Positions 1-64,000 of a stretch of 64,000 bases of DNA are shown one piece after another; position 1 is the first letter of the stretch; every line of letters begins with the position of its first letter. Source of the stretch: Faecalibacterium longum CLA-AA-H243 (lineage in GTDB: Bacteria > Bacillota > Clostridia > Oscillospirales > Ruminococcaceae); NCBI RefSeq assembly GCF_020687245.1, contig NZ_JAJEQG010000006.1:1-64000 (forward strand), given 5' to 3'. The translations under genes were made by a program, and so were the position numbers. A model generated the notes under the pieces. That model was given only the letters and a program-made list of their open reading frames with translations. It was not told where the DNA came from and did no database searches.

Positions 1-25
1 AAACGCCGCCCGTTCGGGCGGCGCT
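1..25 (-). terminator. Terminator of ilvA
   Basis: On the minus strand a GC-only stem (GCCGCCC / GGGCGGC) with a short loop is followed by a T run, a few bases past the ilvA stop codon. This is an intrinsic terminator. Its T tract runs off the left window edge. Confidence 0.75.
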
Positions 26-44
26 TCTGCATTTACCGATAAAG

Positions 45-1250
45 TTATACGCGCTCGGCCACCAGCTGGAAGCCTGCCTTGGTGAGCTCCTGCCGGATCT
101 GCTCGATCTGGGCGTTGTCGCGGGTCTCGAGAGTTAGCTTGAGGAAGCAGCTGGAGATGGGCATATTGGGGTCGGAGCCGTCGTGGAGGACGGACACCAC
201 ATTGCTGCCGCAGCGGGAGACGATGTCGGCCACCTGCTGCAGCTGGCCGGGCTTGTCTTCCAGCGCGATGGTCAGGTTGGCCTTGCGGCCGCTCATGACG
301 AGGCCGCGGGTGATGACGCGGTTGAGGATGTTCACGTCGATGTTGCCGCCGGAGACGAGGCAGACGACCTTCTTGCCCTCAATGGGCAGCTTGTGGAAGA
401 GCGCCGCCGCCACAGGCACTGCGCCTGCACCCTCGGCCACCAGCTTCTGGTTCTCCATCAGGGAGAGGATGGCCGCTGCGGTCTCGTCCTCGGTGACAGT
501 GACGATGTCGTCCACATACTCTTCACAAAGCTTATAGGTCAGCTCGCCGGGGGTCTTGACCTGAATGCCGTCTGCGAAGGTGGAGACGGCAGAGAGGGTC
601 TGGTATTTGTGCTCATGGAGGGAGCGATACATGCTGGGTGCGCCCTCGGCCTGCACGCCGTAGACCTTGACGTCGGGCTTCAGGCTCTTGATGGCGAAGG
701 CCACGCCGGAGATGAGTCCGCCGCCGCCCACAGGCACGATGACAGCGTCCACATCGGGCAGCTGGTCGAGAATTTCGAGGCCGATAGTACCCTGACCGGC
801 AATGACCTGCTCGTCGTCGTAGGGGTGGATGAAGGTCATGCCCGTTTCTTCCTGCAGCTCCACGGCCTTGTCGTGGGCGTCGTCGTAGGTGCCGGGTACG
901 AGGCAGACCTCCGCACCGAGGTTCTTGGTGTTCTCAACCTTCATGATGGGCGCACCGTCCGGCATACAGACGATGCTCTTGATGCCGCGGCGGGTAGCGG
1001 CCAGCGCCACGCCCTGTGCGTGGTTGCCCGCCGAGCAGGCGATGACGCCCTTGTCGCTCTCTTCCTTGGAGAGCTGGCTGATCTTATAATAAGCGCCGCG
1101 CACCTTGAAGCTGCCGGTCACCTGCAGGTTCTCGGTCTTGAGGTAGAGCTGGCAGTCCTTGGAGAGCCGGGGTGCCTCGATGAGGTCGGTCTTGCGGGCT
1201 ACGTCCTTGAGGACAAAGGCGGCGTGGTAGATCTTATCCAGTGTCAGCAT
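45..1250 (-). CDS. ilvA: Threonine ammonia-lyase (threonine deaminase) with ACT domain
   Basis: PLP enzyme that deaminates threonine to 2-oxobutanoate, the first step towards isoleucine. The PLP-lysine segment GSFKVRGA is near residue 46, the SAGNHAQG motif follows near 73, and the glycine loop PVGGGGLISG is near 172. About 70 C-terminal residues (from ANLTIALEDKPGQL) form a single ACT domain. The 401-residue length and single ACT domain match the short form that can be biosynthetic or catabolic. Allosteric control by isoleucine is possible but not provable here. It has its own promoter and lies downstream of the leu operon terminator, so it is probably transcribed alone. The neighbouring leu genes favour a biosynthetic role. 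Confidence 0.95.
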   Translation of the reverse strand: MLTLDKIYHAAFVLKDVARKTDLIEAPRLSKDCQLYLKTENLQVTGSFKVRGAYYKISQLSKEESDKGVIACSAGNHAQGVALAATRRGIKSIVCMPDGAPIMKVENTKNLGAEVCLVPGTYDDAHDKAVELQEETGMTFIHPYDDEQVIAGQGTIGLEILDQLPDVDAVIVPVGGGGLISGVAFAIKSLKPDVKVYGVQAEGAPSMYRSLHEHKYQTLSAVSTFADGIQVKTPGELTYKLCEEYVDDIVTVTEDETAAAILSLMENQKLVAEGAGAVPVAAALFHKLPIEGKKVVCLVSGGNIDVNILNRVITRGLVMSGRKANLTIALEDKPGQLQQVADIVSRCGSNVVSVLHDGSDPNMPISSCFLKLTLETRDNAQIEQIRQELTKAGFQLVAERV

Positions 1251-1323
1251 ATCGTTTTTCCCATCCTATCTCTGTTTATCCATCCCGGCACACGGGCTAT
1301 TTTTATTGTTAAAGACAGGATTT

Positions 1324-1352
1324 AGTATAGTTTACATAAATTGATTTGTCAA
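1324..1352 (-). promoter_or_regulatory. Promoter of ilvA
   Basis: Read on the minus strand: a perfect -35 TTGACA (1347-1352), a 17-base spacer and a -10 TATACT (1324-1329), about 75 bases before the ilvA start. No T-box or other leader structure is seen between it and the gene. Confidence 0.8.
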
Positions 1353-1410
1353 ATGAATCTATTTCACACTTTAAGGCAGAAAGCGGAATTTGCTGACATT
1401 GTATTATAGA

Positions 1411-1449
1411 AAAGCCGCCGCCATTCACCAAACAGCGAACAGCGGCGGG
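1411..1449 (-). terminator. Terminator of the leuACDB operon
   Basis: Read on the minus strand, an imperfect GC stem (CCGCCGC with GCGGCGG) is followed by TTTTCTAT, about 40 bases after the leuB stop. It separates the leu operon from the ilvA promoter. Confidence 0.7.
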
Positions 1450-1484
1450 GTATTACCACTTTATCCTATTACTTTCCGGTAAAC

Positions 1485-2558
1485 TCAAATCTCCGCGAGG
1501 ATAGCGTCACCCATGGCGGTGCAGCCGAGGCAGGTGCAGCCCTCGCTCATGTTGTCGGCGGTGCGCAGGCCCTTGTCCAGAACCTTATTCACCGCGTTCT
1601 CAATGGCGTCAGCCTCCTCAGCCATACCGAAGGAGTAGCGCAGCATCATAGCGGCGGAGAGGATGCAGGCAGTAGGGTTGACGATGTCCTTGCCCGCGAT
1701 GTCGGGAGCAGAGCCATGGATGGGCTCGTACAGGCCCCGGGTGCCGTCGCCCAGACTGGACGAGGGGATCATGCCGATGGAGCCGGTGATCATGGAGGCC
1801 TCATCGGAGATGATGTCGCCGAACATGTTCTCGGTGACGATGACGTCGAACTGGCTGGGGTCCTTGACGACCTGCATGGCACAGTTGTCCACGAACATCT
1901 CGCTGTACTCCACCTCGGGGTACTCAGCCTGCAGGCGGTGCATGACCGCACGCCAGAGGCGGCTGGTATCCAGCACGTTGGCCTTATCCACGCAGCAGAG
2001 CTTCTTGCGGCGCTTCATGGCCGTCTCGAAGCCGATGCGGCCAATGCGCTCGATTTCATGCTCCGAGTAGGGCATGGAATCCACAGCCTGCTTCTCGCCG
2101 TTCTCCAGCGTGTAAGTCTCGTGCTTACCGAAGTAGACGCCGCCGATGAGCTCACGCACGATGATGAAGTCGATGCCCTTTGCCACGATCTCGGGCTTGA
2201 GGGGGCTGGCCGGGGCCAGCTGGGGCCAGATCTTGGCCGGGCGGTTGTTGGAGTAGAGGCCCATGCCGGCGCGGAGACGGAGCAGACCCTTTTCAGGGCG
2301 CTGCTCACCGGGCAGACCCTCCCACTTTGGGCCGCCCACTGCGCCCAGAAGGACGCTGTCGGCCGCGAGGCACTTGTCCAGCTCATGCTGGGGCAGCGGG
2401 TCGCCGTACTTGTCGATGGCCTCGCCGCCCATTGCGGCGTCGGTGTAGTGGAAGGTGTGGCCGTACTTTTCGGCCACCTTATCGAGAACGCGGAGGGTCT
2501 GCTTCACGATCTCGGGGCTGGAGCAGTCGCCCCAGATGACAGCAATGTTTTTTTCCAT
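1485..2558 (-). CDS. leuB: 3-isopropylmalate dehydrogenase
   Basis: Oxidises and decarboxylates (2R,3S)-3-isopropylmalate to 2-oxoisocaproate with NAD+, the third step specific to leucine. About 357 residues, the usual length. Family signatures include LLGAVGGPKW, the substrate arginine region (RLRAGMGLYSNNRPAK), VDKANVLDTSRLW, and the metal/NAD region GDIISDEASMITGSIGM with EPIHGSAPDIAGKDIVNPTA. The N-terminal IPGDGIGPE signature reads IWGDCSSPE, an unusual variant of a loop that is normally glycine rich. The start is the ATG at 2558, since an upstream in-frame ATG at 2570 sits directly on the AAAGG ribosome site. It is the last gene of the leuA-C-D-B operon. Confidence 0.95.
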   Translation of the reverse strand: MEKNIAVIWGDCSSPEIVKQTLRVLDKVAEKYGHTFHYTDAAMGGEAIDKYGDPLPQHELDKCLAADSVLLGAVGGPKWEGLPGEQRPEKGLLRLRAGMGLYSNNRPAKIWPQLAPASPLKPEIVAKGIDFIIVRELIGGVYFGKHETYTLENGEKQAVDSMPYSEHEIERIGRIGFETAMKRRKKLCCVDKANVLDTSRLWRAVMHRLQAEYPEVEYSEMFVDNCAMQVVKDPSQFDVIVTENMFGDIISDEASMITGSIGMIPSSSLGDGTRGLYEPIHGSAPDIAGKDIVNPTACILSAAMMLRYSFGMAEEADAIENAVNKVLDKGLRTADNMSEGCTCLGCTAMGDAILAEI

Positions 2559-2675
2559 TCTTATGGGCATCCTTTCTTTTATTGGACAACAGCATCTTTC
2601 GTCAGGCTATGTTCTCTTTTGCTGGCAAAAGAGAACCAGAAAACCACCAGCGATTTCGACGCGCTGGACCCACGA

Positions 2676-2771
2676 GAAAGGGGCTGCTCGCCCCTTTCAG
2701 ACCCCAACGGAGAAGTCGAAACGGAAAAAAGCTAGCCGCTTCGCTAAACGCTTTTTTCTCGTTTCTCCGTT
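2676..2771. repeat. Paired hairpins between leuD and leuB
   Basis: The 267-base gap between leuD and leuB holds two stems: GAAAGGGG/CCCCTTTC (2676-2698) and a longer one with arms AACGGAGAA.../...TTTCTCCGTT (2706-2771) whose inner part pairs CGGAAAAAAGC with GCTTTTTTCTCG. No ORF is supported. As transcribed RNA it could act as a processing site or partial terminator that lowers leuB expression, or it may be a dispersed repeat. Confidence 0.5.
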
Positions 2772-2837
2772 TTACGGCTTCGCCGATGGTGTTACATCTC
2801 TGATAAACTTTACGTCCAGCAAAGAGGCAATGCCGCT

Positions 2838-3326
2838 TTACTTCTTCGTCAGCGACTTCATCAGACCGCCGTCGGCGATGATCTTCTGGATGAACGGCGG
2901 GAAGGGTTCGGCCTGGAAAGTCTTGCCGGTGGTCTCATCGGTGATGACGCCGGTATCAAAATCCACGCTGACAGTATCGCCTGCGCTGATGGCGTCCACG
3001 GCCTCGGGGCATTCCATGATGGGCAGGCCGATGTTGATGCTGTTGCGGTAGAAGATGCGTGCGAAGCTCTTGGCGATGACGACAGAGATTCCGGCGGTCT
3101 TGATGGCCAGCGGTGCGTGCTCACGGGAGGAGCCGCAGCCGAAGTTCCAACCGCCCACCATGATGTCGCCGTCCTTGACGTTGTTGATGAAGTCCTTGTC
3201 AATGTCCTCCATGCAGTGGCTGGCCAGCTCTCTGGCATCCTGCGTGTTCAGGTGGCGGGCCGGGATGATGACGTCGGTATCCACGTTATCCGGGTATTTG
3301 AAAACAGAACCGTTTGCGTTGTTCAT
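2838..3326 (-). CDS. leuD: 3-isopropylmalate dehydratase, small subunit
   Basis: Swivelling-domain subunit of the LeuCD isomerase, which converts 2-isopropylmalate to 3-isopropylmalate. At 162 residues it is the short type that pairs with a short LeuC. Signatures are [16 protein letters not shown] near the N-terminus and [20 protein letters not shown] near residues 60-80, the substrate-contact loop. It starts at an ATG with AAGGAGA about ten bases upstream and follows leuC by 17 bases, so the two are translationally close. Confidence 0.95.
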
Positions 3327-3343
3327 GGGTGACTCTCCTTTTC

Positions 3344-4603
3344 TCAGACCGTGCGGGGGTCGGTGATGTAGCCGGTCAGTGCGCTGGCGGCAGCGGTAGC
3401 GGGCGAAGCCAGATACACCTCGCTCTTGACGTGGCCCATGCGGCCCACGAAGTTGCGGTTGGTGGTGGAGACGCAGCGCTCACCCTCGGCGAGGATGCCC
3501 ATGTAGCCGCCGAGGCAGGGGCCGCAGGTGGGGGTGGAGACGATGCAGCCCGCGTCGATGAAGGCCGTCGTCCAGCCGCGGAGGATGCACTCCTTGTACA
3601 CGGCCATGGTGGCGGGGATGATGATGCCGCGCACGCCCTTTGCGATGTGTTTGCCCTTCAGGATGTTGTAAGCGGCCTCCATATCCTCGAGGCGGCCATT
3701 GGTGCAGCTGCCGATGACCACCTGGTCGATTTTGATGTCCTTGCCCTCGCTGGCGGGGTGGGTGTTCTCGGGCAGGTGGGGGTAGCTGACGGTCGGCTCG
3801 AGGGCAGAGAGGTCGATTTCAATGGTCTTCTCATACTCGGCGTCCGGGTCGGCCTCATAGAACACCGGCTCGCGCTGGCTGCGGCCCTTGAGATAAGCCT
3901 TGGTCACGTCGTCCACGGGGAAGATGCCGTTCTTGGCACCGGCCTCGATGGCCATGTTGCAGATGCTCAGGCGGTCGTCCATGGAGAGGGAAGCGACGCC
4001 CGGGCCGGTGAACTCCATCGACTTATACAGCGCACCATCCACGCCGATCATACCGATGATGTGGAGGATGAGGTCTTTGCCGGAAACTTTCGGCGGCAGC
4101 TTGCCGTTCAGCACGAACTTGATGGCGGCAGGCACCTTGAACCATGCCATGCCGGTAGCCATGCCGGCGGCCATATCGGTGGAGCCAACGCCGGTGGAGA
4201 ATGCGCCCAGTGCGCCGTAAGTACAGGTGTGGCTGTCGGCGCCGATGACGCAGTCACCGGCTGTCACGATGCCTTTTTCGGGCAGCAGAGCGTGCTCGAT
4301 GCCCATCTGGCCCACATCGTAGAAATTGAGGATGTCGTACTTGTTGGCGAACTCGCGGCACTGCTTGGACTGGGTCGCGCTCTTGATGTCCTTGTTGGGA
4401 ACGAAGTGGTCGAGGACGATGGCGATGTGCTCTTTGTCGAACACGCCGTTGAAGCCCGCCTTTTCGAACTCGTTGATGGCGACGGGGGTAGTGATGTCAT
4501 TGCCCAGCACGATGTCGAGCTTGGCGTTGATGAGCTGGCCTGCCTTGACCTCGGCGAGGCCTGCGTGTGCGGCCAGAATTTTCTGCGTCTGGGTCATTCC
4601 CAT
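3344..4603 (-). CDS. leuC: 3-isopropylmalate dehydratase, large subunit
   Basis: Aconitase-family [4Fe-4S] subunit of isopropylmalate isomerase. The 419-residue length matches the compact (HACN-like) class rather than the roughly 465-residue enterobacterial form. The cluster cysteines are in [13 protein letters not shown] (near residue 298) and in [11 protein letters not shown] (near 358-361). Aconitase-type segments include [23 protein letters not shown]. An AAAAGGAGA ribosome site precedes the ATG. It is second in the operon, 39 bases after leuA. Confidence 0.96.
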
Positions 4604-4642
4604 GGTTCATTCTCCTTTTGATACTCTCTCAAAAATCTCTCT

Positions 4643-6295
4643 TTATTTATTGTTGATCGCGCTGACCAGTGCATGGATACCGGCCACGATAATATCGGTA
4701 TCGGTGCCTGCACCCCAGGTGACGATGCCGTCGCCCCACTCGAGGCCGACGTAGGAAGCGGCGCGGGAGGTGGAGCCTTCGTCCAGACTGTGCTCGGAGT
4801 AAGTTTCCAGGTGGAAGTCCATGCCGGTGGCGCTCTGGATAGCGTTTGCCACAGCATCCAAACGGCCATTACCCACCGAGGTGACCACCTTGCGCTGACC
4901 GTTCAGATCCAGCGTGACGGTGGCGGTGATGCCGTTGACCTGTGCAAAGTGGGCCTCGACGACAGACAGGGGCTTCGACTTGTTGAGGAAGGTATCCTCG
5001 AAGATGTGGAGCACTTCGCCTGCGCTCAGCTCCTTGTGGCTGTGGTCGGACACGCTCTTGACCTTGTAGCCCAGCGCCTCGCGCATCTTGGCGGGCAGGT
5101 TGTAGCCGTAGTTCTGCTCCAGCACGAAGCCGATGCCGCCCTTGCCGCTCTGGCTGTTGATGCGGATGACGTCGGCGTCGTAGGTGCGGCCGATGTCGTG
5201 GGGGTCCACCGGGATATAGGGGCAGGTCCAGCGGTGGTCGCCCTTCTCCTTGCGGTAGGCCATGCCCTTTGCAATGGCGTCCTGATGGCTGCCCGAGAAG
5301 GCGGCGAACACCAGCTGGCCGGCGTAGGGGGTGCGCTCGTAGATGTGCATCCGGGTGACCCGCTCATAGGTGGCGCAGATGGCGGGCATATCGGAGAAGT
5401 CCAGCTTCGGGTCTACGCCGTGGCTGTACATATTCATGGCGAGGGTCACAGCGTCCACGTTGCCGGTGCGCTCGCCGTTGCCGAAGAGGCAGCACTCCAC
5501 CCGCTGAGCGCCTGCCAGAACGGCCAGCTCTGCACAGGCGACGCCGGTGCCGCGGTCATTATGCGGGTGGGTGGAGATGATGACGCTGTCGCGGTACTTG
5601 AGGTGCTTGTCGCAATACTCAATTTGATTTGCATAGACATGGGGCATACTCATCTCGACCGTGACCGGCAGGTTGATGATCATGGGGCGGTCGGGGGTGG
5701 GCTGCATGATGTCCAGGACCGCGTTGCAGACCTCAACGGCGTAGTCCACCTCGGTGCCGGTGAAGCTCTCGGGGCTGTACTCGAAGAGGAAGTTGCCCTC
5801 ATACTCCTCGCTCAGCTGCTTGACCAGCTTTGCGCCGTCCACGGCGATCTGCTTGATCTCCTCCTTAGACTTGTGGAACACCTGCTCGCGCTGGGCGACG
5901 GAGGTGGAATTATAGAAGTGGATGACCGCACGAGGTGCGCCCTTGACAGCCTCGAAGGTGCGGCGGATGATATGGTCGCGGCACTGGGTCAGCACCTGCA
6001 CGGTGACATCGTCGGGGATCATGTTCTTCTCGATGAGAGTACGGAGGAACTCGTACTCCGTCTCGCTGGCGGCCGGGAAGCCGACTTCGATTTCCTTGAA
6101 GCCAATTTTGACCAGCATCTGGAAGAATTCCAGCTTTTCCTCGAGGCTCATGGGGACGATAAGGGCCTGATTGCCGTCGCGCAGGTCCACGCTGCACCAG
6201 GTGGGAGCTTTCTCGATGTGGTCTTTCTTGACCCAGCTGTCATAGCCGGCGGGGACCGGGTAATATCCCGGTGCGTACTTGGTAGCGTCCATCAT
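4643..6295 (-). CDS. leuA: 2-isopropylmalate synthase
   Basis: Condenses acetyl-CoA with 2-oxoisovalerate, the committed leucine step. About 550 residues, the long LeuA class. The N-terminal HMGL-type TIM barrel shows SVDLRDGNQAL near residue 37 and the metal-binding HPHNDRGTG near 245. The C-terminal domain (from about residue 420) is the LeuA allosteric dimer domain, where leucine feedback acts in this family. The start is the ATG at 6295, with GGAGG about nine bases upstream. A TTG 30 bases earlier keeps the frame open but lacks a ribosome site. It is first in the operon and is preceded by a T-box leader. Confidence 0.95.
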   Translation of the reverse strand: MMDATKYAPGYYPVPAGYDSWVKKDHIEKAPTWCSVDLRDGNQALIVPMSLEEKLEFFQMLVKIGFKEIEVGFPAASETEYEFLRTLIEKNMIPDDVTVQVLTQCRDHIIRRTFEAVKGAPRAVIHFYNSTSVAQREQVFHKSKEEIKQIAVDGAKLVKQLSEEYEGNFLFEYSPESFTGTEVDYAVEVCNAVLDIMQPTPDRPMIINLPVTVEMSMPHVYANQIEYCDKHLKYRDSVIISTHPHNDRGTGVACAELAVLAGAQRVECCLFGNGERTGNVDAVTLAMNMYSHGVDPKLDFSDMPAICATYERVTRMHIYERTPYAGQLVFAAFSGSHQDAIAKGMAYRKEKGDHRWTCPYIPVDPHDIGRTYDADVIRINSQSGKGGIGFVLEQNYGYNLPAKMREALGYKVKSVSDHSHKELSAGEVLHIFEDTFLNKSKPLSVVEAHFAQVNGITATVTLDLNGQRKVVTSVGNGRLDAVANAIQSATGMDFHLETYSEHSLDEGSTSRAASYVGLEWGDGIVTWGAGTDTDIIVAGIHALVSAINNK

Positions 6296-6320
6296 AATTC
6301 TTGTCCTCCATTTTTGCTGT

Positions 6321-6395
6321 GTCAACCTCTCAGTCTCGCATTCGCTCGACAGGGCCGGGTTGCGGCAGCGCGTCAGCGCTGACTGAGAGGTTGAC
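6321..6395. repeat. Palindromic intergenic repeat (copy 1)
   Basis: Arms GTCAACCTCTCAGTC and GACTGAGAGGTTGAC enclose a second palindrome (GCGTCAGCGC). It lies between the T-box terminator and the leuA start, so it is part of the leuA mRNA leader. Relatives occur at 8873, 37312, 40081, 50426 and 54436. Confidence 0.7.
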
Positions 6396-6410
6396 TCCTT
6401 TTATCAAACG

Positions 6411-6721
6411 AAAAGGCTCCCGTCTCTCAAAGGACGAAATCCCCTGAGAGACGAGAGCCTGTAATTTCTGTTACAGGGCACCCGTGGTACCACTCTCTTT
6501 GCTGTGCCAAAAGCACAGCCGCTCTGCACGATCGGCTTTTTGAGGCGAATCGCTGCCCTTATAACGGTGGGCTTCCGTCAGGACCTACTGTCTGCTTCAG
6601 TCCTGCCGCTCAGGGGCCAGTAACCGAGACCCTCTGCACCGCCTTGCACCATCCGGCGGCTCTCTGCACGCAGAAGAAAATCGTTTTTTCCCCGTCAACG
6701 CATTTGCGCTTTGTTCAAAGT
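6411..6721 (-). promoter_or_regulatory. T-box leader controlling leuACDB
   Basis: Read on the minus strand: a Stem I region begins near 6670 (AGAGAGCCGCC...GGTGCAAGGCGG), a conserved T-box sequence containing TGGTACCACGGG lies at 6481-6492 and pairs with the uncharged tRNA acceptor end, and a strong terminator follows at 6411-6462 (GGCTCTCGTCTCTC / GAGAGACGGGAGCC, then TTTTCG). Uncharged tRNA should favour the antiterminator and read-through into leuA. A candidate specifier codon is CTG (6618-6620), aligned by equal distance to the matching site in the ilvB leader; CTG would sense tRNA-Leu. The T-box itself is secure, the specifier is an inference. Confidence 0.9.
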
Positions 6722-6727
6722 GGTTTC

Positions 6728-6756
6728 ATTTTAGCAAAACCCGCCGCCCCTGTCAA
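6728..6756 (-). promoter_or_regulatory. Promoter of the T-box/leuACDB transcript
   Basis: Minus strand: perfect -35 TTGACA (6751-6756), 17-base spacer, -10 TAAAAT (6728-6733). Transcription would start near 6721, directly upstream of the T-box Stem I. The remaining gap to ftsH (6757-6938) is AT-richer and shows no clear further element. Confidence 0.85.
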
Positions 6757-6938
6757 GCAGTTTTGCTCACAATTAAAATGAAACGATTTCACATAAATAG
6801 CAGCATAAATTTTCAAAATTTGCGGGTGGATTCTTTGCTTTGTTAAGAATCTGCGAAGTTTTTGCAAAGTTCGCCTCGAAACGCTGGTTTCTGAAATGGC
6901 GTCGTGGTATGCTGGTTGCAACACAAGGAGGGATCCCC

Positions 6939-8774
6939 ATGAAAGAAGTCAAGACCCCCAAAAAGCCATTGGCTATTTACTACGCCATTGTATTACTGGT
7001 GCTGATGCTGCTCAACTTCGTGCTCGTGCCGTGGATGAGCGAACGGCAGGTAAAAGAAGTGGACTACGGCACCTTCATGTCTATGACCGAGGACAAAGAC
7101 ATCGGCCGGGTGGATGTGGAATCGAACCAGATCATCTTTACTGATAAAGACGAAAAGCAAATTTACAAGACCGGCCTGATGAACGACCCTGACCTGACCC
7201 AGCGCCTCTACGACGCAGGCGCACAGTTTTCCAGCGAGATTGTCGAGCAGGCTTCGCCCCTGATGAGCTTTCTGCTGAGCTTTGTGCTGCCCATCGTCCT
7301 CTTCGTCTGTCTGGGCAATTTCATGAACAAAAAGCTCATGGAAAAGGCCGGCGGCGCGAACTCAATGATGTTCGGCGGCGTGGGTAAGTCCAACGCCAAG
7401 GTCTACGTCCAGTCCACCCACGGCATCCGCTTTGCGGATGTGGCCGGCGAAGATGAGGCCAAAGAGAACTTACAGGAGATCGTAGATTATCTGCACGACC
7501 CCAAGAAATACGAAGAGATCGGTGCCTCGATGCCCAAGGGCATCCTGCTCGTCGGCCCTCCGGGTACCGGCAAGACCATGCTGGCAAAGGCCGTGGCGGG
7601 CGAATCCAACGTGCCGTTCTTCTCCATCTCCGGCTCGGAGTTTGTGGAGATGTTCGTGGGCATGGGCGCGTCCAAAGTCCGTGATTTGTTCAAGCAGGCC
7701 AAGGAAAAAGCCCCCTGCATCGTGTTCATCGACGAGATAGACGCCATTGGCCAGAAGCGCAACAGCGGCCAGCTGGGCGGCAACGACGAGCGCGAGCAGA
7801 CCCTGAACCAGCTGCTCACCGAGATGGACGGCTTCGAGGGCAACAGCGGCGTCATCATCCTCGCGGCCACCAACCGTCCGGATTCCCTTGACCCGGCTCT
7901 GACCCGTCCCGGCCGCTTTGACCGCCGTGTTCCTGTGGAACTGCCCGACCTCAAGGGCCGCGAAGAGATCCTGAAGGTCCACGCCAAGAAAGTCGCTCTT
8001 GCCCCCGGCATCGACTTCAACACCGTGGCCCGGATGGCCTCCGGTGCCTCCGGCGCAGAGCTGGCCAACATCGTCAACGAAGCCGCCCTGCGGGCCGTGC
8101 GCGCCGGCCGCAAGTCGGTCACGGAAGCCGACCTCGAGGAGAGCATCGAGGTGGTCATTGCAGGCTACCAGAAGAAGAACTCCATCCTCACCGACAAGGA
8201 AAAGTGCATCGTAGCCTATCATGAGATCGGCCACGCACTGGTGGCGGCGCTTCAGAATCACTCCGCACCCGTGCAGAAGATCACCATCATCCCCCGCACC
8301 TCGGGCGCACTGGGCTACACCATGCAGGTCGAAGAAGGCAACCACTACCTGATGACCAAGGAAGAGCTGGAAAATAAGATCGCCACCCTCACCGGCGGAC
8401 GTGCTGCCGAGGAAGTGGTGTTCGGCTCCATCACCACCGGCGCGTCCAACGACATCGAGCAGGCCACCAAGCTTGCCCGCGCCATGCTCACCCGTTACGG
8501 CATGAGCAAAGAGTTCGACATGGTGGCCCTGGAGACGGTGAACAACCAGTATCTGGGCGGCGACACCTCGCTGGCCTGCTCGGCCCAGACCCAGCGCGAG
8601 ATCGACCAGCGGGTCGTGGAGCTGGTAAAGGTCCAGCACGAAAAGGCCATCAAGATCCTCACCGACAACCGTGCAAAGCTCGACGAGCTGGCGAAGTACC
8701 TTTATGAAAAGGAGACCATCACCGGCGACGAGTTCATGGCTATCCTTGAGGAAAAAGATTCCAGCAAAAATTAA
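6939..8774 (+). CDS. ftsH: ATP-dependent zinc metalloprotease FtsH
   Basis: Membrane-anchored AAA+ protease for quality control of membrane and regulatory proteins. 611 residues. Two membrane segments (about residues 11-31 and 106-127) flank an extracytoplasmic domain. Walker A GPPGTGKT is at 206-213, Walker [11 protein letters not shown] near 260, the second region of homology is near 300-320, and the zinc site HEIGH is at 428-432. The start is the ATG at 6939 because it follows an ideal AAGGAGG. The protein is slightly shorter than many FtsH, with a short C-terminal tail ending EEKDSSKN. A terminator follows 25 bases later, so it appears monocistronic. Confidence 0.97.
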
Positions 8775-8798
8775 AATAGGATCTCTGCAATAATCCAG

Positions 8799-8831
8799 CC
8801 GCCGTATCCGTATTCATTACAGATACGGCGG
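8799..8831 (+). terminator. Terminator of ftsH
   Basis: Ten-base stem CCGCCGTATC / GATACGGCGG followed by TTTTC, 25 bases after the ftsH stop codon. Confidence 0.85.
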
Positions 8832-8872
8832 TTTTCTGATACGCCGTACCGCTGATAAAAGCATTTGGGATA

Positions 8873-8910
8873 AACCTCTCCGTCAGCGCACCAGCGCTGA
8901 CGGAGAGGTT
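8873..8910. repeat. Palindromic intergenic repeat (copy 2)
   Basis: Near-perfect 17-base arms AACCTCTCCGTCAGCGC / GCGCTGACGGAGAGGTT with a four-base loop. This is the minimal form of the repeat family found at 6321, 37312, 40081, 50426 and 54436. Confidence 0.75.
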
Positions 8911-8940
8911 GACTTCCTACATCTACAGGAGGATACTACT

Positions 8941-9570
8941 ATGAGACTGCTGAACAAGAACACTGCCCGCCGCGCTGCCGCTGCTGCCGCTCTGCTGACC
9001 ATGACCGCCGCCATGAGCGTGGGTGCCTTTGCCGCCGACGCCGAGGACGTGACCGTTGCCGGTTATCTGCCCCCTCAGTCGTCCGAGGTCATGGTTCAGG
9101 GTGACATTGCTCTCCACTCTGACGTTCCGGTGGGGGAGGTAGACCCCAACTACGGCGGCTACGCTTCCCCGGTGGAGAACCCCATTCAGGGCAACGTGAT
9201 GATGATCTCCGACGAAACTCCCCTGCCCTCTGACACGCCGGTGGAGAAGAGCGAAGCCCGCTACACCGTCAAGGGCCTGCTGGGCAAGCAGGTGCTCTAC
9301 ACCGCCCGTCAGGAAGGCCGCGTGCTGACGCTGGACGCCCCCGATGACAACGCCACCTTCCGCACCACCATCCTCGACATGCAGACCCTGATGAATCAGG
9401 GCGTAAGCACGCTGGTGCTCAAGACCGGCAAGACTTCCACCACTCTGAACCTGACTCTGCTGTGCCAGGATCAGAAGCCCGGCACCCGGGTCACTCTGCG
9501 CCACCTCGGCAGCAGCGCTCACCTCACCGTGGGCTTCCGCAGCCGCCGCGATCTCATCGTTGGCCGATAA
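8941..9570 (+). CDS. Small secreted protein of unknown function
   Basis: Not recognised. 209 residues with a clear Sec signal peptide: basic MRLLNKNTARR, an alanine/leucine-rich core, and a likely cleavage site after VGAFAADA near residue 31. The mature part has a proline- and acid-rich stretch (residues 35-100) with two similar phrases (IALHSDVPVGE and ETPLPSDTPVEK), then a more ordered C-terminal half rich in Thr and Leu. No cysteines outside the single LLCQ, no membrane anchor and no sorting motif. An AGGAGGAT ribosome site precedes the ATG. It is flanked by a repeat upstream and a convergent terminator downstream, so it is probably a single-gene unit exported to the cell surface or medium. 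Confidence 0.8.
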   Translation: MRLLNKNTARRAAAAAALLTMTAAMSVGAFAADAEDVTVAGYLPPQSSEVMVQGDIALHSDVPVGEVDPNYGGYASPVENPIQGNVMMISDETPLPSDTPVEKSEARYTVKGLLGKQVLYTARQEGRVLTLDAPDDNATFRTTILDMQTLMNQGVSTLVLKTGKTSTTLNLTLLCQDQKPGTRVTLRHLGSSAHLTVGFRSRRDLIVGR

Positions 9571-9624
9571 GCTTTTCCCTCTCTCCTCTTCGTTTTCCAT
9601 AGATACTTTTTCCCTCAGACGCAA

Positions 9625-9656
9625 AAGACCCCCGCTGCAAACACAGCGGGGGTCTT
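9625..9656. terminator. Bidirectional terminator
   Basis: Perfect 13-base stem AAGACCCCCGCTG / CAGCGGGGGTCTT between the convergent secreted-protein gene and the Hsp70 gene. A-rich sequence on one side and TT on the other allow it to serve both strands. Confidence 0.75.
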
Positions 9657-9664
9657 ACTGTTTA

Positions 9665-11479
<1,815 letters not shown>

Positions 11480-11585
11480 TCTGGTCGTCCTCTCTGTTTT
11501 TGCGACGCGCATATTTTTCCTTCAATATCATATCGGTTCCGTATGACGATTTCTTAGAGCATTTGTAAAGATTTTGTGTTTCCGC

Positions 11586-12653
11586 TCATTCTCTCTCGAG
11601 CAGCTGGCGGATGACGGCCTCCGTCTCGTCCAGCCAGCTCTGGGCCGTCTCGTCCCCCTCTTCTTTGCGGACGAGGAAGCCCTGCTTCGCCTCAGCCAGC
11701 TGAGCCAGCGCCTTTTTGCGGGAGATATACTGGGTCTCATACTGGGCCACCCGCAGGCAGACCTGCGGCATATAGGCAATGTCGGGGGTGGAGGCGCAGA
11801 GTTTCTGAGCCTTGCGGTAGGCCCGCAGAGCCGCACCGGCCCCTTTTCCCTGCACCATGGCATCGTCGCCCAGCGCCACCCATGCGGCCACATCGCCGGC
11901 GTCGGCAGCTTTTTTCCAGAACTTGCGGGCCTGTGCAGGGCTCTTGCGGCAGCCCCGGCCCTCGTAGAGCATCTCGCCCATCATGGCAAGGCCCTCGGCG
12001 CAGCCCTCTTCGGCAGAGAGCTGATAATAGTGCATCGCGTCGTCCCAGCGTTCCTCGGCCATGGCATGGTTGCCGGCCCGCAGCTCCGCTTCGCCCGGCT
12101 CATCGGTGTCGTGGCTGGCGTGGAGCAGACCGTTCAAAAGCGAGCAGTCCAGCGTGGCAGAGCTGGTCCACGGGTCGATGACCACGCCGTCGATGCTGTC
12201 CGAGTCCAGCGCCATCTGCATGGCGGAAGCCAGAAGCCGTTCCGCCATAGGGCGGCTGGCCGTGCCTTTATCGGCCTCCGCCATCTTCACTGAGGTGAAC
12301 ACCGGCAGGTAACACCGGCCCTTCTGGGTACGCAGGGTCCAGGGCTGCAGGTCTTTCGCTTTCTCCGCCGGGACAGGATGCTCCGCCCACGGGGCGGCCC
12401 CGTCCGGCTGGTCGGACGCAGCTTCCAGCGGCACCAGGACCCTGGTGTCCAGCTCGAGGGCATAGTTGATGGCGTTCATCAGCGCCCAGAAGCTCTCCTC
12501 GTTCTGGCCCTTATAGAGCACTGCCACAGCCCGCTCTATCGCCGGACAGCCCGTACCCAGCGGCCCGTATTCCGGCAGCTTTTTGCGGTCTGCCGCGCCC
12601 ACCGGGCGCAGCCGCAGCCGTGCCGCACCATCTTTTGCCATTGCATCCACCAT
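11586..12653 (-). CDS. SseB-like N-terminal domain and Sel1/TPR repeat protein
   Basis: 355 residues. The first part (about residues 40-190) resembles the SseB N-terminal fold: ALELDTRVLVPLE, then CYLPVFTSVKMAEAD, then IDGVVIDPWT. The second part (about 200-340) holds helical repeats of the Sel1 type: AMHYYQLSAEEGCAEGLAMMGEMLYEGRGC, then ARKFWKKAADAGDVAAWVALGDDAM. Such proteins are usually scaffolds for protein-protein contacts; the partner is unknown. It sits directly upstream of the Hsp70 gene on the same strand, 106 bases away, which suggests a shared transcript and possibly a chaperone-adaptor link (inference). The start could be 12653 or the ATG at 12641. Confidence 0.75.
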   Translation of the reverse strand: MVDAMAKDGAARLRLRPVGAADRKKLPEYGPLGTGCPAIERAVAVLYKGQNEESFWALMNAINYALELDTRVLVPLEAASDQPDGAAPWAEHPVPAEKAKDLQPWTLRTQKGRCYLPVFTSVKMAEADKGTASRPMAERLLASAMQMALDSDSIDGVVIDPWTSSATLDCSLLNGLLHASHDTDEPGEAELRAGNHAMAEERWDDAMHYYQLSAEEGCAEGLAMMGEMLYEGRGCRKSPAQARKFWKKAADAGDVAAWVALGDDAMVQGKGAGAALRAYRKAQKLCASTPDIAYMPQVCLRVAQYETQYISRKKALAQLAEAKQGFLVRKEEGDETAQSWLDETEAVIRQLLERE

Positions 12654-12831
12654 TCTTTCCGTTGAGATTCCTTTCCAGTATAGCAGGATTTTCCGGTTTT
12701 CTCAATCTCCGGAGCCGAAATCTGCATCCAGAGCCGGTTTTCTTTGGCAAAAAACATAGCATTCCTGTTGGGAGTGCGTTATAATAAGGAGCGTCTCGAC
12801 TAAATGTATGAAAGAAAGGGAGTATCGAGCC

Positions 12832-14571
12832 TTGAACAAAATGCTTCGCTATCTCAGCGACTACAAGCGCGAGAGCGTGCTTGCACCGCTTTTCAAGATG
12901 CTGGAAGCTACGTTTGACCTGTTCGTGCCGCTTGTGATGGCCGACATCGTCAACGTGGGTATCGCGGCCCACGATTTCCACTACATCCTCGTGCGGTGCG
13001 GCATCCTGCTGCTTCTGGCCATCGTCGGCCTCGCGTGCAGCCTGACGGCCCAATACTTCTCGGCCAAAGCCGCCGTGGGTTATTCCACCGGTCTGCGTCA
13101 TGCGCTGTTTGAGCACATCCAGACGCTGAGCTTTTCCGAGATGGACACCATGGGCACCAGCACCCTCATCACCCGGATGACCAGCGACGTCAATCAGGTG
13201 CAGAGCGGATTGAACCTCTTCCTCCGCCTGTTCCTGCGCAGCCCCTTCGTGGTGTTCGGCGCCATGATCATGGCCTTTACGGTCAACTTCCGCGCCGCCC
13301 TCATCTTCGTGGTGGCTATCCCGCTGCTGAGCGTCGTGGTCTTCGGCGTCATGGTCATCACCCGGCCGCTCTATAAGTCGGTGCAGACCCGCCTCGACCG
13401 GGTTCTGGGCCTCACCCGCGAAAACCTGACCGGCGTGCGCGTCGTCCGCGCCTTCGACAAGGAAAAGAGCGAGGTGGACCGCTTCGAGGACGCCAATGAA
13501 CTGCTGACCAAAATACAGCTCCACGTGGGCCACATCTCCGCCCTGATGAACCCGCTGACCTACGTTATCATCAACCTTGCCATCGTGGCGCTGCTGTATG
13601 TAGGCAGCATCGAGATAAGCATCGGCGGCATGGCCTCCGGCGACGTCATCGCGCTGGTCAACTATATGAACCAGATCCTGGTCGAGCTGGTCAAGCTGGC
13701 CAACCTCATCGTTCAGGTGAGCAAGGCTCTGGCCTGTGCAGGCCGTGTGCAGGCGGTTCTGGACACAAAGCCCGGCATGGAGTTCCCGGCTGAGCTCACC
13801 GGCAATGTTCCGGCGGAAAAGGCCGACGACGCCGTCCGTTTCGACCATGTGAGCCTGACCTATAAGGGCGCAGGCGCACCCAGCCTCTCTGACATCAATT
13901 TCACCGCCAAGCGCGGCCAGACCATCGGCGTCATCGGCGGCACCGGCAGCGGCAAATCCAGCCTCATCAGCCTCATCCCCCGCTTCTACGACGCCACCGA
14001 GGGCAGTGTGGAGATCATGGGCCGACCGGTCCGGCAGTACCCTCGCGCCGACCTGCGCGGCAAGGTGGCTGTGGTCATGCAGAAGGCCCAGCTCTTCGGC
14101 GGCACCATCCGCTCCAACCTGCTCTGGGGCAGTCAGAATGCCTCCGACGCCGACCTCTGGGCTGCGCTGGAAACGGCACAGGCTGCGGAGTTCGTGAAAG
14201 CCAAGCCCCTCGGCCTCGACGAGCCGGTGGAGCAGGGCGGACGCAACCTCTCCGGCGGTCAGAAACAGCGTCTGACCATCGCCCGCGCCCTCGTAGGCAA
14301 GCCGGACATCCTCATCCTCGACGACAGTGCCAGCGCACTGGACTACGCCACCGACGCGGCCCTGCGCAAGGCTCTGGCTGCTCTGCCGGGCGATCTGACC
14401 GTCTTCATCGTCAGCCAGCGCGCCGCCAGCCTGCAGCACGCCGACCAGATCATCGTGCTGGACGATGGCCGCATGGTGGGCCTTGGCCGTCACGCCGAGC
14501 TGCTGGAAAGCTGCCCGGTCTACAAGGAAATTTACGAGAGCCAGTTCAAGAAAGGGGATGCGCAGAAATGA
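12832..14571 (+). CDS. ABC exporter half, membrane-ATPase fusion (subunit 1)
   Basis: Type IV ABC half-transporter: six membrane helices in the first 300 residues, then the ATPase domain with Walker A GGTGSGKS, signature LSGGQ and Walker B ILILDDSASALD. The Walker B glutamate position carries aspartate (DDS), which marks the degenerate-site partner of a heterodimeric exporter. The start is taken as TTG at 12832 because AAAGGGAG lies nine bases upstream; an ATG at 12808 has no ribosome site. Its stop overlaps the next gene by ATGA, so the two are co-translated as a heterodimer. Substrate unknown; such pairs export drugs, lipids or peptides. Confidence 0.9.
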   Translation: MNKMLRYLSDYKRESVLAPLFKMLEATFDLFVPLVMADIVNVGIAAHDFHYILVRCGILLLLAIVGLACSLTAQYFSAKAAVGYSTGLRHALFEHIQTLSFSEMDTMGTSTLITRMTSDVNQVQSGLNLFLRLFLRSPFVVFGAMIMAFTVNFRAALIFVVAIPLLSVVVFGVMVITRPLYKSVQTRLDRVLGLTRENLTGVRVVRAFDKEKSEVDRFEDANELLTKIQLHVGHISALMNPLTYVIINLAIVALLYVGSIEISIGGMASGDVIALVNYMNQILVELVKLANLIVQVSKALACAGRVQAVLDTKPGMEFPAELTGNVPAEKADDAVRFDHVSLTYKGAGAPSLSDINFTAKRGQTIGVIGGTGSGKSSLISLIPRFYDATEGSVEIMGRPVRQYPRADLRGKVAVVMQKAQLFGGTIRSNLLWGSQNASDADLWAALETAQAAEFVKAKPLGLDEPVEQGGRNLSGGQKQRLTIARALVGKPDILILDDSASALDYATDAALRKALAALPGDLTVFIVSQRAASLQHADQIIVLDDGRMVGLGRHAELLESCPVYKEIYESQFKKGDAQK

Positions 14572-16343
14572 GTGCAAAAGCAAAAAGCAAGCTGACCCCT
14601 GAACAGCAGAAGGCCACCATGACCCGGGTGCTGCAGAAAATCAAGCCCTACGGCTTCTTCGTGGTGTGCAGCCTCATCGTGGCCGCTGTGAGCGTGGCGG
14701 CCCAGCTGTATATCCCCATCCTCTGCGGCAGTGCCATCGACATGATGCTGGGCAAAGGTGCCGTGGACCACGCGGGCGTGCTGCGCATCATCTACGAGAT
14801 CATCGTGGTGGCTGTTGTCGCCGCCTTTGCGCAGTGGCTGCTGAGCGTCTGCAACAACCGCATCACCTTCGCAGTCAGCCGTGACCTGCGCAACGCCGCC
14901 ATGCGGAAGATCCAGACCCTTTCCCTCTCTTACCTCGACAGCCATCCTTCCGGCGACATCGTGAGCCGGATGGTGGCCGATGTGGATACCTTCGCGGACG
15001 GCCTGCTGATGGGCTTCACCCAGCTGTTCTCGGGTGTGCTGACCATCCTCGGCACTCTGCTCTTCATGTTGCAGCAGAATGTCCCCATCACGCTGGTGGT
15101 GGTCTGCATCACCCCGCTGAGCCTTGTGGTGGCCAGCTTTCTCGCAAAGCGTAGCTACAAGTATTTCCAGAGCCAGAGCACCGTGCGCGGCGAGCAGACT
15201 GCCCTTGTCAACGAGATGATAGAGGGTCAGAAGGTCGTGCAGGCCTTCGGCCACGAGGCCCAGAGCCTCGAGGCTTTTGACGAGGTGAATGGCCGACTGC
15301 AGAACGTGAGCCTGAAGGCCATCTTCTTCTCCAGCATGACCAACCCCGCCACCCGCTTCGTCAACAACATCGTCTACGCAGGCGTCGGCCTCGTGGGCGC
15401 GATCTATGCCGTAGCCGGAGGCATCACCATCGGCCAGCTGAGCATCTTCCTGAACTACGCCAACCAGTACACCAAGCCCTTCAACGAAATTTCCGGCGTC
15501 GTGACCGAGCTGCAGAACGCTCTGGCCTGCGCAGCCCGCGTGTTCGAGCTGCTGGACGCCGAAGACCAGACCCCCGAAGCGGAGAACGCCGCAAAGCTCG
15601 TGCCGGACGGCCACGTCCAGATCGAGGACGTCTCTTTCCGCTATCTGCCCGACCGCCCGCTCATCGAGGGCCTGTCTCTGGACATCAAGCCCGGCCAGCG
15701 CATCGCCATCGTCGGCCCCACCGGCTGCGGCAAGACCACCCTCATCAACCTGCTCATGCGGTTCTATGATGTCAACGGCGGCTCCATCAAAGTCTCCGGC
15801 ACCGACATCCGGGACGTGACCCGCGCCTCGCTGCGCGGCAGCTACGGCATGGTGTTACAAGATACCTGGCTCCGGGCCGGCACCGTGCGGGAGAACATCG
15901 CCTACGGCAAGCCGGACGCCCCCCTCGACGAGGTGGTGGCTGCGGCCAAGGCAGCCCATGCCGACAGCTTCATCCGCCGCCTGCCCGAGGGCTACGACAC
16001 CGTCATCGCCGAGGACGGCGGCAACATCAGCCAGGGCCAGAAGCAGCTGCTCTGCATCGCCCGCGTGATGCTCTGTCTGCCCCCGATGCTGATTTTGGAC
16101 GAGGCCACCTCCTCCATCGACACCCGCACCGAGGTGCGTATCCAGGCAGCCTTTGCCCGGATGATGCAGGGCCGCACCAGCTTCATCGTGGCACACCGCC
16201 TTTCCACCATCCGGGAGGCCGACGTCATCCTCGTGATGAAGGACGGCCACATCGTGGAGCAGGGCGACCACGATACCCTGCTGGCGCAGGGCGGCTTCTA
16301 CGCCAAGCTCTACAACAGCCAATTCGAGGGTGTGGAGACTTAA
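14568..16343 (+). CDS. ABC exporter half, membrane-ATPase fusion (subunit 2)
   Basis: Partner of the preceding gene. 591 residues: six-helix membrane domain (about 30-320), then ATPase with Walker A GPTGCGKT, signature variant ISQGQ in place of LSGGQ, Walker B MLILDEATSSID and the H-loop in IVAHRLS. The canonical catalytic glutamate here combines with the degenerate partner site to give one functional hydrolysis site, typical of heterodimers such as TmrAB or BmrCD. The start ATG overlaps the upstream stop codon. Confidence 0.92.
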   Translation: MSAKAKSKLTPEQQKATMTRVLQKIKPYGFFVVCSLIVAAVSVAAQLYIPILCGSAIDMMLGKGAVDHAGVLRIIYEIIVVAVVAAFAQWLLSVCNNRITFAVSRDLRNAAMRKIQTLSLSYLDSHPSGDIVSRMVADVDTFADGLLMGFTQLFSGVLTILGTLLFMLQQNVPITLVVVCITPLSLVVASFLAKRSYKYFQSQSTVRGEQTALVNEMIEGQKVVQAFGHEAQSLEAFDEVNGRLQNVSLKAIFFSSMTNPATRFVNNIVYAGVGLVGAIYAVAGGITIGQLSIFLNYANQYTKPFNEISGVVTELQNALACAARVFELLDAEDQTPEAENAAKLVPDGHVQIEDVSFRYLPDRPLIEGLSLDIKPGQRIAIVGPTGCGKTTLINLLMRFYDVNGGSIKVSGTDIRDVTRASLRGSYGMVLQDTWLRAGTVRENIAYGKPDAPLDEVVAAAKAAHADSFIRRLPEGYDTVIAEDGGNISQGQKQLLCIARVMLCLPPMLILDEATSSIDTRTEVRIQAAFARMMQGRTSFIVAHRLSTIREADVILVMKDGHIVEQGDHDTLLAQGGFYAKLYNSQFEGVET

Positions 16344-16481
16344 CGCTTCAACTTATAGCAATTCAACTTTTTAATGCAACAGCGGCGAATTGCATATCGA
16401 AAAGATGCCGTTTGAATGCTGCACTAATTTCTTGACTTGCGATAAAATTTGCGATAAACGATTTTTGGAAGGAATATAATC

Positions 16482-17825
16482 GTGTCGAAAGATGAATATT
16501 TGATTACAGATCCACCCCTTAAAGCGCTGACTGTTTTTGCGATGCCGATGATCCTTGGCAGCTTTTTTCAACAAGTATACAATATGGCCGATTCCATAAT
16601 AGTTGGTCAATTTGTTGGCTCCTCGGCACTTGCGGCTGTTGGTGCTTGTGCTGCACTGACCAATGTTTTTATTTGTGTGGCGCTTGGTGCTGGTGTGGGC
16701 GCAGGTGTGCTTGTAAGCCGCTGTTTTGGTGCAAAAAATTATGGTAAAATGAAAACCATTGTGTCAACGTCCCTGATCAGCTTTTTGATCTTAAGCGTTG
16801 TCCTTGGTGTCTTTGGCTTTTGCTTTTCCCATTTCATGATGAGCGGATTACAGACCCCTGCCGATATATTGGAAGAAGCAGTATTGTATCTGCGTGTCTA
16901 CTTTGTGGGTTTCCCGTTTCTATTCATGTACAACATTCTTTCCACCATGTTCACTTCCATCGGTGAATCCAAAATTCCGTTGGGACTGCTGATCTTCTCA
17001 TCTATCCTGAATATTTTTATGGATCTCTGGATGGTGGCTGGTCTTGGTCTGGGGGTGTTTGGTGCAGCCCTTGCGACCTTGATCGCACAAGGAATTTCTG
17101 CCGTGTTTTCGTTTTTGATCTTTCTGTCTCGGATGCGGCAATACAAGAGCTCCTTTAGCAGGTTCGACCGGCAGGAGCTGTATTCCATGCTTCGCATTGC
17201 GGTACCATCGGTTTTGCAGCAGTCCACAGTGTCTATCGGTATGATGATCGTGCAGGCAGTGGTAAATCCCTTCGGCACACAGGCACTTGCCGGGTATGCG
17301 GCAACGATGCGGGTAGAAAATGTTTTTTCGCTGATCTTCGTATCCATCGGCAATGCAGTTTCGCCGTTTGTATCCCAGAATCTTGGCGCAAAGAAAATTG
17401 AGCGTATCAAAAAAGGTTATCATGCTGCACTGGTGTTGGATCTATGCTTTGCAGTTCTTGCTTTCGTGGTCATTGAAACACTGCACACACAGATTTCCTC
17501 GTTGTTCCTGGGAAAAGACGGAACCGCGTTGGCCTATCAGGTGTCTGGTGATTATATGAGATGGCTTGGTTACTTTTTCATCTTCATGGGCATCAAGATG
17601 GCAACTGATGGCGTTCTTCGCGGACTTGGAATCATGCGGCCGTTTCTTATTGCAAATATGGTAAACCTTGCAATCCGCTTGTCTGTTGCTTTGATTTGTG
17701 CACCGCGTTTTGGCATTGCTTTTGTTTGGCTTGCAGTCCCTGCAGGTTGGCTTGCAAACTTCCTTATTTCCTATGCGGCGCTCAGAAGATCGTGGCCAGA
17801 GGATAAAGCAGCGGTATCTCAATGA
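16482..17825 (+). CDS. MATE family multidrug efflux protein
   Basis: Cation-coupled multidrug exporter, 447 residues with about twelve membrane helices. The family entry sequence ALTVFAMPMILGSFFQQVYNMADSIIVGQFVG is clear at the N-terminus, and the second half repeats the fold (PSVLQQSTVSIGMMIVQAVVNPFG). The start is GTG at 16482 with GGAAGGA about nine bases upstream. The base composition is distinctly AT-richer than the neighbours and codon use differs (more A/T third positions), and a transposase remnant follows at once, so it was probably acquired by transfer. Confidence 0.9.
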   Translation: MSKDEYLITDPPLKALTVFAMPMILGSFFQQVYNMADSIIVGQFVGSSALAAVGACAALTNVFICVALGAGVGAGVLVSRCFGAKNYGKMKTIVSTSLISFLILSVVLGVFGFCFSHFMMSGLQTPADILEEAVLYLRVYFVGFPFLFMYNILSTMFTSIGESKIPLGLLIFSSILNIFMDLWMVAGLGLGVFGAALATLIAQGISAVFSFLIFLSRMRQYKSSFSRFDRQELYSMLRIAVPSVLQQSTVSIGMMIVQAVVNPFGTQALAGYAATMRVENVFSLIFVSIGNAVSPFVSQNLGAKKIERIKKGYHAALVLDLCFAVLAFVVIETLHTQISSLFLGKDGTALAYQVSGDYMRWLGYFFIFMGIKMATDGVLRGLGIMRPFLIANMVNLAIRLSVALICAPRFGIAFVWLAVPAGWLANFLISYAALRRSWPEDKAAVSQ

Positions 17826-17862
17826 TTTCATACAGTGGAGAGGTGCTTTGTTCTGACGGGTT

Positions 17863-17994
17863 TCACTTACAGAGAATGTGACGCGAAAAAAATTCGCCGG
17901 TGTTCCGTGTGATGATAAAAATAGCCCCCGGCAAGTGATAGGTGTATCGATTCGCCAGGCTCTCGATCTTTGTGCCGTCGATGAACACTTCCTC
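17863..17994 (-). pseudogene. Remnant of an IS1182-type transposase
   Basis: Minus-strand reading gives EEVFIDGTKIESLANRYTYH followed by LPGAIFIITRNTGEFF and a stop. FIDGTKIE...NRYT is the conserved motif of IS1182-family (DDE) transposases. Only about 43 residues survive; both ends are missing. It lies between the AT-rich MATE gene and two hairpins, consistent with a decayed insertion. Confidence 0.65.
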
Positions 17995-18002
17995 TTACAA
18001 CA

Positions 18003-18080
18003 AAAAATGAGATAGGCAACCCCTTTCGGGGAAGTCTATCTCATTTTTTTCGTTGGGGCTATTTTGCAACAGCCCCATTT
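18003..18080. terminator. Two successive hairpins, terminator or IS end
   Basis: First stem: AAATGAGATAG...CTATCTCATTT around AACCCCTTTCGGGG, followed by T7 (18003-18050). Second stem: GGGGCT/AGCCCC around TTTTGCAAC (18055-18076), followed by ATTTTT. Both suit transcripts arriving from the left. The second resembles the ends of IS1182-like elements, so it may be the surviving terminus of the lost insertion. Confidence 0.55.
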
Positions 18081-18126
18081 TTGTTTGCTCTGTTTTATTT
18101 TTTGCGGGTCGGCAATATTTTCTTTT

Positions 18127-19080
18127 TTACCTGTTTTCGGCTTTCAGCACCGTTGCCTCAGCAGGCGGCGGTGTGAGGGTGGAATGGGCCAGAATAAAGG
18201 CAGCGGCGTGGCTGGATGCGATGCGCTGGGCGGCGCGGCGGCGGTCGTTGGAAGCGAAGGTGTGCTCCCCGTCCCGCTTTGCGTCCCAGTGGGCAAGCTC
18301 GTCATCCACCTCGGCTTCCGTCGGCCAGAGCTCTTCTTTCTGCGCCACCAGCAGCAGACCCATCCGGCTGCGCAGTTTGCGCTCGGCCTCGGCGTGGAGC
18401 CAGGCTCGGAATTCTTCCACCGTCTGGCCCTGCACCTTTAAGTACTGGTCGAAATTGACGCCGTTGGCCTGCATCCGCAGATTGAACTGGCGCTGCTCGG
18501 CAAAGTAGTTGCCGGCCACCAGCTGCTTGGGCAGCGGGCCGGTGACGTGTGTACCCAGCTGGGCGATGAGGGCCTGTTCGGCCACGGCGCGGGCCTGCTG
18601 GCAGCGCTGGGCGTAGATGTCCTGCGTCACCTTGGCGCGGAGGGCGTGCTTGCCCTCAGCGTCGGCGGCGCGGTCTTCGTCACCGTGGCGGCGGTTTATT
18701 TCAAGCTCGATGGTCAGCTCCCGGATAGGCCGGGGCTGGATGGGCTGGGTAAAGCCGGTGTACTCTCCCAGTTCCAGCGGCGGCAGACAGAAGAACTGCG
18801 CCCCCGCCCGGAAGCCCTCGGCCCGATTCACGGCCAGAAGCTCAAAATCCGGGTCGGTGACGGGCTGCAAATCGTTTTCTTTCATCAGCTGGGCGAACAG
18901 GGGCGAGAAACCCTCCAGAATCGCCCGATTGACCGCCGCCGTCAGCAGGTCGTCCTCGTCCTGCGGAGCGTCCGGGGCCGCCTTTTCGGCCTGCACCGCC
19001 GCTTCCAGCTCTTCTGCTGCGGCGGAAAAGACCACCCGGCAGTCACCGGGTTCTGCCATGCCAAAATGTTCGAGTTTCAT
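18127..19080 (-). CDS. Trigger-factor-like protein lacking the PPIase domain
   Basis: 317 residues resembling the C-terminal arms domain of trigger factor. The segment KVTQDIYAQRCQQARAVAEQALIAQLG then LPKQLVAGNYFAEQRQFNLRMQANGVNFDQYLKVQGQTVEEFRAWLHAEAERKLRSRMGLLLVAQKEEL matches the helical family pattern. The N-terminal third is shortened and the FKBP-type isomerase domain is absent, unlike full trigger factor (about 430 residues). It could be a cytosolic chaperone paralogue, or related to the SurA/PrsA-like holdase group; no signal peptide is visible. It is followed by a DUF3592 gene upstream on the same strand (15-base gap). Confidence 0.7.
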   Translation of the reverse strand: MKLEHFGMAEPGDCRVVFSAAAEELEAAVQAEKAAPDAPQDEDDLLTAAVNRAILEGFSPLFAQLMKENDLQPVTDPDFELLAVNRAEGFRAGAQFFCLPPLELGEYTGFTQPIQPRPIRELTIELEINRRHGDEDRAADAEGKHALRAKVTQDIYAQRCQQARAVAEQALIAQLGTHVTGPLPKQLVAGNYFAEQRQFNLRMQANGVNFDQYLKVQGQTVEEFRAWLHAEAERKLRSRMGLLLVAQKEELWPTEAEVDDELAHWDAKRDGEHTFASNDRRRAAQRIASSHAAAFILAHSTLTPPPAEATVLKAENR

Positions 19081-19095
19081 TTTCTTCTCCCCCTC

Positions 19096-19470
19096 TCAGC
19101 GGACGATGCCGGCCATCAGCACCAGCAGCACGATGCCCAGCACCACATACAGCACCTCTGCACCCAGGACGGACTTGTCGCCCTCGACGTACATCTCGGC
19201 GGGGTCGTCGGGGTTATAATAAAGGGTGACGACAGCTCCCTGTGCAAGCTCTCTGCCCTTGGCAGACTTGGGGTAATGGAGGCGGTGGGTGCCGCCAGCA
19301 GTGGTGAACTCCAACAGGTAGGCTTCGCCGTCCCTGCTCTGGACGGTGCCTGCCACAGCGGCCTCGACCTTTTCGCCCTTGGTCATGAGCTTGCGGCGTC
19401 TCGACCAGCTCCGCCATGCCATGTAGAACATGATGCCTGCACCGATGAGAAAGATAATGATGTTGAACAT
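19096..19470 (-). CDS. DUF3592-like membrane protein
   Basis: About 124 residues: an N-terminal membrane helix (MFNIIIFLIGAGIMFYMAW), a basic stretch, a beta-rich central domain with the LYYNPDDPAEMYVEGDK phrase typical of DUF3592, and a C-terminal membrane helix (VLYVVLGIVLLVLMAGIV). Both ends span the membrane with the soluble part between. Function unknown in the family. The ATG at 19470 was picked because AGAGGGAAA precedes it; the frame extends further upstream without a ribosome site. Confidence 0.75.
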   Translation of the reverse strand: MFNIIIFLIGAGIMFYMAWRSWSRRRKLMTKGEKVEAAVAGTVQSRDGEAYLLEFTTAGGTHRLHYPKSAKGRELAQGAVVTLYYNPDDPAEMYVEGDKSVLGAEVLYVVLGIVLLVLMAGIVR

Positions 19471-19630
19471 TCGCAGTTTCCCTCTTCCGTAAATAGTCCC
19501 GCCGGGCCGCTGCCCCGCAGGGGTAATATTTATTGTATCATACTCCACCGGATTTTTCGCCCCATTCGGCCTATACGGAATGCAACAATTTTCGCAAAAA
19601 AATTTGTCGTACTATTTTTGCAGAAAAAGC

Positions 19631-19658
19631 TTGACTTTCTTTGCACCTGTGGTATAAT
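19631..19658 (+). promoter_or_regulatory. Promoter of tRNA-Leu
   Basis: -35 TTGACT (19631-19636), 16-base spacer, -10 TATAAT (19653-19658), about 44 bases before the mature tRNA. Confidence 0.85.
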
Positions 19659-19701
19659 AATCATCGTTCCGAGCCGAACGGCAGCGAACAAAACAGAATA
19701 T

Positions 19702-19785
19702 GCGGATATGGCGGAATTGGCAGACGCGTTAGATTCAGGTTCTAATCGGGGCAACTCGGTGGAGGTTCAAGTCCTCTTATCCGCA
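19702..19785 (+). tRNA. tRNA-Leu (anticodon CAG)
   Basis: Seven-base acceptor stem GCGGATA/TATCCGC, class II long variable arm (CGGGGCAACTCG), anticodon stem TTAGA/TCTAA with loop TTCAGGT giving anticodon CAG, and T loop TTCAAGT. It reads CUG, the dominant leucine codon in this GC-rich window. CCA is not encoded. Confidence 0.95.
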
Positions 19786-19791
19786 CTCTTG

Positions 19792-19825
19792 AACGACAGC
19801 TTTCAAAAAGGCTGTCGTTTTTCTT
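19792..19825 (+). terminator. Terminator of tRNA-Leu
   Basis: Stem AACGACAGC/GCTGTCGTT with loop TTTCAAAAAG, followed by TTTCTTTT, seven bases after the tRNA. Confidence 0.9.
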
Positions 19826-19905
19826 TTACCCGTAGTCCTTTTGGAAACTTTCTATCAGCGGATAAGAGGACTTGAACAGCAGCTTTTACAGAGAAAGGCC
19901 CCCCC

Positions 19906-20670
19906 ATGCAGATAAACGACCTCTTCGGCGCAGCAGCCGCCTTTGAAACCGTACGGATGCCGGACGGCACGGAAGCGGCCATTCCAACAGAACACGCCGC
20001 AGTTATCTATGTAAATGAACAGCCGGCCTTCCGGGTGGTATGCACACCCCAGCTTCTGCCGCAGCTGGCGCTGGGGCGGCTGCTGACCGAAGGATGGATC
20101 GCCTCCGCAGAGGAAGTGGAACAAATTGCCGTCTGCGCGGAAGGCTTGAAAGTCAATATCTACCTGAACCACCCGCTGACGGCCCGCCGCGCGGCGGCGC
20201 AGGAAGTTTCCAGCTGCTGCACCGACAATGTCGCGCTGGGCAGTCCGGTGGAAGTGCAGCCGCTGCGCACGGTTCCGTATCTGGACGTACAGCCGGAGTG
20301 GGTGGACGCCCTCGCCGCCGCCATGAGCGCGGGCCTGCCGCTTTATCAGGCCACCCATGCGGTCCACAGCTGCTTTGTGCTGCACGAGGGCCGCATCCTC
20401 TGCGCCTGCGAGGACATCGGACGCCACAACGCACTGGACAAAGCCGTGGGCAACGTGCTTCTGGCCGATGTCCCCCTCAGCGAATGCGTGCTCTACACCA
20501 GCGGCCGCGTACCGATGGATATGGTGCGCAAAGCCATCCGGGCCGGCGTTCCGGCACTGGTCAGCAAGACCATGCCCACCGTCCAGTCGCTGGAGTTGGC
20601 CGCAGAATACGGCCTGCAATTCGTGTGCGGCCGGAAACATCCCTTAACTTTGAAGGAACGTACAAAATAA
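19906..20670 (+). CDS. fdhD: FdhD-family sulfur carrier for molybdo/tungsto-enzymes
   Basis: FdhD proteins carry sulfur from a cysteine desulfurase to the molybdenum cofactor of formate dehydrogenase. 254 residues with the family segments LALGRLLTEGWI (near 55), ATHAVHSCFVLHEG, CACEDIGRHNALDKAVG and YTSGRVPMDMV...GVPALVSKTMPT. The sulfur-carrying loop, usually CxxC, here reads SSCCTDN with two adjacent cysteines (C104, C105), an atypical form. No formate dehydrogenase is nearby; instead an AOR-family enzyme follows. It is preceded by the tRNA terminator, and a new promoter lies just downstream, so it is probably a separate unit. Confidence 0.88.
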   Translation: MQINDLFGAAAAFETVRMPDGTEAAIPTEHAAVIYVNEQPAFRVVCTPQLLPQLALGRLLTEGWIASAEEVEQIAVCAEGLKVNIYLNHPLTARRAAAQEVSSCCTDNVALGSPVEVQPLRTVPYLDVQPEWVDALAAAMSAGLPLYQATHAVHSCFVLHEGRILCACEDIGRHNALDKAVGNVLLADVPLSECVLYTSGRVPMDMVRKAIRAGVPALVSKTMPTVQSLELAAEYGLQFVCGRKHPLTLKERTK

Positions 20671-20703
20671 AAATCACAAAACAAAGAACGCTTACAGTTC
20701 GCG

Positions 20704-20733
20704 TTGACTTACTTCCGGCCTGAGTGATAATAT
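20704..20733 (+). promoter_or_regulatory. Promoter of the FMN-protein/ferredoxin/AOR operon
   Basis: -35 TTGACT (20704-20709), 18-base spacer, -10 TAATAT (20728-20733). The predicted start near 20740 is only about five bases before a hairpin at 20745-20778. Confidence 0.75.
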
Positions 20734-20744
20734 ATTAACGAAGA

Positions 20745-20778
20745 GACCGCTCCGCTTGTTGCAGCAGGCAGAGCGGTC
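20745..20778 (+). promoter_or_regulatory. 5'-end hairpin of the AOR operon leader
   Basis: Eight-base perfect stem GACCGCTC/GAGCGGTC with an 18-base loop, followed by ATTTTCG. Because it follows the promoter it would sit at the very 5' end of the mRNA. It could stabilise the transcript, attenuate it, or simply end read-through from fdhD. Confidence 0.5.
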
Positions 20779-20831
20779 ATTTTCGTGTTTGGGAGTTTTC
20801 CCGGACAACCAAAAATCAGGCAGGTGATAAC

Positions 20832-21749
20832 ATGAAGCAGGCAACCAACCCGTTTGCGCCCGTTTCGCTGTGGCGCAAGCGGCTGCCGGGCTATGCGGCC
20901 ATGGGCGCTGCGACAGTCGCAATGGCGGTAGGTCTTATCGCAATGCAGCACGCGCGCACCACGGTTGCAGGTACCCTGCTGCAGGTGTCGGAGGCGGATG
21001 CAGCCGCCTACGGCATCAGCGCAGTGTACCAGCTCGACAACGGCAGCTATCGCGTGGAGGGCTCTCAGAAGGGCTTCCAGAGCGATGTGCAGGCTGCCGT
21101 GACCCTTGACGCCGAGGGCAATGTTTCCGCTGTCGAGATCCTCTCGCAGGCAGAGACGGACAGCCTCGGCGGCCAGTGTGTCAACCCGGAGTTCACGTCC
21201 CAGTATCAGGGCGCAGCTCCCTTTACGCTGGCAGGCAAAAGCTATACTGTGACCGACCCCCTGACCGGTGCCGCCTATGCCGCTGCCGGTGCGGCGGAGG
21301 AGCAGCCCGCTGCTGCGGAGGATTTTGACCCCGCGCAGTGGAACGTGTCCGACACCTCTCCCGAGGCCGAGGCCACCCGCAGGATGTACGCAGCAGGTCT
21401 GACCCTCTCGGCACTGAACGGCGAGCCTCTGGCCGACGAGCTGATCCCTCCGATGGATACCAGCGCCGAGGCTGTGGCACGCCGCAAGCTCTACGCTGCC
21501 GGTCTGAGCAAGAGTGCGCAGGACGGTGAGGAGCAGGCTCTGCCCTATGCGGACTGGTCCGCAGAAAAGCAGGCCGCTTATCAGCTGGCACAGGCCGAAC
21601 TGACCACCGGGCAGACCAATGCCGGCGCTGTCAGCGCAGACCTGACCGAGGTGGACGCCCTTTCCGGCGCGACCATCACCTCGACCGCCGTCACCAACAT
21701 CGTCAACAACTCGTATTTCTATGTAACTGAGGTGCTCCGCGCAGAGTGA
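20832..21749 (+). CDS. Membrane-anchored FMN-binding domain protein
   Basis: 305 residues. A basic N-terminus and one membrane segment (about residues 20-42) put the rest outside the cytoplasm. The C-terminus carries LSGATITSTA (277-286), the flavinylation motif in which the threonine of the ATxT sequence (T283) is covalently linked to FMN by ApbE. The FMN-binding domain is split by a low-complexity insert (about residues 145-255) that contains two copies of the phrase RRxLYAAGLxxSA. Such extracytosolic flavoproteins pass electrons between membrane carriers and partner reductases. It is first in an operon with a Tat ferredoxin and an AOR-family enzyme. No apbE gene is in the window. Confidence 0.82.
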   Translation: MKQATNPFAPVSLWRKRLPGYAAMGAATVAMAVGLIAMQHARTTVAGTLLQVSEADAAAYGISAVYQLDNGSYRVEGSQKGFQSDVQAAVTLDAEGNVSAVEILSQAETDSLGGQCVNPEFTSQYQGAAPFTLAGKSYTVTDPLTGAAYAAAGAAEEQPAAAEDFDPAQWNVSDTSPEAEATRRMYAAGLTLSALNGEPLADELIPPMDTSAEAVARRKLYAAGLSKSAQDGEEQALPYADWSAEKQAAYQLAQAELTTGQTNAGAVSADLTEVDALSGATITSTAVTNIVNNSYFYVTEVLRAE

Positions 21750-21771
21750 CCTCAACGGAGGAATGGAACCT

Positions 21772-22416
21772 ATGGCAAAAACTGATTTTCTGACGGCTGA
21801 CATGACCCGCCGTCAATTTATGAAGATCTCGGGCAAGAGCCTTGCAGGGCTCACCCTCTCCGCATCCATGCTGTCCCTCTTCGGCTGCTCGCAGAAGCAG
21901 GTGGACAGCGGCGCAGTGGCTACCTGGGCGCTGCCCCAGGGCCTGCTGGTGGTCAACGCCGACCTGTGTACCGGCTGCCAGCGCTGCGAGATCAACTGCA
22001 CGCTGACCAACGATGGTGTGTGCTCCTCTTACATCAGCCGCGTGAAGATCCAGCGCCGTCTGAATCTGGACGGTGCCGGCAACGGCCTGCTGTCCGGCAA
22101 CGACAACTGCTTTGTCTACTTCCCGGATACCTGCCGCCAGTGCGAGGACCCCGCCTGCGGCAACGCCTGCCCCCAGAAGGCCATCACCACCAATGCCCAG
22201 GGCATCCGTGTGGTGGACACCGACAAGTGCATCGGCTGCGGCGCCTGCCACGAGGCCTGCCCCTGGCATATGCCCACCGTCAACCCCGAGACCGGCAAGT
22301 CGTCCAAGTGCATCGCCTGCGGTGCCTGTGTGGCAGGCTGCCCGTCCGGCGCTCTGTCCATCGTGGACTGGGATGCCGTCACCAGCGCAGCACAGGCTGC
22401 CTACATGGACCTGTAA
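21772..22416 (+). CDS. Tat-signal polyferredoxin (YdhY-like)
   Basis: Electron-transfer protein of about 214 residues. The N-terminus has a twin-arginine signal (TRRQFMKISGKSLAG) with a cysteine after LSLFG that could be a lipobox. Four cysteine groups follow: CTGCQRCEINC, CRQCEDPACGNAC, CIGCGACHEAC and CIACGACVAGC, enough for four [4Fe-4S] clusters. The arrangement matches ferredoxins coded beside AOR-family enzymes, such as YdhY beside YdhV in E. coli. The ATG at 21772 has correct spacing to GGAGG; an ATG at 21763 is too close. It ends 12 bases before the AOR gene. Confidence 0.88.
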   Translation: MAKTDFLTADMTRRQFMKISGKSLAGLTLSASMLSLFGCSQKQVDSGAVATWALPQGLLVVNADLCTGCQRCEINCTLTNDGVCSSYISRVKIQRRLNLDGAGNGLLSGNDNCFVYFPDTCRQCEDPACGNACPQKAITTNAQGIRVVDTDKCIGCGACHEACPWHMPTVNPETGKSSKCIACGACVAGCPSGALSIVDWDAVTSAAQAAYMDL

Positions 22417-22428
22417 GGAGGAACAACA

Positions 22429-24609
22429 ATGGCTGAATATTATGGCTGGGCAGGCAAGATCCTGCGCGTTGACCTGACCACCGGCGAGATCACCACGCAG
22501 GATGACGCAAAGTACCATAAGTATATCGGCGGTATGGGCATGGCCTACCGCATCATGTATGAGGAAGCTCCCATGGACCTCGACCCCTACGACGAGAAGG
22601 CACAGGTCATCTTCGGCGTCGGCCCCCTGACCGGTGCCGGCGTACCCTGCTCCGGCCGCATGAACGTCACCTTCCGCTCCACCTGGTCCAAGGGCAGTTC
22701 CATCATCGACGCCCACATGGGCGGCCACATCGGCCCCATGCTGAAGTATGCGGGCTGGGACGGCATCGTCATCACCGGCATCTCCGAAAAGCCCGTCTAC
22801 CTGCGCATCGAGGACGACGAAGTCTCCCTCGAGGATGCTTCTGACATCTGGGGCAAGGGTACGTTCGCGTCCAACAAGTGGATGGTGGAGCAGAACGGCC
22901 GTGAGTTCGAGACCGCTTCCATCGGCCCTGCCGGTGAGAATCTGGTGGACTACTCCACCCTGAACACCAGCTTTGGCAACTCCGGCGGCGCCGGTCTGGG
23001 CGCTGCCATGGGCAACAAGAAGCTGAAGGGCCTGGCCATCCGCGGCACCGGCAGCGTCAAGGTGGCCGACCCCAAGAAGGTGCTGGAGCTGTCCAACTAC
23101 ATGATGGGCAACCTCATCGGCGGCAACAACAACCACAACGTCCCCGCACAGCCCCAGAGCTGGGCCGAGTACAGCGCCACCTCCGGCAAGAACCGCTGGT
23201 CCGGCGCACCGGGCCGTATGTGGAAAAAGGCTCCCGGCGGCCCCGTGGATACCGGCGAGCAGCCCTACAACGACATCAATAAGATCGCGCTGCGCTGCTT
23301 CAAGGGTTACTTCGACTTCGGCGCACCGGCTGCGGAGTACACCGTGAAGAACGGCGGCTGCTCCTCCTGTCCCATCCGCTGCTACACCGAGTATGATGTG
23401 GACCCGCTGGCCGATTACGACCTGCCCACCCACAACTCCAACACCTGTATGCCCGTGCTGTACGGCACCCGCGTCTACCCGGACGGCGTCCACGACTTCA
23501 AGTACGAGGGCGACGGCACCATGGTCATCAACCTGGCATGGTCTCATGCCGTCGATGACATGGGCCTGTGGGACAACTACGGCAACCTGAACCGTGACCT
23601 GCTGTGGATCCTGCGGATGCCCCGTGAGGAGGCCACCAAGTACATCAGCGAGGAAGAGTACGACTCCCTGCCCTGGGCATGGGAAAAGGCCGGTGACCCC
23701 CGCTGGGAGGTAGAGCTCATCCGCCGCATGGCTTACGGTGAGGGCGACCTGTCCGTCATCGCAAAGGGTACGCTGGCCATGATGGAAAAGTTCGGCCTGC
23801 CCAAGAGCTGGCTGGACCGCACCGACGGTGCCACCAACTCCAACCTGATGTACAACGGCTTCCCCAACCACCACGGCCCCGCAGAGGCATGGCAGGTTGG
23901 CATGCTGTACAATCTGGTGTATAATAGAGACTGCATGATCCACGAGATCGTCTGCGAGACCGGTTCCGGCGCACCCTACGAGGTGACCAAAAAGGTCATG
24001 GAGGACTTCTTCGGCGAGGGCTGCTACGACAAGGCCAAGGCCTACACGCCCATCAACGAGAACAAGGCAAAGCTGGCCGCCTACTGCGTCAACGATAAGA
24101 ACTTCCACGACTCTGCCACCCTCTGCAACTGGATGTGGCCCATGACCCAGTCTCCCTCCAAGGAGCGGGCCTACCACGGCGATCTGGACCTGCAGGCAGA
24201 TTTCATGACCGCCGTCACCGGCGAGACCTACACCCAGGCCGGTCTGCAGGAGGCAGGCGAGCGCATCACCCAGATGCTGCGCGCCATGACCGCCATCAGC
24301 TTCCAGAAGAACTGCGGCAGCGCAAATCTCCGTCAGGAGCACGACGCCATCTGCGACTGGGTCTTCGACAAGGAACCCGACTTCAAGGCATTCGAGGAAG
24401 GCACCACCAAGCTGGACCGCGCCGACATGGAGAAGGCAAAAGACCTGTTCTATGACATCTTCGGCTGGGACAAGACCACCGGTGTGCCTACCCGCGAGAC
24501 GCTGGAGAAGTTCGACCTCGGCGACATGGCCGACGATCTGGAAGCACGCGGCATCTACGACCAGACTCCCGCCGGAGAGACTGCTGCCAGCGAGGCCGCA
24601 GCCCAGTAA
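22429..24609 (+). CDS. Aldehyde:ferredoxin oxidoreductase family enzyme
   Basis: Tungsten or molybdenum bis-pterin enzyme, 726 residues, longer than archaeal AOR (about 600). The AOR N-terminal domain is clear: GKILRVDLTTGEIT, the PLTGAGVPCSGRMNV pterin region and GGHIGPMLKYAGWDGIVITG. Cluster ligands are C311, C314 and C318 (CSSCPIRC), with C629 or C642 as candidate fourth ligand. No signal peptide, so the enzyme is likely cytoplasmic or exported with its ferredoxin partner. It is closest in layout to YdhV-type enzymes. The substrate cannot be told; family members oxidise aldehydes or reduce acids. The molybdopterin and ModABC genes downstream fit its cofactor need. Confidence 0.9.
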   Translation: MAEYYGWAGKILRVDLTTGEITTQDDAKYHKYIGGMGMAYRIMYEEAPMDLDPYDEKAQVIFGVGPLTGAGVPCSGRMNVTFRSTWSKGSSIIDAHMGGHIGPMLKYAGWDGIVITGISEKPVYLRIEDDEVSLEDASDIWGKGTFASNKWMVEQNGREFETASIGPAGENLVDYSTLNTSFGNSGGAGLGAAMGNKKLKGLAIRGTGSVKVADPKKVLELSNYMMGNLIGGNNNHNVPAQPQSWAEYSATSGKNRWSGAPGRMWKKAPGGPVDTGEQPYNDINKIALRCFKGYFDFGAPAAEYTVKNGGCSSCPIRCYTEYDVDPLADYDLPTHNSNTCMPVLYGTRVYPDGVHDFKYEGDGTMVINLAWSHAVDDMGLWDNYGNLNRDLLWILRMPREEATKYISEEEYDSLPWAWEKAGDPRWEVELIRRMAYGEGDLSVIAKGTLAMMEKFGLPKSWLDRTDGATNSNLMYNGFPNHHGPAEAWQVGMLYNLVYNRDCMIHEIVCETGSGAPYEVTKKVMEDFFGEGCYDKAKAYTPINENKAKLAAYCVNDKNFHDSATLCNWMWPMTQSPSKERAYHGDLDLQADFMTAVTGETYTQAGLQEAGERITQMLRAMTAISFQKNCGSANLRQEHDAICDWVFDKEPDFKAFEEGTTKLDRADMEKAKDLFYDIFGWDKTTGVPTRETLEKFDLGDMADDLEARGIYDQTPAGETAASEAAAQ

Positions 24610-24613
24610 TTAA

Positions 24614-24773
24614 GAAGCCGTTTTCATAAGCATTGCACACCGCCCGAACGGTCTTTTTGCCCGCATACGGCGTTGCTTTTCCTTGCAATCCGTCAGGATT
24701 GCTGCGGAAAATCGCCTTGTCTACGGGCAAAAATCCTCGCCGTTCGATGCACTCTGCTTACAAAAACAACTTC
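24614..24773. repeat. 160-bp foldback element (long form)
   Basis: Outer arms of about 25 bases (24614-24638 and 24747-24773) pair imperfectly around GTTTT, TAAGCA and TGCA blocks. Inner arms CGAACGG/CCGTTCG (24645, 24740), TTTTTGCCCG/CGGGCAAAAA (24654, 24724), TTTTCC/GGAAAA and GCAATC/GATTGC complete one very long hairpin. It fills the gap between the AOR gene and the next gene. A short form is at 45925-45972. It looks like a MITE-type repeat that could also serve as an mRNA processing site or attenuator. Confidence 0.65.
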
Positions 24774-24794
24774 ACAGAAACGAGAGGAACTATC

Positions 24795-25712
24795 ATGCTG
24801 TTTGGCAGACGCAAACCCGGTTATACCACCACGGTGGACGCCGCCTCCGACCCTGAGCAGGTCATCCTCGACCTGCAGAAGGCAGAGATGGCCGCGAAAA
24901 AGAAGCCGAAGGCCGAGGTCTTTGACATCGACGCGGCCAGCGAGACTGCCCGCCGCCTGAAGGAAACGGGCAGTATGTTCGACGGCAGCGCCGCAAAGCT
25001 CGGCGAGGACGTCATTGCCGCTGTGCAGAAGGAGACGGATGCTCTGGCCGCAAAGCAGGCCGAGGCACAGCCCGCTCTCGAAGAGACGGCTGCACCGCAC
25101 GCCGCCGAAAAGCCCCAGCTGCTGGATTTTCTGGCCGCTGCACCGGAGGCAGAGGGCGACCCCTACGCCGACCAGCCCACCGTCACCGCGCCGGAGCTGC
25201 CCAAGCTGACCCCGGCACAGGAGCTGGCGGGTTACATCCGCTCCCGCTCGGCGGCGGCGCTGGTCACATCCCACGCCCTGCTGGTGAGTGAGGTGGAAAA
25301 CGCCGATGAACTTCTGGCCCAGATGCCGGAAGACCCCCAGTGCGCAGACATCGTGTCCCGCGCCGGCGCAAAGGATGCCTACTACTACTCCAGCGCCAAC
25401 ATGAGCGACAACTACGCCATGATCGCGCAGCTCATCGAGGACAAGGACCTCTGCGCCATGGTGGCCGAGATGGTGCGGTTCAACGCCCGCGTCTACCCCA
25501 GCGCCACCCCGCTGCGGTACTTCCGCCGCTCGCCCTACGATCTGACACAGGAAGCCATTGAGCAGACGTGGCAGTCCATGCAGGGCAAGCCGGAGTACGC
25601 CGACATCGAGGAGCTGACCAACAACCAGAACGAGCGGTTCCTCTTCTCCACCCAGCACCTCACCCGCCGCTACGCAAAAGCCATCAGCGACGTGGACGAG
25701 TGGACCGACTAA
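24795..25712 (+). CDS. Unknown protein in the AOR/molybdopterin block
   Basis: Not recognised. 305 residues, no signal peptide or membrane segment. Residues 1-45 are basic, then an acidic, alanine/glutamate-rich linker (about 45-140) is likely disordered or coiled. The C-terminal half (about 140-300) looks globular and contains ELAGYIRSRSAAALVTSHALLVSEVENADELLAQMPE, then KDAYYYSSANMSDNYAMIAQLIEDKDLCAMVAEMV and RYFRRSPYDLTQEAIEQTWQ. Start ATG at 24795 with GAGAGGA ahead. Position between the AOR gene and the molybdopterin genes suggests a role in maturing or using the enzyme, but this is only context. Confidence 0.75.
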   Translation: MLFGRRKPGYTTTVDAASDPEQVILDLQKAEMAAKKKPKAEVFDIDAASETARRLKETGSMFDGSAAKLGEDVIAAVQKETDALAAKQAEAQPALEETAAPHAAEKPQLLDFLAAAPEAEGDPYADQPTVTAPELPKLTPAQELAGYIRSRSAAALVTSHALLVSEVENADELLAQMPEDPQCADIVSRAGAKDAYYYSSANMSDNYAMIAQLIEDKDLCAMVAEMVRFNARVYPSATPLRYFRRSPYDLTQEAIEQTWQSMQGKPEYADIEELTNNQNERFLFSTQHLTRRYAKAISDVDEWTD

Positions 25713-26052
25713 AGCATCCCACACAATCAAATAGGGTATATGAGCTTCTTTGAGCAAAGGTGTCTAAACCGTCGGGCATGACACCGCGCCGCAATGCTAA
25801 GGGCTATATAAGCCGGCATTCAAGGGTGGAGGGGGAAACCCCGCCGCCTTCCCGCAGAAGAAACGCTGCAATTTGAAAAAAAGAACTCCTCCCATCCTCA
25901 CAGGGGCTTTCCATGCTCTGCCGCCACTGCAAGGGCGGCAGGGAGCGGAGAGCAGCCATCGGCATGGCAGTCTGCAAGCTGCCCTTTGCCGGAATGTGCG
26001 GATATTCTGCGGAGGCGTTTTGATTTTCCATCAAGACGTCTCCGCTTCTTTT
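25713..26052 (+). promoter_or_regulatory. Structured leader with terminator before moeA (candidate riboswitch)
   Basis: A 427-base gap before moeA holds no credible ORF but several stems: AATGC...GGCT/AGCC...GCATT (about 25793-25834), GGGG-GAAA-CCCC with a GNRA loop (about 25843), CTGCCGCC/GGGCGGCAG (about 25918-25946), and finally GCGGAGGCGTTTTGAT / ATCAAGACGTCTCCGC followed by TTCTTTTTT (26009-26052), a strong terminator. Multi-stem RNA plus terminator directly upstream of a Moco biosynthesis operon is the layout of a Moco-type riboswitch. I could not match the published motif base by base, so this remains a candidate. Confidence 0.5.
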
Positions 26053-26139
26053 TTAGCCTGTCTTTTTATATGAATCCCCGCTGCGCCCCGCCTGAGCCAT
26101 AGCAGACCGGGTGTGGTCGGGCATTTGGAGGATTTTTTT

Positions 26140-27378
26140 ATGAAACAGCCTTTCTGCGCGCCCTCTGAGGCGCTGCGCCGCGTGCTGGATGCCGCTGCGG
26201 CTCTGCCGAGGCCGGAGACGGAGACCGTCCCGCTGGACGAAGCGGACGGCCGCATTGCCGCCGGGACGCTTTCGGCCCGGATGGATCAGCCGCCCTTTGA
26301 CCGCAGCCCCTTCGACGGCTACGCCCTGCACAGCGCCGACGCCGCCGGTGCCAGCCGTGAAACACCCGTCACCCTGCCCGTGACCATGAAGCTCTACGCC
26401 GGAGATGCCCCCGCTTCGCCTCTGCCTGCTGGCTGTGCGGCCCGCATCATGACCGGCGCACCCCTGCCCGAGGGCGCAGACTGTGTGCTGATGCAGGAGC
26501 TGACCGACAGCGGCGAGGAGACGGTACAGCTCTATGCCGCCATGAAGCCCCAGCAGAACGTGGTATTCCGGGGCGGAGACATCGCCGCCGGTGCTGTCAT
26601 CGCCGAAGCCGGTACGGTACTCTCCCCCGCCCATCTCGGCGTGCTGGCCGGGCAGGGATACGCTGAAGTCCCCGTTTACAAGACGCTGACCGTGGGCGTT
26701 CTGGCCACAGGAAGCGAGCTTTTAGCTCCGGGCGAGGCTTGGACGCCCGGCAAAATTTACGATGCCAACGGCGTCCAGAACGCCGCCCGCCTGCGGCAGC
26801 TGGGCTTTGCGGTAAAACGTCGGCACTGCTCCGACGACCCGGAGGAGATCGCCCGTGAGATGCGGGAACTGCTGGCGGAGTGCGACGCCGTCATCACCAG
26901 CGGCGGCGTCTCGGTGGGGCAGAAAGACTATCTGCCCGCTGTGCTGGAACAGCTGAATGCGGACATCCTCTTTGCAGGCGTGGCCCAAAAGCCCGGAAGC
27001 CCCATGCTGGCCGGGAAAGTGGGCGGCAAGCTGGTGTTCTGTCTCTCCGGCAACCCCTTTGCCGCCGCCGCTACGCTGGAACAATATGCCGTCCCGGCTC
27101 TTTTGCGGGCGGCGGGGCGCTGTGAGGAAAGCTGCCTTCTTCCCCGCACCACCCGCACCCTGACCACGGGCTTCTCGAAGCCCAGCAAGGGGAACCGCTA
27201 TCTGCGGGCAAAGGCCATGGGCGGCAGCGTGACCATCCCCGGCGAGGGCAACGCCGAAGCCCACTCGTCCGGCAGCCTTTCCGCCATGATCGGCTGCAAC
27301 TGTCTCGTTGAACTGCCTGCGGGCAGCGGCCCGGTGACTCCGGGCGAAGAAGTGGAGGTGCTCAGTTTTGTACAGTGA
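26140..27378 (+). CDS. moeA: Molybdopterin molybdenumtransferase
   Basis: Inserts molybdate (or tungstate) into adenylated molybdopterin. 412 residues with the MoeA domains: N-terminal part with DQPPFDRSPFDGYALH, domain with RIMTGAPLPEGADCV near residue 105, the MPT-binding Mog-like domain with VLATGSELL, KIYDANG and the TSGGVSVGQKDY motif near 255, then LSGNPFAA, and a beta C-terminal domain. An ATG at 26140 follows TTGGAGG. First gene of a tightly packed operon; its last codons overlap mobB by 11 bases. Confidence 0.95.
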   Translation: MKQPFCAPSEALRRVLDAAAALPRPETETVPLDEADGRIAAGTLSARMDQPPFDRSPFDGYALHSADAAGASRETPVTLPVTMKLYAGDAPASPLPAGCAARIMTGAPLPEGADCVLMQELTDSGEETVQLYAAMKPQQNVVFRGGDIAAGAVIAEAGTVLSPAHLGVLAGQGYAEVPVYKTLTVGVLATGSELLAPGEAWTPGKIYDANGVQNAARLRQLGFAVKRRHCSDDPEEIAREMRELLAECDAVITSGGVSVGQKDYLPAVLEQLNADILFAGVAQKPGSPMLAGKVGGKLVFCLSGNPFAAAATLEQYAVPALLRAAGRCEESCLLPRTTRTLTTGFSKPSKGNRYLRAKAMGGSVTIPGEGNAEAHSSGSLSAMIGCNCLVELPAGSGPVTPGEEVEVLSFVQ

Positions 27379-27886
27379 ACAGAAAGAGGCTCTGGCCCAG
27401 GAGATCGAACTCAAGCGCCCGGCGGTGCTGGCCGTCAGCGGCCTGCACAACAGCGGCAAGACGACGCTGCTGGAAAAGCTTCTGCCTGCCCTGCGCAGCC
27501 GGGGGCTGAAAGTGGGCATTATCAAGCACGACGGCCATGATTTCACTCCCGATGTCCCCGGCACCGACAGCTACCGCCTGCGGGAAGCGGGAGCCGAGGG
27601 GGTGGCGGTCTACTCCGGTCAGCGCTATCTGCTGACCGAAATGTTCCGCCTGACGGAGCAGGACTTGCTGGCGCTCTTCGAGCGCCACGGCTATGATCTG
27701 GTGCTGCTGGAAGGCTTCAAGGACAGCGGCTGGCCGAAAATCGAAGTTGTCCGCAAAGAAATTTCGGACACACCGGTGTCTTTCCAGCCGCTGGCGGTGG
27801 TGGGAGACATTCCGGGGGCAGATTTTGGATTGGAAGATGCGCAGGCTCTGGCCGACTGGCTCGTTGCCCAGATGCCGGGCCTGTAA
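27368..27886 (+). CDS. mobB: Molybdopterin-guanine dinucleotide biosynthesis GTPase
   Basis: P-loop protein that helps MobA make the guanine dinucleotide form of the cofactor. 172 residues: Walker A SGLHNSGKTT near residue 24, then KHDGHDFTPDVPGTDSYRLREAGA, and LVLLEGFKDSGWPKIEVVR near 112, all typical of MobB. It starts with TTG inside the end of moeA, so translation is coupled. No mobA gene is seen in the window. AOR-type enzymes do not need the dinucleotide form, so another Mo/W enzyme may exist elsewhere. Confidence 0.92.
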   Translation: MYSEQKEALAQEIELKRPAVLAVSGLHNSGKTTLLEKLLPALRSRGLKVGIIKHDGHDFTPDVPGTDSYRLREAGAEGVAVYSGQRYLLTEMFRLTEQDLLALFERHGYDLVLLEGFKDSGWPKIEVVRKEISDTPVSFQPLAVVGDIPGADFGLEDAQALADWLVAQMPGL

Positions 27887-27899
27887 GGAGGAGACAGAT

Positions 27900-28919
27900 A
27901 TGAAACTGATTCGTACCGAAGACGCGGCAGGCCAGGTGCTCTGCCACGACATTACCCAAATCATTCCCGGCGAGTTCAAGGGCGCACGTTTCCGCAAGGG
28001 CCATATCATCCAGCCCGAGGACATCCCCGTGCTGCTCTCCATCGGCAAAGAAAACCTCTACGTCTGGGAGAAAAAGCCCGGCATCCTCCACGAGGACGAA
28101 GCCGCCGCACTGCTGTACAAGGCCGCTGCGGGCAAGAACATCCACGGCACCGAGCCGAAAGAGGGAAAAATCGAGCTCATCGCCGACTGCGACGGCCTGC
28201 TGAAAATCAACCGCGAAGCCCTGCTGGCCGTGAACCGCACGCCCCAGATGATGATCGCCACCATCCACGGCGACCTGCCCGTGAAAAAGGGCCAGAAACT
28301 GGCCGGTACCCGCATCATCCCTCTGGTCATCGAACAGGAGAAGATGGATGCCATGCAGGCTGCCGCAGGCAGTGAGCCTATCCTGAACGTGCTGCCCATG
28401 CAGGCCAAGAAGTTTGCCGTCATCACCACCGGCAGTGAGGTGTTCAAGGGCCGCATCGAGGATAAGTTCACGCCTATCCTCGTGGGCAAGCTGGCCGAGT
28501 ACGGCTGTGAGATGACCTTCCACAAGGTCTGCGACGACGACCCGGCGGGCATCACCGCCGCCATTCTGGAAGCGAAAGAGGCGGGCTGTGAGCTGATCTT
28601 CACCACCGGCGGCATGAGCGTGGACCCCGACGACCGCACCCCGCTGGCCATCAGAAACACCGGCGCGGACATCGTCACCTACGGCGCACCGGTGCTGCCG
28701 GGTGCCATGTTCCTCGTGAGCTATCTGGACGGTGTGCCGGTCTGTGGCCTGCCCGGCTGCGTCATGTACGCCAAGCGCACCATCTTTGACCTGCTGCTGC
28801 CCCGTCTGCTGGCCGACGATGCCATCACCGCCGAGGATATTGCCCGTCTGGGCGAGGGCGGCCTCTGCCTTGGCTGCGCCGAGTGCCACTGGCCCAACTG
28901 CGGATTTGGGCATTGCTGA
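27900..28919 (+). CDS. Molybdopterin-binding MoeA/CinA-like protein
   Basis: 339 residues. The C-terminal two-thirds is a MoaB/Mog domain: [20 protein letters not shown] near residue 177, [19 protein letters not shown] near 228, then [30 protein letters not shown]. The N-terminal part is unlike MoeA domain I. The C-terminus holds a cysteine-rich tail ([17 protein letters not shown]), which may bind a metal cluster. Similar proteins occur in molybdenum hydroxylase and AOR gene groups, where they may handle a special cofactor form (inference). It follows mobB by 13 bases with an AAGGAGGA site. Confidence 0.85.
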
Positions 28920-28932
28920 GAGGTTTCATTCT

Positions 28933-29430
28933 ATGACTGACAACAAATTGACCCACTTTGATGCCTCCGGCAACGCCGTGATGGTGGATGTGAGCGAGAA
29001 GACTGTCACCTTCCGGGAGGCCACCGCCCACGGCATCATCACCATGAACGCCGAGGCATTCGCCGCCGTGGAGAGCGGCACCGTGAAGAAAGGCGATGTG
29101 CTGGGCGTGGCCCGCATTGCCGGCATCATGGCCACCAAGCGCACCAGCGAGCTCATCCCGCTGTGCCATCCGCTGCCGCTGACGAAAGTGAGCGTAGACT
29201 TCAGGCTTCTGCCCGAGCGGCAGGCTGTGGAGGCGCTCTGCACCGTCAAGACGGCGGGCGTCACCGGCGTGGAGATGGAGGCCCTGACGGGCGTTTCCAC
29301 CGCCCTGCTCACCATCTACGATATGTGTAAGGCCGTCGATAAGGGCATGGAGCTGGGTGAGATCCATCTCGTCGAGAAGACCGGCGGCAAGAGCGGCCAC
29401 TACATCCGGGCGGAGGGCGGCTATGTTTGA
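28933..29430 (+). CDS. moaC: Cyclic pyranopterin monophosphate synthase
   Basis: Second enzyme of molybdopterin synthesis, converting the MoaA product into cPMP. 165 residues with the MoaC signatures [18 protein letters not shown] near residue 17, [21 protein letters not shown] near 68 (catalytic His/Lys region) and [27 protein letters not shown] near 115. Starts 13 bases after the previous stop; its end overlaps moaA. Confidence 0.96.
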
Positions 29431-30400
29431 TTCTGCCCAGCGCAATATCCACTATCTGCGCCTGTCCGTCACCGATCTGTGCAACCTGCGCTGCCGCTAC
29501 TGTATGCCCGACGGCGTGGAAAAGCTGGAACGGGAAGCCGTGCTCACCTACGAAGAGTTCCTGCGTCTGGCGGCCCTGTTTGCCCGGTGCGGCGTCGATA
29601 CCGTCCGCGTCACCGGCGGAGAGCCGCTGGTGCGCAAGGGCGTAGACCAGCTGGTGGCGGGCCTGAAATCCATCCCCGGCATCCGCAAAGTCACCATGAC
29701 CACAAACGGCATCCTGCTGGCGCAGCAGCTGCCCGCCCTGCTGGCGGCTGGCCTTGACAGCGTGAACATCAGCCTCGACACTCTGCGCCCCGAAGTGTTC
29801 CAAAGCATCACGGCCCGGGACGAGTTCGAGCACGTCATAGAGGGCATCCGCGCCGCACTGGACAGCGGCATCCCTGTCAAACTGAACTGTGTGCCGCAGG
29901 TGGGCGTGAACGAGGGTGAATTGGAAGACCTGGCCGCCCTCGCCGAGAGCCGCCCGTTACAGGTGCGGTTCATCGAGATGATGCCCATCGGCTACGGCGC
30001 GGCCATGCCCTGCATCTCGGGGCCGGAGCTGCGGGAGCGGTTTGCCCGCCGCTGGCCGGAGTTTTCGCCCCTGCCCGCCGCCCAGAACGCCGGGTTCGGC
30101 GACGGGCCTGCCGTCTACTACACCGTCCCGGGCTGGAAGGGCGACGTGGGCTTCATCGCGGCGGTCCATGGCAAGTTCTGTGCTTCCTGCAACCGGGTGC
30201 GGCTGACCAGTCAGGGCTTTCTGCGCCCCTGCCTTGCCAGCGAGACGGGCTGCGACCTGCGCACCCTGCTGCGGGGCGGCGCAGCCGACGAGGAGCTTTT
30301 ACAGGCCATCCGGGAGACGATCTGGTCGAAACCCCGGGAACATCATTTCGGAGACAATTCCATGCCCGCCACCCGCGGGATGTACCGTATCGGAGGATAA
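29423..30400 (+). CDS. moaA: GTP 3',8-cyclase (radical SAM)
   Basis: First enzyme of molybdopterin synthesis. 325 residues: radical-SAM cluster motif CNLRCRYC near residues 21-28, glycine-rich SAM loop [11 protein letters not shown], and the C-terminal second [4Fe-4S] cluster site with [13 protein letters not shown] and a later cysteine (PCLASETGC). The typical C-terminal GG of MoaA appears as ...RIGG, which in this family activates the radical chemistry. The ATG overlaps the last codons of moaC. Confidence 0.96.
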
Positions 30401-30406
30401 ATTACT

Positions 30407-31339
30407 ATGGGAAAAATTCTGGCGATCTGCACCAGCCCCAAGCGCGGCACCGTCAAGACCGAGGTGCCAAGTGCTGTCCTGACCCCGGAATGGGGCATCG
30501 TGAGCGACGCCCACGGCGGAAACTGGCACCGGCAGGTGAGCCTGCTCAGCGCCGAAAAAATCGAGGCGTTCCGCAAGAAGATCTGGGTGGACTACGGTGC
30601 CTTCGGCGAAAACCTCGTCATCGAGGGCTTCGACTTCCGCAGCCTGCCCGTCACCAGCCGCTTCGCCATCGGCGACGTGGTGCTGGAGATGACCCAGATC
30701 GGCAAGGAGTGCCACAACGACTGCGTCATCAAGCAGCAGACCGGCGAGTGCATCATGCCCCGGGAGGGCGTATTTGCCCGGGTGCTGAAGGGCGGCGAGA
30801 TTCATGTCGGCGACGAAGTGACCCTTCTGCCGCCGCTGGAAGATCCGCCGCTGCGCGCTGCGGTCATCACCCTTTCGGACAAGGGCAGCCGGGGCCAGCG
30901 GGAGGACAAGAGCGGCCCCCTCATCGTGGAGATGCTCACCGCCGCAGGCTATGTGGTGGAAGAGACGATGCTCCTGCCCGACGAGGCCAAGGCGCTGAAA
31001 GCACAGCTCATCCGTCTGGCCGATGGCCGTCAGGTGAACCTTATCCTGACCACTGGCGGCACCGGCTTCTCGCCCCGGGATATTACCCCCGAGGCCACCT
31101 ATGCCGTGGCCGACCGCAACGCTCCCGGCATCGCCGAGGCCATGCGGTACCACAGCCTCTCCATCACCCCCCGCGGGATGCTGAGCCGCGCCGCCAGTGT
31201 ATTGCGCGGCAAGACGCTCATCGTCAACCTGCCGGGCAGTCCGAAAGCCGTGAAGGAGAACCTCGAGTACATCCTGCCCAGCCTCGAGCACGGCGTCCGC
31301 ATCGCCGCCGGTCTGGACGGCGAGTGCGCCCGCAAGTAA
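30407..31339 (+). CDS. MOSC domain fused to MogA/MoaB molybdopterin adenylyltransferase
   Basis: Two-domain protein of 310 residues. Residues 1-140 form a MOSC domain (WGIVSDAHGG, HRQVSLLSAEKIEAF, ECHNDCVIKQQTGECIMPREGVFARVLKGG), a sulfur-carrier fold for metal-pterin proteins. Residues about 150-305 form the MogA/MoaB domain (AAVITLSDKGSRGQREDKSG, LTTGGTGFSPRDITPEAT, VNLPGSPKAVKENLEYIL) that adenylates molybdopterin before MoeA acts. The fusion couples adenylation with a sulfur or metal-handling step. No separate mogA is present in the operon. Six bases separate it from moaA. Confidence 0.92.
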   Translation: MGKILAICTSPKRGTVKTEVPSAVLTPEWGIVSDAHGGNWHRQVSLLSAEKIEAFRKKIWVDYGAFGENLVIEGFDFRSLPVTSRFAIGDVVLEMTQIGKECHNDCVIKQQTGECIMPREGVFARVLKGGEIHVGDEVTLLPPLEDPPLRAAVITLSDKGSRGQREDKSGPLIVEMLTAAGYVVEETMLLPDEAKALKAQLIRLADGRQVNLILTTGGTGFSPRDITPEATYAVADRNAPGIAEAMRYHSLSITPRGMLSRAASVLRGKTLIVNLPGSPKAVKENLEYILPSLEHGVRIAAGLDGECARK

Positions 31340-31414
31340 CATTGTTGTCCCGCTCCGGTTTCGGGACGTGAACATATATGAGGGAATTTTAACCACTATA
31401 GAAGGAGAAAATTC

Positions 31415-32287
31415 ATGAAAGCCGATCTCATTTCCCGCCGCAGCTTTCTGTCCGTGGTCGGCGCAGTCGGCGCTGCTGCTGCCCTGACCGCCTGCGGCGG
31501 CGCGGTTTCCAGCACTGCCTCTTCCACAGCTGCTTCCGAGGCTGCTGGCGAGAGCGTCGAGCTCATCGTCTTCGCCGCTGCCTCACTGACCGAGACCCTG
31601 AACGCCATCGCCCAAGACTACTCTGCCGAGAACCCGGGCGTCACCTTCCGCTTCAACTTTGATTCCTCCGGTACTCTCAAGACCCAGATCCAGGAGGGCG
31701 CTGACTGCGACCTCTTCCTCTCTGCCGGTCAGAAGCAGATGAACCAGCTGGACATCACCGCTTCTGCCGACGTAAACACCGACGGTCTGGACTTCGTGGA
31801 CCCCTCCACCCGCGTGGACCTGCTGGAAAACAAGGTCGTCCTCTGTGTGCCTGAGGGCAGCGACAAGGGCATCGACAGCTTTGATGCTCTGGCCGAGCAC
31901 CTGAAGGCTCAGGACATCCTGTTCTGCATGGGCAACAGCGATGTGCCTGTGGGCCAGTACACCCAGAAGGTCCTGGCCTACTATGACCTCGACGAAGAGG
32001 CTCTGGCTGCTGCCGGTGTCATCACCTACGGTTCCAACGTCAAGGAAGTCACCACCCAGATCAGCGAGGGCAGTGTGGACGCCGGTGTCGTCTACTGCAC
32101 CGACGCTTACAGCGCCGGTCTGACCCCCGTGGACGAGGCCACCGCCGAGATGTGCGGTCAGGTCATCTACCCCGCCGCTGTGCTGAAGGCTGCCCCCAAC
32201 GCCGAGGCCGCCAGGGAGTTCCTGGCCTATCTGCAGACTGACCGTGCCGCCACCGTGTTCGAGGGCGTGGGCTTCACGGCGATGTAA
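31415..32287 (+). CDS. modA: Molybdate/tungstate ABC transporter, binding lipoprotein
   Basis: Periplasmic-type binding protein anchored as a lipoprotein. 290 residues: signal MKADLISRRSFLSVVGAVG, lipobox ALTACGG with C28, then a Ser/Ala linker. ModA motifs: LIVFAAASLTETLNAIAQDY near residue 48, FNFDSSGTLKTQIQEGADCDLFLSAGQKQMNQL, and VDAGVVYCTDAY. The ModA class takes both molybdate and tungstate; the AOR-family enzyme upstream makes tungstate worth considering. AGAAGGAG ribosome site. It leads modABC. Confidence 0.92.
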   Translation: MKADLISRRSFLSVVGAVGAAAALTACGGAVSSTASSTAASEAAGESVELIVFAAASLTETLNAIAQDYSAENPGVTFRFNFDSSGTLKTQIQEGADCDLFLSAGQKQMNQLDITASADVNTDGLDFVDPSTRVDLLENKVVLCVPEGSDKGIDSFDALAEHLKAQDILFCMGNSDVPVGQYTQKVLAYYDLDEEALAAAGVITYGSNVKEVTTQISEGSVDAGVVYCTDAYSAGLTPVDEATAEMCGQVIYPAAVLKAAPNAEAAREFLAYLQTDRAATVFEGVGFTAM

Positions 32288-32299
32288 AAGGTTAAAATC

Positions 32300-32971
32300 A
32301 TGGATTGGTATCCCTTATGGAACAGCCTGCGCATCGCGCTCATCAGCTGCGCAGCAGTGTTCTTCCTCGGCATTTTTGCCGCTTATTATATCGCAAAGCT
32401 GCCCCGCACCGTCAAGGGCGTGCTGGACGTGGTGCTCACCCTGCCCATGGTGCTGCCGCCCACAGTGGTGGGCTATTTTCTGTTGCTGCTCTTCGGCGCA
32501 AAGCGGCCGCTGGGCATCTTCTTCATGGAGCATTTCGGCGTCAAGCTGGTCATGAACTGGTACAGCGCCATCTTTGCGTCCATCGTAGTGGCCTTCCCGC
32601 TGATGTACCGAACGGCCCGGGGCGCCTTCGAGAGCTTTGACGAGACGCTGGCCTGGTCGGCCCAGACACTGGGACAGTCCAATGCGTGGATATTCTGGCG
32701 GGTGCGGATGCCCTGCTGCCGTCAGGGCATTCTGGCTGGTACGGTGCTGGCCTTTGCCCGGGCCTTGGGCGAGTACGGTGCTACCAGCATGATAGCGGGC
32801 TACACCCCGGGCAAGACGGCCACCATCGCCACCACGGTGTACCAGCTCTGGCGCACCAACGATGAGGCCGGTGCCATGCGGTGGGTGCTGGTGGACATCG
32901 TCATCTCTGCTGTGGTGCTGCTGGCTGTGAACCTCCTGGAGAAAAAGCAGAAAGCAGGTGGCCGCGCATGA
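32300..32971 (+). CDS. modB: Molybdate ABC transporter permease
   Basis: 223 residues with about five membrane helices. The cytoplasmic EAA loop for ATPase contact reads AQTLGQSNAWIFWRVRMPCCRQGILAG near residues 125-150. DVVLTLPMVLPPTVVGYFLLLLFG is typical of ModB/CysTW permeases. It starts 12 bases after modA and overlaps modC by ATGA. Confidence 0.93.
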   Translation: MDWYPLWNSLRIALISCAAVFFLGIFAAYYIAKLPRTVKGVLDVVLTLPMVLPPTVVGYFLLLLFGAKRPLGIFFMEHFGVKLVMNWYSAIFASIVVAFPLMYRTARGAFESFDETLAWSAQTLGQSNAWIFWRVRMPCCRQGILAGTVLAFARALGEYGATSMIAGYTPGKTATIATTVYQLWRTNDEAGAMRWVLVDIVISAVVLLAVNLLEKKQKAGGRA

Positions 32972-34023
32972 GCCTGGAAGTACATATCGAGAAAAAGCTG
33001 AACGGCTTCACCCTCCGCTCCGACTTCGCCGCCGGGAACACTGCCACGGCCATTCTGGGCGCGTCGGGCTGCGGCAAAAGCATGACGTTGCGCTGCATCG
33101 CGGGCATCGTGAAGCCCGACAAGGGCCGCATCGTGCTGGACGGGCGGGTGCTGTTCGACAGCGGGCAGCACATCGACCTGCCGCCCCAGCAGCGGGGCGT
33201 GGGCCTGCTCTTCCAGAACTACGCTCTCTTCCCGAATATGACCGTGGAGCAGAACATCCTCTGCGGCCTGAAAGCCGAAAGGAACAAAGCCGCCCGCAAG
33301 GCCCGCTGCGCCGGGATGCTGCGGGCCTTGCGGCTGGAAGAACTGGCCAGCCGCCGCCCGGCAGAGCTTTCCGGCGGACAGCAGCAGCGCACCGCGCTGG
33401 CCCGTATTCTGGTGGGCAAGCCGAAGATTTTGATGCTGGATGAGCCGTTCAGCGCACTGGACAGCTACCTCCGCGAGGAGGTGGAGGGCGAAGTGGGCAG
33501 CCTGCTGGCGGGTTTCGCCGGCACAGCCCTGCTTGTCACCCACAACCGGGACGAAGCTTACCGCCTGTGCCGGGACATGATCGTCATGGACGGCGGGCAG
33601 GTGCTCCGCACCGGCACCACGAAAGAGGTCTTTGCCGACCCCCGCAGCACCGCTGCGGCCCGGCTGACCGGCTGCAAGAACATCCTGCCCTGCACCCGGG
33701 TGGACGCCCACAGCGTCCGCCTCGCAGGCTGTGAGAGTCTGCTGCACCTCGCCGCTGAGGTGCCGGAGGGCTGCACCGCCGTGGGCATCCGCGCCCACGA
33801 CTTCGCCCCCTGCGCCCCGGGCGCAGAGAACGCCCTGCCGGTGGAGCTGCTCTCCGCCAGCGAGAATCCCTTCGATTGGAACCTCATCTTCCAACTGCTG
33901 GACGGCACCACTCGTCTGTGGTGGAAAGTGAGCAAGACGACCCTCTCCGTGGCCGAACCCGACGCCCCGGCCTGCCTCTCCGCCCCGCCGGAGCGCATCA
34001 TGGCGCTGGTGGATCATAAGTAA
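32968..34023 (+). CDS. modC: Molybdate ABC transporter ATPase
   Basis: 351 residues. Walker A LGASGCGKS near residue 31, Q-loop FQNYALFP, signature LSGGQQQRTALARIL near 130, Walker B ILMLDEPFSALD, H-loop LVTHN. The C-terminal domain (about 230-350) is a shortened TOBE-like segment, the place where ModC proteins bind oxyanion for trans-inhibition. The start overlaps the modB stop. Confidence 0.93.
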   Translation: MSLEVHIEKKLNGFTLRSDFAAGNTATAILGASGCGKSMTLRCIAGIVKPDKGRIVLDGRVLFDSGQHIDLPPQQRGVGLLFQNYALFPNMTVEQNILCGLKAERNKAARKARCAGMLRALRLEELASRRPAELSGGQQQRTALARILVGKPKILMLDEPFSALDSYLREEVEGEVGSLLAGFAGTALLVTHNRDEAYRLCRDMIVMDGGQVLRTGTTKEVFADPRSTAAARLTGCKNILPCTRVDAHSVRLAGCESLLHLAAEVPEGCTAVGIRAHDFAPCAPGAENALPVELLSASENPFDWNLIFQLLDGTTRLWWKVSKTTLSVAEPDAPACLSAPPERIMALVDHK

Positions 34024-34028
34024 ACTCC

Positions 34029-34068
34029 AAAAGAGCCGGTGCATCTGCACCGGCTCTTGCTCTATTTT
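34029..34068 (+). terminator. Terminator of modABC
   Basis: Stem AAGAGCCGGTGCA/TGCACCGGCTCTT with a TC loop, followed by GCTCTATTTTT. It lies between convergent modC and metH and may serve the metH strand too. Confidence 0.85.
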
Positions 34069-36509
34069 TATGACTCACCGAAGAATTTCTTGGCAATATC
34101 GGCGCTCTGCTTGGCGTCCTTGGCGTACCAGTCCGCGCCGATCTTCTCGGCGTACTCGGGCGTCAGGACAGCGCCGCCCACCATCACCTTGCAGTCGAGC
34201 TTTGCCGCATGGAGGGCCGCGATGGTCTCCTCCATGCTCTTGAGGGTGGTGGTCATCAGGGCCGAGAGCCCCACGAGGTGGACATCCTTCTCCCGGACGG
34301 TATCCACCACCGTCTCCACCGGCACATCGCGGCCAAGGTCGATGACCTCGAAGCCGTAGTTCTCGAGGATGACGCGGACGATGTTCTTGCCGATGTCGTG
34401 GACATCGCCCTTGACCGTTGCGAGGACGATGCGGCCCTTGCTGGCCCCGGCCCCGCCCCGCTTGGCGATGGCGGTCTTGATCTCTTCAAAGGCGGCCTGT
34501 GCGGCGCTGGCGGCCTGTAACAGCTGAGGCAGGAAGAGCTTGCCCTTCTCGTACTTTTCACCCACGACGTCCAGCGCCGGGATGAGGGCCTCGTCCACCA
34601 GCGTCAGGGGCTCGTTTTCGTCCAGCAGGGTGTGGGTGCGGGCAGCGGCTTCACCCTTGAGGCCCTTTTCCACCGCCTGCATCAGCGCGGCAAAAGGGCC
34701 GCTGTGAGCTGCATCCGCCTCCGCCGGGGTGTTTGACGTCTGAGACGCCTGGGCCGTCCGGGCCTGCTTCAACGCGGCGCTGGCAGGGACTTTATCGGCA
34801 TAGCGGGCGATGTAGGCCATGCTCTGCTTGTCGCGGTTGGTGAGGACGTTGTAGGAGTAGACCGCCGCCATCATCTCTTCGCTGGAAGGATTCATAATGG
34901 CGAGGTCGAGACCCGCGTACATGGCCATGGTGAGGAAAGTAGTATTCAGATAGGGGCGGCAGGGCAGGCCGAAGCTGATGTTGGACACACCGAGGATGGT
35001 GCGGACGCCCAGCTCCTTCTTGCAGCGGGCCAGCGCCTCCACGGTGGCCAGAACGTCCTGCTGCTGGGCGCTGGCGGTGAGGGTCAGGCAGTCGATATAA
35101 ATATCTTCCCGGGGGATGCCGTGGGCCAGCGCCGCGTCCACCACCCGCTTTGCGATCTCAAACCGGGCGTCGGCGCTGGGCTGGATGCCCCGCTCGTCGA
35201 TAGCGAGGCCGACGACGGCCGCGCCGTACTTTTTGCAGAGGGGCAGGACACGCTCCAGCACTTCGGTCTCGCCGTTCACCGAGTTGACGATGGGCTTGCC
35301 GTTGTAGACCCGCAGGCCCCGCTCGAGGGCGTCTGCGTGGGAGGAATCCAGCTGCAAAGGCAGGCTGACGACACTCTGCAGAGCCTTCACCACCTGCTCC
35401 ATGACGGCGGGCTCGTCCACGCCGGGCGCGCCCACGTTGACGTCCAGCACCTGCGCTCCGGCCTCGGACTGGCTGACGGCCTGCTCGAGGATGTAGTTCA
35501 TGTCGCCCTCGCGCAGGGCCTGCTGGAACCGCTTTTTGCCGGTGGGGTTGATGCGCTCGCCCACCACGGTGATGCCGTCCACGGTGACGAAGTCCATCGG
35601 CGAGCAGAGCACCGAGGGCATGGCGTGGGCGGGGCGGCCCGGCTTGCAGTCGGCGAAGACGCCGTTCAGCAGCTTGATGAAATCGGGGGTGGTGCCGCAG
35701 CAGCCGCCCGCCGCAAAGAGCTTCAAATCGCGGTAGGGCTTCATCTCCATGGCAAAGAGCTGGGGCGTGATGTCGTAGCCGCTGCCGTCGGCGCGGGGCA
35801 GGCCCGCATTTGGCTTGACAAAGACCGGGAAATCGCCGGGCAGGGCCTCGGCCAGCCGCTTTGCCATGGGGAAAATTTCCTTCGGGCCGAGGGAGCAGTT
35901 GATGCCCACGGCGTTGGCCCCGAGGCCCCGGGCCGTGACGGCGAAGCTCTCGACGGTGCAGCCGGTGAAGGTGCGCCCGCCTGCCTCAAAGCTCATGCTG
36001 GCGAGGATGGGCAGGTCACAGTTCTCTTTCGCGGCCAGCAGGGCAGCTTTCAGCTCGTACAGGTCGGTGAAGGTCTCAAAGAAGACAAGATCGGCCCCGG
36101 CGGCGACACCCGCCCGGACGATGCGGCCATACTCGGCCACGGCGTCTTCAAAGGCCAGCGTGCCGTTGGGCTCCAGCAGTTCGCCCAGCGGGCCGACGTC
36201 CAGCGCGGCCAGTGCGCCGTAGGGGGCGCAGGCCCGCTTGCAGTTGGCAATGCCCGCCGCAATGATCTCTTCCAGCGTGTATTCGCTGCCCGCCAGCTTA
36301 TGGGCCGACGCGCCGAAGGTGTTGGCATTGATGATGCGGCTGCCTGCGGCGGCGTACCGGCTGTGGATGCTCTCGATGAGCTGTGGGTCGGTGATGTTCA
36401 GTTCCTCAGGCCGTGCGCCCAGTTTCAGGCCCGCCGCCTGCAGCATGGTACCCATGCCGCCGTCGAGGAGGATGGTATTCGGCTGGATAAACAGTTCATT
36501 CGCTTGCAC
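34068..36509 (-). CDS. metH: Cobalamin-dependent methionine synthase, without activation domain
   Basis: Transfers methyl from methyltetrahydrofolate through cobalamin to homocysteine. 813 residues: homocysteine S-methyltransferase domain with zinc cysteines (FTGCTVESF and GGCCGTTPDF, residues about 180-280), pterin-binding domain (GERINPTGKKRFQQAL near 318), B12 cap helices (600-680) and the B12-binding domain with DVHDIGKNIV near 705, whose histidine ligates cobalt. The reactivation (AdoMet) domain of E. coli MetH (about 1,230 residues) is missing and is coded by the gene just upstream. The start is GTG with a 14-base overlap. Confidence 0.95.
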   Translation of the reverse strand: MQANELFIQPNTILLDGGMGTMLQAAGLKLGARPEELNITDPQLIESIHSRYAAAGSRIINANTFGASAHKLAGSEYTLEEIIAAGIANCKRACAPYGALAALDVGPLGELLEPNGTLAFEDAVAEYGRIVRAGVAAGADLVFFETFTDLYELKAALLAAKENCDLPILASMSFEAGGRTFTGCTVESFAVTARGLGANAVGINCSLGPKEIFPMAKRLAEALPGDFPVFVKPNAGLPRADGSGYDITPQLFAMEMKPYRDLKLFAAGGCCGTTPDFIKLLNGVFADCKPGRPAHAMPSVLCSPMDFVTVDGITVVGERINPTGKKRFQQALREGDMNYILEQAVSQSEAGAQVLDVNVGAPGVDEPAVMEQVVKALQSVVSLPLQLDSSHADALERGLRVYNGKPIVNSVNGETEVLERVLPLCKKYGAAVVGLAIDERGIQPSADARFEIAKRVVDAALAHGIPREDIYIDCLTLTASAQQQDVLATVEALARCKKELGVRTILGVSNISFGLPCRPYLNTTFLTMAMYAGLDLAIMNPSSEEMMAAVYSYNVLTNRDKQSMAYIARYADKVPASAALKQARTAQASQTSNTPAEADAAHSGPFAALMQAVEKGLKGEAAARTHTLLDENEPLTLVDEALIPALDVVGEKYEKGKLFLPQLLQAASAAQAAFEEIKTAIAKRGGAGASKGRIVLATVKGDVHDIGKNIVRVILENYGFEVIDLGRDVPVETVVDTVREKDVHLVGLSALMTTTLKSMEETIAALHAAKLDCKVMVGGAVLTPEYAEKIGADWYAKDAKQSADIAKKFFGES

Positions 36510-37185
36510 AGGTCTTGCCCCTCTTTCTATATTCGCACCGCGTGTTCAGCACGCAGTGTCCGCACCCGGCAAGGCGTCCTTTCACCGGATGGTCGCTCAG
36601 GCCCAGCAGAGCGGTCACGCTCTTGCGGGGCGTCATCAGGTCATTTTCGGTCACGCAGAGCCCGGCCCGGCGGGCGGTGTCCAGTGCCGCCGCCACCAGC
36701 GGCTGCACCCCGATGGGCCAGTCGCCGTAGCCCGGCGAGAAACGGCCCGTGAGGTACTTGTCCTGCTCTGCGGCCCACTGCCGCAGCTCGGCCTCGGCGG
36801 CGTCCGCAGCCTGTTCGGCCAGCACAGAGCCGATGGCGTCCGACGCCACACCGGCGGCGATGTCGCCCACACCAGCCCGGCGTATCTGTCCGTCCACGCC
36901 GGGGCCGACTGTCACGGCCAGAAGCACGGCCTCGCTGCACCCTTCCAGATGCCGGAAGATGTCCTCCCCCTTCAAAATACCGGCCTGCGTGAGGCTCTCC
37001 ACGTCGGCCTCGAGCCAGACAGCCCGGGGCGTGGCGGCGGCGAGAAGGGGCGCAGCGCACTTTTCCAGAAGGGTGAGGGTAGCGCTGTCAGCCTCGCCCC
37101 GCGCGCCGAAATACCGCGCGGCCTGCCGGATGTCGATGGACTCCGGCTTTGCTAAATTCAGGGGTCTGCTGGGGCCGATGGGCAT
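36496..37185 (-). CDS. Stand-alone MetH activation-domain protein
   Basis: About 229 residues resembling the C-terminal AdoMet-binding activation domain of MetH: LAVTVGPGVDGQIRRAGVGDIAAGVASDAIGSVLAEQAAD near residue 90, then YLTGRFSPGYGDWPIGVQPLVAAALD (the RxSPGY motif binds AdoMet) and MTPRKSVTALLGLSDHP. The last 25 residues carry four cysteines (CGHCVLNTRCEYRKRGKTC), absent from the E. coli domain and suggestive of a metal or cluster site. It reactivates oxidised cobalamin on the short MetH downstream. ATG at 37185 with AAGGAGG; overlaps metH. Confidence 0.88.
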   Translation of the reverse strand: MPIGPSRPLNLAKPESIDIRQAARYFGARGEADSATLTLLEKCAAPLLAAATPRAVWLEADVESLTQAGILKGEDIFRHLEGCSEAVLLAVTVGPGVDGQIRRAGVGDIAAGVASDAIGSVLAEQAADAAEAELRQWAAEQDKYLTGRFSPGYGDWPIGVQPLVAAALDTARRAGLCVTENDLMTPRKSVTALLGLSDHPVKGRLAGCGHCVLNTRCEYRKRGKTCASE

Positions 37186-37261
37186 TTTCCGCCGCCTCCT
37201 TCTTTTGAATAAAGTATGATAAGTATACCGCACCGGTAGGCTAAAATCAACACAAAAGCCC

Positions 37262-37302
37262 CTCCCTCAGCATTTTTGCCGGGGGAGGGGCCTATTATAT
37301 GA
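37262..37302 (-). terminator. Terminator, upstream side of the MetH pair
   Basis: Stem GCCCCTCCC/GGGAGGGGC with loop TCAGCATTTTTGCCG, A-run before and TATTATA after. It suits transcripts of the ECF gene on the minus strand reading into AAAAGC's complement TTTTGTG. Confidence 0.65.
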
Positions 37303-37311
37303 TCTTTCCTT

Positions 37312-37363
37312 GCAGCCCCTTGATAGGGGCGGTGGCACGGCGTCAGCCGTGACGGAGAGGTTT
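37312..37363. repeat. Palindromic intergenic repeat (copy 3, partial)
   Basis: Contains GGGGCGGTGGCACGGCGTCAGCCGTGACGGAGAGGTT, one half of the family seen complete at 50426 (AGGGGAGGTGGCAGCGCG...GACGGAGAGGTT is the matching end there). Confidence 0.6.
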
Positions 37364-37394
37364 ATCAGCGGATGTCCCTGACCGACACCGCCTG

Positions 37395-37994
37395 TTACTT
37401 CAAAAACTTGTGGACAGCGCGGGCGACGATGCCGCCCAGGATGCCGGAGACAAGGAACTCGGCCACGCCCTGCACGCCGACCAGCAGGACGACGAACATC
37501 AGGGGGTTGGCTGCGCCCTTGACGGACACGAGGTTCTGGACGTAATCGCAGCCGTAGAAGGCCAGCACGATGTAGCCCATGAAGAACAGGGTGTTGAGGG
37601 CCGGGGCGCACATGGCGCTGACGATGTAGCTCCAGGTGCCGGGCTTATCGAAATTCTTGACAGCGTTGAAGATAAGGCCGGTACACAGGCCCATCAGCAC
37701 ACGCATACCCACACAGAGGATGAAGGTGTTGACGGGGCTGACCTGGAACAGCGCACCAGTCATGGCGGAAGCGCCGGTGACGGCATCATAGAAGCTCACG
37801 GCGCCGAACACGCCGCCGAGGATAGCGCCTGCGGCGGGACCCATGGTGATGGCACCCACGGCGATCGGCAGGGTCAAAAAGCTCATGTAAAGCGGGCCTA
37901 CAGGGACACTGCCCAGGCCGACGGCCTTCATGACCAGCTCAATGGCGACCAGCAGTGCCAGCCGGGTGAGGGTGCGAATGTCATTCTTTTTCAT
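37395..37994 (-). CDS. ECF transporter substrate-binding (S) component
   Basis: 199 residues, about six hydrophobic helices (RLALLVAIELVMKAVGLGSVPVG, then LYMSFLTLPIAVGAITMGPAAGAILGG, which is a typical ECF-S entry). It would capture a vitamin and use the shared EcfAA'T module coded elsewhere. Helix 1 lacks an obvious family tag, so the vitamin is uncertain. coaX and coaBC lie 1.1-2.4 kb away, which makes pantothenate a reasonable guess, but the intervening genes weaken it. AAGGAGG precedes the ATG. A 140-base leader before the start holds no recognisable riboswitch. Confidence 0.8.
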   Translation of the reverse strand: MKKNDIRTLTRLALLVAIELVMKAVGLGSVPVGPLYMSFLTLPIAVGAITMGPAAGAILGGVFGAVSFYDAVTGASAMTGALFQVSPVNTFILCVGMRVLMGLCTGLIFNAVKNFDKPGTWSYIVSAMCAPALNTLFFMGYIVLAFYGCDYVQNLVSVKGAANPLMFVVLLVGVQGVAEFLVSGILGGIVARAVHKFLK

Positions 37995-38135
37995 AATTCA
38001 GTTTTCCTCCTTGCTGCCGTTCCGCCCTAAATTGTCGGATACGGCGCAAACCTGCCCGTGAAATACACGGGGTCTTTTGTAGAATACAGTCTGAAATATA
38101 CGGGATGTTTTGTCAGGGAACTTCCGGGGATAGCA

Positions 38136-39122
38136 TTATAAATCAGTAGTGAAGCGGATGCCCGCATCACGGCGGGCCGTTTCCAGCACACGGCTGACGG
38201 CCACCGAGGTGTCCAGCATCCGGCTACAAAGCTCCATATCCTCGCTCTCGATGGCGCGGGCAAAGGCGTGGAACTCCGCCGCCTGCCGGGGACGGCCTGC
38301 GCTGAGGTTGAAGTGTTCTTCCTTGCCCTTATAGGGGTGGAAGGTGACGCCGCCGCAGAAGTTGGCGGTGGATTTCTGGAGCAGATACCCCTTGGTACCC
38401 TGAATGATGTACCGGGCCGGGGAACTGCTGTCCTTGGCATTGATGCTCACGGCCTTGAAGCTGCGATACTCCATCGTCAGCACGCCGCTGGTGTCGATGC
38501 CCCGGGTGACATTGGCCGCATAGTGGACCTTATTGGGCGAGCCGAAGAGGCCCACCACATAGCTGACATTGTAGACGCCCAGGTCCATCAGCGCGCCGCC
38601 GGCGCAGGCCGGGTCAAAGGACGGCCAGACCTTGCCGGCGCAGAAATCATGATACCGGCTGGAATACTGGCTGAAATTACACTGCACCATCGTGACGGCG
38701 CCTACCTTGGGCAGCAACTCACGGATCTTGGCGTAGTTGTCCTGATACTGCGTGGTGACAGCCTCGAAGAGGAAGAGCTTTTTGCTCCGGGCCAGCTCGG
38801 CCAGCTCTTCGGCCAGCGCCGCCGTGGGGGCCATCGGCTTTTCGACGATGACATGGCGGCCCGCTTCCAGAGCGGCACGGGTATATTTTACGTGCATGAT
38901 ATTCGGTACGGCGATATACACAACGTCCACCCAGCTCAGCAGTTCGTCGTAGCTGGTGGTGTGGCGCGGCACACCATACTGGTCGCAGAGGGCCTGTGCT
39001 GCACCGGCGCTCCGCTCCGTGCTGCAAAGAGCCTCGACCTTGAAGGGGCTTTCCGACCCGGTGAGCCAGGGCAGGAACTCCCGGACGATCATGCCTGCGC
39101 CGAGAATGCCTAATTTCATCAT
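38136..39122 (-). CDS. Gfo/Idh/MocA family NAD(P)-dependent oxidoreductase
   Basis: 328 residues. N-terminal Rossmann fold with GILGAGMIVREFLPWL and the EKPMAP motif (near residue 95) whose lysine is catalytic in the family; the C-terminal alpha/beta domain runs from GGALMDLGVYNVSYVVGLFG, which includes the conserved DLGxY/H. These enzymes oxidise or reduce sugars, inositols or dihydrodiols; the substrate cannot be told. Single gene with a GAAAGGAGA ribosome site, 20 bases after coaX on the same strand. Confidence 0.88.
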   Translation of the reverse strand: MMKLGILGAGMIVREFLPWLTGSESPFKVEALCSTERSAGAAQALCDQYGVPRHTTSYDELLSWVDVVYIAVPNIMHVKYTRAALEAGRHVIVEKPMAPTAALAEELAELARSKKLFLFEAVTTQYQDNYAKIRELLPKVGAVTMVQCNFSQYSSRYHDFCAGKVWPSFDPACAGGALMDLGVYNVSYVVGLFGSPNKVHYAANVTRGIDTSGVLTMEYRSFKAVSINAKDSSSPARYIIQGTKGYLLQKSTANFCGGVTFHPYKGKEEHFNLSAGRPRQAAEFHAFARAIESEDMELCSRMLDTSVAVSRVLETARRDAGIRFTTDL

Positions 39123-39142
39123 AAGGTCTCTCCTTTCAAGGC

Positions 39143-40060
39143 TCAGCCCGCTTTGGCCTCATCGTCCCGGCGGGGACGGCGGTTATTGCGGCGGCGGGGG
39201 CTGCTGCCGTTGTTGTAAGGGCGTCTGCCTGCCGGGCGGGGACGGCGGCGCTCACCGTCGCTGCGCGGCTCGTGGTGACGCTCATGCTGCGGCGCATTGA
39301 GCTGGTAAAGGAGAGCCAGCCCCTTCAGCAGCAGCTCGGGGTCATAGGTGAGCGGGTGACGGCAGAGCGGGATGACATACTTTGCCAGACCGCCTGTGAC
39401 CACCAGCGTGGCCGGACGGCCCAGTTCTTCCTCGATGCGCTGAGTGATGCCGTCCAGCAGGACAGCCGTCCCCAGCACAGAGCCGGAGAGCATACACTTC
39501 TCGGTATCGACGCCGATCGCGCTTTTGGGCGAAGAAAGATGTACCTGCGGCAGCTGGGCGCACCGCTCCCCCAGCGCCCGCAGACCGGTGGAAAGTCCGG
39601 GGCAGATGACGCCGCCCCGGAAGACCTTGTTCTCATCCACCACGTTGAACGTGGTGGCGGTGCCGAGGTCTACCGTGACCACCGGCAGGGGGAAATTCGC
39701 CGCCGCGTAGGCCGCATCCACAAGGCGGTCTTTGCCGACGGCGTGAGGGTCAGGCACCCCCATCGTGAGGCCGGTGCGGATGTCGGGCGAGACGATGACC
39801 GGCTTTTTGCCGGTGTAGTGGCGGGCGCACTCAGCCAGCGCCCCCGTGATCTGGGGGACGACGCTGGTGAGGACAGCGCCCTCGAAGCGGATGGGCTTTT
39901 CCGGGTGTCTCCGATGAGAGAACACCTTTTCCATCTCGGCACGGTACTCCGCCGCTGTGCGGGTGCGCACCGTGTCCATGTGGGCCACAAAGCATACACG
40001 TCCGTCCCGGATGCCCCCGAGGGCGACGGTGGTGTTGCCTATGTCAATGGCTAAAATCAT
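39143..40060 (-). CDS. coaX: Type III pantothenate kinase with basic tail
   Basis: First step of coenzyme A synthesis. The first 255 residues carry the CoaX/ASKHA motifs: MILAIDIGNTTVALG at the start (phosphate loop), DPHAVGKDRLVDAAYAA near 107, VDLGTATTFNVVDENKVFRGGVICPGL near 130-155, and VVTGGLAKYVIPLC near 215. The last 45-50 residues, rich in Arg, Pro, Gly and Asn (HERHHEPRSDGERRRPRPAG...), are not part of the kinase fold and may bind RNA or other anions. Starts ATG at 40060 and reads towards the Gfo/Idh gene. Confidence 0.93.
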   Translation of the reverse strand: MILAIDIGNTTVALGGIRDGRVCFVAHMDTVRTRTAAEYRAEMEKVFSHRRHPEKPIRFEGAVLTSVVPQITGALAECARHYTGKKPVIVSPDIRTGLTMGVPDPHAVGKDRLVDAAYAAANFPLPVVTVDLGTATTFNVVDENKVFRGGVICPGLSTGLRALGERCAQLPQVHLSSPKSAIGVDTEKCMLSGSVLGTAVLLDGITQRIEEELGRPATLVVTGGLAKYVIPLCRHPLTYDPELLLKGLALLYQLNAPQHERHHEPRSDGERRRPRPAGRRPYNNGSSPRRRNNRRPRRDDEAKAG

Positions 40061-40080
40061 AATTCAGTTCCTCGCAGGGT

Positions 40081-40211
40081 CGAACCTCTCCGTCATCGCT
40101 GTGCGATGCCGCCTCTCCTACCGAGGGGAGGCCTTGGCATATCGTAAAGCCCCATCTCTTCGCCAGAGGCTCCCCTATCAGGGGAGCTGGCGCGAAGCGC
40201 CTGAGAGGTTG
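40081..40211. repeat. Palindromic intergenic repeat (copy 4, long form)
   Basis: 130-base element from AACCTCTCCGTCATCGC to GCGCCTGAGAGGTT, with inner arms (CCGAGGGGAGGCC, GGCTCCCCT...AGGGGAGCTGG). Its centre (CTTGGCATATCGTAAAGCC) is the reverse complement of the centre of the copy at 50426-50559. Confidence 0.75.
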
Positions 40212-40324
40212 TATGGAGACGGGCCTGCCCGTGAGCCGCAGGCTTGACGGAGAGCTTTTTTGTATAAGTCAAGCTGTATTTTACCGCATTTTGAGCCAAG
40301 ATACAACCCCAATCAAAGATTTTG

Positions 40325-40353
40325 TTGTGCTCTGGGCCGTTTTGCATTATACT
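40325..40353 (+). promoter_or_regulatory. Promoter of coaBC
   Basis: -35 TTGTGC (40325-40330), 17-base spacer, -10 TATACT (40348-40353), 38 bases before the coaBC start codon. Confidence 0.65.
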
Positions 40354-40390
40354 GTAGTTATATTATCCCTATTTATAGGAGGTATTTTGG

Positions 40391-41587
40391 ATGGATCTGA
40401 AGGGAAAATGCGTCCTTCTGGGCGTCAGCGGCGGCATTGCCGCCTATAAAATGGCCAACGTGGCCAGCGCACTGCGCAAGCTGGGGGCCGACGTGGAGGT
40501 CATCATGACCAGAAACGCCACCCAGTTCATCACCCCTATCACGTTCGAGACCCTGACAGGCCACAAGTGCATGGTGGACACCTTCGACCGGGATTTCAAG
40601 TTCGAAGTCACCCATATCTCGCTGGCAAAGAAGGCCGACGTCATCCTCGTGGCCCCGGCCACCGCCAACGTCATTGCCAAGATGGCTCACGGCATCGCCG
40701 ACGATATGCTTACCACCGTCGTTCTCGCGGCCAAGTGTCCCAAGCTCGTCTCCCCTGCCATGAACACCGGGATGCTGGAGAACCCCATCACCCAGGACAA
40801 CATCGCCACACTGGAAAAGTACGGCTTCACGGTCATCCCCTCCGAGAGCGGCGTACTGGCCTGCAAGGACGTGGGCAGCGGACGCCTGCCGAAAGAGGAT
40901 GTCCTGCTGGACTACATCTTCCGCGCCATCGCAAAGCCGAAGGACCTCGCCGGTCTGCGCATTGCCGTCACGGCCGGCCCCACTCAGGAGCCGCTGGACC
41001 CTGTGCGCTACCTGACCAACCACTCCACCGGCAAGATGGGCTATGCCGTGGCCCGTGCCGCCGCGATGCGCGGTGCCGAAGTCACCCTCATCCACGGCCC
41101 GACGGCCCTGCAGCCGGTGCGGTTCACCGAGGATGTTCCCATCACGACAGCCCAGCAGATGTACGAGGCCGTGACCAGCCGCTTCGACGAGATGGACGTT
41201 CTGGTCATGGCTGCTGCCGTGGCCGATTACCGCCCCGCCGCCGTGGCCGACGACAAGATAAAGAAGAAGGACGGCGACCTCTCCATCGCCGTGGAGCGGA
41301 CGCCCGACATCCTCGGCACCATCGGCCCCAAGAAGAAGGGGCAGTTCCTTTGCGGCTTCTCGATGGAGACGCGGGATATGCTGGCCAACTCATCGGCCAA
41401 GCTCGAGAAAAAGAACCTCGACATGGTGGTGGCCAACAATCTGAAGGTCGCCGGTGCCGGGTTTGGCGTGGATACCAATGTTGTCACCTTCATCACGCCG
41501 GACGGCGCCCGCGAGCTGCCCCTGATGAGCAAGGATGATGTAGCGGACGCCATTCTGGATGAGATTTTAGCACGAAAGAGCAAGTGA
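40391..41587 (+). CDS. coaBC: Bifunctional phosphopantothenoylcysteine decarboxylase/synthetase
   Basis: 398 residues. The CoaC flavin half: GVSGGIAAYKMANVASAL near residue 9, HISLAKKADVILVAPATANVIAKMAHGIADDM near 75-105 (active His) and SPAMNTGMLENPITQDN near 118. The CoaB half: GLRIAVTAGPTQEPLDPVRYLTNHSTGKMGYA near 190, VMAAAVADYRP near 272 and the lysine-rich KIKKKDG. Cysteine is added to 4'-phosphopantothenate and the product decarboxylated for coenzyme A. A TAGGAGG site precedes the ATG; monocistronic. Confidence 0.96.
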   Translation: MDLKGKCVLLGVSGGIAAYKMANVASALRKLGADVEVIMTRNATQFITPITFETLTGHKCMVDTFDRDFKFEVTHISLAKKADVILVAPATANVIAKMAHGIADDMLTTVVLAAKCPKLVSPAMNTGMLENPITQDNIATLEKYGFTVIPSESGVLACKDVGSGRLPKEDVLLDYIFRAIAKPKDLAGLRIAVTAGPTQEPLDPVRYLTNHSTGKMGYAVARAAAMRGAEVTLIHGPTALQPVRFTEDVPITTAQQMYEAVTSRFDEMDVLVMAAAVADYRPAAVADDKIKKKDGDLSIAVERTPDILGTIGPKKKGQFLCGFSMETRDMLANSSAKLEKKNLDMVVANNLKVAGAGFGVDTNVVTFITPDGARELPLMSKDDVADAILDEILARKSK

Positions 41588-41628
41588 TCGTGCTGAAAGA
41601 AGTTCTGTTCTTCTGTCGAAAACTATGA

Positions 41629-41634
41629 TATAAT
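41629..41634 (+). promoter_or_regulatory. Extended -10 promoter of the small toxin gene
   Basis: TG-A-TATAAT extended -10 (TATAAT at 41629-41634) with no good -35. The start would be near 41641, giving a 45-base leader. In that leader CACTCC-ATTCC pairs with GGAAG-GGAGGTG (41652-41677), hiding the ribosome site in a hairpin. Confidence 0.7.
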
Positions 41635-41685
41635 CGAATCGCCGTCCTTACCACTCCATTCCATTTGGAAGGGAGGTGATTCCGA

Positions 41686-41790
41686 ATGAACAGTATTTTC
41701 TCATTTATGCTGTCTGTCGCAGCAGGTGTGGTTGCAAACTACATCTACAAGTGGCTTGGCAGATGGTTCAACAAGGACTGTAAGCACTAA
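41686..41790 (+). CDS. Small membrane peptide, putative par/Fst-like type I toxin
   Basis: 34 residues: MNSIFSFMLSVAAGVVANYI followed by YKWLGRWFNKDCKH. One membrane helix (residues about 4-24) and a short aromatic, basic tail, the build of Fst/Ldr-type toxic peptides, though the sequence is not close to Fst itself. A strong GGGAGGTG ribosome site sits eight bases ahead and would be sequestered in a leader hairpin. Support comes from the arrangement: a convergent antisense RNA gene, a shared bidirectional terminator, and a direct repeat copy of the start region within the antisense gene. An ORF this short could be chance alone, but the surrounding parts make that unlikely. Confidence 0.75.
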   Translation: MNSIFSFMLSVAAGVVANYIYKWLGRWFNKDCKH

Positions 41791-41843
41791 ATAATAAGAC
41801 CCCTTCCCGGAGCTAGCACCTCCGAGAAGGGGTCTTATTATTT
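41789..41843. terminator. Bidirectional terminator shared by toxin and antitoxin RNAs
   Basis: Eighteen-base perfect stem (AAATAATAAGACCCCTTC / GAAGGGGTCTTATTATTT), inner CGGAG/CTCCG, with A/T-rich arms so that it ends both strands. The toxin stop codon TAA overlaps its left arm. Confidence 0.9.
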
Positions 41844-41876
41844 GCGATTCCAAATGAACAGCATTTGATTTTCTCG
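41789..41876 (-). ncRNA. Antisense RNA, putative type I antitoxin
   Basis: About 85-nt RNA on the minus strand, starting near 41876 and ending in the shared terminator. Its 5' part copies the toxin start region: 41846-41881 is a diverged direct repeat of 41678-41708 (GATTCC.AATGAACAG.ATT...TTCTC.TTTAT), so the RNA is complementary to the toxin ribosome site and first codons, besides the terminator hairpin. This is the par/RNA II arrangement of plasmid pAD1 (Fst system). Confidence 0.7.
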
Positions 41877-41882
41877 TTTATA

Positions 41883-41910
41883 AGTATACGCAGTTTTCTA
41901 AAAAAGTCAA
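41883..41910 (-). promoter_or_regulatory. Promoter of the antisense RNA
   Basis: Minus strand: -35 TTGACT (41905-41910), 16-base spacer, -10 TATACT (41883-41888). It is stronger than the toxin promoter, as expected when antitoxin RNA must be in excess. Confidence 0.8.
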
Positions 41911-41956
41911 GCGCCTCGCAGAAAATTTACAATGCTGTAAATTTTACTGTACCACG

Positions 41957-41990
41957 CAAAAAGTGCTCTGCCGGCCGGCAGAGCACCTTT
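41957..41990 (-). terminator. Terminator of the upp operon
   Basis: Ten-base perfect stem GTGCTCTGCC/GGCAGAGCAC with loop GGCC; on the minus strand it is followed by TTTTTGCG. It lies 17 bases beyond the upp stop. Confidence 0.85.
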
Positions 41991-42005
41991 CCGTTATACA
42001 GAGAT

Positions 42006-42632
42006 TTACTTGGTGCCGTAGATACGGTCGCCTGCGTCGCCCAGGCCGGGGACGATGTAGCCGTTCTCGTTCAGGTGGTCGTCCTGTGCGCCGAGGTAGA
42101 TGTCCACATCGGGGTGTGCCTCGTGCAGGGCCTTGATGCCTTCCGGAGCAGCGATGAGGCCGATGAACTTGATGTGCTTTGCGCCGTGCTTCTTGATCTG
42201 GGTGATGGCGTCGATGGCGCTGCCGCCGGTAGCCAGCATCGGGTCAAGCACCAGAACGTCGCGCTCAGCGATGTCCTTCGGCAGCTTGCAGAAATACTCC
42301 ACGGGCTGCAGGGTCTCCTCGTCGCGGTACAGGCCGATGAAGCCGACCTTAGCGGCGGGCAGCAGGGTCAGCATACCATCCAGCATACCCATGCCGGCGC
42401 GGAGGATCGGCACCAGCGCCAGCTTGCGGCCTGCCAGCACCTTGGTCTTTGCCATGGTGATGGGAGTCTCGATCTCCACCTCTTCCAGAGGCAGGTCACG
42501 GGTAGCCTCATAGCACAGCAGAGTGGCGATCTCGCCCACGAGGTCACGGAACTCCTTGGTGCCGGTCTGCTTGTTGCGCAGAATGCTCAGTTTGTGCTGC
42601 AGCAGCGGATGCTCAACGATCATAGGGGTCAT
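42006..42632 (-). CDS. upp: Uracil phosphoribosyltransferase
   Basis: Salvages uracil to UMP with PRPP. 208 residues with the full family set: [39 protein letters not shown] at the start, [16 protein letters not shown] near residue 75, the PRPP loop [18 protein letters not shown] near 128, and [13 protein letters not shown] at the C-terminus. AAGGAGAG precedes the ATG. Last gene of the tsaE-tsaB-rpiB-upp run (46-base gap after rpiB). Confidence 0.97.
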
Positions 42633-42677
42633 AATACACTCTCCTTATATTGTGAATAGATATTGGAATCCTAAGGT

Positions 42678-43124
42678 TTACCGATTCTCGATCTCCATCA
42701 GCTTTGCGATGCGCTTCTCGTGGCGGCCGCCCTCAAACTCGGTGTTGAGGAAGATGTCCACCAGCTGGCAGGCGAGGCCGGGGCCGACGACGCGGCCACC
42801 CATGCACAGGGCGTTGGCGTCGTTGTGGCGGCGGGTATACTCGCAGCTGAAGCTGTCAGAGCAGCAGCAGGCACGGATGCCCTTGACCTTGTTTGCGGCC
42901 ATGCTGATGCCCACACCGGTGCCGCAGAACAGCAGTGCCTTGCTGCACTGGCCGCTCACCACGGCGTCGCAGGCAGGCAGAGCCATGTCAGGGTAGTCCA
43001 CGCTGGCGGTGCTGTGGGTGCCGAAGTCGATGTACTCCAACCCCAGCTCGTCCAGATGAGCCTTAACGGCCTCTTTCAGTTCAAATCCGCCGTGGTCGGC
43101 GGCAAGTGCGATGGGTTTCGTCAT
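42678..43124 (-). CDS. rpiB: Ribose-5-phosphate isomerase B
   Basis: Interconverts ribose 5-phosphate and ribulose 5-phosphate. 148 residues: IALAADHGGFELKEAVKAHL at the start, DYPDMALPACDAV near residue 43, GQCSKALLFCGTGVGISMAANKVKGIRACCCSDSFSCEYTRRHNDANALCMGGRVVG (active cysteine region about 65-70 and RRHNDANAL). Its ATG overlaps the tsaB stop codon, so translation is coupled. Confidence 0.96.
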   Translation of the reverse strand: MTKPIALAADHGGFELKEAVKAHLDELGLEYIDFGTHSTASVDYPDMALPACDAVVSGQCSKALLFCGTGVGISMAANKVKGIRACCCSDSFSCEYTRRHNDANALCMGGRVVGPGLACQLVDIFLNTEFEGGRHEKRIAKLMEIENR

Positions 43125-43867
43125 TGGTGTTGATCCTTTCCCTTTGCAGTATCTTCCGGTATTTCGGTACGGGCAGCTTCTGCGGCCAGACGCTCGGCCC
43201 GCTCTCGCTCGGCCTGGCTCAGCCGGTGATAATCCGGCAGCAGAGCCTCGGGCAGAACGGCTTCGCCCCGCTGGGCCATCTGCCCTGCCACATAGGCCAC
43301 CGCAGCGGCACGGCCATTGCGGAGAGCTGGCGGTACACAGAGCACGCCCGGGACATTGTCATATTTATTATAGCACAGAGCCGCGCCATCACCAACAAAA
43401 AACAGAGGCTTTTTGCAATTTTCTACAAACTCGGCCAGGTCGGCCACGGCACGGGCATCGTCGTCCATCAGACGCTCGTGGGTCTCAAGGTCGAAAGCCG
43501 CGCTGTACACCTGCGCACGGCGGGCATCCAGCGCGCAGAGCACGGTACCGCAGCCGGTGTGGGCCGCCGCCAGCGCTTCCAGCGTGGACACCGGGGCGCA
43601 GAGCGTCTCCCGGGGGAAGGCCAGACCCTTCACCGCCGCCAGCCCGATGCGCAGGCCGGTAAAGCTGCCGGGACCGGCATTGACGCCGTAGAGGTCGATG
43701 TCCTTGCAGCCCATGCCGCAGAGTTTGAGACAGTTGTCGATGAGGGGCATCAGGGTCTCGCTGTGGGTCATGCCCGCATCGAGATAGCACTCGTAGAGCA
43801 GGCGGTCATCCTGCAGAAGGGCCACGCCCACGGTCTTGCCCGCCGTATCCACGGCTAAGATGTTCAT
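43121..43867 (-). CDS. tsaB: tRNA t6A synthesis protein TsaB
   Basis: Partner and inactive paralogue of TsaD in the t6A37 modification of tRNAs that read ANN codons. 248 residues: MNILAVDTAGKTVGVALLQD at the start, GVNAGPGSFTGLRIGLAAVKGLAF near residue 64 and ALDARRAQVYSAAFD. The long C-terminal tail (about 220-248), Glu/Arg-rich, is probably disordered. Translationally coupled to tsaE upstream and rpiB downstream. tsaD is not in the window. Confidence 0.95.
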   Translation of the reverse strand: MNILAVDTAGKTVGVALLQDDRLLYECYLDAGMTHSETLMPLIDNCLKLCGMGCKDIDLYGVNAGPGSFTGLRIGLAAVKGLAFPRETLCAPVSTLEALAAAHTGCGTVLCALDARRAQVYSAAFDLETHERLMDDDARAVADLAEFVENCKKPLFFVGDGAALCYNKYDNVPGVLCVPPALRNGRAAAVAYVAGQMAQRGEAVLPEALLPDYHRLSQAERERAERLAAEAARTEIPEDTAKGKDQHQ

Positions 43868-44289
43868 ACTTCCACCCCCTCGATGGTGATGCGGCGGGTG
43901 GTGTCGTCCACCCGCTCGATGTTGATGTGGATGGGGTCTTCCAGCTCCAGCAGGTCAGCGAAGTTCTCGCTCCACTCTGCCGCCACCACAGCGCCCTCAT
44001 CCAGATAGTCGTAGAACCCTGCCGCGCACAAATCGTTCTCCGTGGAGATGCGGTACAAATCAAAGTGCGCGAAAGGCCGCGGCCCGCGGTAATAGTTCAC
44101 GATGGCGAACGTCGGGCTGCTGACCGGGTCAGTGCAGCCGAGGCCCCTGGCAATGCCCTCGCAGAAGGCCGTCTTGCCCGCGCCAAGCCCGCCGGTAAAG
44201 GCGATGAGCGCCCCGGGCGCAAGATGCTGCGCCACCTGCGCCCCCAGCGCCACCGTCTCCTCACGGGAGTGGGTGATAAATTCAGACAT
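43864..44289 (-). CDS. tsaE: tRNA t6A synthesis ATPase TsaE
   Basis: ATPase that resets the TsaBD complex. 141 residues with Walker A TGGLGAGKTAF near residue 33, PTFAIVNYYRGPRPFAHFDLYRI (near 60-80; switch with HFDLYR) and EWSENFADLLE typical of YjeE/TsaE. First gene of its run; its stop overlaps tsaB (four bases). Confidence 0.95.
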   Translation of the reverse strand: MSEFITHSREETVALGAQVAQHLAPGALIAFTGGLGAGKTAFCEGIARGLGCTDPVSSPTFAIVNYYRGPRPFAHFDLYRISTENDLCAAGFYDYLDEGAVVAAEWSENFADLLELEDPIHINIERVDDTTRRITIEGVEV

Positions 44290-44322
44290 GGGTATCCCAC
44301 CTCATATGCGTTTCTATAAAAA

Positions 44323-44361
44323 AGGGACGGCAGAGTCCTGCCGTCCTGTTCTGCCGTCCCT
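44323..44361 (-). terminator. Terminator of the secreted protease-like gene
   Basis: Stem AGGGACGGCAGA/TCTGCCGTCCCT (12 bases) with a 15-base loop; on the minus strand it is followed by TTTTTTATAG, 33 bases beyond the stop codon at 44395. Confidence 0.9.
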
Positions 44362-44394
44362 TAGTATAAACTATTTCCGTCAAAAGTGCAACGC

Positions 44395-45720
44395 TCAGGC
44401 CGCGCTTTCAAGCACATCGGCCAGCATATCTTCCGCGGCCTCCGCGCGTTCCTCGAGCGAGAAGTTTTCCGGCACATTCAGCCGGGCGTTCTCGTCACCG
44501 TAGAGCACCAGATACGCTGCGGCGGCGTGGGGGCGGCGTCCGCCCTGCTCCGTATACCAGATGATGTCGTTCTCGCCGTAGGTATCCTTCGCGTGGGCCA
44601 GCGCCCTGCCGATGGTCTGTCCCATCGCAAGATGGTTGACGGTATCCCAAAGCATACTGCGGGAGTAGACCGTGTAGACGTTGTTCACATAGCCCAGCAC
44701 AGTCCGTGCGCCGCCCGCCAGCAGCGCTTCGGCCATCGACTCATCCACGCTGTTCGTGACGCCCAGGAACTCACAGGTCTCGGAGTAGATGATGGTATTG
44801 CTGAGCTGGCCCGAGCGGTACGCATTGCGGAAGAAATCCGCTGTGACACAGTAAAGGCCGTTGAGCTTGATGATGCGGTGAGCCAGCAGGTCAAAGCCGT
44901 AGATGATGTCTTTATACAGCGTGGACGCTTCTGTCAGCAGGATGATGGGCTCGGTCCGGGTGTGCTTCCGGAAAGTACCGTAGCTGTAAGTATAGTAGGC
45001 ACCGTGGGCGCTCAGGATGCACAAATCATATTTGTTCATCCGGCGCAGGTCCGACAGGGTCACCCGGGTGTTCATCGTCGTGCGCAGGCCCATGCCTTCC
45101 CAGAAGCCCTGCATATAAGAATAATACGGAAAGCGGGAGCTGTTCACCGTATTATCGAAGGCATAATAAATAGCGGCACGGCCGATCGTCTCAGGCAGAG
45201 CGTTCTCCCGGTACCGCCGGGCCTCCGCAGCCTGCCGGACATCGTCGGTCAGGGGCATCTCGGCGGTGCGGGGAGTGCATTGAGCAATGTTCCTCGGGGC
45301 GCGCAGGCCGTTGTCTCCGGCGTCAAAGGTCATCTCGTCCAGCTCGTCGGGCAGAGTGAGCAGGATGCCGCCCAGCACGCCGCAGCGGTAGGTAAAGCTG
45401 ACTATCCCGTTTTCCTCGTCGGTGCGGATGGAGTCCCGGCGCACCAGCCCCTTCCGGGCCAGTTCATCCAGCTCCGCAAGGGCCGAGGTGAGCCTTTCTT
45501 CCCGGGACATCTGCTCGTATTCGTCGCTGCCGGTCAGGGCCGTCACAGCGGCGTCTGCCTGCTGCATCTCGGCGGCATCGTCCGTGGTGAGGGTGGGCTT
45601 TGCCGTATCCTGCACCTCGCCCGCTCCGTCTGCCGCCCATGCGGCGGGAGCCAGCACAGCCGTCAGCACCAGTGCCAGTGCGCAGACCGCGCACAAAATT
45701 CGATGGCGTTGTTCCTTCAT
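44395..45720 (-). CDS. Secreted protein with caspase-like (clan CD) peptidase motifs
   Basis: About 441 residues. Signal peptide: MKEQRHRILCAVCALALVLTAVLA with cleavage after AAWAA near residue 30. A region at 185-400 has the clan CD order: hydrophobic strand then His-Gly (LCILSAHGAYY, H239-G240) and a second strand ending in Cys (NTIIYSETCEF, C316), the pattern of caspase-like and gingipain-like cysteine peptidases. GGARTVLGYVNNV follows, as in C25/CHAT-like folds. No anchor is seen, so it may be released. The target is unknown. ATG at 45720 with GGAGGAAC about ten bases away; single gene with terminator. Confidence 0.65.
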   Translation of the reverse strand: MKEQRHRILCAVCALALVLTAVLAPAAWAADGAGEVQDTAKPTLTTDDAAEMQQADAAVTALTGSDEYEQMSREERLTSALAELDELARKGLVRRDSIRTDEENGIVSFTYRCGVLGGILLTLPDELDEMTFDAGDNGLRAPRNIAQCTPRTAEMPLTDDVRQAAEARRYRENALPETIGRAAIYYAFDNTVNSSRFPYYSYMQGFWEGMGLRTTMNTRVTLSDLRRMNKYDLCILSAHGAYYTYSYGTFRKHTRTEPIILLTEASTLYKDIIYGFDLLAHRIIKLNGLYCVTADFFRNAYRSGQLSNTIIYSETCEFLGVTNSVDESMAEALLAGGARTVLGYVNNVYTVYSRSMLWDTVNHLAMGQTIGRALAHAKDTYGENDIIWYTEQGGRRPHAAAAYLVLYGDENARLNVPENFSLEERAEAAEDMLADVLESAA

Positions 45721-45924
45721 GTAAAAACTGTTCCTCCAAGAACGCCGGGGACCGGCCATTTACCGCCCCGGTACGTTTCATTTTAGAGGGCATATCGGCC
45801 TTTGTCAAGCGTTCTGCGCCGATTTTGCAAAGCTGTCACAACCGTCCATCTTGCGCGCCTCTCTCCCCTGCTGTATAATAAGGTATATTGGGGGATCATG
45901 CCCGGCTGTGAGGCGGGGTTTCGA

Positions 45925-45972
45925 GGAAGCTGTTTTCGTAAGCGGAGTGCAATGCTTAGAAAACGGCTTCCC
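45925..45972. repeat. 48-bp foldback element (short form)
   Basis: Near-perfect palindrome: arms with GGAAGC.GTTTTC.TAAGC and GCTTA.GAAAAC.GCTTCC around GGAGTGCAAT. Its two halves match the two outer arms of the 160-bp element at 24614-24773, so it looks like an internal-deletion form of the same repeat. It lies in the leader of the SEDS gene. Confidence 0.65.
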
Positions 45973-45997
45973 AAGGATACAGAAAGGTGGTGCTTTT

Positions 45998-47215
45998 TTG
46001 GAAAGCATTCAGCGATATTGGAAACGGACAGACAAGATGTACCTGCTGCTCTGCCTGTTCAGCAGCGCGATGGCGGTACTGGCGCTGTCGTCATGGGCGG
46101 CGAAGCAGGGCAGCGGCTTTGCCGTGGATGAGCTCACCGGCCAGCTCACCGGCATCGGCGACTACCGCCGGGCCGTGGTGCAGGCGGGCGCAGCGGCCAT
46201 CGGCATCCTGGTGGCCATCCTTCTGTCCAACATCGACTACCGCAGCCTCGTCAATGTCTGGCCTGTCCATGTGGTGCTCACATGGGGCCTCGTGCTGCCC
46301 ACGCTGGTCATCCGCAATGTGACCATCGGCCCGCTGACCATCGGCTACAACGCGGGCGACACCGACAACTATTCCTGGTACAAACTGGGCGGCTTCACCT
46401 TCCAGCCTACCGAGCTGGCAAAGATAAGCTTCATCCTCACCTTCGCCATGCATCTGAACAATGTCCGCAGCCGCCTCAACGAGCCGAAAGAGCTGGGCAA
46501 GCTGCTGCTCCATCTCTTCGTGCCGATCGGCATCATCCACATCCAGGGTGATGACGGTACGGCCATCATCTACGGCATCATCGGCTGCTGTATGCTCTTT
46601 GCCGCCGGGCTGAGCTGGAAGTATATCATCGGGGCCTTCGCTGCCCTCGCAGCGGCGGCAGCGGCGGCCTTCGCCTTCTTCAGCGACAAGATCGGCAAGG
46701 GCTACCAGTGGTACCGCATCCTTGCGGTCATCGACCCCAACAACGAGACGGGCTGGGCGCCCAGCGAGACGGTCTGGAAGAACATCATCTACCAGCAGCA
46801 GCGGGGCGAGATCGCCATCGGCTCGGGCGGCATCTTCGGCAACGGCTTCTTCGGCGGCCGCTACTACAGCGTCCCCAACGCCCACAATGACTTCATCTTC
46901 AGCTGGATCGGCAACGCGGCGGGCTTCGTGGGCTGCTGCGTGGTGCTGGGCGTGCTGCTGGCCATCATCATCAAGACCTTCGCCACCGGAGCGTGCAGCG
47001 AGGATATGCTGGGCTCCTTCATCTGCGCCGGCATCGGCGGCGCGTTCATGGCCCAGATATTCGTCAATGTCGGCATGAACCTCCGCCTCCTGCCGGTCAT
47101 CGGCGTCACCCTGCCCTTCTACTCGGCAGGCGGCAGCTCGGTGCTCATGCTGTATATCTGCGTGGGGCTGGTGCTGTCGGTGTATATGCACAATACGAAA
47201 AAACTGTTTGGTTAA
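45998..47215 (+). CDS. SEDS family peptidoglycan polymerase (RodA/FtsW type)
   Basis: Lipid II polymerase of the elongation or division machinery, about 405 residues with roughly ten membrane helices. Family signatures: FQPTELAKISFIL near residue 145, IHIQGDDGTAIIYGIIG near 188, then QQQRGEIAIGSGGIFGNGFFGG near 267 and NAHNDFIFSWIGNAAGFVG, the place of the catalytic Asp. The usual EE before the G of that last motif is replaced (IGNAAG). The start is TTG at 45998 with AAAGGTGG eight bases upstream; no ATG fits. RodA is slightly favoured over FtsW from the ending, which lacks a long tail. Confidence 0.85.
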   Translation: MESIQRYWKRTDKMYLLLCLFSSAMAVLALSSWAAKQGSGFAVDELTGQLTGIGDYRRAVVQAGAAAIGILVAILLSNIDYRSLVNVWPVHVVLTWGLVLPTLVIRNVTIGPLTIGYNAGDTDNYSWYKLGGFTFQPTELAKISFILTFAMHLNNVRSRLNEPKELGKLLLHLFVPIGIIHIQGDDGTAIIYGIIGCCMLFAAGLSWKYIIGAFAALAAAAAAAFAFFSDKIGKGYQWYRILAVIDPNNETGWAPSETVWKNIIYQQQRGEIAIGSGGIFGNGFFGGRYYSVPNAHNDFIFSWIGNAAGFVGCCVVLGVLLAIIIKTFATGACSEDMLGSFICAGIGGAFMAQIFVNVGMNLRLLPVIGVTLPFYSAGGSSVLMLYICVGLVLSVYMHNTKKLFG

Positions 47216-47229
47216 GTCTCTCTCAGAAC

Positions 47230-47260
47230 AGGCGCTGTCGTTCAGCGCCTGTTTTTATTT
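47230..47260 (+). terminator. Terminator of the SEDS gene
   Basis: Ten-base stem ACAGGCGCTG/CAGCGCCTGT with loop TCGTT, followed by TTTTATTTT, 15 bases after the stop codon. Confidence 0.92.
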
Positions 47261-47282
47261 TCCGGCCAAATCTCCAAAAGTC

Positions 47283-47311
47283 TTGTAACACGACAGAAGT
47301 CGTGATAGAAT
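47283..47311 (+). promoter_or_regulatory. Promoter and operator of the choloylglycine-hydrolase-like gene
   Basis: -35 TTGTAA (47283-47288), 17-base spacer, -10 TAGAAT (47306-47311). A perfect inverted repeat CACGAC-AGAA-GTCGTG (47289-47304) fills the spacer, the position where a bound repressor or a MerR-type activator would act. Confidence 0.65.
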
Positions 47312-47357
47312 ATTCAAGTATTTTATCTATATTCTTTTGACTTTTTCAGGAGGTCCC

Positions 47358-48557
47358 ATGAAGCATCATTCTCTCTCCAAAGTCCTCAAGCGCCTTGCCT
47401 GCGTGCTGGCGGCGCTGGTCATCGCGCTGGCCGTTGCCGTGTTCGCCCTCTGGCACAACGAGCTGGCCACCCTCTCGTCCCTCAAAAAGCTCTCCGACCG
47501 CGACGAAGCCCACCGCGACGGTGCAGTTTACCAGCTCAACGTCTCGGGCGGCTACTATTTCGACGATTTCCTGGCCCAGGGCGGCGCATCCACTGACCCT
47601 GAGCTCATCTCCTTCATCACCCAGAGCATCACCAAGGGCATCATCCCCATGAACATCAAGACCAGCACCATCGCCTGCTCGGCCTTTACCGCAGACACCC
47701 AGAGCGGCGACCGGGTCTTTGGCCGCAACTACGACTTCTCGGCCACCAACACCGCCATCGTCTACACGAACCCCGGTAAGGGTCGTCACGCCTCCTACTC
47801 CACCATCGACCTGAGCTTCCTCGGCCTCGACAAGGACAAGGACGTAGAGAGCCTCGGCCAGAAGATCCTGACCCTCGCGGCCCCCTATGTGCCGCTGGAC
47901 GGCGTCAACGACGCCGGTGTGGCCTGCGGCATCTTCATGTCCTATCAGGGCGAGGGCAAAGGCACCCCCACCGACACCCAGACCGACAAGCCCGACCTCA
48001 CCTCCACCACCCTGCTCCGGCTCATCCTCGACTACGCCGACTCGGTGGAGGACGCTGTGGCGCTGGCTGAGCAGTACGACCTTCACGACTCGGCAAGCAG
48101 CTGCTTCCACTACATGGTGGCCGACTCCACCGGCCGCAGCGCTGTCCTCGAGTGGGTGGGTGCTGATGCCGACCACGACGCCGACGGCTCTCAGCGTCAG
48201 CTGAACGTCCTCTGGAACGACACCGACGCCCTCTCCGATTCCTCCGACTGGCAGGTGGTGACCAACTTTATCAAGGCGCCCGGCTACTACGACGGCACTG
48301 CCGTCGAGATGAAGGGCCTCGACCGCTACGAGCACCTTGCGGCTGCCCTGCGCCAGACCAACGGCGTCGTAGCTGACAAGAGCGCTGCCATGGACCTGCT
48401 GGCCTCGGTGGGCCGCCGCACCTGGAACAACGACGACTCCAACACCAACACCATCCACAGCGTGGTCTACGATTTGACCGATCGGTCTGTTCTCTGGGTA
48501 GGCAATGAGCACTACGGCGAGGATGGGTATACATTTGAGTTTCAGCTTGGGGCGTAA
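47358..48557 (+). CDS. Choloylglycine hydrolase/linear amide C-N hydrolase-like protein
   Basis: Ntn-hydrolase fold, 399 residues. One N-terminal membrane helix (about 13-35) places the enzyme outside the cytoplasm, either anchored or cleaved. The likely nucleophile is C107 in STIACSAF, followed at a bile-salt-hydrolase-like distance by GDRVFGRNYDFS (R123, N124, D126), then NDAGVACGIFMSY. In classical bile salt hydrolases the catalytic Cys is residue 2 after Met removal; here it is internal, so activation would need cleavage as in NAAA or acyl-coenzyme A:isopenicillin acyltransferases. Substrates could be bile amides, N-acyl amides or peptides. SD AGGAGG. Promoter with a palindrome directly upstream. 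Confidence 0.72.
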   Translation: MKHHSLSKVLKRLACVLAALVIALAVAVFALWHNELATLSSLKKLSDRDEAHRDGAVYQLNVSGGYYFDDFLAQGGASTDPELISFITQSITKGIIPMNIKTSTIACSAFTADTQSGDRVFGRNYDFSATNTAIVYTNPGKGRHASYSTIDLSFLGLDKDKDVESLGQKILTLAAPYVPLDGVNDAGVACGIFMSYQGEGKGTPTDTQTDKPDLTSTTLLRLILDYADSVEDAVALAEQYDLHDSASSCFHYMVADSTGRSAVLEWVGADADHDADGSQRQLNVLWNDTDALSDSSDWQVVTNFIKAPGYYDGTAVEMKGLDRYEHLAAALRQTNGVVADKSAAMDLLASVGRRTWNNDDSNTNTIHSVVYDLTDRSVLWVGNEHYGEDGYTFEFQLGA

Positions 48558-48580
48558 AATGTAATTTTCTTGCGGTAAGC

Positions 48581-48607
48581 TTGACTTTTTTGAATTTCGC
48601 ATATACT
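48581..48607 (+). promoter_or_regulatory. Promoter of a short RNA
   Basis: -35 TTGACT (48581-48586) and -10 TATACT (48602-48607), spacer 15 bases (slightly short). The sequence resembles the antisense RNA promoter at 41883-41910 (both TTGACTTTTTT ... TATACT). Confidence 0.55.
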
Positions 48608-48613
48608 GAAAGC

Positions 48614-48690
48614 GGAAATGCAAAGATTCCATTTGGACTCACCAAAAAGAACAGGAGCTGCGTCCCGAAAGGATGCAGCTCCTGTTCTTT
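48614..48690 (+). ncRNA. Short intergenic RNA resembling the type I antitoxin RNA
   Basis: About 77 nt from the promoter above to a 16-base perfect stem (AAAGAACAGGAGCTGC / GCAGCTCCTGTTCTTT, 48646-48690) that also ends ilvD on the other strand. Its CATTTGGACTCACC segment (about 48630-48643) matches the complement of a ribosome-site-to-start region like that of the small toxin (GGTGATTCCGAATG) with a few differences. No toxin gene lies opposite it, so it would be an orphan antisense RNA. Confidence 0.4.
48646..48690. terminator. Bidirectional terminator downstream of ilvD
   Basis: Sixteen-base perfect stem as described for the short RNA; eight bases past the ilvD stop on the minus strand, with A/T-rich ends that suit both directions. 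Confidence 0.9.
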
Positions 48691-48698
48691 ATATTATC

Positions 48699-50357
48699 TT
48701 ACTTCAACACTGCGCCGAGGTTTGCGCTGGTGACCAAACGGGCGTAGCGGCTCAGCCAGCCGGTCTTGATGTTGGGCTCGGGAGCGACATACTTTGCCTT
48801 GCGCTCCGCCAGCACCTCATCCGAAACTTCCAGCGTGATGCTGGCGTTGGGGATGTCGATGTGGATGGTATCGCCTTCCTCAACAAGGCCAATGGGGCCG
48901 CCGGAAGCAGCCTCCGGGCTGACGTGGCCAATGGCAGCGCCGCGGGAAGCGCCGGAGAAGCGGCCATCGGTGATGAGGGCCACGGTCTTGTCCAGCTTCA
49001 TGCCGGCCAGAGCGGAGGTGGGGTTGAGCATCTCACGCATACCGGGGCCGCCCTTGGGGCCTTCGTAGCGGATGACCACCACGTCGCCCGGGACGATCTT
49101 GCCCGCATAGATGGCGGCGATGGCCGTTTCCTCGCTGTTGAAGACGCGGGCCGGGCCGGAGTGCTCCTGCATCTCGGGGGCCACGGCGCTGCGCTTGACG
49201 ACGCAGCCATCGGGGGCGATGTTGCCCCACAAGATCTGCAGGCCGCCGGTCTGAGAGTACGGGTTGTCGATGGGACGGATGGCCTTGTCGTTCAGGATGT
49301 GAGCGCCCTTGATGTTTTCGCCGAGGGTCTTGCCGGTGACGGTGGGGACATCGAGGTCCAGCAGCCCCTTCTTGGCCAGCTCTGCCTGCACGGCGGGGAT
49401 GCCGCCGGCGGCGTAGAGGTCAGGCATATGGGTGGGGCCTGCAGGGGCCAGATGGCAGAGGTTCGGGGTCTTGGCGCTTATCTCATTGAAAAGCTTCAGG
49501 TCGATCGGCACACCAGCCTCGTAGGCAATGGCCAGCAGGTGCAGAACGGTATTGGTGGAGCAGCCCAGCGCCATATCGCAGGTCAGCGCATTGCGGATGG
49601 AGCGCTCGTTGATGATCTGGCGGGCGGTGATACCCTTCTTCACCATATCCATGACGGCCATACCGGCGTGCTTTGCCAGCAGCAGGCGCTTGGAGTAGAC
49701 GGCGGGGATGGTGCCGTTGCCGGGCAGTGCGATGCCGATGGCCTCGCACAGGCAGTTCATGCTGTTGGCGGTGTACATACCGGAGCAGCTGCCGCAGCTG
49801 GGGCAGCAGTTGCAGGTGCAGTCTTCCAGCTGCTCGTCGGTGATCATACCGGCCTTATAAGCGCCCACGGCCTCGAACATCTTGGAAAGGCTGACTTCCT
49901 CGCCGCCGTAGGTGCCGGCCAGCATGGGGCCGCCGGAGCAGACCACGGCAGGCACATCCATGCGGACAGCAGCCATGACCATGCCGGGAACGATCTTATC
50001 GCAGTTAGGCACCAGCACCAGACCGTCCAGCTGATGAGCCATCAGCATGGTCTCCACGCTGTCGCAGATGAGCTCGCGGGAAGCGAGGCTATACTTCATG
50101 CCCACATGGCCCATGGCGATGCCGTCGCAGACGCCGATGGCCGGGATGAGGATGGGGGTGCCGCCTGCCATCTGGACGCCTGCCTTGACGGCGTCGGCGA
50201 TCTTATCCAGATTCATATGGCCGGGGACGATCTCACTGTAGGCACTCACCACACCGATGAGGGGGCGGTCCAGCTCTTCCGGGGTGTAGCCCAGGGCGTA
50301 AAACAGGCTTCGGTTGGGCGCGCGCTCCGAGCCTTTGGTCACGTTGTCACTTCTCAT
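48699..50357 (-). CDS. ilvD: Dihydroxy-acid dehydratase
   Basis: [Fe-S] enzyme that dehydrates dihydroxy acids to the 2-oxo acids for valine, leucine and isoleucine. About 552 residues with [12 protein letters not shown] (near 116), [24 protein letters not shown] near 182 (cluster cysteines), [12 protein letters not shown] near 265, [13 protein letters not shown] and [21 protein letters not shown] near 465. ATG at 50357 with AGGAGG at good spacing; an ATG at 50375 is less likely. Last gene of the ilvB-N-C-D run, separated from ilvC by a repeat. Confidence 0.96.
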
Positions 50358-50425
50358 TTTATCCTCCTGATTCAAAAAAGCGCCGGAACCAGCAGTTTTT
50401 CTGCTAAAACCGACGCTCTGGGATT

Positions 50426-50559
50426 CAACCTCTCAGTCTGCTTCGCAGACAGCTCCCCTACCGAGGGGAGCCTCTGGCGAAGAGACGAGGCTTTACGATA
50501 TGCCAAGGCCTCCCCTCGTTAGGGGAGGTGGCAGCGCGTCAGCGCTGACGGAGAGGTTT
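50426..50559. repeat. Palindromic intergenic repeat (copy 5, long form)
   Basis: From AACCTCTCAGTCTGC to GACGGAGAGGTT, with inner arms AGCTCCCCTACCGAGGGGAG and CCTCCCCTCGTTAGGGGAGG and centre GGCTTTACGATATGCCAAGG. It is the inverted relative of the copy at 40081-40211. It lies in the ilvC-ilvD intergenic region and would be in the mRNA. Confidence 0.75.
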
Positions 50560-50570
50560 TTCTGATTTTC

Positions 50571-51617
<1,047 letters not shown>

Positions 51618-51684
51618 TTATTTCAGTATAGAATGAATGATAAGCATCGTATATTTTTCGCTCACTGGGGAGCGGAAAAGTAAA

Positions 51685-52248
51685 TTAGTGGCATCTCGTG
51701 CCGGGCAGCGGGAACTGTGCCTCTCTTACCTCCTGCGCGGGCTTCTGCATATGCTGATGCATCCCGCCGCGCTCGAGGGCGGTGACGCCGGTGCGGCACT
51801 GCTCCAAGATCTGATAGTCTGACATGAGCTTCAAGAAGGCGTCGATCTTTTCGGGACGGCCCGTCAGCTCAAAGACCATGCTGTCGGGCGACAGGTCGAT
51901 GATCTTTGCCTTGTAGATACCGGCGATCTCCCGCAGCTCTGCGCGGTTGGTGACATTTGCCATCACCTTGAGCAGGAGCAGCTCCCGCTCGAGAGCGGTG
52001 GACTCGTTGAGTACGAAGACCTGACGGGTGACTTCCAGACGCTCGGTCTGGAGGATGAGCTGCTGGAGCTCCTTTTCGGTACCCGAGACGGAAACGGTGA
52101 TGCGGCTGACCGTGGGGTCGTTGGTGGCCGAAACGGTCAGGCTGTCGATATTGAAGCCTCTGCGGCAGAACAGGTTGGACACCCGGGCCAGAACGCCGCT
52201 CTGGTTGTCCACCAGCAGGCTGATGACCCTGCGCTGATTGGATTCCAT
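51685..52248 (-). CDS. ilvN: Acetolactate synthase, small regulatory subunit
   Basis: Regulatory subunit that gives valine sensitivity to IlvB. 187 residues: ACT domain at 1-75 (RRVISLLVDNQSGVLARVSNLFCRRGFNIDSLTVS) and the second ACT-like half at 80-160 (ERELLLLKVMANVTNRAELREIAGIYKAKIIDLSPDSMVFELTGRPEKIDAFLKLM). The C-terminal 20 residues are variable. It begins 15 bases after ilvB on the same strand with AAGGAGG-type spacing. Confidence 0.95.
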   Translation of the reverse strand: MESNQRRVISLLVDNQSGVLARVSNLFCRRGFNIDSLTVSATNDPTVSRITVSVSGTEKELQQLILQTERLEVTRQVFVLNESTALERELLLLKVMANVTNRAELREIAGIYKAKIIDLSPDSMVFELTGRPEKIDAFLKLMSDYQILEQCRTGVTALERGGMHQHMQKPAQEVREAQFPLPGTRCH

Positions 52249-52263
52249 GTCGCTGTGTCCTCC

Positions 52264-53928
52264 TTATTTCATGATGATGTCGTTGATGTCTCCGCCGCCG
52301 GGAATCATGGGCAGGACCTTTTCGTCCTTGTCAATCATGCATTCGATCCAGGTGGGGCCTTTCTGCTTCAGAGCGTCGGCGAATGCCTCCTGGAACTGGG
52401 CCAAGTTCTCGCAGTGGTAGCCTTTGAGGCCGAAGCCCTCGGCCAGCTTGACGAAGTTGGTCTTGCGGTGGGGGTCGGTCTGGGAGAAGCGCTTGCCATA
52501 GAAAGCGGTCTGCCACTGGCGCACCATGCCAAGCACCTGATTGTTGAAGATGACCGTGATGATGGGCAGCTCGTAGCTGACAGCAGTGCAGGCTTCGTTG
52601 AGGTTCATGTGGAAGGAGCCGTCGCCGGTGAACATGACCACCCGCTGGTCGCGGCCCAGCGCCATCTGTGCGCCGATGGCTGCGCCGTAGCCGAAGCCCA
52701 TGGTGCCGAGGCCGCCGCTGGTGATGAAGCCGCGGCTCTTGGTGTGGCGGATGTACTGTGCCGCCCACATCTGGTGCTGGCCCACATCGGTGACGTAGAC
52801 CGCCTCGGGGCCGCACTGGTTGCAGACCTCGCCGATGACCTGATGGGGCATCAGGCGGGAGGCGTCGGATACCGGGTGGTAATCCTGTGCCTGCCACTCG
52901 TGGATCATCTTTATCCAGTCGGGATGCTTCTTGTCCTCGATCATCGGGAGCATGGCGTTCAGCACATAGGCGGCGTCACCCACGATGGCAAGGTCAACAT
53001 CCACGTTCTTGCCCAGCTCACTGGCGTCGATGTCGATCTGGATGATGGTCGCATTCTTGGCGAAGGTCTTGGGGTTCAGGGCCACGCGGTCGGAGAAGCG
53101 GGCGCCCACCGCGATAAGGACATCGCAGTCGGCCACCGCCCGGTTCGAGGTGTAGCAGCCGTGCATACCCACCATGCCGATGTTCATCGGGTCGCCGTAA
53201 GGCACGACGCCTGCGGCCATCAGGGTATAGGTGGCCGGGATCTCAGCCTTTTTCAGAAGGTCACGCAGGGGCTGGCAGCTGGCCGCCGAGCGGACGCCGC
53301 CGCCGAAGTAGACCAGCGGGCGCTGTGCGCCGTTGATGATCTCTGCCGCCCACTTGACCTGCTCTTCGTTGAAGGTGGTCACGGTGCGGATGGGCTCCGG
53401 CTTTTTCGGGGTGAACTCACACACCGCAGCGGTGACATCCTTCGGGATGTCCACCAGCACCGGGCCTTTGCGGCCGCTCTGGGCGATGCGGAAAGCCGCA
53501 CGCATGGTGTCGGCCAGGTCTTCGACCCGGCGCACCGTGAAGTTGTGCTTGGTGATGGGCATCGTGATACCCTCGATGTAGGCTTCCTGGAAGCCGTCCT
53601 TGCCCAGGCCCTCCGTGGTCACATTGCCGGTGAAAGCCACCATCGGCACAGAGTCCATATAGGCGGTGGCGATGCCGGTGACGAGGTTCGTTGCGCCCGG
53701 GCCGCTGGTGGCCAGCACCACGCCGGTGCGGCCCGTTGCACGGGCGTAGCCGTCCGCCGCGTGGGATGCGCCCTGCTCGTGGGCGGTCAGCACATGGGTG
53801 ATGCGGTCGGCGTTTTTGTACAGCTCGTCGTAGAGATTCAGCACTGCGCCGCCGGGATAGCCGAAGAGGGTGTCCACCCCCTGCTCACAGAGCACCTCCA
53901 CAAAGATTTGAGAACCGTTCAACTGCAT
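52264..53928 (-). CDS. ilvB: Acetolactate synthase, large catalytic subunit
   Basis: ThDP enzyme that joins pyruvate with pyruvate or 2-oxobutanoate. 554 residues: N-terminal ThDP domain with FGYPGGAVLNLYDEL near residue 21 and HEQGASHAADGYARATG near 50 (catalytic Glu), FAD/domain with GGGVRSAASCQPLRDLL near 200, C-terminal ThDP-binding region with GDGSFHMNLNEACTAVSYELPIITVIFNN near 435. First gene of the operon, behind a T-box leader; ilvN, ilvC and ilvD follow. Confidence 0.97.
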   Translation of the reverse strand: MQLNGSQIFVEVLCEQGVDTLFGYPGGAVLNLYDELYKNADRITHVLTAHEQGASHAADGYARATGRTGVVLATSGPGATNLVTGIATAYMDSVPMVAFTGNVTTEGLGKDGFQEAYIEGITMPITKHNFTVRRVEDLADTMRAAFRIAQSGRKGPVLVDIPKDVTAAVCEFTPKKPEPIRTVTTFNEEQVKWAAEIINGAQRPLVYFGGGVRSAASCQPLRDLLKKAEIPATYTLMAAGVVPYGDPMNIGMVGMHGCYTSNRAVADCDVLIAVGARFSDRVALNPKTFAKNATIIQIDIDASELGKNVDVDLAIVGDAAYVLNAMLPMIEDKKHPDWIKMIHEWQAQDYHPVSDASRLMPHQVIGEVCNQCGPEAVYVTDVGQHQMWAAQYIRHTKSRGFITSGGLGTMGFGYGAAIGAQMALGRDQRVVMFTGDGSFHMNLNEACTAVSYELPIITVIFNNQVLGMVRQWQTAFYGKRFSQTDPHRKTNFVKLAEGFGLKGYHCENLAQFQEAFADALKQKGPTWIECMIDKDEKVLPMIPGGGDINDIIMK

Positions 53929-54010
53929 GGTGAGTTTCTCCTGTTTCCGTTTCCATTTTCCACTTTATACACTTTTTCCCAAACACTCTCAGGGGCAGTA
54001 CCTGATAAAC

Positions 54011-54300
54011 AAAAGGTCTCTGTCCCCTTATCCAAGAGACAAAGACCTGGAATCAATCCAAAACTCTCTGCGGTACCACTCTCGTTGACGCTTTCCGCGC
54101 CCTCTCACGGGCTTCCAACAAAGCCCTGCGCTCTAACGGCCGCCACCGGCTCTGCTTAGCAGACGTCCCATATATCGTCCTTCAGCAGGCTGCTTCGGGA
54201 GGATTCCGCGCCGGGCCGCCTGCTGCCTTGCATCGTCCGGCAGCTCTCTGAAAAGCGGGTATCCTGCGTTACTTTTTCCCATCTGTGCATTTGTTGGGTC
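54011..54300 (-). promoter_or_regulatory. T-box leader controlling ilvB-ilvN-ilvC-ilvD
   Basis: Minus strand: Stem I region (AGAGAGCTGCC...GATGCAAGGCAGC, near 54245), T-box sequence GAGTGGTACCGCAGAG at 54069-54084 and a terminator at 54011-54049 (AGGTCTTTGTCTCTTGG / GGGGACAGAGACCT, then TTTTG). Candidate specifier ATC (54202-54204) at the same distance as CTG in the leuA leader; ATC would sense tRNA-Ile. Starvation for isoleucine would raise the whole ilv run. The specifier is an inference; the T-box call itself is firm. Confidence 0.9.
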
Positions 54301-54301
54301 A

Positions 54302-54329
54302 ATTATACTATAAATCGGGCCGTTGTCAA
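54302..54329 (-). promoter_or_regulatory. Promoter of the ilvB T-box transcript
   Basis: Minus strand: perfect -35 TTGACA (54324-54329), 16-base spacer, perfect -10 TATAAT (54302-54307), immediately upstream of the T-box leader. Confidence 0.9.
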
Positions 54330-54435
54330 TCGACGATTTGTAACGTGAATCATGGCAAACATGAAGATAATTAAACACCATCTTGCGCAGGGCCTTACAT
54401 CGCTGTATAATTCTGAGTAACCGACTTTACTTAAA

Positions 54436-54630
54436 GCATAGCCTCTCCCTTTGGGAGAAGTGTCATCGCTTGCGATGACGGAGAGGGCAAGGCCGCTGGC
54501 AAAGCCACACAAGCTCAGCGAGCGTATCACTCTGACAAAGAGCCTGCCTATCGCTGTGCGGTGGGCTTTATCGCACAGTGCTTGCCCTCTCAGGCGCTCC
54601 CGCGCCAGCTCTCCCAAAGGGAGAGCCAAT
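54436..54630. repeat. Palindromic intergenic repeat (copy 6, composite)
   Basis: About 190 bases between the ilv promoter and the DUF815 gene. Ends are GGCTCTCCCTTTGGGAG in both orientations (CTCTCCCTTTGGGAGA at 54443, TCTCCCAAAGGGAGAG at 54610), with an inner CATCGCTTGCGATG and GCGGTGGGCTTTATCGCAC. A TATATAATAG box (about 54630) just outside could be the -10 for the downstream gene. Confidence 0.65.
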
Positions 54631-54651
54631 TATATAATAGAAAGGAATATT

Positions 54652-55857
54652 ATGAAACTTACAGAATGGAACGCCCGGCTCCACGGGCTGGTCATCTTCC
54701 GCGCCCTGCTGGACGATGACGTCATTGCAAAATTTGTTGACCTCACCGACCGGATGGCCGCTGCCCCCCAGAGCACGGGAGCCGTGTGCGACGCTGCCGC
54801 TTCTTTCGAAGCAGCCCTCTTCGAGCACACCACCAATTTCGGCGAATACCTTTCCGCTGCCGTCCTCGAAGCCGAGACGGTCTGTGTCCGGCAGGCGGCT
54901 GTCAGCGAAGTGCCGCCCGTTTTGCAGACTGCACTGGACAATGAGCTGGACTTCCTGCGGCAGCTGTGCAGCCTGACGCTGGACGAGCTTCTGGACGCCG
55001 CCGGTGCCGCCGACAAGCTGCCTTTCCTGCCCCGGTGGGAGACAAAGGCCATCGACCTCCACGCCGCCTACGCCCAGCGGATGAGCGAGGTGGGCAAAAA
55101 GGGCTACGGAATGTTCGCCAAGCACCACGTCTTCACGGTCGAGAACGGCCAGCTGGTGCCGGTGCGCTACCCCGACCCCCAGCGCCTCGACGAGCTGCCG
55201 GGCTATGAGCAGGAGCGGGAGAAGGTCATCGCCAACACCCGCGCCCTGCTGGCCGGGATGCCCGCCAACAATGTTCTGCTCTACGGCGACGCCGGTACGG
55301 GCAAGTCCAGCACCGTCAAGGCCATCGCCAACGAGTTCGCCGCCGACGGCCTGCGCCTCGTGGAAGTCAAGAAGAACCAGCTCTATCAGATCCCCGATTT
55401 GATGGACAAGCTGGCCGCGAACCCACTGAAGTTCATCCTCTTCATCGACGATTTGAGCTTCACGGCCAATGACGACAACTTTGCGGCCCTGAAAGCCATC
55501 CTCGAGGGCAGCGTGGGCGGCAGAGCCCGGAACATCGCCGTTTACGCTACCTCCAACCGCCGCCACCTCATCAAGGAGACCCTCTCCGACCGCACCGGCG
55601 ACGACATCCACGAGGCCGACACCCGTCAGGAGCTGATGAGCCTTTCGGCCCGGTTCGGCCTCACCGTCACCTTCCAGCGGCCTGAGAAAGCCCGGTTCGA
55701 GGTCATCCTCACCGAGCTTGCCAAACAGCACGGCATCGAGATGCCCCACGACGAGCTGCTGACCAAGGCCGAAGCCTTCGCCATCCGTGCCGGAGGCCGC
55801 AGCCCCCGCGTCGCCAAGCAGTTCATCGAGCAGTGCGCCGCAGGAGTGCAGAAGTAA
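54652..55857 (+). CDS. DUF815 family AAA+ ATPase
   Basis: 401 residues. The C-terminal 230 residues form an AAA+ ATPase: Walker A LLYGDAGTGKSS near residue 206, Walker B FILFIDDLSF near 262, sensor-like VYATSNRRHLIKETLSDR near 300, and the GGRSPRVAKQFIEQ sensor 2 region. The N-terminal 195 residues are helical and variable and likely bind partners. DUF815 proteins are of unknown function and widespread in Clostridia; they usually stand alone, as here. AAAGGAATATT precedes the ATG. Confidence 0.9.
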   Translation: MKLTEWNARLHGLVIFRALLDDDVIAKFVDLTDRMAAAPQSTGAVCDAAASFEAALFEHTTNFGEYLSAAVLEAETVCVRQAAVSEVPPVLQTALDNELDFLRQLCSLTLDELLDAAGAADKLPFLPRWETKAIDLHAAYAQRMSEVGKKGYGMFAKHHVFTVENGQLVPVRYPDPQRLDELPGYEQEREKVIANTRALLAGMPANNVLLYGDAGTGKSSTVKAIANEFAADGLRLVEVKKNQLYQIPDLMDKLAANPLKFILFIDDLSFTANDDNFAALKAILEGSVGGRARNIAVYATSNRRHLIKETLSDRTGDDIHEADTRQELMSLSARFGLTVTFQRPEKARFEVILTELAKQHGIEMPHDELLTKAEAFAIRAGGRSPRVAKQFIEQCAAGVQK

Positions 55858-55871
55858 ATAAAAGGAACGAT

Positions 55872-56570
55872 TCAAATCTTCGAGAGTTCCCTCATAGAAT
55901 CCCTCTGGAGGCATTCTCTTCGGATGCCCCGGACCACAGCACCGGAATCCTGCAAAAAATGCGAGAGTTCATACTGCGCAAAAGCGTGGCCCTTATCCGA
56001 GACGAAGATTTTCCCCTCCGCAAAGCTCACGGTGAAACCCCGGAATTCAAATGTAAGGCCGTTGTCCGGTTCATTGATGGTGTCGCCCCAGACGGCCCGC
56101 TTCAGGGCCGAACAAAGACGGTATTCTTCCTCCGTGCGGAGCCAGAGTTCCGGCGTCTGGACACTGTGCTCCAGCAGGAACAGGTTGGTAAAATCCCTTA
56201 CAAAGCCCGTTTCTTTGGCCTCGATGGGCCGGTTCAGCTGCTTCCATTCCCGGATGTCGAAGCGGTAATAAAAGTTTCCTTCCGTCCCTCTCCGGGGGCT
56301 GACCTCTGTGATGGCGCTCCGGCGGACGGCGCTGCATTTCGTGACTTCGCCGTAGTACCGGACGCCCGCCTGTGCGCCGAACACATACTGCGACTGGTAA
56401 AGGGCCACATAGCGGATAGGAAAATCACTGTCTTGCAGGCGCTCTGCCGGGATGTAATAAAAGCAGTCCTTCCGGCAAATATTCAGCTGCTGCGGGCTGC
56501 GCATAGTACCCACCAGTACATCCCGCACGGCCCAGTCCACTGCTTTCAGCTTCGCTTCCAGTTTCTCCAT
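55872..56570 (-). CDS. Hypothetical protein, possibly nuclease-like fold
   Basis: 232 residues, not recognised. No signal or membrane segment. A beta-rich N-terminal half includes DVLVGTMRSPQQLNICRKDCFYYIPAERLQ and FPIRYVALYQSQYVFGAQAGVRYYGEV; then EWKQLNRPIEAKETGFVRDFTNLFLLEHSVQTPELWLRTEEEYRLCSALKRAV, which resembles the tail region of SOS-type or restriction-associated helper proteins, but this is not reliable. It is convergent with DUF815 and its stop lies 15 bases from that gene's end. GGGCGGGCGAG precedes the ATG. Confidence 0.65.
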   Translation of the reverse strand: MEKLEAKLKAVDWAVRDVLVGTMRSPQQLNICRKDCFYYIPAERLQDSDFPIRYVALYQSQYVFGAQAGVRYYGEVTKCSAVRRSAITEVSPRRGTEGNFYYRFDIREWKQLNRPIEAKETGFVRDFTNLFLLEHSVQTPELWLRTEEEYRLCSALKRAVWGDTINEPDNGLTFEFRGFTVSFAEGKIFVSDKGHAFAQYELSHFLQDSGAVVRGIRRECLQRDSMRELSKI

Positions 56571-56644
56571 CTCGCCCGCCCCCTGCTGTGCTTTATTTTA
56601 TTGTACCGTCTTTTCTGCCGGGAGGCAAGATGCAGATAAACAAA

Positions 56645-56676
56645 AAAATCCGTTGTCATATGACAACGGATTTTTG
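56645..56676. terminator. Bidirectional terminator
   Basis: Sixteen-base perfect stem AAAAATCCGTTGTCAT/ATGACAACGGATTTTT, A- and T-rich at the ends on both strands, upstream of the hypothetical gene and downstream of the HTH-ART pair. Confidence 0.85.
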
Positions 56677-56677
56677 A

Positions 56678-56730
56678 GTGGAGAATTAGGGACTTGAGCC
56701 CCAGACCCCCTGCGTGTGATGCATGATGAC
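56678..56730 (-). other. tRNA 3'-end-like fragment, possible attachment site remnant
   Basis: Minus strand reads GGGGCTCAAGTCCC, a T arm and loop (position 54 is C rather than T), followed by a 3' acceptor-like ATTCTCCAC. No 5' half exists, so it is not a working tRNA. Integrating elements often leave a copied tRNA 3' end at one border. The 3.5 kb to the right holds AT-richer, accessory genes. Confidence 0.4.
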
Positions 56731-56811
56731 TTTTCGGTTTTTAGAACGATGATTCGTTAAATAGGCTTGATTTGCTACAGATCTGCTACAAACGGCAGTT
56801 TTTACCCAGCA

Positions 56812-57267
56812 CTAAATCTGCTGTTCTGGTTTTCTCGATTTTTGTTTTTTAGATTGTTTCTTTTGTTGGTGCAGTTCTTTCAAGTCTTCAATTGCCAGCT
56901 CTGGAGCCATGGTGTGGAACATCAGATAGTTTGTGTTCATGGTCTTCGCCGGAGCCTGCGCATAAATCTCCCTGCTGGGTTCGTTGGTCAGAATATGCCA
57001 ATAACGGTAAAGGTAGCCTGTCCAATACATTACTTCTCTATCATAACGGGCATTGCCCTTTTGCGTCTGAGGGCACTCGTCTGCAAATTCCTCCAGAAGA
57101 TATTCTTCTCCCGCCCACTGCATCCGGTTGTACTCTGAATCAAGATCACGGGCAACCTTAGAGCGCATGAACCGCTTCATGAAATCCTCGCTGTCATAGC
57201 CTGCTTGCAAAGAAAGCTCAAACAAGCGGCCCTGAATATCGCATAGTTTCAATTGAACCAGATCCAT
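56812..57267 (-). CDS. Partner protein of the HTH-ART gene, possible antitoxin
   Basis: 151 residues, not firmly recognised, resembling small proteins of the DUF3791/DUF3990-linked type. It is acidic and helical in the first 100 residues (MDLVQLKLCDIQGRLFELSLQAGYDSEDFMKRFM) with a YWTGYLYRYWHILTN core, and ends in a Lys/Gln-rich basic tail (QQKKQSKKQKSRKPEQQ). It follows the HTH-ART gene by six bases, so the two form an operon. Base use is AT-richer than the window average. In toxin-antitoxin pairs this size and position would be the neutralising partner, but it could equally be an adaptor. Confidence 0.65.
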   Translation of the reverse strand: MDLVQLKLCDIQGRLFELSLQAGYDSEDFMKRFMRSKVARDLDSEYNRMQWAGEEYLLEEFADECPQTQKGNARYDREVMYWTGYLYRYWHILTNEPSREIYAQAPAKTMNTNYLMFHTMAPELAIEDLKELHQQKKQSKKQKSRKPEQQI

Positions 57268-57273
57268 AACGAT

Positions 57274-58146
57274 TCACCTTCTCTGCTTTGCACCATCAAG
57301 GATTTCATCAAAAAAGCGGCCTTCTCTACGATACTCTTTGCAGATTTGGTTTGCAAATGCAATGCCATTACTACGGTTCTGCTCGCTGGCCTTCTTCAGT
57401 GCCTGCCGTTCCATCCAAAGTAATTGGACTTCACGCTCAATCTTGACCGCATCACAGGCTTTCTGCGTAATAGCAACATACTGACGTCCAAGTTTCAGAG
57501 CAGACAGACTTTTCACCAATGCCGTATCGGTAATCGTTCCTTCAAAAAAGCTATCCAGAACATAGAACATTCTATCATTTGCAATGCTGCCAATCACCAT
57601 GTCGTAGCCTTTATCCAGCTCCTGATACTTCTGGAAGAACTTCGTTCCTCGTGCGGCTTCCATTCTACCACGATGATATGCTACCAGCATAGCCCATTCA
57701 ATATCAGCCGGAACATCCAAAGTTTTTAAGCTATGAAGATCAACCGATAAAATATAAAAAACAGATTGCTCATAGTCACAGATCAGCGTAAGCGGCTGGA
57801 GCGGATCAGTTCCCATATAAAATCCAGCTCCGAAGTCACAGCGGTCACGGCTGGCTGGTTTGATTTTCCCCTGAATGCCTGATTTGGAGCCATGGTATAA
57901 AATCATTTTATCCGGATGCATAGCAGAGATTTCTGCAGCATCTCCGATAATAGCATCGTGTATAATTTCAGCCAACGTGATATGATTTTCTTCGCAAATC
58001 GCAAGCATTTTCTCCTGTGCAAGACGATTCGGCGTAGATTTTTCATTTTCCCAGCGGTTTACGGTCGCAAAGGACACTCCGATTTCATCCGCCAATTTCG
58101 ACTGGCTCCATTGTAAAGCTGAACGAATCTCAAAGACTGTGTTCAT
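57274..58146 (-). CDS. HTH (Xre type) protein fused to DUF3990 ADP-ribosyltransferase-like domain
   Basis: 290 residues. Residues 4-60 form an Xre helix-turn-helix (LQWSQSKLADEIGVSFATVNRWENEKSTPN), a DNA-binding regulator of the type found in antitoxins. Residues 80-240 match DUF3990, an ADP-ribosyltransferase-like fold: ILYHGSKSG (H85 region), then CDFGAGFYMGTD (105-114), the usual NAD-binding strand pair, and later FYILSVDL and DMVIGSIANDR. Fusing DNA binding to the ART fold in one protein suggests self-regulation together with toxin or modifier activity. GGGAGGTG precedes the ATG. Palindromic operator in its promoter. Confidence 0.8.
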   Translation of the reverse strand: MNTVFEIRSALQWSQSKLADEIGVSFATVNRWENEKSTPNRLAQEKMLAICEENHITLAEIIHDAIIGDAAEISAMHPDKMILYHGSKSGIQGKIKPASRDRCDFGAGFYMGTDPLQPLTLICDYEQSVFYILSVDLHSLKTLDVPADIEWAMLVAYHRGRMEAARGTKFFQKYQELDKGYDMVIGSIANDRMFYVLDSFFEGTITDTALVKSLSALKLGRQYVAITQKACDAVKIEREVQLLWMERQALKKASEQNRSNGIAFANQICKEYRREGRFFDEILDGAKQRR

Positions 58147-58164
58147 CGGGCACCTCCCGCAAGT

Positions 58165-58214
58165 ATAACATTTGTCATCAATTTTATTGTAGCAAACGTT
58201 ATATCATACGTCAA
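58165..58214 (-). promoter_or_regulatory. Promoter and operator of the HTH-ART operon
   Basis: Minus strand: -35 TTGACG (58209-58214), 17-base spacer, -10 TACAAT (58186-58191). An inverted repeat with 10-base arms, ATAACGTTTG (58193-58202) and CAAATGTTAT (58165-58174), one mismatch, brackets the -10 box. This is the usual layout for autoregulation by the encoded Xre protein. Confidence 0.75.
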
Positions 58215-58264
58215 GTATTATTTTCATCATGCACGTCACCCGCAGTCAATTATCGGCGCTCACA

Positions 58265-60193
58265 TCATTTTTTGAGCCGCAAATAATATTTTTCAAGGCT
58301 CTTATCGCAGACATCCACAATATGCAGCCAATCTTCCCGTGTCAGCTTGCGGAAGATGATGGGATTCACCTCGATGGTCTCCATGTCCTTGCAGCGCATC
58401 AGGAATCGCATATCCTCAAAGCGCTTGAAGGGGTTGGAGAGGATGTTCTTCTCCACATCCTTCCGGGTATAACCGCCCTTCTGGTAAATGCTGGTGGATT
58501 TCTCTGCGATCATCCCATGTGCCTTGCGGTCCTCATAGAAGTCAATAAAGTAGTCCACCACATCCGGCAGGGCAACTCTGCCGCTGCTGTCCATGTACTC
58601 ATAGATTGCTTTGAGCAGCACCGGCTTGTAGGAGTAGCTCATGTCCATCGTTTCGATGAACTTCATGAACTTGTCCGCCATATTCTGCGGCGTAATGAGA
58701 TCCCAGCCATACTGTTTCGCAATGTTGCGGATGCTTTCCTCCCGGAAATAGTGGAACATCCGCTTATCACCAAAGGGAATCGAAAGGTCCGGTTTGACTT
58801 TTCCGTCCTTGATGTAACGCTCCACCGTCTCGGACTGCACATCCACCATCCGAACGAACTCGATCTTCGAGATCATATCCTTGACGCTGTTCTGCCAGTT
58901 GAAAAGGTCGATGATCTCATAGTCAGACACATCGATCGGCACATCCAGCCACGCCTCCGGCTTTTCCCCCTGAAACAGCATATCCTGATCCAGCTTGCGC
59001 TTGTTCTCCGGTGCCAACACATAGGCCATGGGCTGATATTTTGCAATTTCGGCTGCATGGTCTACGCTGGCGCAGAAGATCACGGTCTTTTTGCCGTTGA
59101 CGTACTTTAGATAGGTGTCAACGATCAACTGATTGCGTTCCGGGATGAACAGCTTGCTTTCCAGATCCTGCGAATTGTATTTGATGCCGTTGATCCGCAC
59201 ATCGGTCAGGTCGATGTTGGTCTTGACCCGGATGCAGCGAATCGGCACCAGTACGCCACGCTCTACAGCAGTTTTGAGATCCATTTTGTGGGCAACGTTC
59301 TGGAACAGCTCCATCATATCTTCGCCATCGCTGCGTTCCGGGGTAGCAGTCAGTCCCAGAATGAACTTCGGGTGGAAGTAGGTGAAGATTTTCTGATAAG
59401 TGTTGGCTGCCGCATGGTGGCATTCGTCCACGATCAGGTAGTCAAAATCCGTAGGCGAGAACTTTTCCAGATCCTTGGAGATACTCTGCACCGTTGCAAA
59501 AATGACCGTCTGGGTCATATCCTTCTGACTTCCGATGTACTCTCCCAAAGTCGCTTCCGGCTAGACCTTAGCAAAGGTTTCTTTTGCCTGCGACGCCAGC
59601 TTCAGGGCGTTAACCAGAAATAGTGCGCGTCCGCCCACTGCCTTGGCGTCCGTTGCTGCCGTGATGGTTTTTCCTACGCCGGTCGCATTGTACAGCAGCG
59701 CAATGGTCTTGCCGTTCTCTCGCATTTTCTGCAGGTTCTCGGTAGCCTCCTGCTGGTAATCCCGAAGCTCGATGGTCTGCCCCATCTGAACCGGCAGGTC
59801 CGCTTCAAACGCCTTGAACATGGGGCTGGTGCCCAGAAACGTAATCAGCTCGTCTTTGACCTTTTCCGGTTGCTTTTCCAACTGGCTGTAGATCCAACGG
59901 TATACTTTCCAGTTGTCATAGATCAGGCTGTTCTGTTTCAGGAGGTCATCAGCGTATTTGTTTTCGGACACCTTGCTCGGGTTGTGGTAGGTCTCACCGT
60001 CAATCTCGATTGCAATTTTGGATTCAGGTGATTCCAACGCAAAGTCGATATAGCGATGCCGTCCATAGATGTCCACGCAGGGGTACTGGACCTGCAAATT
60101 TTCGGTTTTCTCAGGCCCAAAAGCCTCACAGAAGAGCTGTACAAACAGCTCCTCCGCACGGCTGTTGACACTGGTTGCTTTCATTGGCTCCAT
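58265..60193 (-). pseudogene. DEAD/DEAH helicase with nuclease N-terminus, broken by an in-frame stop
   Basis: The reading frame runs 60193 to 58265 with one amber codon at 59561-59563 (FAKV*PEAT), the only break. N-terminal 140 residues: PD-(D/E)xK-like nuclease of the DUF559/Vsr type (RYIDFALE...KIAIEIDGETYHNPS). Helicase: Q-like and motif I IALLYNATGVGKTIT (before the stop), motif II LIVDECHHA and motif III GLTATP (after it). Motifs V and VI (GFD... QxxGRxxR) are not found, so there may be a second loss in the middle. It resembles type III-like restriction or DNA-repair helicases. Upstream part likely not functional as one protein. Confidence 0.7.
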
Positions 60194-60350
60194 GATGGCC
60201 TCCTAAAACGATATTCCCCATTAAGATTTATAATTTTATTGTATCATACGCAAAAGCTCTGTATAGTTTGTTTCTTTGGCAAGGTTTTCTGTCCTTGTTT
60301 CTTAATTCTATACCTTTATAAGAGAACTCATTGATTTTTTATTTGACTGA
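60194..60350. other. AT-rich intergenic stretch with no feature seen
   Basis: Between the nuclease-helicase gene and the helicase-like fragment. It has no ORF, hairpin or repeat I can support. The missing N-terminal part of the helicase-like gene may have been lost here. Confidence 0.4.
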
Positions 60351-61622
60351 CGTTTCCAAAAAGATAACCATAATTTTTTCTCAAAAGACTTAACTCTACT
60401 GCATCCATGGGCTTCTACTAAGCGAAAACACTTACAGTTGGAAGTGAAAGCGGGGTTTTACCATGGAATATACCGCCAGCACCGCGCCAGCCAGCCGGCC
60501 GCTGCCACCAAGCACCGCAACGAGCTTCTGGTGGATGCCGAGAGCTTCGCCTACATCTTTGCCAGCCCTAACGGTGAGCACCAGCAGGACCCGCTGGCCA
60601 AGGTCAAGACCGCCATGTTGCTGATCCAGAAGGACAGCGAAGCACGCGGCTATGCACCCTTCATCATGCGGCCCTCTCCTCTGTTCACCCACGGGTATTT
60701 CCTGCTCAACAGCGCCGATGCCGCCGCAGTCAACCGCATCTGTACCGGTGCTGCCACCCTGCAGGATGAGGCCGCCGGAGTCTATGACGTAGATCTTGCC
60801 CGCCTGTGGAGCAGCCGCTGGCAGAACGATTTTTCCTTTCCGCAGTTCAAGTACCTGCTGTACACCCACAGCGACAAGCTGCCGCTGAATGCCCAACTGC
60901 ACCTGACCCCCGCCATGCAGCTAACGCTGGAGTGGCACGCCAATGCGGATGCCCGTTTTTCCGTTCTGCTGCGCGCCCTGAAGGAGATCTTCTTCGAGGC
61001 TGCCCGCAGTGGCCAGTATCTCTACGATCGGGATGCCGCCGCCCGGCTGGCGCAGGCCACAGGCCTGAGCAGCACCCGTGCCACCAGTGCAGTGCGCGTA
61101 GTGCTGGCGGCTGTGCAGTCCTGGCAGCAGCATTCGTCCCGCCTGCAGCGCACCCGTGTGCTGCGCCGCGGCACCACGCAGGAAGGCGCAGAGTACAGCG
61201 TCGTGGACCCGTTCATCAGCGAGTTTTTCCACTGGCTGGAGCAGAGCTTTGCTGTTCTGCACAGCGGCGAGACCTGCCGCTATCTGCCGGTGAACGATTC
61301 TGTGCAGGGCAGCGAGCGTCTGGCCCCGGCTCTGGGCGTTCTGGAAGAGCTGGACCTGCTCCACTTTGCCCTTCTGGGCGGCTCCAACAGCCGCCTGTAC
61401 CTCTACGTCAACCAGACCCAGACCCTGGAGCTGGCTGACCGCGGGTTCTACCGCAACCACCTGCTGGAGCGCATTGCCCAGCGCCACACCGATGCTGTGC
61501 GGCTGATGAGCTGGCTGTTTACCAGCGGCTTTTCCAGCGAGCAGCTTTGGGACCGCATCGAGGAATACTTTCTCGGCCTGCCCATTCAGGGCTTTGACGC
61601 CCCTTCTGTCGAATCGAGGTGA
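60351..61622 (+). pseudogene. Helicase-like C-terminal fragment next to the CRISPR array
   Basis: An open frame from 60351 to 61622 with no ATG or ribosome site before about residue 87; a TTG at 60438 is the earliest possible weak start. The last 150 residues (LPVNDSVQGSERLAPALGVLEELDLLHFALLGGSNSRLYLYVNQTQTLEL then RHTDAVRLMSWLFTSGFSSEQLWDRIEEYFLG) look like the C-terminus of an ATP-dependent DNA helicase of the RecQ-like kind, but the Walker motifs are missing. So it is probably truncated, though it could be a real gene with an unrecognised fold. It ends 80 bases before the first CRISPR repeat. Confidence 0.5.
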
Positions 61623-61700
61623 TCTTTATGCCTTATCTTTTCTGCTCCATCCGCGCTTCTCCGGTGTATAGTTCTTTTCTTTTGACTCAATGTGTGGTAT

Positions 61701-61990
61701 AGTAAAACTACACCCCTCAAGGGGACGGAAAACATCGGTAGTCTGCCCATGCTTCTTGATATCCAATGAGTTCCCCGCAAGGGGACGGAAACAGATGTGT
61801 CCATCCCGTTTCAAGTTCTGAAACCGATTGCAATTTATCCCCACAAGGGGACGGAAACCAATCACGGACAGTTTACCGATAGCCTTCATAATATTGCAAT
61901 TTATCCCCGCAAGGGGACGGAAACTGCGGTAGTTTTTGACCTCGATCTTGTGCGGGATATTGCAATTTATCCCCGCAAGGGGACAAAAAA
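61701..61990 (+). CRISPR. Short, partly decayed CRISPR array
   Basis: Five repeats of 32-33 bases with spacers of 27, 34, 34 and 34. Repeat starts: 61701, 61761, 61827, 61893, 61959. The intact form ends GGGGACGGAAAC with stem CCCC/GGGG around GCAA; this ACGGAAAC end fits the crRNA handle of type III systems. Repeats 3-4 are intact, repeat 5 has a changed 3' end (GGGGACAAAAAA), as is usual for the last repeat, while repeats 1-2 have lost most of the 5' half. So transcription is taken as left to right. No cas1, cas2 or cas10 gene is in the window. Confidence 0.88.
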
Positions 61991-62036
61991 GCACCTCTGC
62001 CACTGGCATTTGCCAGCAGCGGAGGTGCTTTGCTTT
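61986..62036. terminator. Terminator between the CRISPR array and the CARF gene
   Basis: Stem AAGCACCTCTGC/GCGGAGGTGCTT around CACTGGCATTTGCCAGCA, itself paired TGGCA/TGCCA, followed by TGCTTTTT on the plus strand and TTTTTTGTCCC on the minus strand. It serves both convergent transcripts. Confidence 0.8.
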
Positions 62037-62051
62037 TTCTTATATTCTATT

Positions 62052-63488
62052 TTACAGGTTGGGAACTGCGCCTGCCGGAATCGTCTTTGTGACAGGCAGC
62101 GCCTTGACGCCTTGCGGGACGTTCCGCTTCAAGGGGCGGATCTCATGCAGGTAGGCGGCGATCTTTTGCAGGGTCTCTTTAATGTGCTCTGTATCCAGCG
62201 GCAGAACGCGCTCGCTCTGTAAGCCTAGGTCGCTGGCGCTGGCGTGATTGATCTGGTTGCGGTACTGCATCACGCGCTGATAGAGCAGGGCAGCCTGCTC
62301 CAGCTGCGGGCGGATGGCAGGGTCGATGACCAGCTGCCCAGAGGCAAGCACCATATCCAGATAGTCGTGCATTTCTGCATTATTTGCTACGCCGAACAGC
62401 ATATTGCCTTCTGCATCGTCCCGGCTTAGGGTCAGGCGCAGGTCTGTTGTATAGGGATATTCCTTCTGCATCAAAGTCAGGCGGCAGAAATGGAAGTGGA
62501 ACAGCGGGTACACCCACGGCTTGCCCTTGTTCTGCATCTGCGCTGACAGATACTCCCAGCCTTTGGGGGTGGGCTGCACAAAAATATGCTGGCAGACATA
62601 TTCCGGCATCTGCTCGCACAGCAGGGTCAGCGCCTGCTGGTACATCCCGTGGCCGGCGCACCAGCTCACCAGTGCAGGCAGCGCCTTTTCGCCGGAGGAA
62701 AGCAGCTCTGCAAACTCGGTACTGAAACGGTCTTTCAGCAGCCGGAAGAACAGGTCGGTCAGGTTCTGGCTCTTCTTGGGCGTCTTTTTCAGCGCCTGAT
62801 CGATCTGGTTCAAATCGTCGTTCAATTTCTGCACCCGGCACAGCGCCAGATCTTCCGAGAACTGGTTGATGCGGGTCAGCAGCGTGTGCAGCACCGGGTC
62901 TTTTTCGCCCTCGCTCCACAGATAGCGCTTCAGTTTTTGCGCGGTGCCAGTGGAGAAGAACTCGTCCATGGCGGTAACAAAGTCGAACAGATCATACAGC
63001 TGGGTGCGGTCGTGCGCGACAGGCTCTTCCCCGCGCAGCTCCGCATAGATCACCCGGCGGGTCTCCACTTTGCGCAGGTCCCGCATACAGCGGGCAGCGG
63101 TCACCAGCAGCATGGCAGTGTCCCGCATGCCACCGGAAAGGTCGATGGAAAGGGTGTCCCCTTCGTTGATCTTTTCCAGCAGCTGCGAGATGGCCTGAAA
63201 CTGCTTTTTCTCGTCATCCATGCTGTCCGGCACTTCGATCACCACCAGCCGTTCTTCCGGGATGCCCACCCTGCGCAACGCATCGCGGAAATATTCCAGC
63301 GTGGTGCAGGTGCTGCCGTCCGGCATTTCCACCACAGCTTTTTTGCGCACCGTCTCGCTGCACAGTGCCAGAATGCAGTCCGGGGTCTCCTTTTCCTTTA
63401 TCAGGTACCGCACCGCGCCCTCGTTGGTCTGGGTCTTGTAGTTCTGGTTTTTCGGGCTCATATATAAAAGTAAAACATCGCGTCCCAT
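62052..63488 (-). CDS. CARF-HEPN ribonuclease of the Csx1/Csm6 type
   Basis: About 478 residues. The N-terminal Rossmann part is a CARF domain of the TM1812-like type: VLLLYMSPKNQ, CILALCSETVRKKAV near residue 40 and DTLSIDLSGGMRDTAMLLVTA near 112. The C-terminal part holds the HEPN RNase motif R-N-x-x-x-H (QYRNQINHA, R410 to H415). Such proteins are ancillary to type III CRISPR: cyclic oligoadenylate made by Cas10 binds the CARF domain and switches on RNA cleavage. It sits next to a CRISPR array with type III-like repeats. The ATG at 63488 is preferred because AGGAGG is nine bases upstream; the ATG at 63497 is too near. Confidence 0.85.
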   Translation of the reverse strand: MGRDVLLLYMSPKNQNYKTQTNEGAVRYLIKEKETPDCILALCSETVRKKAVVEMPDGSTCTTLEYFRDALRRVGIPEERLVVIEVPDSMDDEKKQFQAISQLLEKINEGDTLSIDLSGGMRDTAMLLVTAARCMRDLRKVETRRVIYAELRGEEPVAHDRTQLYDLFDFVTAMDEFFSTGTAQKLKRYLWSEGEKDPVLHTLLTRINQFSEDLALCRVQKLNDDLNQIDQALKKTPKKSQNLTDLFFRLLKDRFSTEFAELLSSGEKALPALVSWCAGHGMYQQALTLLCEQMPEYVCQHIFVQPTPKGWEYLSAQMQNKGKPWVYPLFHFHFCRLTLMQKEYPYTTDLRLTLSRDDAEGNMLFGVANNAEMHDYLDMVLASGQLVIDPAIRPQLEQAALLYQRVMQYRNQINHASASDLGLQSERVLPLDTEHIKETLQKIAAYLHEIRPLKRNVPQGVKALPVTKTIPAGAVPNL

Positions 63489-63489
63489 C

Positions 63490-64000
63490 TTATCCATCCT
63501 CCTGTTCCGTTTTCATCTGCACCAGTTTTTGCTGCCATGTTTTGCGCCGCTGCGACACCGCCGCCCGGCTCACACCAAGAAATTCTGCCACGGTCTTATC
63601 CTGCGCCGGGTTGCGCTGCGAGTCCAGCAGGGCGTGGAGCGCGGCGCATTCCAGCGCTTTGGGTGCATAGGGCGGCTGAACGGTAAACTCCACATACCGG
63701 TGCAGCAGCAGGATATCCCACAGGCAGTTGTCCTGTTCCAGCGGACGCAGATCATCGCAGTTTGCCAGCCGCGCGGGCGCATCCTCTGCCGGAGGCAGCG
63801 CGTCATTGTTGCGCAGAAAGCCCATCAGCACGCTGCTCCACAACGGTCCAGCTGTCTTGCCGTATTTTTCCTTCTGCTGCAGGTTCATCAGCCCTATGCC
63901 GCGGTGCAGCCATGCCAGCATTTCACTGCTCTGCTCCACCTTTTCTTCCACGCTTTTTTCTTGGGAAACCACCCGGTCACCCAGCGCCGAATCCTCTCCG
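63490..64000 (-). CDS. Partial HTH protein upstream of the CARF gene
   Basis: The reading frame is open to the right edge, so the N-terminus is outside the window. At least 160 residues are seen: a helical part (VEEKVEQSSEMLAWLHRGIGLMNLQQKEKYGKTAGPLWSSVLMGF), a central DLRPLEQDNCLWDILLLHRYVEF segment, and a C-terminal HTH (DKTVAEFLGVSRAAVSQRRKTWQQKLVQM). It overlaps the CARF gene's ribosome site, so both are in one operon and it may regulate it or be part of the CRISPR module. A GTG at 63972 could be a start but an extension is equally possible. Confidence 0.6.
   Translation of the reverse strand, partial: GEDSALGDRVVSQEKSVEEKVEQSSEMLAWLHRGIGLMNLQQKEKYGKTAGPLWSSVLMGFLRNNDALPPAEDAPARLANCDDLRPLEQDNCLWDILLLHRYVEFTVQPPYAPKALECAALHALLDSQRNPAQDKTVAEFLGVSRAAVSQRRKTWQQKLVQMKTEQEDG

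What the first reader, a model, noticed from the sequence alone, without database searches (positions are those of the whole stretch)
20832..25712. FMN protein, Tat ferredoxin, AOR enzyme and an unknown gene as one redox module
The order FMN-binding membrane protein - Tat polyferredoxin - AOR-family oxidoreductase, followed by a complete cofactor and ModABC block, suggests an electron chain that spans the membrane. The unknown 305-residue protein at 24795 sits inside the block. The flavoprotein has a low-complexity insert inside the FMN-binding domain. Together it resembles YdhYV systems of unknown substrate.
Basis: partly seen in the sequence, partly recalled or inferred. Interest (0 to 1): 0.62.

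Follow-up and report, generated by a model that had tools for sequence, protein, structure and literature searches.

The report
Exported Mo/W redox operon, gut bacterium
A gut Faecalibacterium carries a conserved four-gene unit for a molybdenum- or tungsten-dependent enzyme, probably sent outside the cell membrane and wired to a flavin protein; its kind is known from E. coli and from a 2026 survey, but its substrate is still a mystery.

Summary
The genes are real and correctly placed. They form a member of a known kind, the E. coli Ydh system / "Class V tungsten oxidoreductase" (clade 41); Faecalibacterium and a flavin subunit of gut Clostridia are already named in print (PMC13328260). Added here: (1) the "unknown" gene is a YdhW homologue, found with YdhV in 35 of 35 relatives and modelled as two tandem, acidic winged-helix domains. 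(2) The catalytic subunit has the invariant cysteine that is the metal ligand in E. coli YdhV and benzoyl-CoA reductase, so it is probably no aldehyde oxidase. (3) The ferredoxin's twin arginine is invariant in 29 of 29 rows, and tatC lies within about 8 kb in 23 of 28 non-Faecalibacterium loci (0 of 7 Faecalibacterium loci), so Tat export of the pair is likely. (4) The flavin protein occurs in exactly the 13 of 31 genus genomes with the close YdhV; its insert is a conserved, partly duplicated module. (5) One relative of 35 has a whole Rnf operon directly upstream. Best reading: an extracytosolic reductase fed through a membrane flavoprotein. Shown: identity, linkage, motifs. Inferred: export, flavinylation, Rnf as donor, direction of electron flow, YdhW's role. 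Substrate unknown.

The parts
19906..20670 (+). FdhD-family cofactor chaperone (CC in the loop instead of CXXC)
   Evidence: PF02634 1.9e-52; loop alignment
20704..20731 (+). promoter-like site TTGACT-16-GATAAT upstream of the FMN gene
   Evidence: consensus scan; 3 sites found in the region against 1.4 expected (sd 1.1), so weak evidence; a closer consensus match lies inside ydhV at 23897-23925
20832..21749 (+). membrane-anchored FMN-binding protein (RnfG/NqrC-type fold) with conserved insert; motif DALSGATIT
   Evidence: PF04205 3e-14; fold hits RnfG 9eri_G 1.5e-4 on a low-confidence model; alignment A3
21348..21617 (+). insert inside the FMN domain (about residues 173-262): duplicated DTSxEAxxxRxxYAAGL module
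21763..22416 (+). YdhY/WorS: polyferredoxin with Tat signal and lipobox-like Cys, 16 further Cys = four [4Fe-4S] sites
   Evidence: NF007382 245>213 bits; RR and the 16 Cys invariant in 29 of 29 rows
22429..24609 (+). YdhV/WorL: AOR-superfamily Mo/W-bis-MPT catalytic subunit; Cys311/314/318/566 (cluster), Cys340 (metal ligand by homology); no signal peptide seen by eye
24610..24794 (+). 185-bp gap with a strong imperfect hairpin; the gap is 26-39 bp in seven other Faecalibacterium loci
   Evidence: fold z -4.1; gaps; only own copies among fetched loci
24795..25712 (+). YdhW: the 'unknown' gene; N-terminal extension plus two tandem winged-helix domains (residues 140-298)
   Evidence: NF007411 1.2e-35; E. 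coli YdhW 3e-28; model; repeat by hhalign 97.8%
26009..26045 (+). terminator-like hairpin, 16 pairs plus T run, after ydhW
   Evidence: 7 sites found in the region against 5.8 expected in shuffles
26113..27378 (+). MoeA
   Evidence: PF03453, PF00994, PF03454
27368..27886 (+). MobB
   Evidence: TIGR00176 122.6>76.2 bits
27906..28919 (+). MoCF-domain molybdopterin-binding protein (start uncertain)
28918..29430 (+). MoaC (start uncertain)
   Evidence: TIGR00581 205.8>141.5 bits
29357..30400 (+). MoaA (start uncertain)
   Evidence: TIGR02666 344>284 bits
30407..31339 (+). MOSC-MogA fusion
   Evidence: PF03473, PF00994
31415..32287 (+). ModA, with a Tat-like lipoprotein signal (by eye)
   Evidence: TIGR01256 114.9>62.5 bits
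32300..32971 (+). ModB
   Evidence: TIGR02141 204.8>182.6 bits
32962..34023 (+). ModC-like ATPase (below the ModC cut-off)
   Evidence: TIGR02142 196 bits, cut-off 285

Best explanation
The four genes are one unit for a Ydh-type (clade 41, 'Class V') oxidoreductase. YdhV receives a Mo- or W-bis-molybdopterin cofactor in the cytoplasm (ModABC, Moa/Moe, FdhD), with YdhW as a dedicated maturation or proofreading partner. Folded YdhV is then carried out by hitchhiking on the twin-arginine signal of its ferredoxin partner YdhY. Outside, it sits on the membrane next to the FMN protein, which ApbE flavinylates. Electrons cross the membrane through another complex, most likely Rnf, pass to the flavin, then through YdhY's four clusters to the Cys-ligated Mo/W centre, which reduces an unknown substrate. 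Shown here: gene identities, linkage, co-occurrence, conserved twin arginine, conserved cluster and metal-ligand cysteines, flavinylation-type motif, presence of ApbE, TatC and Rnf genes. Inferred: one transcript, export, flavinylation, Rnf as donor, direction, YdhW's role.
For: Ydh homology. Triad: tblastn found YdhW in 35 of 35 genome-contig loci and YdhY in 33 of 35 (the other two contigs start inside YdhV). Tat: RR invariant in 29 of 29 YdhY rows; TatC within the fetched stretch (up to about 8 kb each side) in 23 of 28 non-Faecalibacterium loci, TatA alone in one more (three of the TatC confirmed by Pfam); no signal seen on YdhV (by eye). Metal site: Cys340 invariant in 27 of 27 rows and aligned with E. 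coli Cys336, which PMC12096430 names as metal ligand shared with BamB only (passages). Flavoprotein: in exactly the 13 of 31 genus genomes with >=89%-identical YdhV. Own genome: one ApbE, one AOR-family gene, no PF00384 molybdoenzyme, hence no formate dehydrogenase of that family for FdhD to serve, TatC, Rnf genes (RnfC_N and RnfD Pfam matches, beside an FMN_bind match). L059 has six rnf genes, then FMN protein, YdhY, YdhV, YdhW, MoeA, an FMN_bind lipoprotein, TatA and TatC. A sister enzyme, CsWOR41L, showed no activity on 46 aldehydes (PMC13328260, section 12 read).
Against: Rnf adjacency was seen in one locus of 35. No Faecalibacterium locus (0 of 7) has tatC nearby, and TatC is in 30 of 31 genus genomes with or without YdhV, so it is not dedicated there. 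E. coli K-12 YdhY has Arg-Leu, not Arg-Arg. The FMN protein was found in only 13 of 35 loci; three loci without it (L031, L039, L040) lie in the same clade with at least 6 kb upstream of YdhV present, so it is an optional partner. Moco genes are not exclusive: MoaA is in 20 of 31 genus genomes, 6 of them without YdhV. A promoter-like site with 11 of 12 matches lies inside ydhV and could in principle drive ydhW alone. CsWOR41L was only partly purified and without its partner subunits, so its inactivity proves little. No expression, location or activity data.
Confidence: 0.6

Rival explanations
1. Same complex and place, but electrons run inward: an aldehyde or similar compound is oxidised outside and the electrons pass through YdhY and the flavin to Rnf.
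For: The protein fold is that of aldehyde oxidoreductases; Rnf complexes work in both directions (abstract of PMC12174285 in the listing).
Against: The Cys metal ligand is shared with the benzoyl-CoA reductase BamB, and the YdhV clade is said to lack the AOR second-shell residues (passages; Cys340). CsWOR41L showed no activity on 46 aldehydes.
Confidence: 0.15
2. YdhV stays in the cytoplasm; only YdhY is membrane-attached, by an uncleaved N-terminal helix, and the FMN protein has a separate job outside.
For: No signal seen on YdhV; E. coli YdhY lacks the second arginine; Ravcheev and Thiele 2014 predicted lone YdhV in two other genomes as cytoplasmic (PMC4257093 passages).
Against: RR-x-F invariant in 29 of 29 rows and tatC nearby in 23 of 28 loci; exact co-occurrence in the genus with a flavoprotein modelled with an N-terminal anchor.
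Confidence: 0.14
3. YdhW is a DNA-binding regulator of the operon, not a maturation partner.
For: Winged-helix folds are commonest in DNA-binding proteins (recalled); structural neighbours include MarR and an RNA polymerase III subunit.
Against: Core pI 4.5-6.1 in 34 of 34 members; found with YdhV in loci of Firmicutes, Fusobacteria and Spirochaetes; winged helices also serve in protein contacts (recalled).
Confidence: 0.2
4. The genes are neighbours by chance.
For: None found.
Against: Conserved order in the relatives and exact co-occurrence in the genus.
Confidence: 0.01

Closest known systems
E. coli ydhYVWXUT (YdhV, bis-Mo-MPT enzyme of unknown substrate)
   Same: YdhY, YdhV and YdhW homologues in the same order; same metal-ligand and cluster cysteines in YdhV.
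   Different: No YdhX, YdhU or YdhT counterpart among the genes next to it; an FMN_bind protein instead; YdhY has a true twin arginine here.
Class V WOR, clade 41 (Putumbaka et al. 2026, PMC13328260)
   Same: [quoted passage not shown] This locus fits that description.
   Different: The parts I read do not describe YdhW's fold, the flavoprotein insert, its exact co-occurrence with YdhV, or an Rnf-linked locus; its supplement was not available to me.
BamB, class II benzoyl-CoA reductase
   Same: AOR-superfamily reductase with a Cys metal ligand and a polyferredoxin partner (PMC12096430 passages).
   Different: Part of a large multi-subunit complex with a known substrate; cytosolic and without Tat signal (recalled).
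ApbE-dependent extracytosolic flavoprotein systems (Rnf/Nqr-linked; PMC8238504, PMC10979944)
   Same: FMN_bind protein with a flavinylation-type motif.
   Different: A word search of PMC8238504 found no 'aldehyde', 'molybdopterin' or 'tungsten', and one of PMC10979944 no 'aldehyde' or 'molybdopterin'.

Membership tests
Class V WOR / Ydh system | WorL of the YdhV clade (AOR fold with extra Cys metal ligand) | tested here: met
   44% identity to E. coli YdhV over 705 columns, Cys340 aligned with Cys336; NF007354 851 bits, just under its cut-off of 868. That the Cys binds the metal is from PMC12096430, not tested here
Class V WOR / Ydh system | WorS polyferredoxin with Tat signal and/or membrane helix | tested here: met
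   NF007382 above cut-off; RR motif invariant in 29 rows
Class V WOR / Ydh system | at least one further subunit | tested here: inconclusive
   YdhW and the FMN protein are encoded alongside; physical association not testable here
YdhW family (NF007411) | score above the curated cut-off | tested here: not met
   123 bits against 203; still a clear homologue, 3e-28 to E. coli YdhW
Aldehyde oxidoreductase sensu stricto (AOR/FOR) | no protein ligand on the metal; conserved second-shell residues | tested here: not met
   Invariant Cys340 in 27 of 27 rows at the YdhV ligand position. The second-shell part rests; my own 1aor alignment there is weak (7.8 bits)
Class II benzoyl-CoA reductase (Bam) | BamB with BamC-I partner subunits | tested here: inconclusive
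   Shares the Cys ligand; no Bam-like partners noticed among the annotated neighbours, genome not searched for them
NarJ/TorD/DmsD maturation chaperones (for YdhW) | all-helical fold and sequence similarity | tested here: inconclusive
   No NarJ/TorD family in the 25 shown of the 34 families that members matched by Pfam; model is a mixed helix and beta-hairpin winged helix; family not among the listed fold matches, which excludes nothing
ApbE-flavinylated FMN_bind proteins | FMN_bind domain with the Dxx[S/T]GATxx motif | tested here: met
   PF04205; motif in 13 of 13 genes, one of them with SSAT
ApbE-flavinylated FMN_bind proteins | covalent FMN | not testable with these tools
   needs mass spectrometry or in-gel fluorescence

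The most novel reading that the evidence does not exclude
The locus encodes an Rnf-powered anaerobic respiration in which a Tat-exported, benzoyl-CoA-reductase-like Mo/W enzyme takes electrons from a covalent flavin outside the cell to reduce a hard-to-reduce compound in the gut; and YdhW founds a new class of redox-enzyme escort, a tandem winged-helix protein unlike TorD/NarJ, without which the enzyme is inactive. That would help explain why the C. somerae enzyme, made without YdhW, showed no activity.
Probability: 0.3. Interest if true: 0.72.

Novelty: new member of a known kind. Interest (0 to 1): 0.45.

Why it matters
Clade 41 enzymes make up over 10% of this enzyme family and none has an assigned activity or role (PMC13328260). 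If they are exported reductases that need YdhW and FdhD, the failed activity test is explained, and expression of the whole unit becomes the obvious experiment. Faecalibacterium is an abundant human gut commensal, so an unknown extracytosolic reduction there could matter for diet-, drug- or host-derived compounds.

Tried and rejected
Considered and dropped: TatC as a Ydh-dedicated factor within the genus (present in 30 of 31 genomes). Moco genes as Ydh-dedicated in the genus (MoaA in 6 of 17 genomes without YdhV). [quoted passage not shown] The E. limosum cysteine desulfurase that co-purified with CsWOR41L might be meaningful given the FdhD linkage, but the authors call it unrelated and I cannot test it. 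The Cyf system of PMC4257093 (section 7 read) is a different predicted Faecalibacterium system. The fold search of YdhW gave only common winged-helix matches (best Foldseek E 0.053, none at 0.001; VIA Z 8.2 over 69 residues); no TorD/NarJ chain was among the listed rows, which excludes nothing. The FMN model is poor (mean pLDDT 56), so its insert has no reliable fold. Literature: nine PMC-only searches. I noticed no paper on YdhW's structure or role in the listings, but one search showed 40 of 51 papers, 15 of 82, and subscription papers are largely not held. Reschke et al. 2019 is known to me only through the papers that cite it.

Rows dropped before counts: L027 and L032 from A1; L026, L027, L029, L032 and the partial L039 from A2; L026, L027, L029, L032, L042, L048, L049, L057, L058 (near-copies or partial genes, not each examined) from A4; L032 from A3. 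Short flanks: FMN absence is not or hardly testable in L036, L042, L045, L050, L055 and L058; TatC absence not fully testable in L042, L053 and L057. In the class-wide search with YdhV at most two candidates per genome were scored, and in the wide searches with the flavin profile at most six, so misses there are possible; in the genus searches all candidates were scored.
Full report
WHAT IS THERE. Reading the window shows FdhD (19906-20670), then a promoter-like site (20704-20731), then four genes on the + strand: an FMN-binding membrane protein (20832-21749), a polyferredoxin with a twin-arginine signal (21763-22416), an AOR-superfamily protein (22429-24609) and a 305-residue protein (24795-25712). 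The first three genes are 12-13 bases apart; the fourth follows after 185 bases, a gap that is 26-39 bases in seven other Faecalibacterium loci. A 16-pair terminator-like hairpin lies at 26009-26045. This layout fits one transcript, but promoter and terminator counts in the region barely exceed the shuffled expectation (3 against 1.4 and 7 against 5.8), and a closer promoter match lies inside ydhV at 23897-23925, so it is not proof. After it come MoeA, MobB, a MoCF-domain protein, MoaC, MoaA, a MOSC-MogA fusion and ModABC. ModA and ModB pass the molybdate models' cut-offs; ModC does not.

THE 'UNKNOWN' GENE. It matches the NCBIfam YdhW family at 1.2e-35 (123 bits, under the cut-off of 203) and E. 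coli YdhW at 35% identity, 3e-28. Pfam has nothing for it below E 0.1; among 34 family members only scattered matches appear, none in more than two members (best 2e-7 to a eukaryotic family). A tblastn of the window proteins against 35 loci found by one genome-contig scan shows YdhW in 35 of 35, YdhY in 33 of 35 (the other two contigs start inside YdhV) and YdhV in each by construction. The AlphaFold2 model (34 rows) has pLDDT 95-98 over residues 141-300 and shows two copies of helix-helix-helix-hairpin-helix. A profile comparison of the N half with the C half gives 97.8% probability and E 6.9e-13, so the halves look like an old duplication. The second half superposes on winged-helix domains (best Z 8.2, 2.1 A over 69 residues), a common fold. 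All 34 cores are acidic, pI 4.5-6.1, which speaks against simple DNA binding. A protein-contact role, most simply maturation or proofreading of YdhV-YdhY, is my inference.

THE CATALYTIC SUBUNIT. Its N-terminal domain matches AOR, FOR and BamB structures. Cys311, Cys314, Cys318 and Cys566 (cluster, by homology) and Cys340 are invariant in 27 of 27 rows. Cys340 aligns with E. coli YdhV Cys336, which a 2025 review names as a metal ligand shared only by the YdhV and BamB clades, both lacking the second-shell residues of aldehyde oxidases (PMC12096430, passages). My own alignment to 1aor shows no counterpart of its EGPEYE stretch, but that part of the alignment is weak (7.8 bits). So this is probably not an aldehyde oxidoreductase in the strict sense, and aldehyde assays are likely to fail, as they did for partly purified CsWOR41L with 46 aldehydes (PMC13328260, section 12 read).

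WHERE IT WORKS. No signal is seen on YdhV (by eye). YdhY's RR pair and the phenylalanine two residues on are invariant in 29 of 29 rows, window included. TatC lies within the fetched stretch in 23 of 28 non-Faecalibacterium loci (misses: L035, L042, L053, L056, L057; L056 has TatA; L042, L053 and L057 have short flanks) and in 0 of 7 Faecalibacterium loci (tblastn, three confirmed by Pfam). The genus has TatC almost everywhere (30 of 31). PMC13328260 reports Tat genes next to one member, C. somerae. Export of YdhV by hitchhiking on YdhY is therefore likely, not shown. A counter-example to note: E. coli K-12 YdhY has Arg-Leu, while YdhX of that operon is listed as a predicted Tat substrate in an E. 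coli study (PMC7549933, passages).

THE FLAVIN PROTEIN. It has one N-terminal helix in a low-confidence model (mean pLDDT 56) and an RnfG/NqrC-type domain (best hits RnfG chains, 1.5e-4 to 5.8e-4). Thirteen of 35 loci have it, each with a Dxx[S/T]GATxx-type motif (one SSAT). The insert between the two halves of the domain carries conserved positions across Faecalibacterium and Lachnospiraceae and a 25-residue repeat at 64% identity in the window protein. In the genus it occurs in exactly the 13 of 31 genomes whose YdhV is at least 89% identical; the one genome with a 47% YdhV lacks it, as do the 17 without YdhV. In a class-wide sample of 391 genomes, 42 have some AOR-family match, 3 a YdhV-type one (full length, 43% or more) and 1, the window's own, the flavin protein (at most two and at most six candidates per genome were scored). 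In an order-wide sample of 394, 26 match the flavin profile and only 2, both Faecalibacterium, over its whole length. On a YdhV tree of 28 rows the flavin protein is confined to one clade of Bacillota (100/100) with three label changes, which fits one gain and two losses.

ELECTRON SOURCE. The genome has one ApbE, one AOR-family gene, no PF00384 molybdoenzyme, and RnfC- and RnfD-type genes (Pfam) beside an FMN_bind match that would be RnfG. In L059, a Eubacteriales MAG, six rnf genes (Pfam matches RnfC_N, RnfD, FMN_bind, two Rnf-Nqr and an Fe-S protein read as RnfB) end about 900 bases before the FMN gene, with a small MobB-like gene between, and YdhY, YdhV, YdhW, MoeA, a Tat-type lipoprotein with C_GCAxxG_C_C and FMN_bind domains, TatA and TatC follow. 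This is one locus of 35, but it is the most direct hint at Rnf as the step across the membrane.

WHAT IS KNOWN. Putumbaka et al. [quoted passage not shown]). Ravcheev and Thiele 2014 already spoke of a predicted Ydh reductase (PMC4257093, passages and section 7). So the kind is known. The additions here are YdhW's identity and fold, the metal-ligand cysteine in this protein, the tat and flavoprotein co-occurrence counts, the nature of the insert, and the Rnf-linked relative. FdhD sits near the genes in 22 of 35 loci, and 7 of those 22 show no cysteine in the aligned loop; since PMC6239281 (passages) reports that the CXXC motif is neither conserved nor essential, FdhD is best read here as a cofactor chaperone.

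LIMITS. No expression, location or activity data for this locus turned up in what I could read. Loci include near-copies, so counts are not independent events. The direction of electron flow and the substrate are inference.

Noticed in passing
24610-24794: The ydhV-ydhW gap is about 150 bp longer than in seven other Faecalibacterium loci and folds into a strong imperfect hairpin (z -4.1); among fetched loci it occurs only in copies of this place. Possibly a small mobile palindrome.
   Followed up: partly
31415-32287: ModA has a Tat-like lipoprotein signal (SRRSFL ... TACGG, by eye); its export route could also be Tat.
   Followed up: no
24795-24824 and relatives: YdhW of the clade that includes Faecalibacterium starts with a conserved MLFGR(R/K)KxG(F/Y) and a variable acidic linker that the other lineages lack.
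   Followed up: no
L059:12386-13366: Tat-type lipoprotein joining a C_GCAxxG_C_C domain to an FMN_bind domain, between MoeA and TatA in the ydh/rnf cluster.
   Followed up: partly
L034:3667-4254, L037:2402-2965, L059:5732-6310: A small MobB-like protein recurs upstream of the FMN gene in three relatives; Pfam match only weak in the one tested.
   Followed up: no
L031:6255-7175 and L038:4178-5035: LysR-type regulator genes (Pfam) upstream of the ydh genes in two relatives, possible substrate sensors.
   Followed up: partly
19906-20670 and 22 linked loci: FdhD lies near ydhYVW although the own genome has no PF00384 enzyme; the loop has CC here and no cysteine in 7 of 22.
   Followed up: partly
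L149 (unnamed genus member G020): A Faecalibacterium relative has a divergent (47%) YdhV with YdhW but without the flavin protein, near a contig end, with MoaA on another contig.
   Followed up: partly
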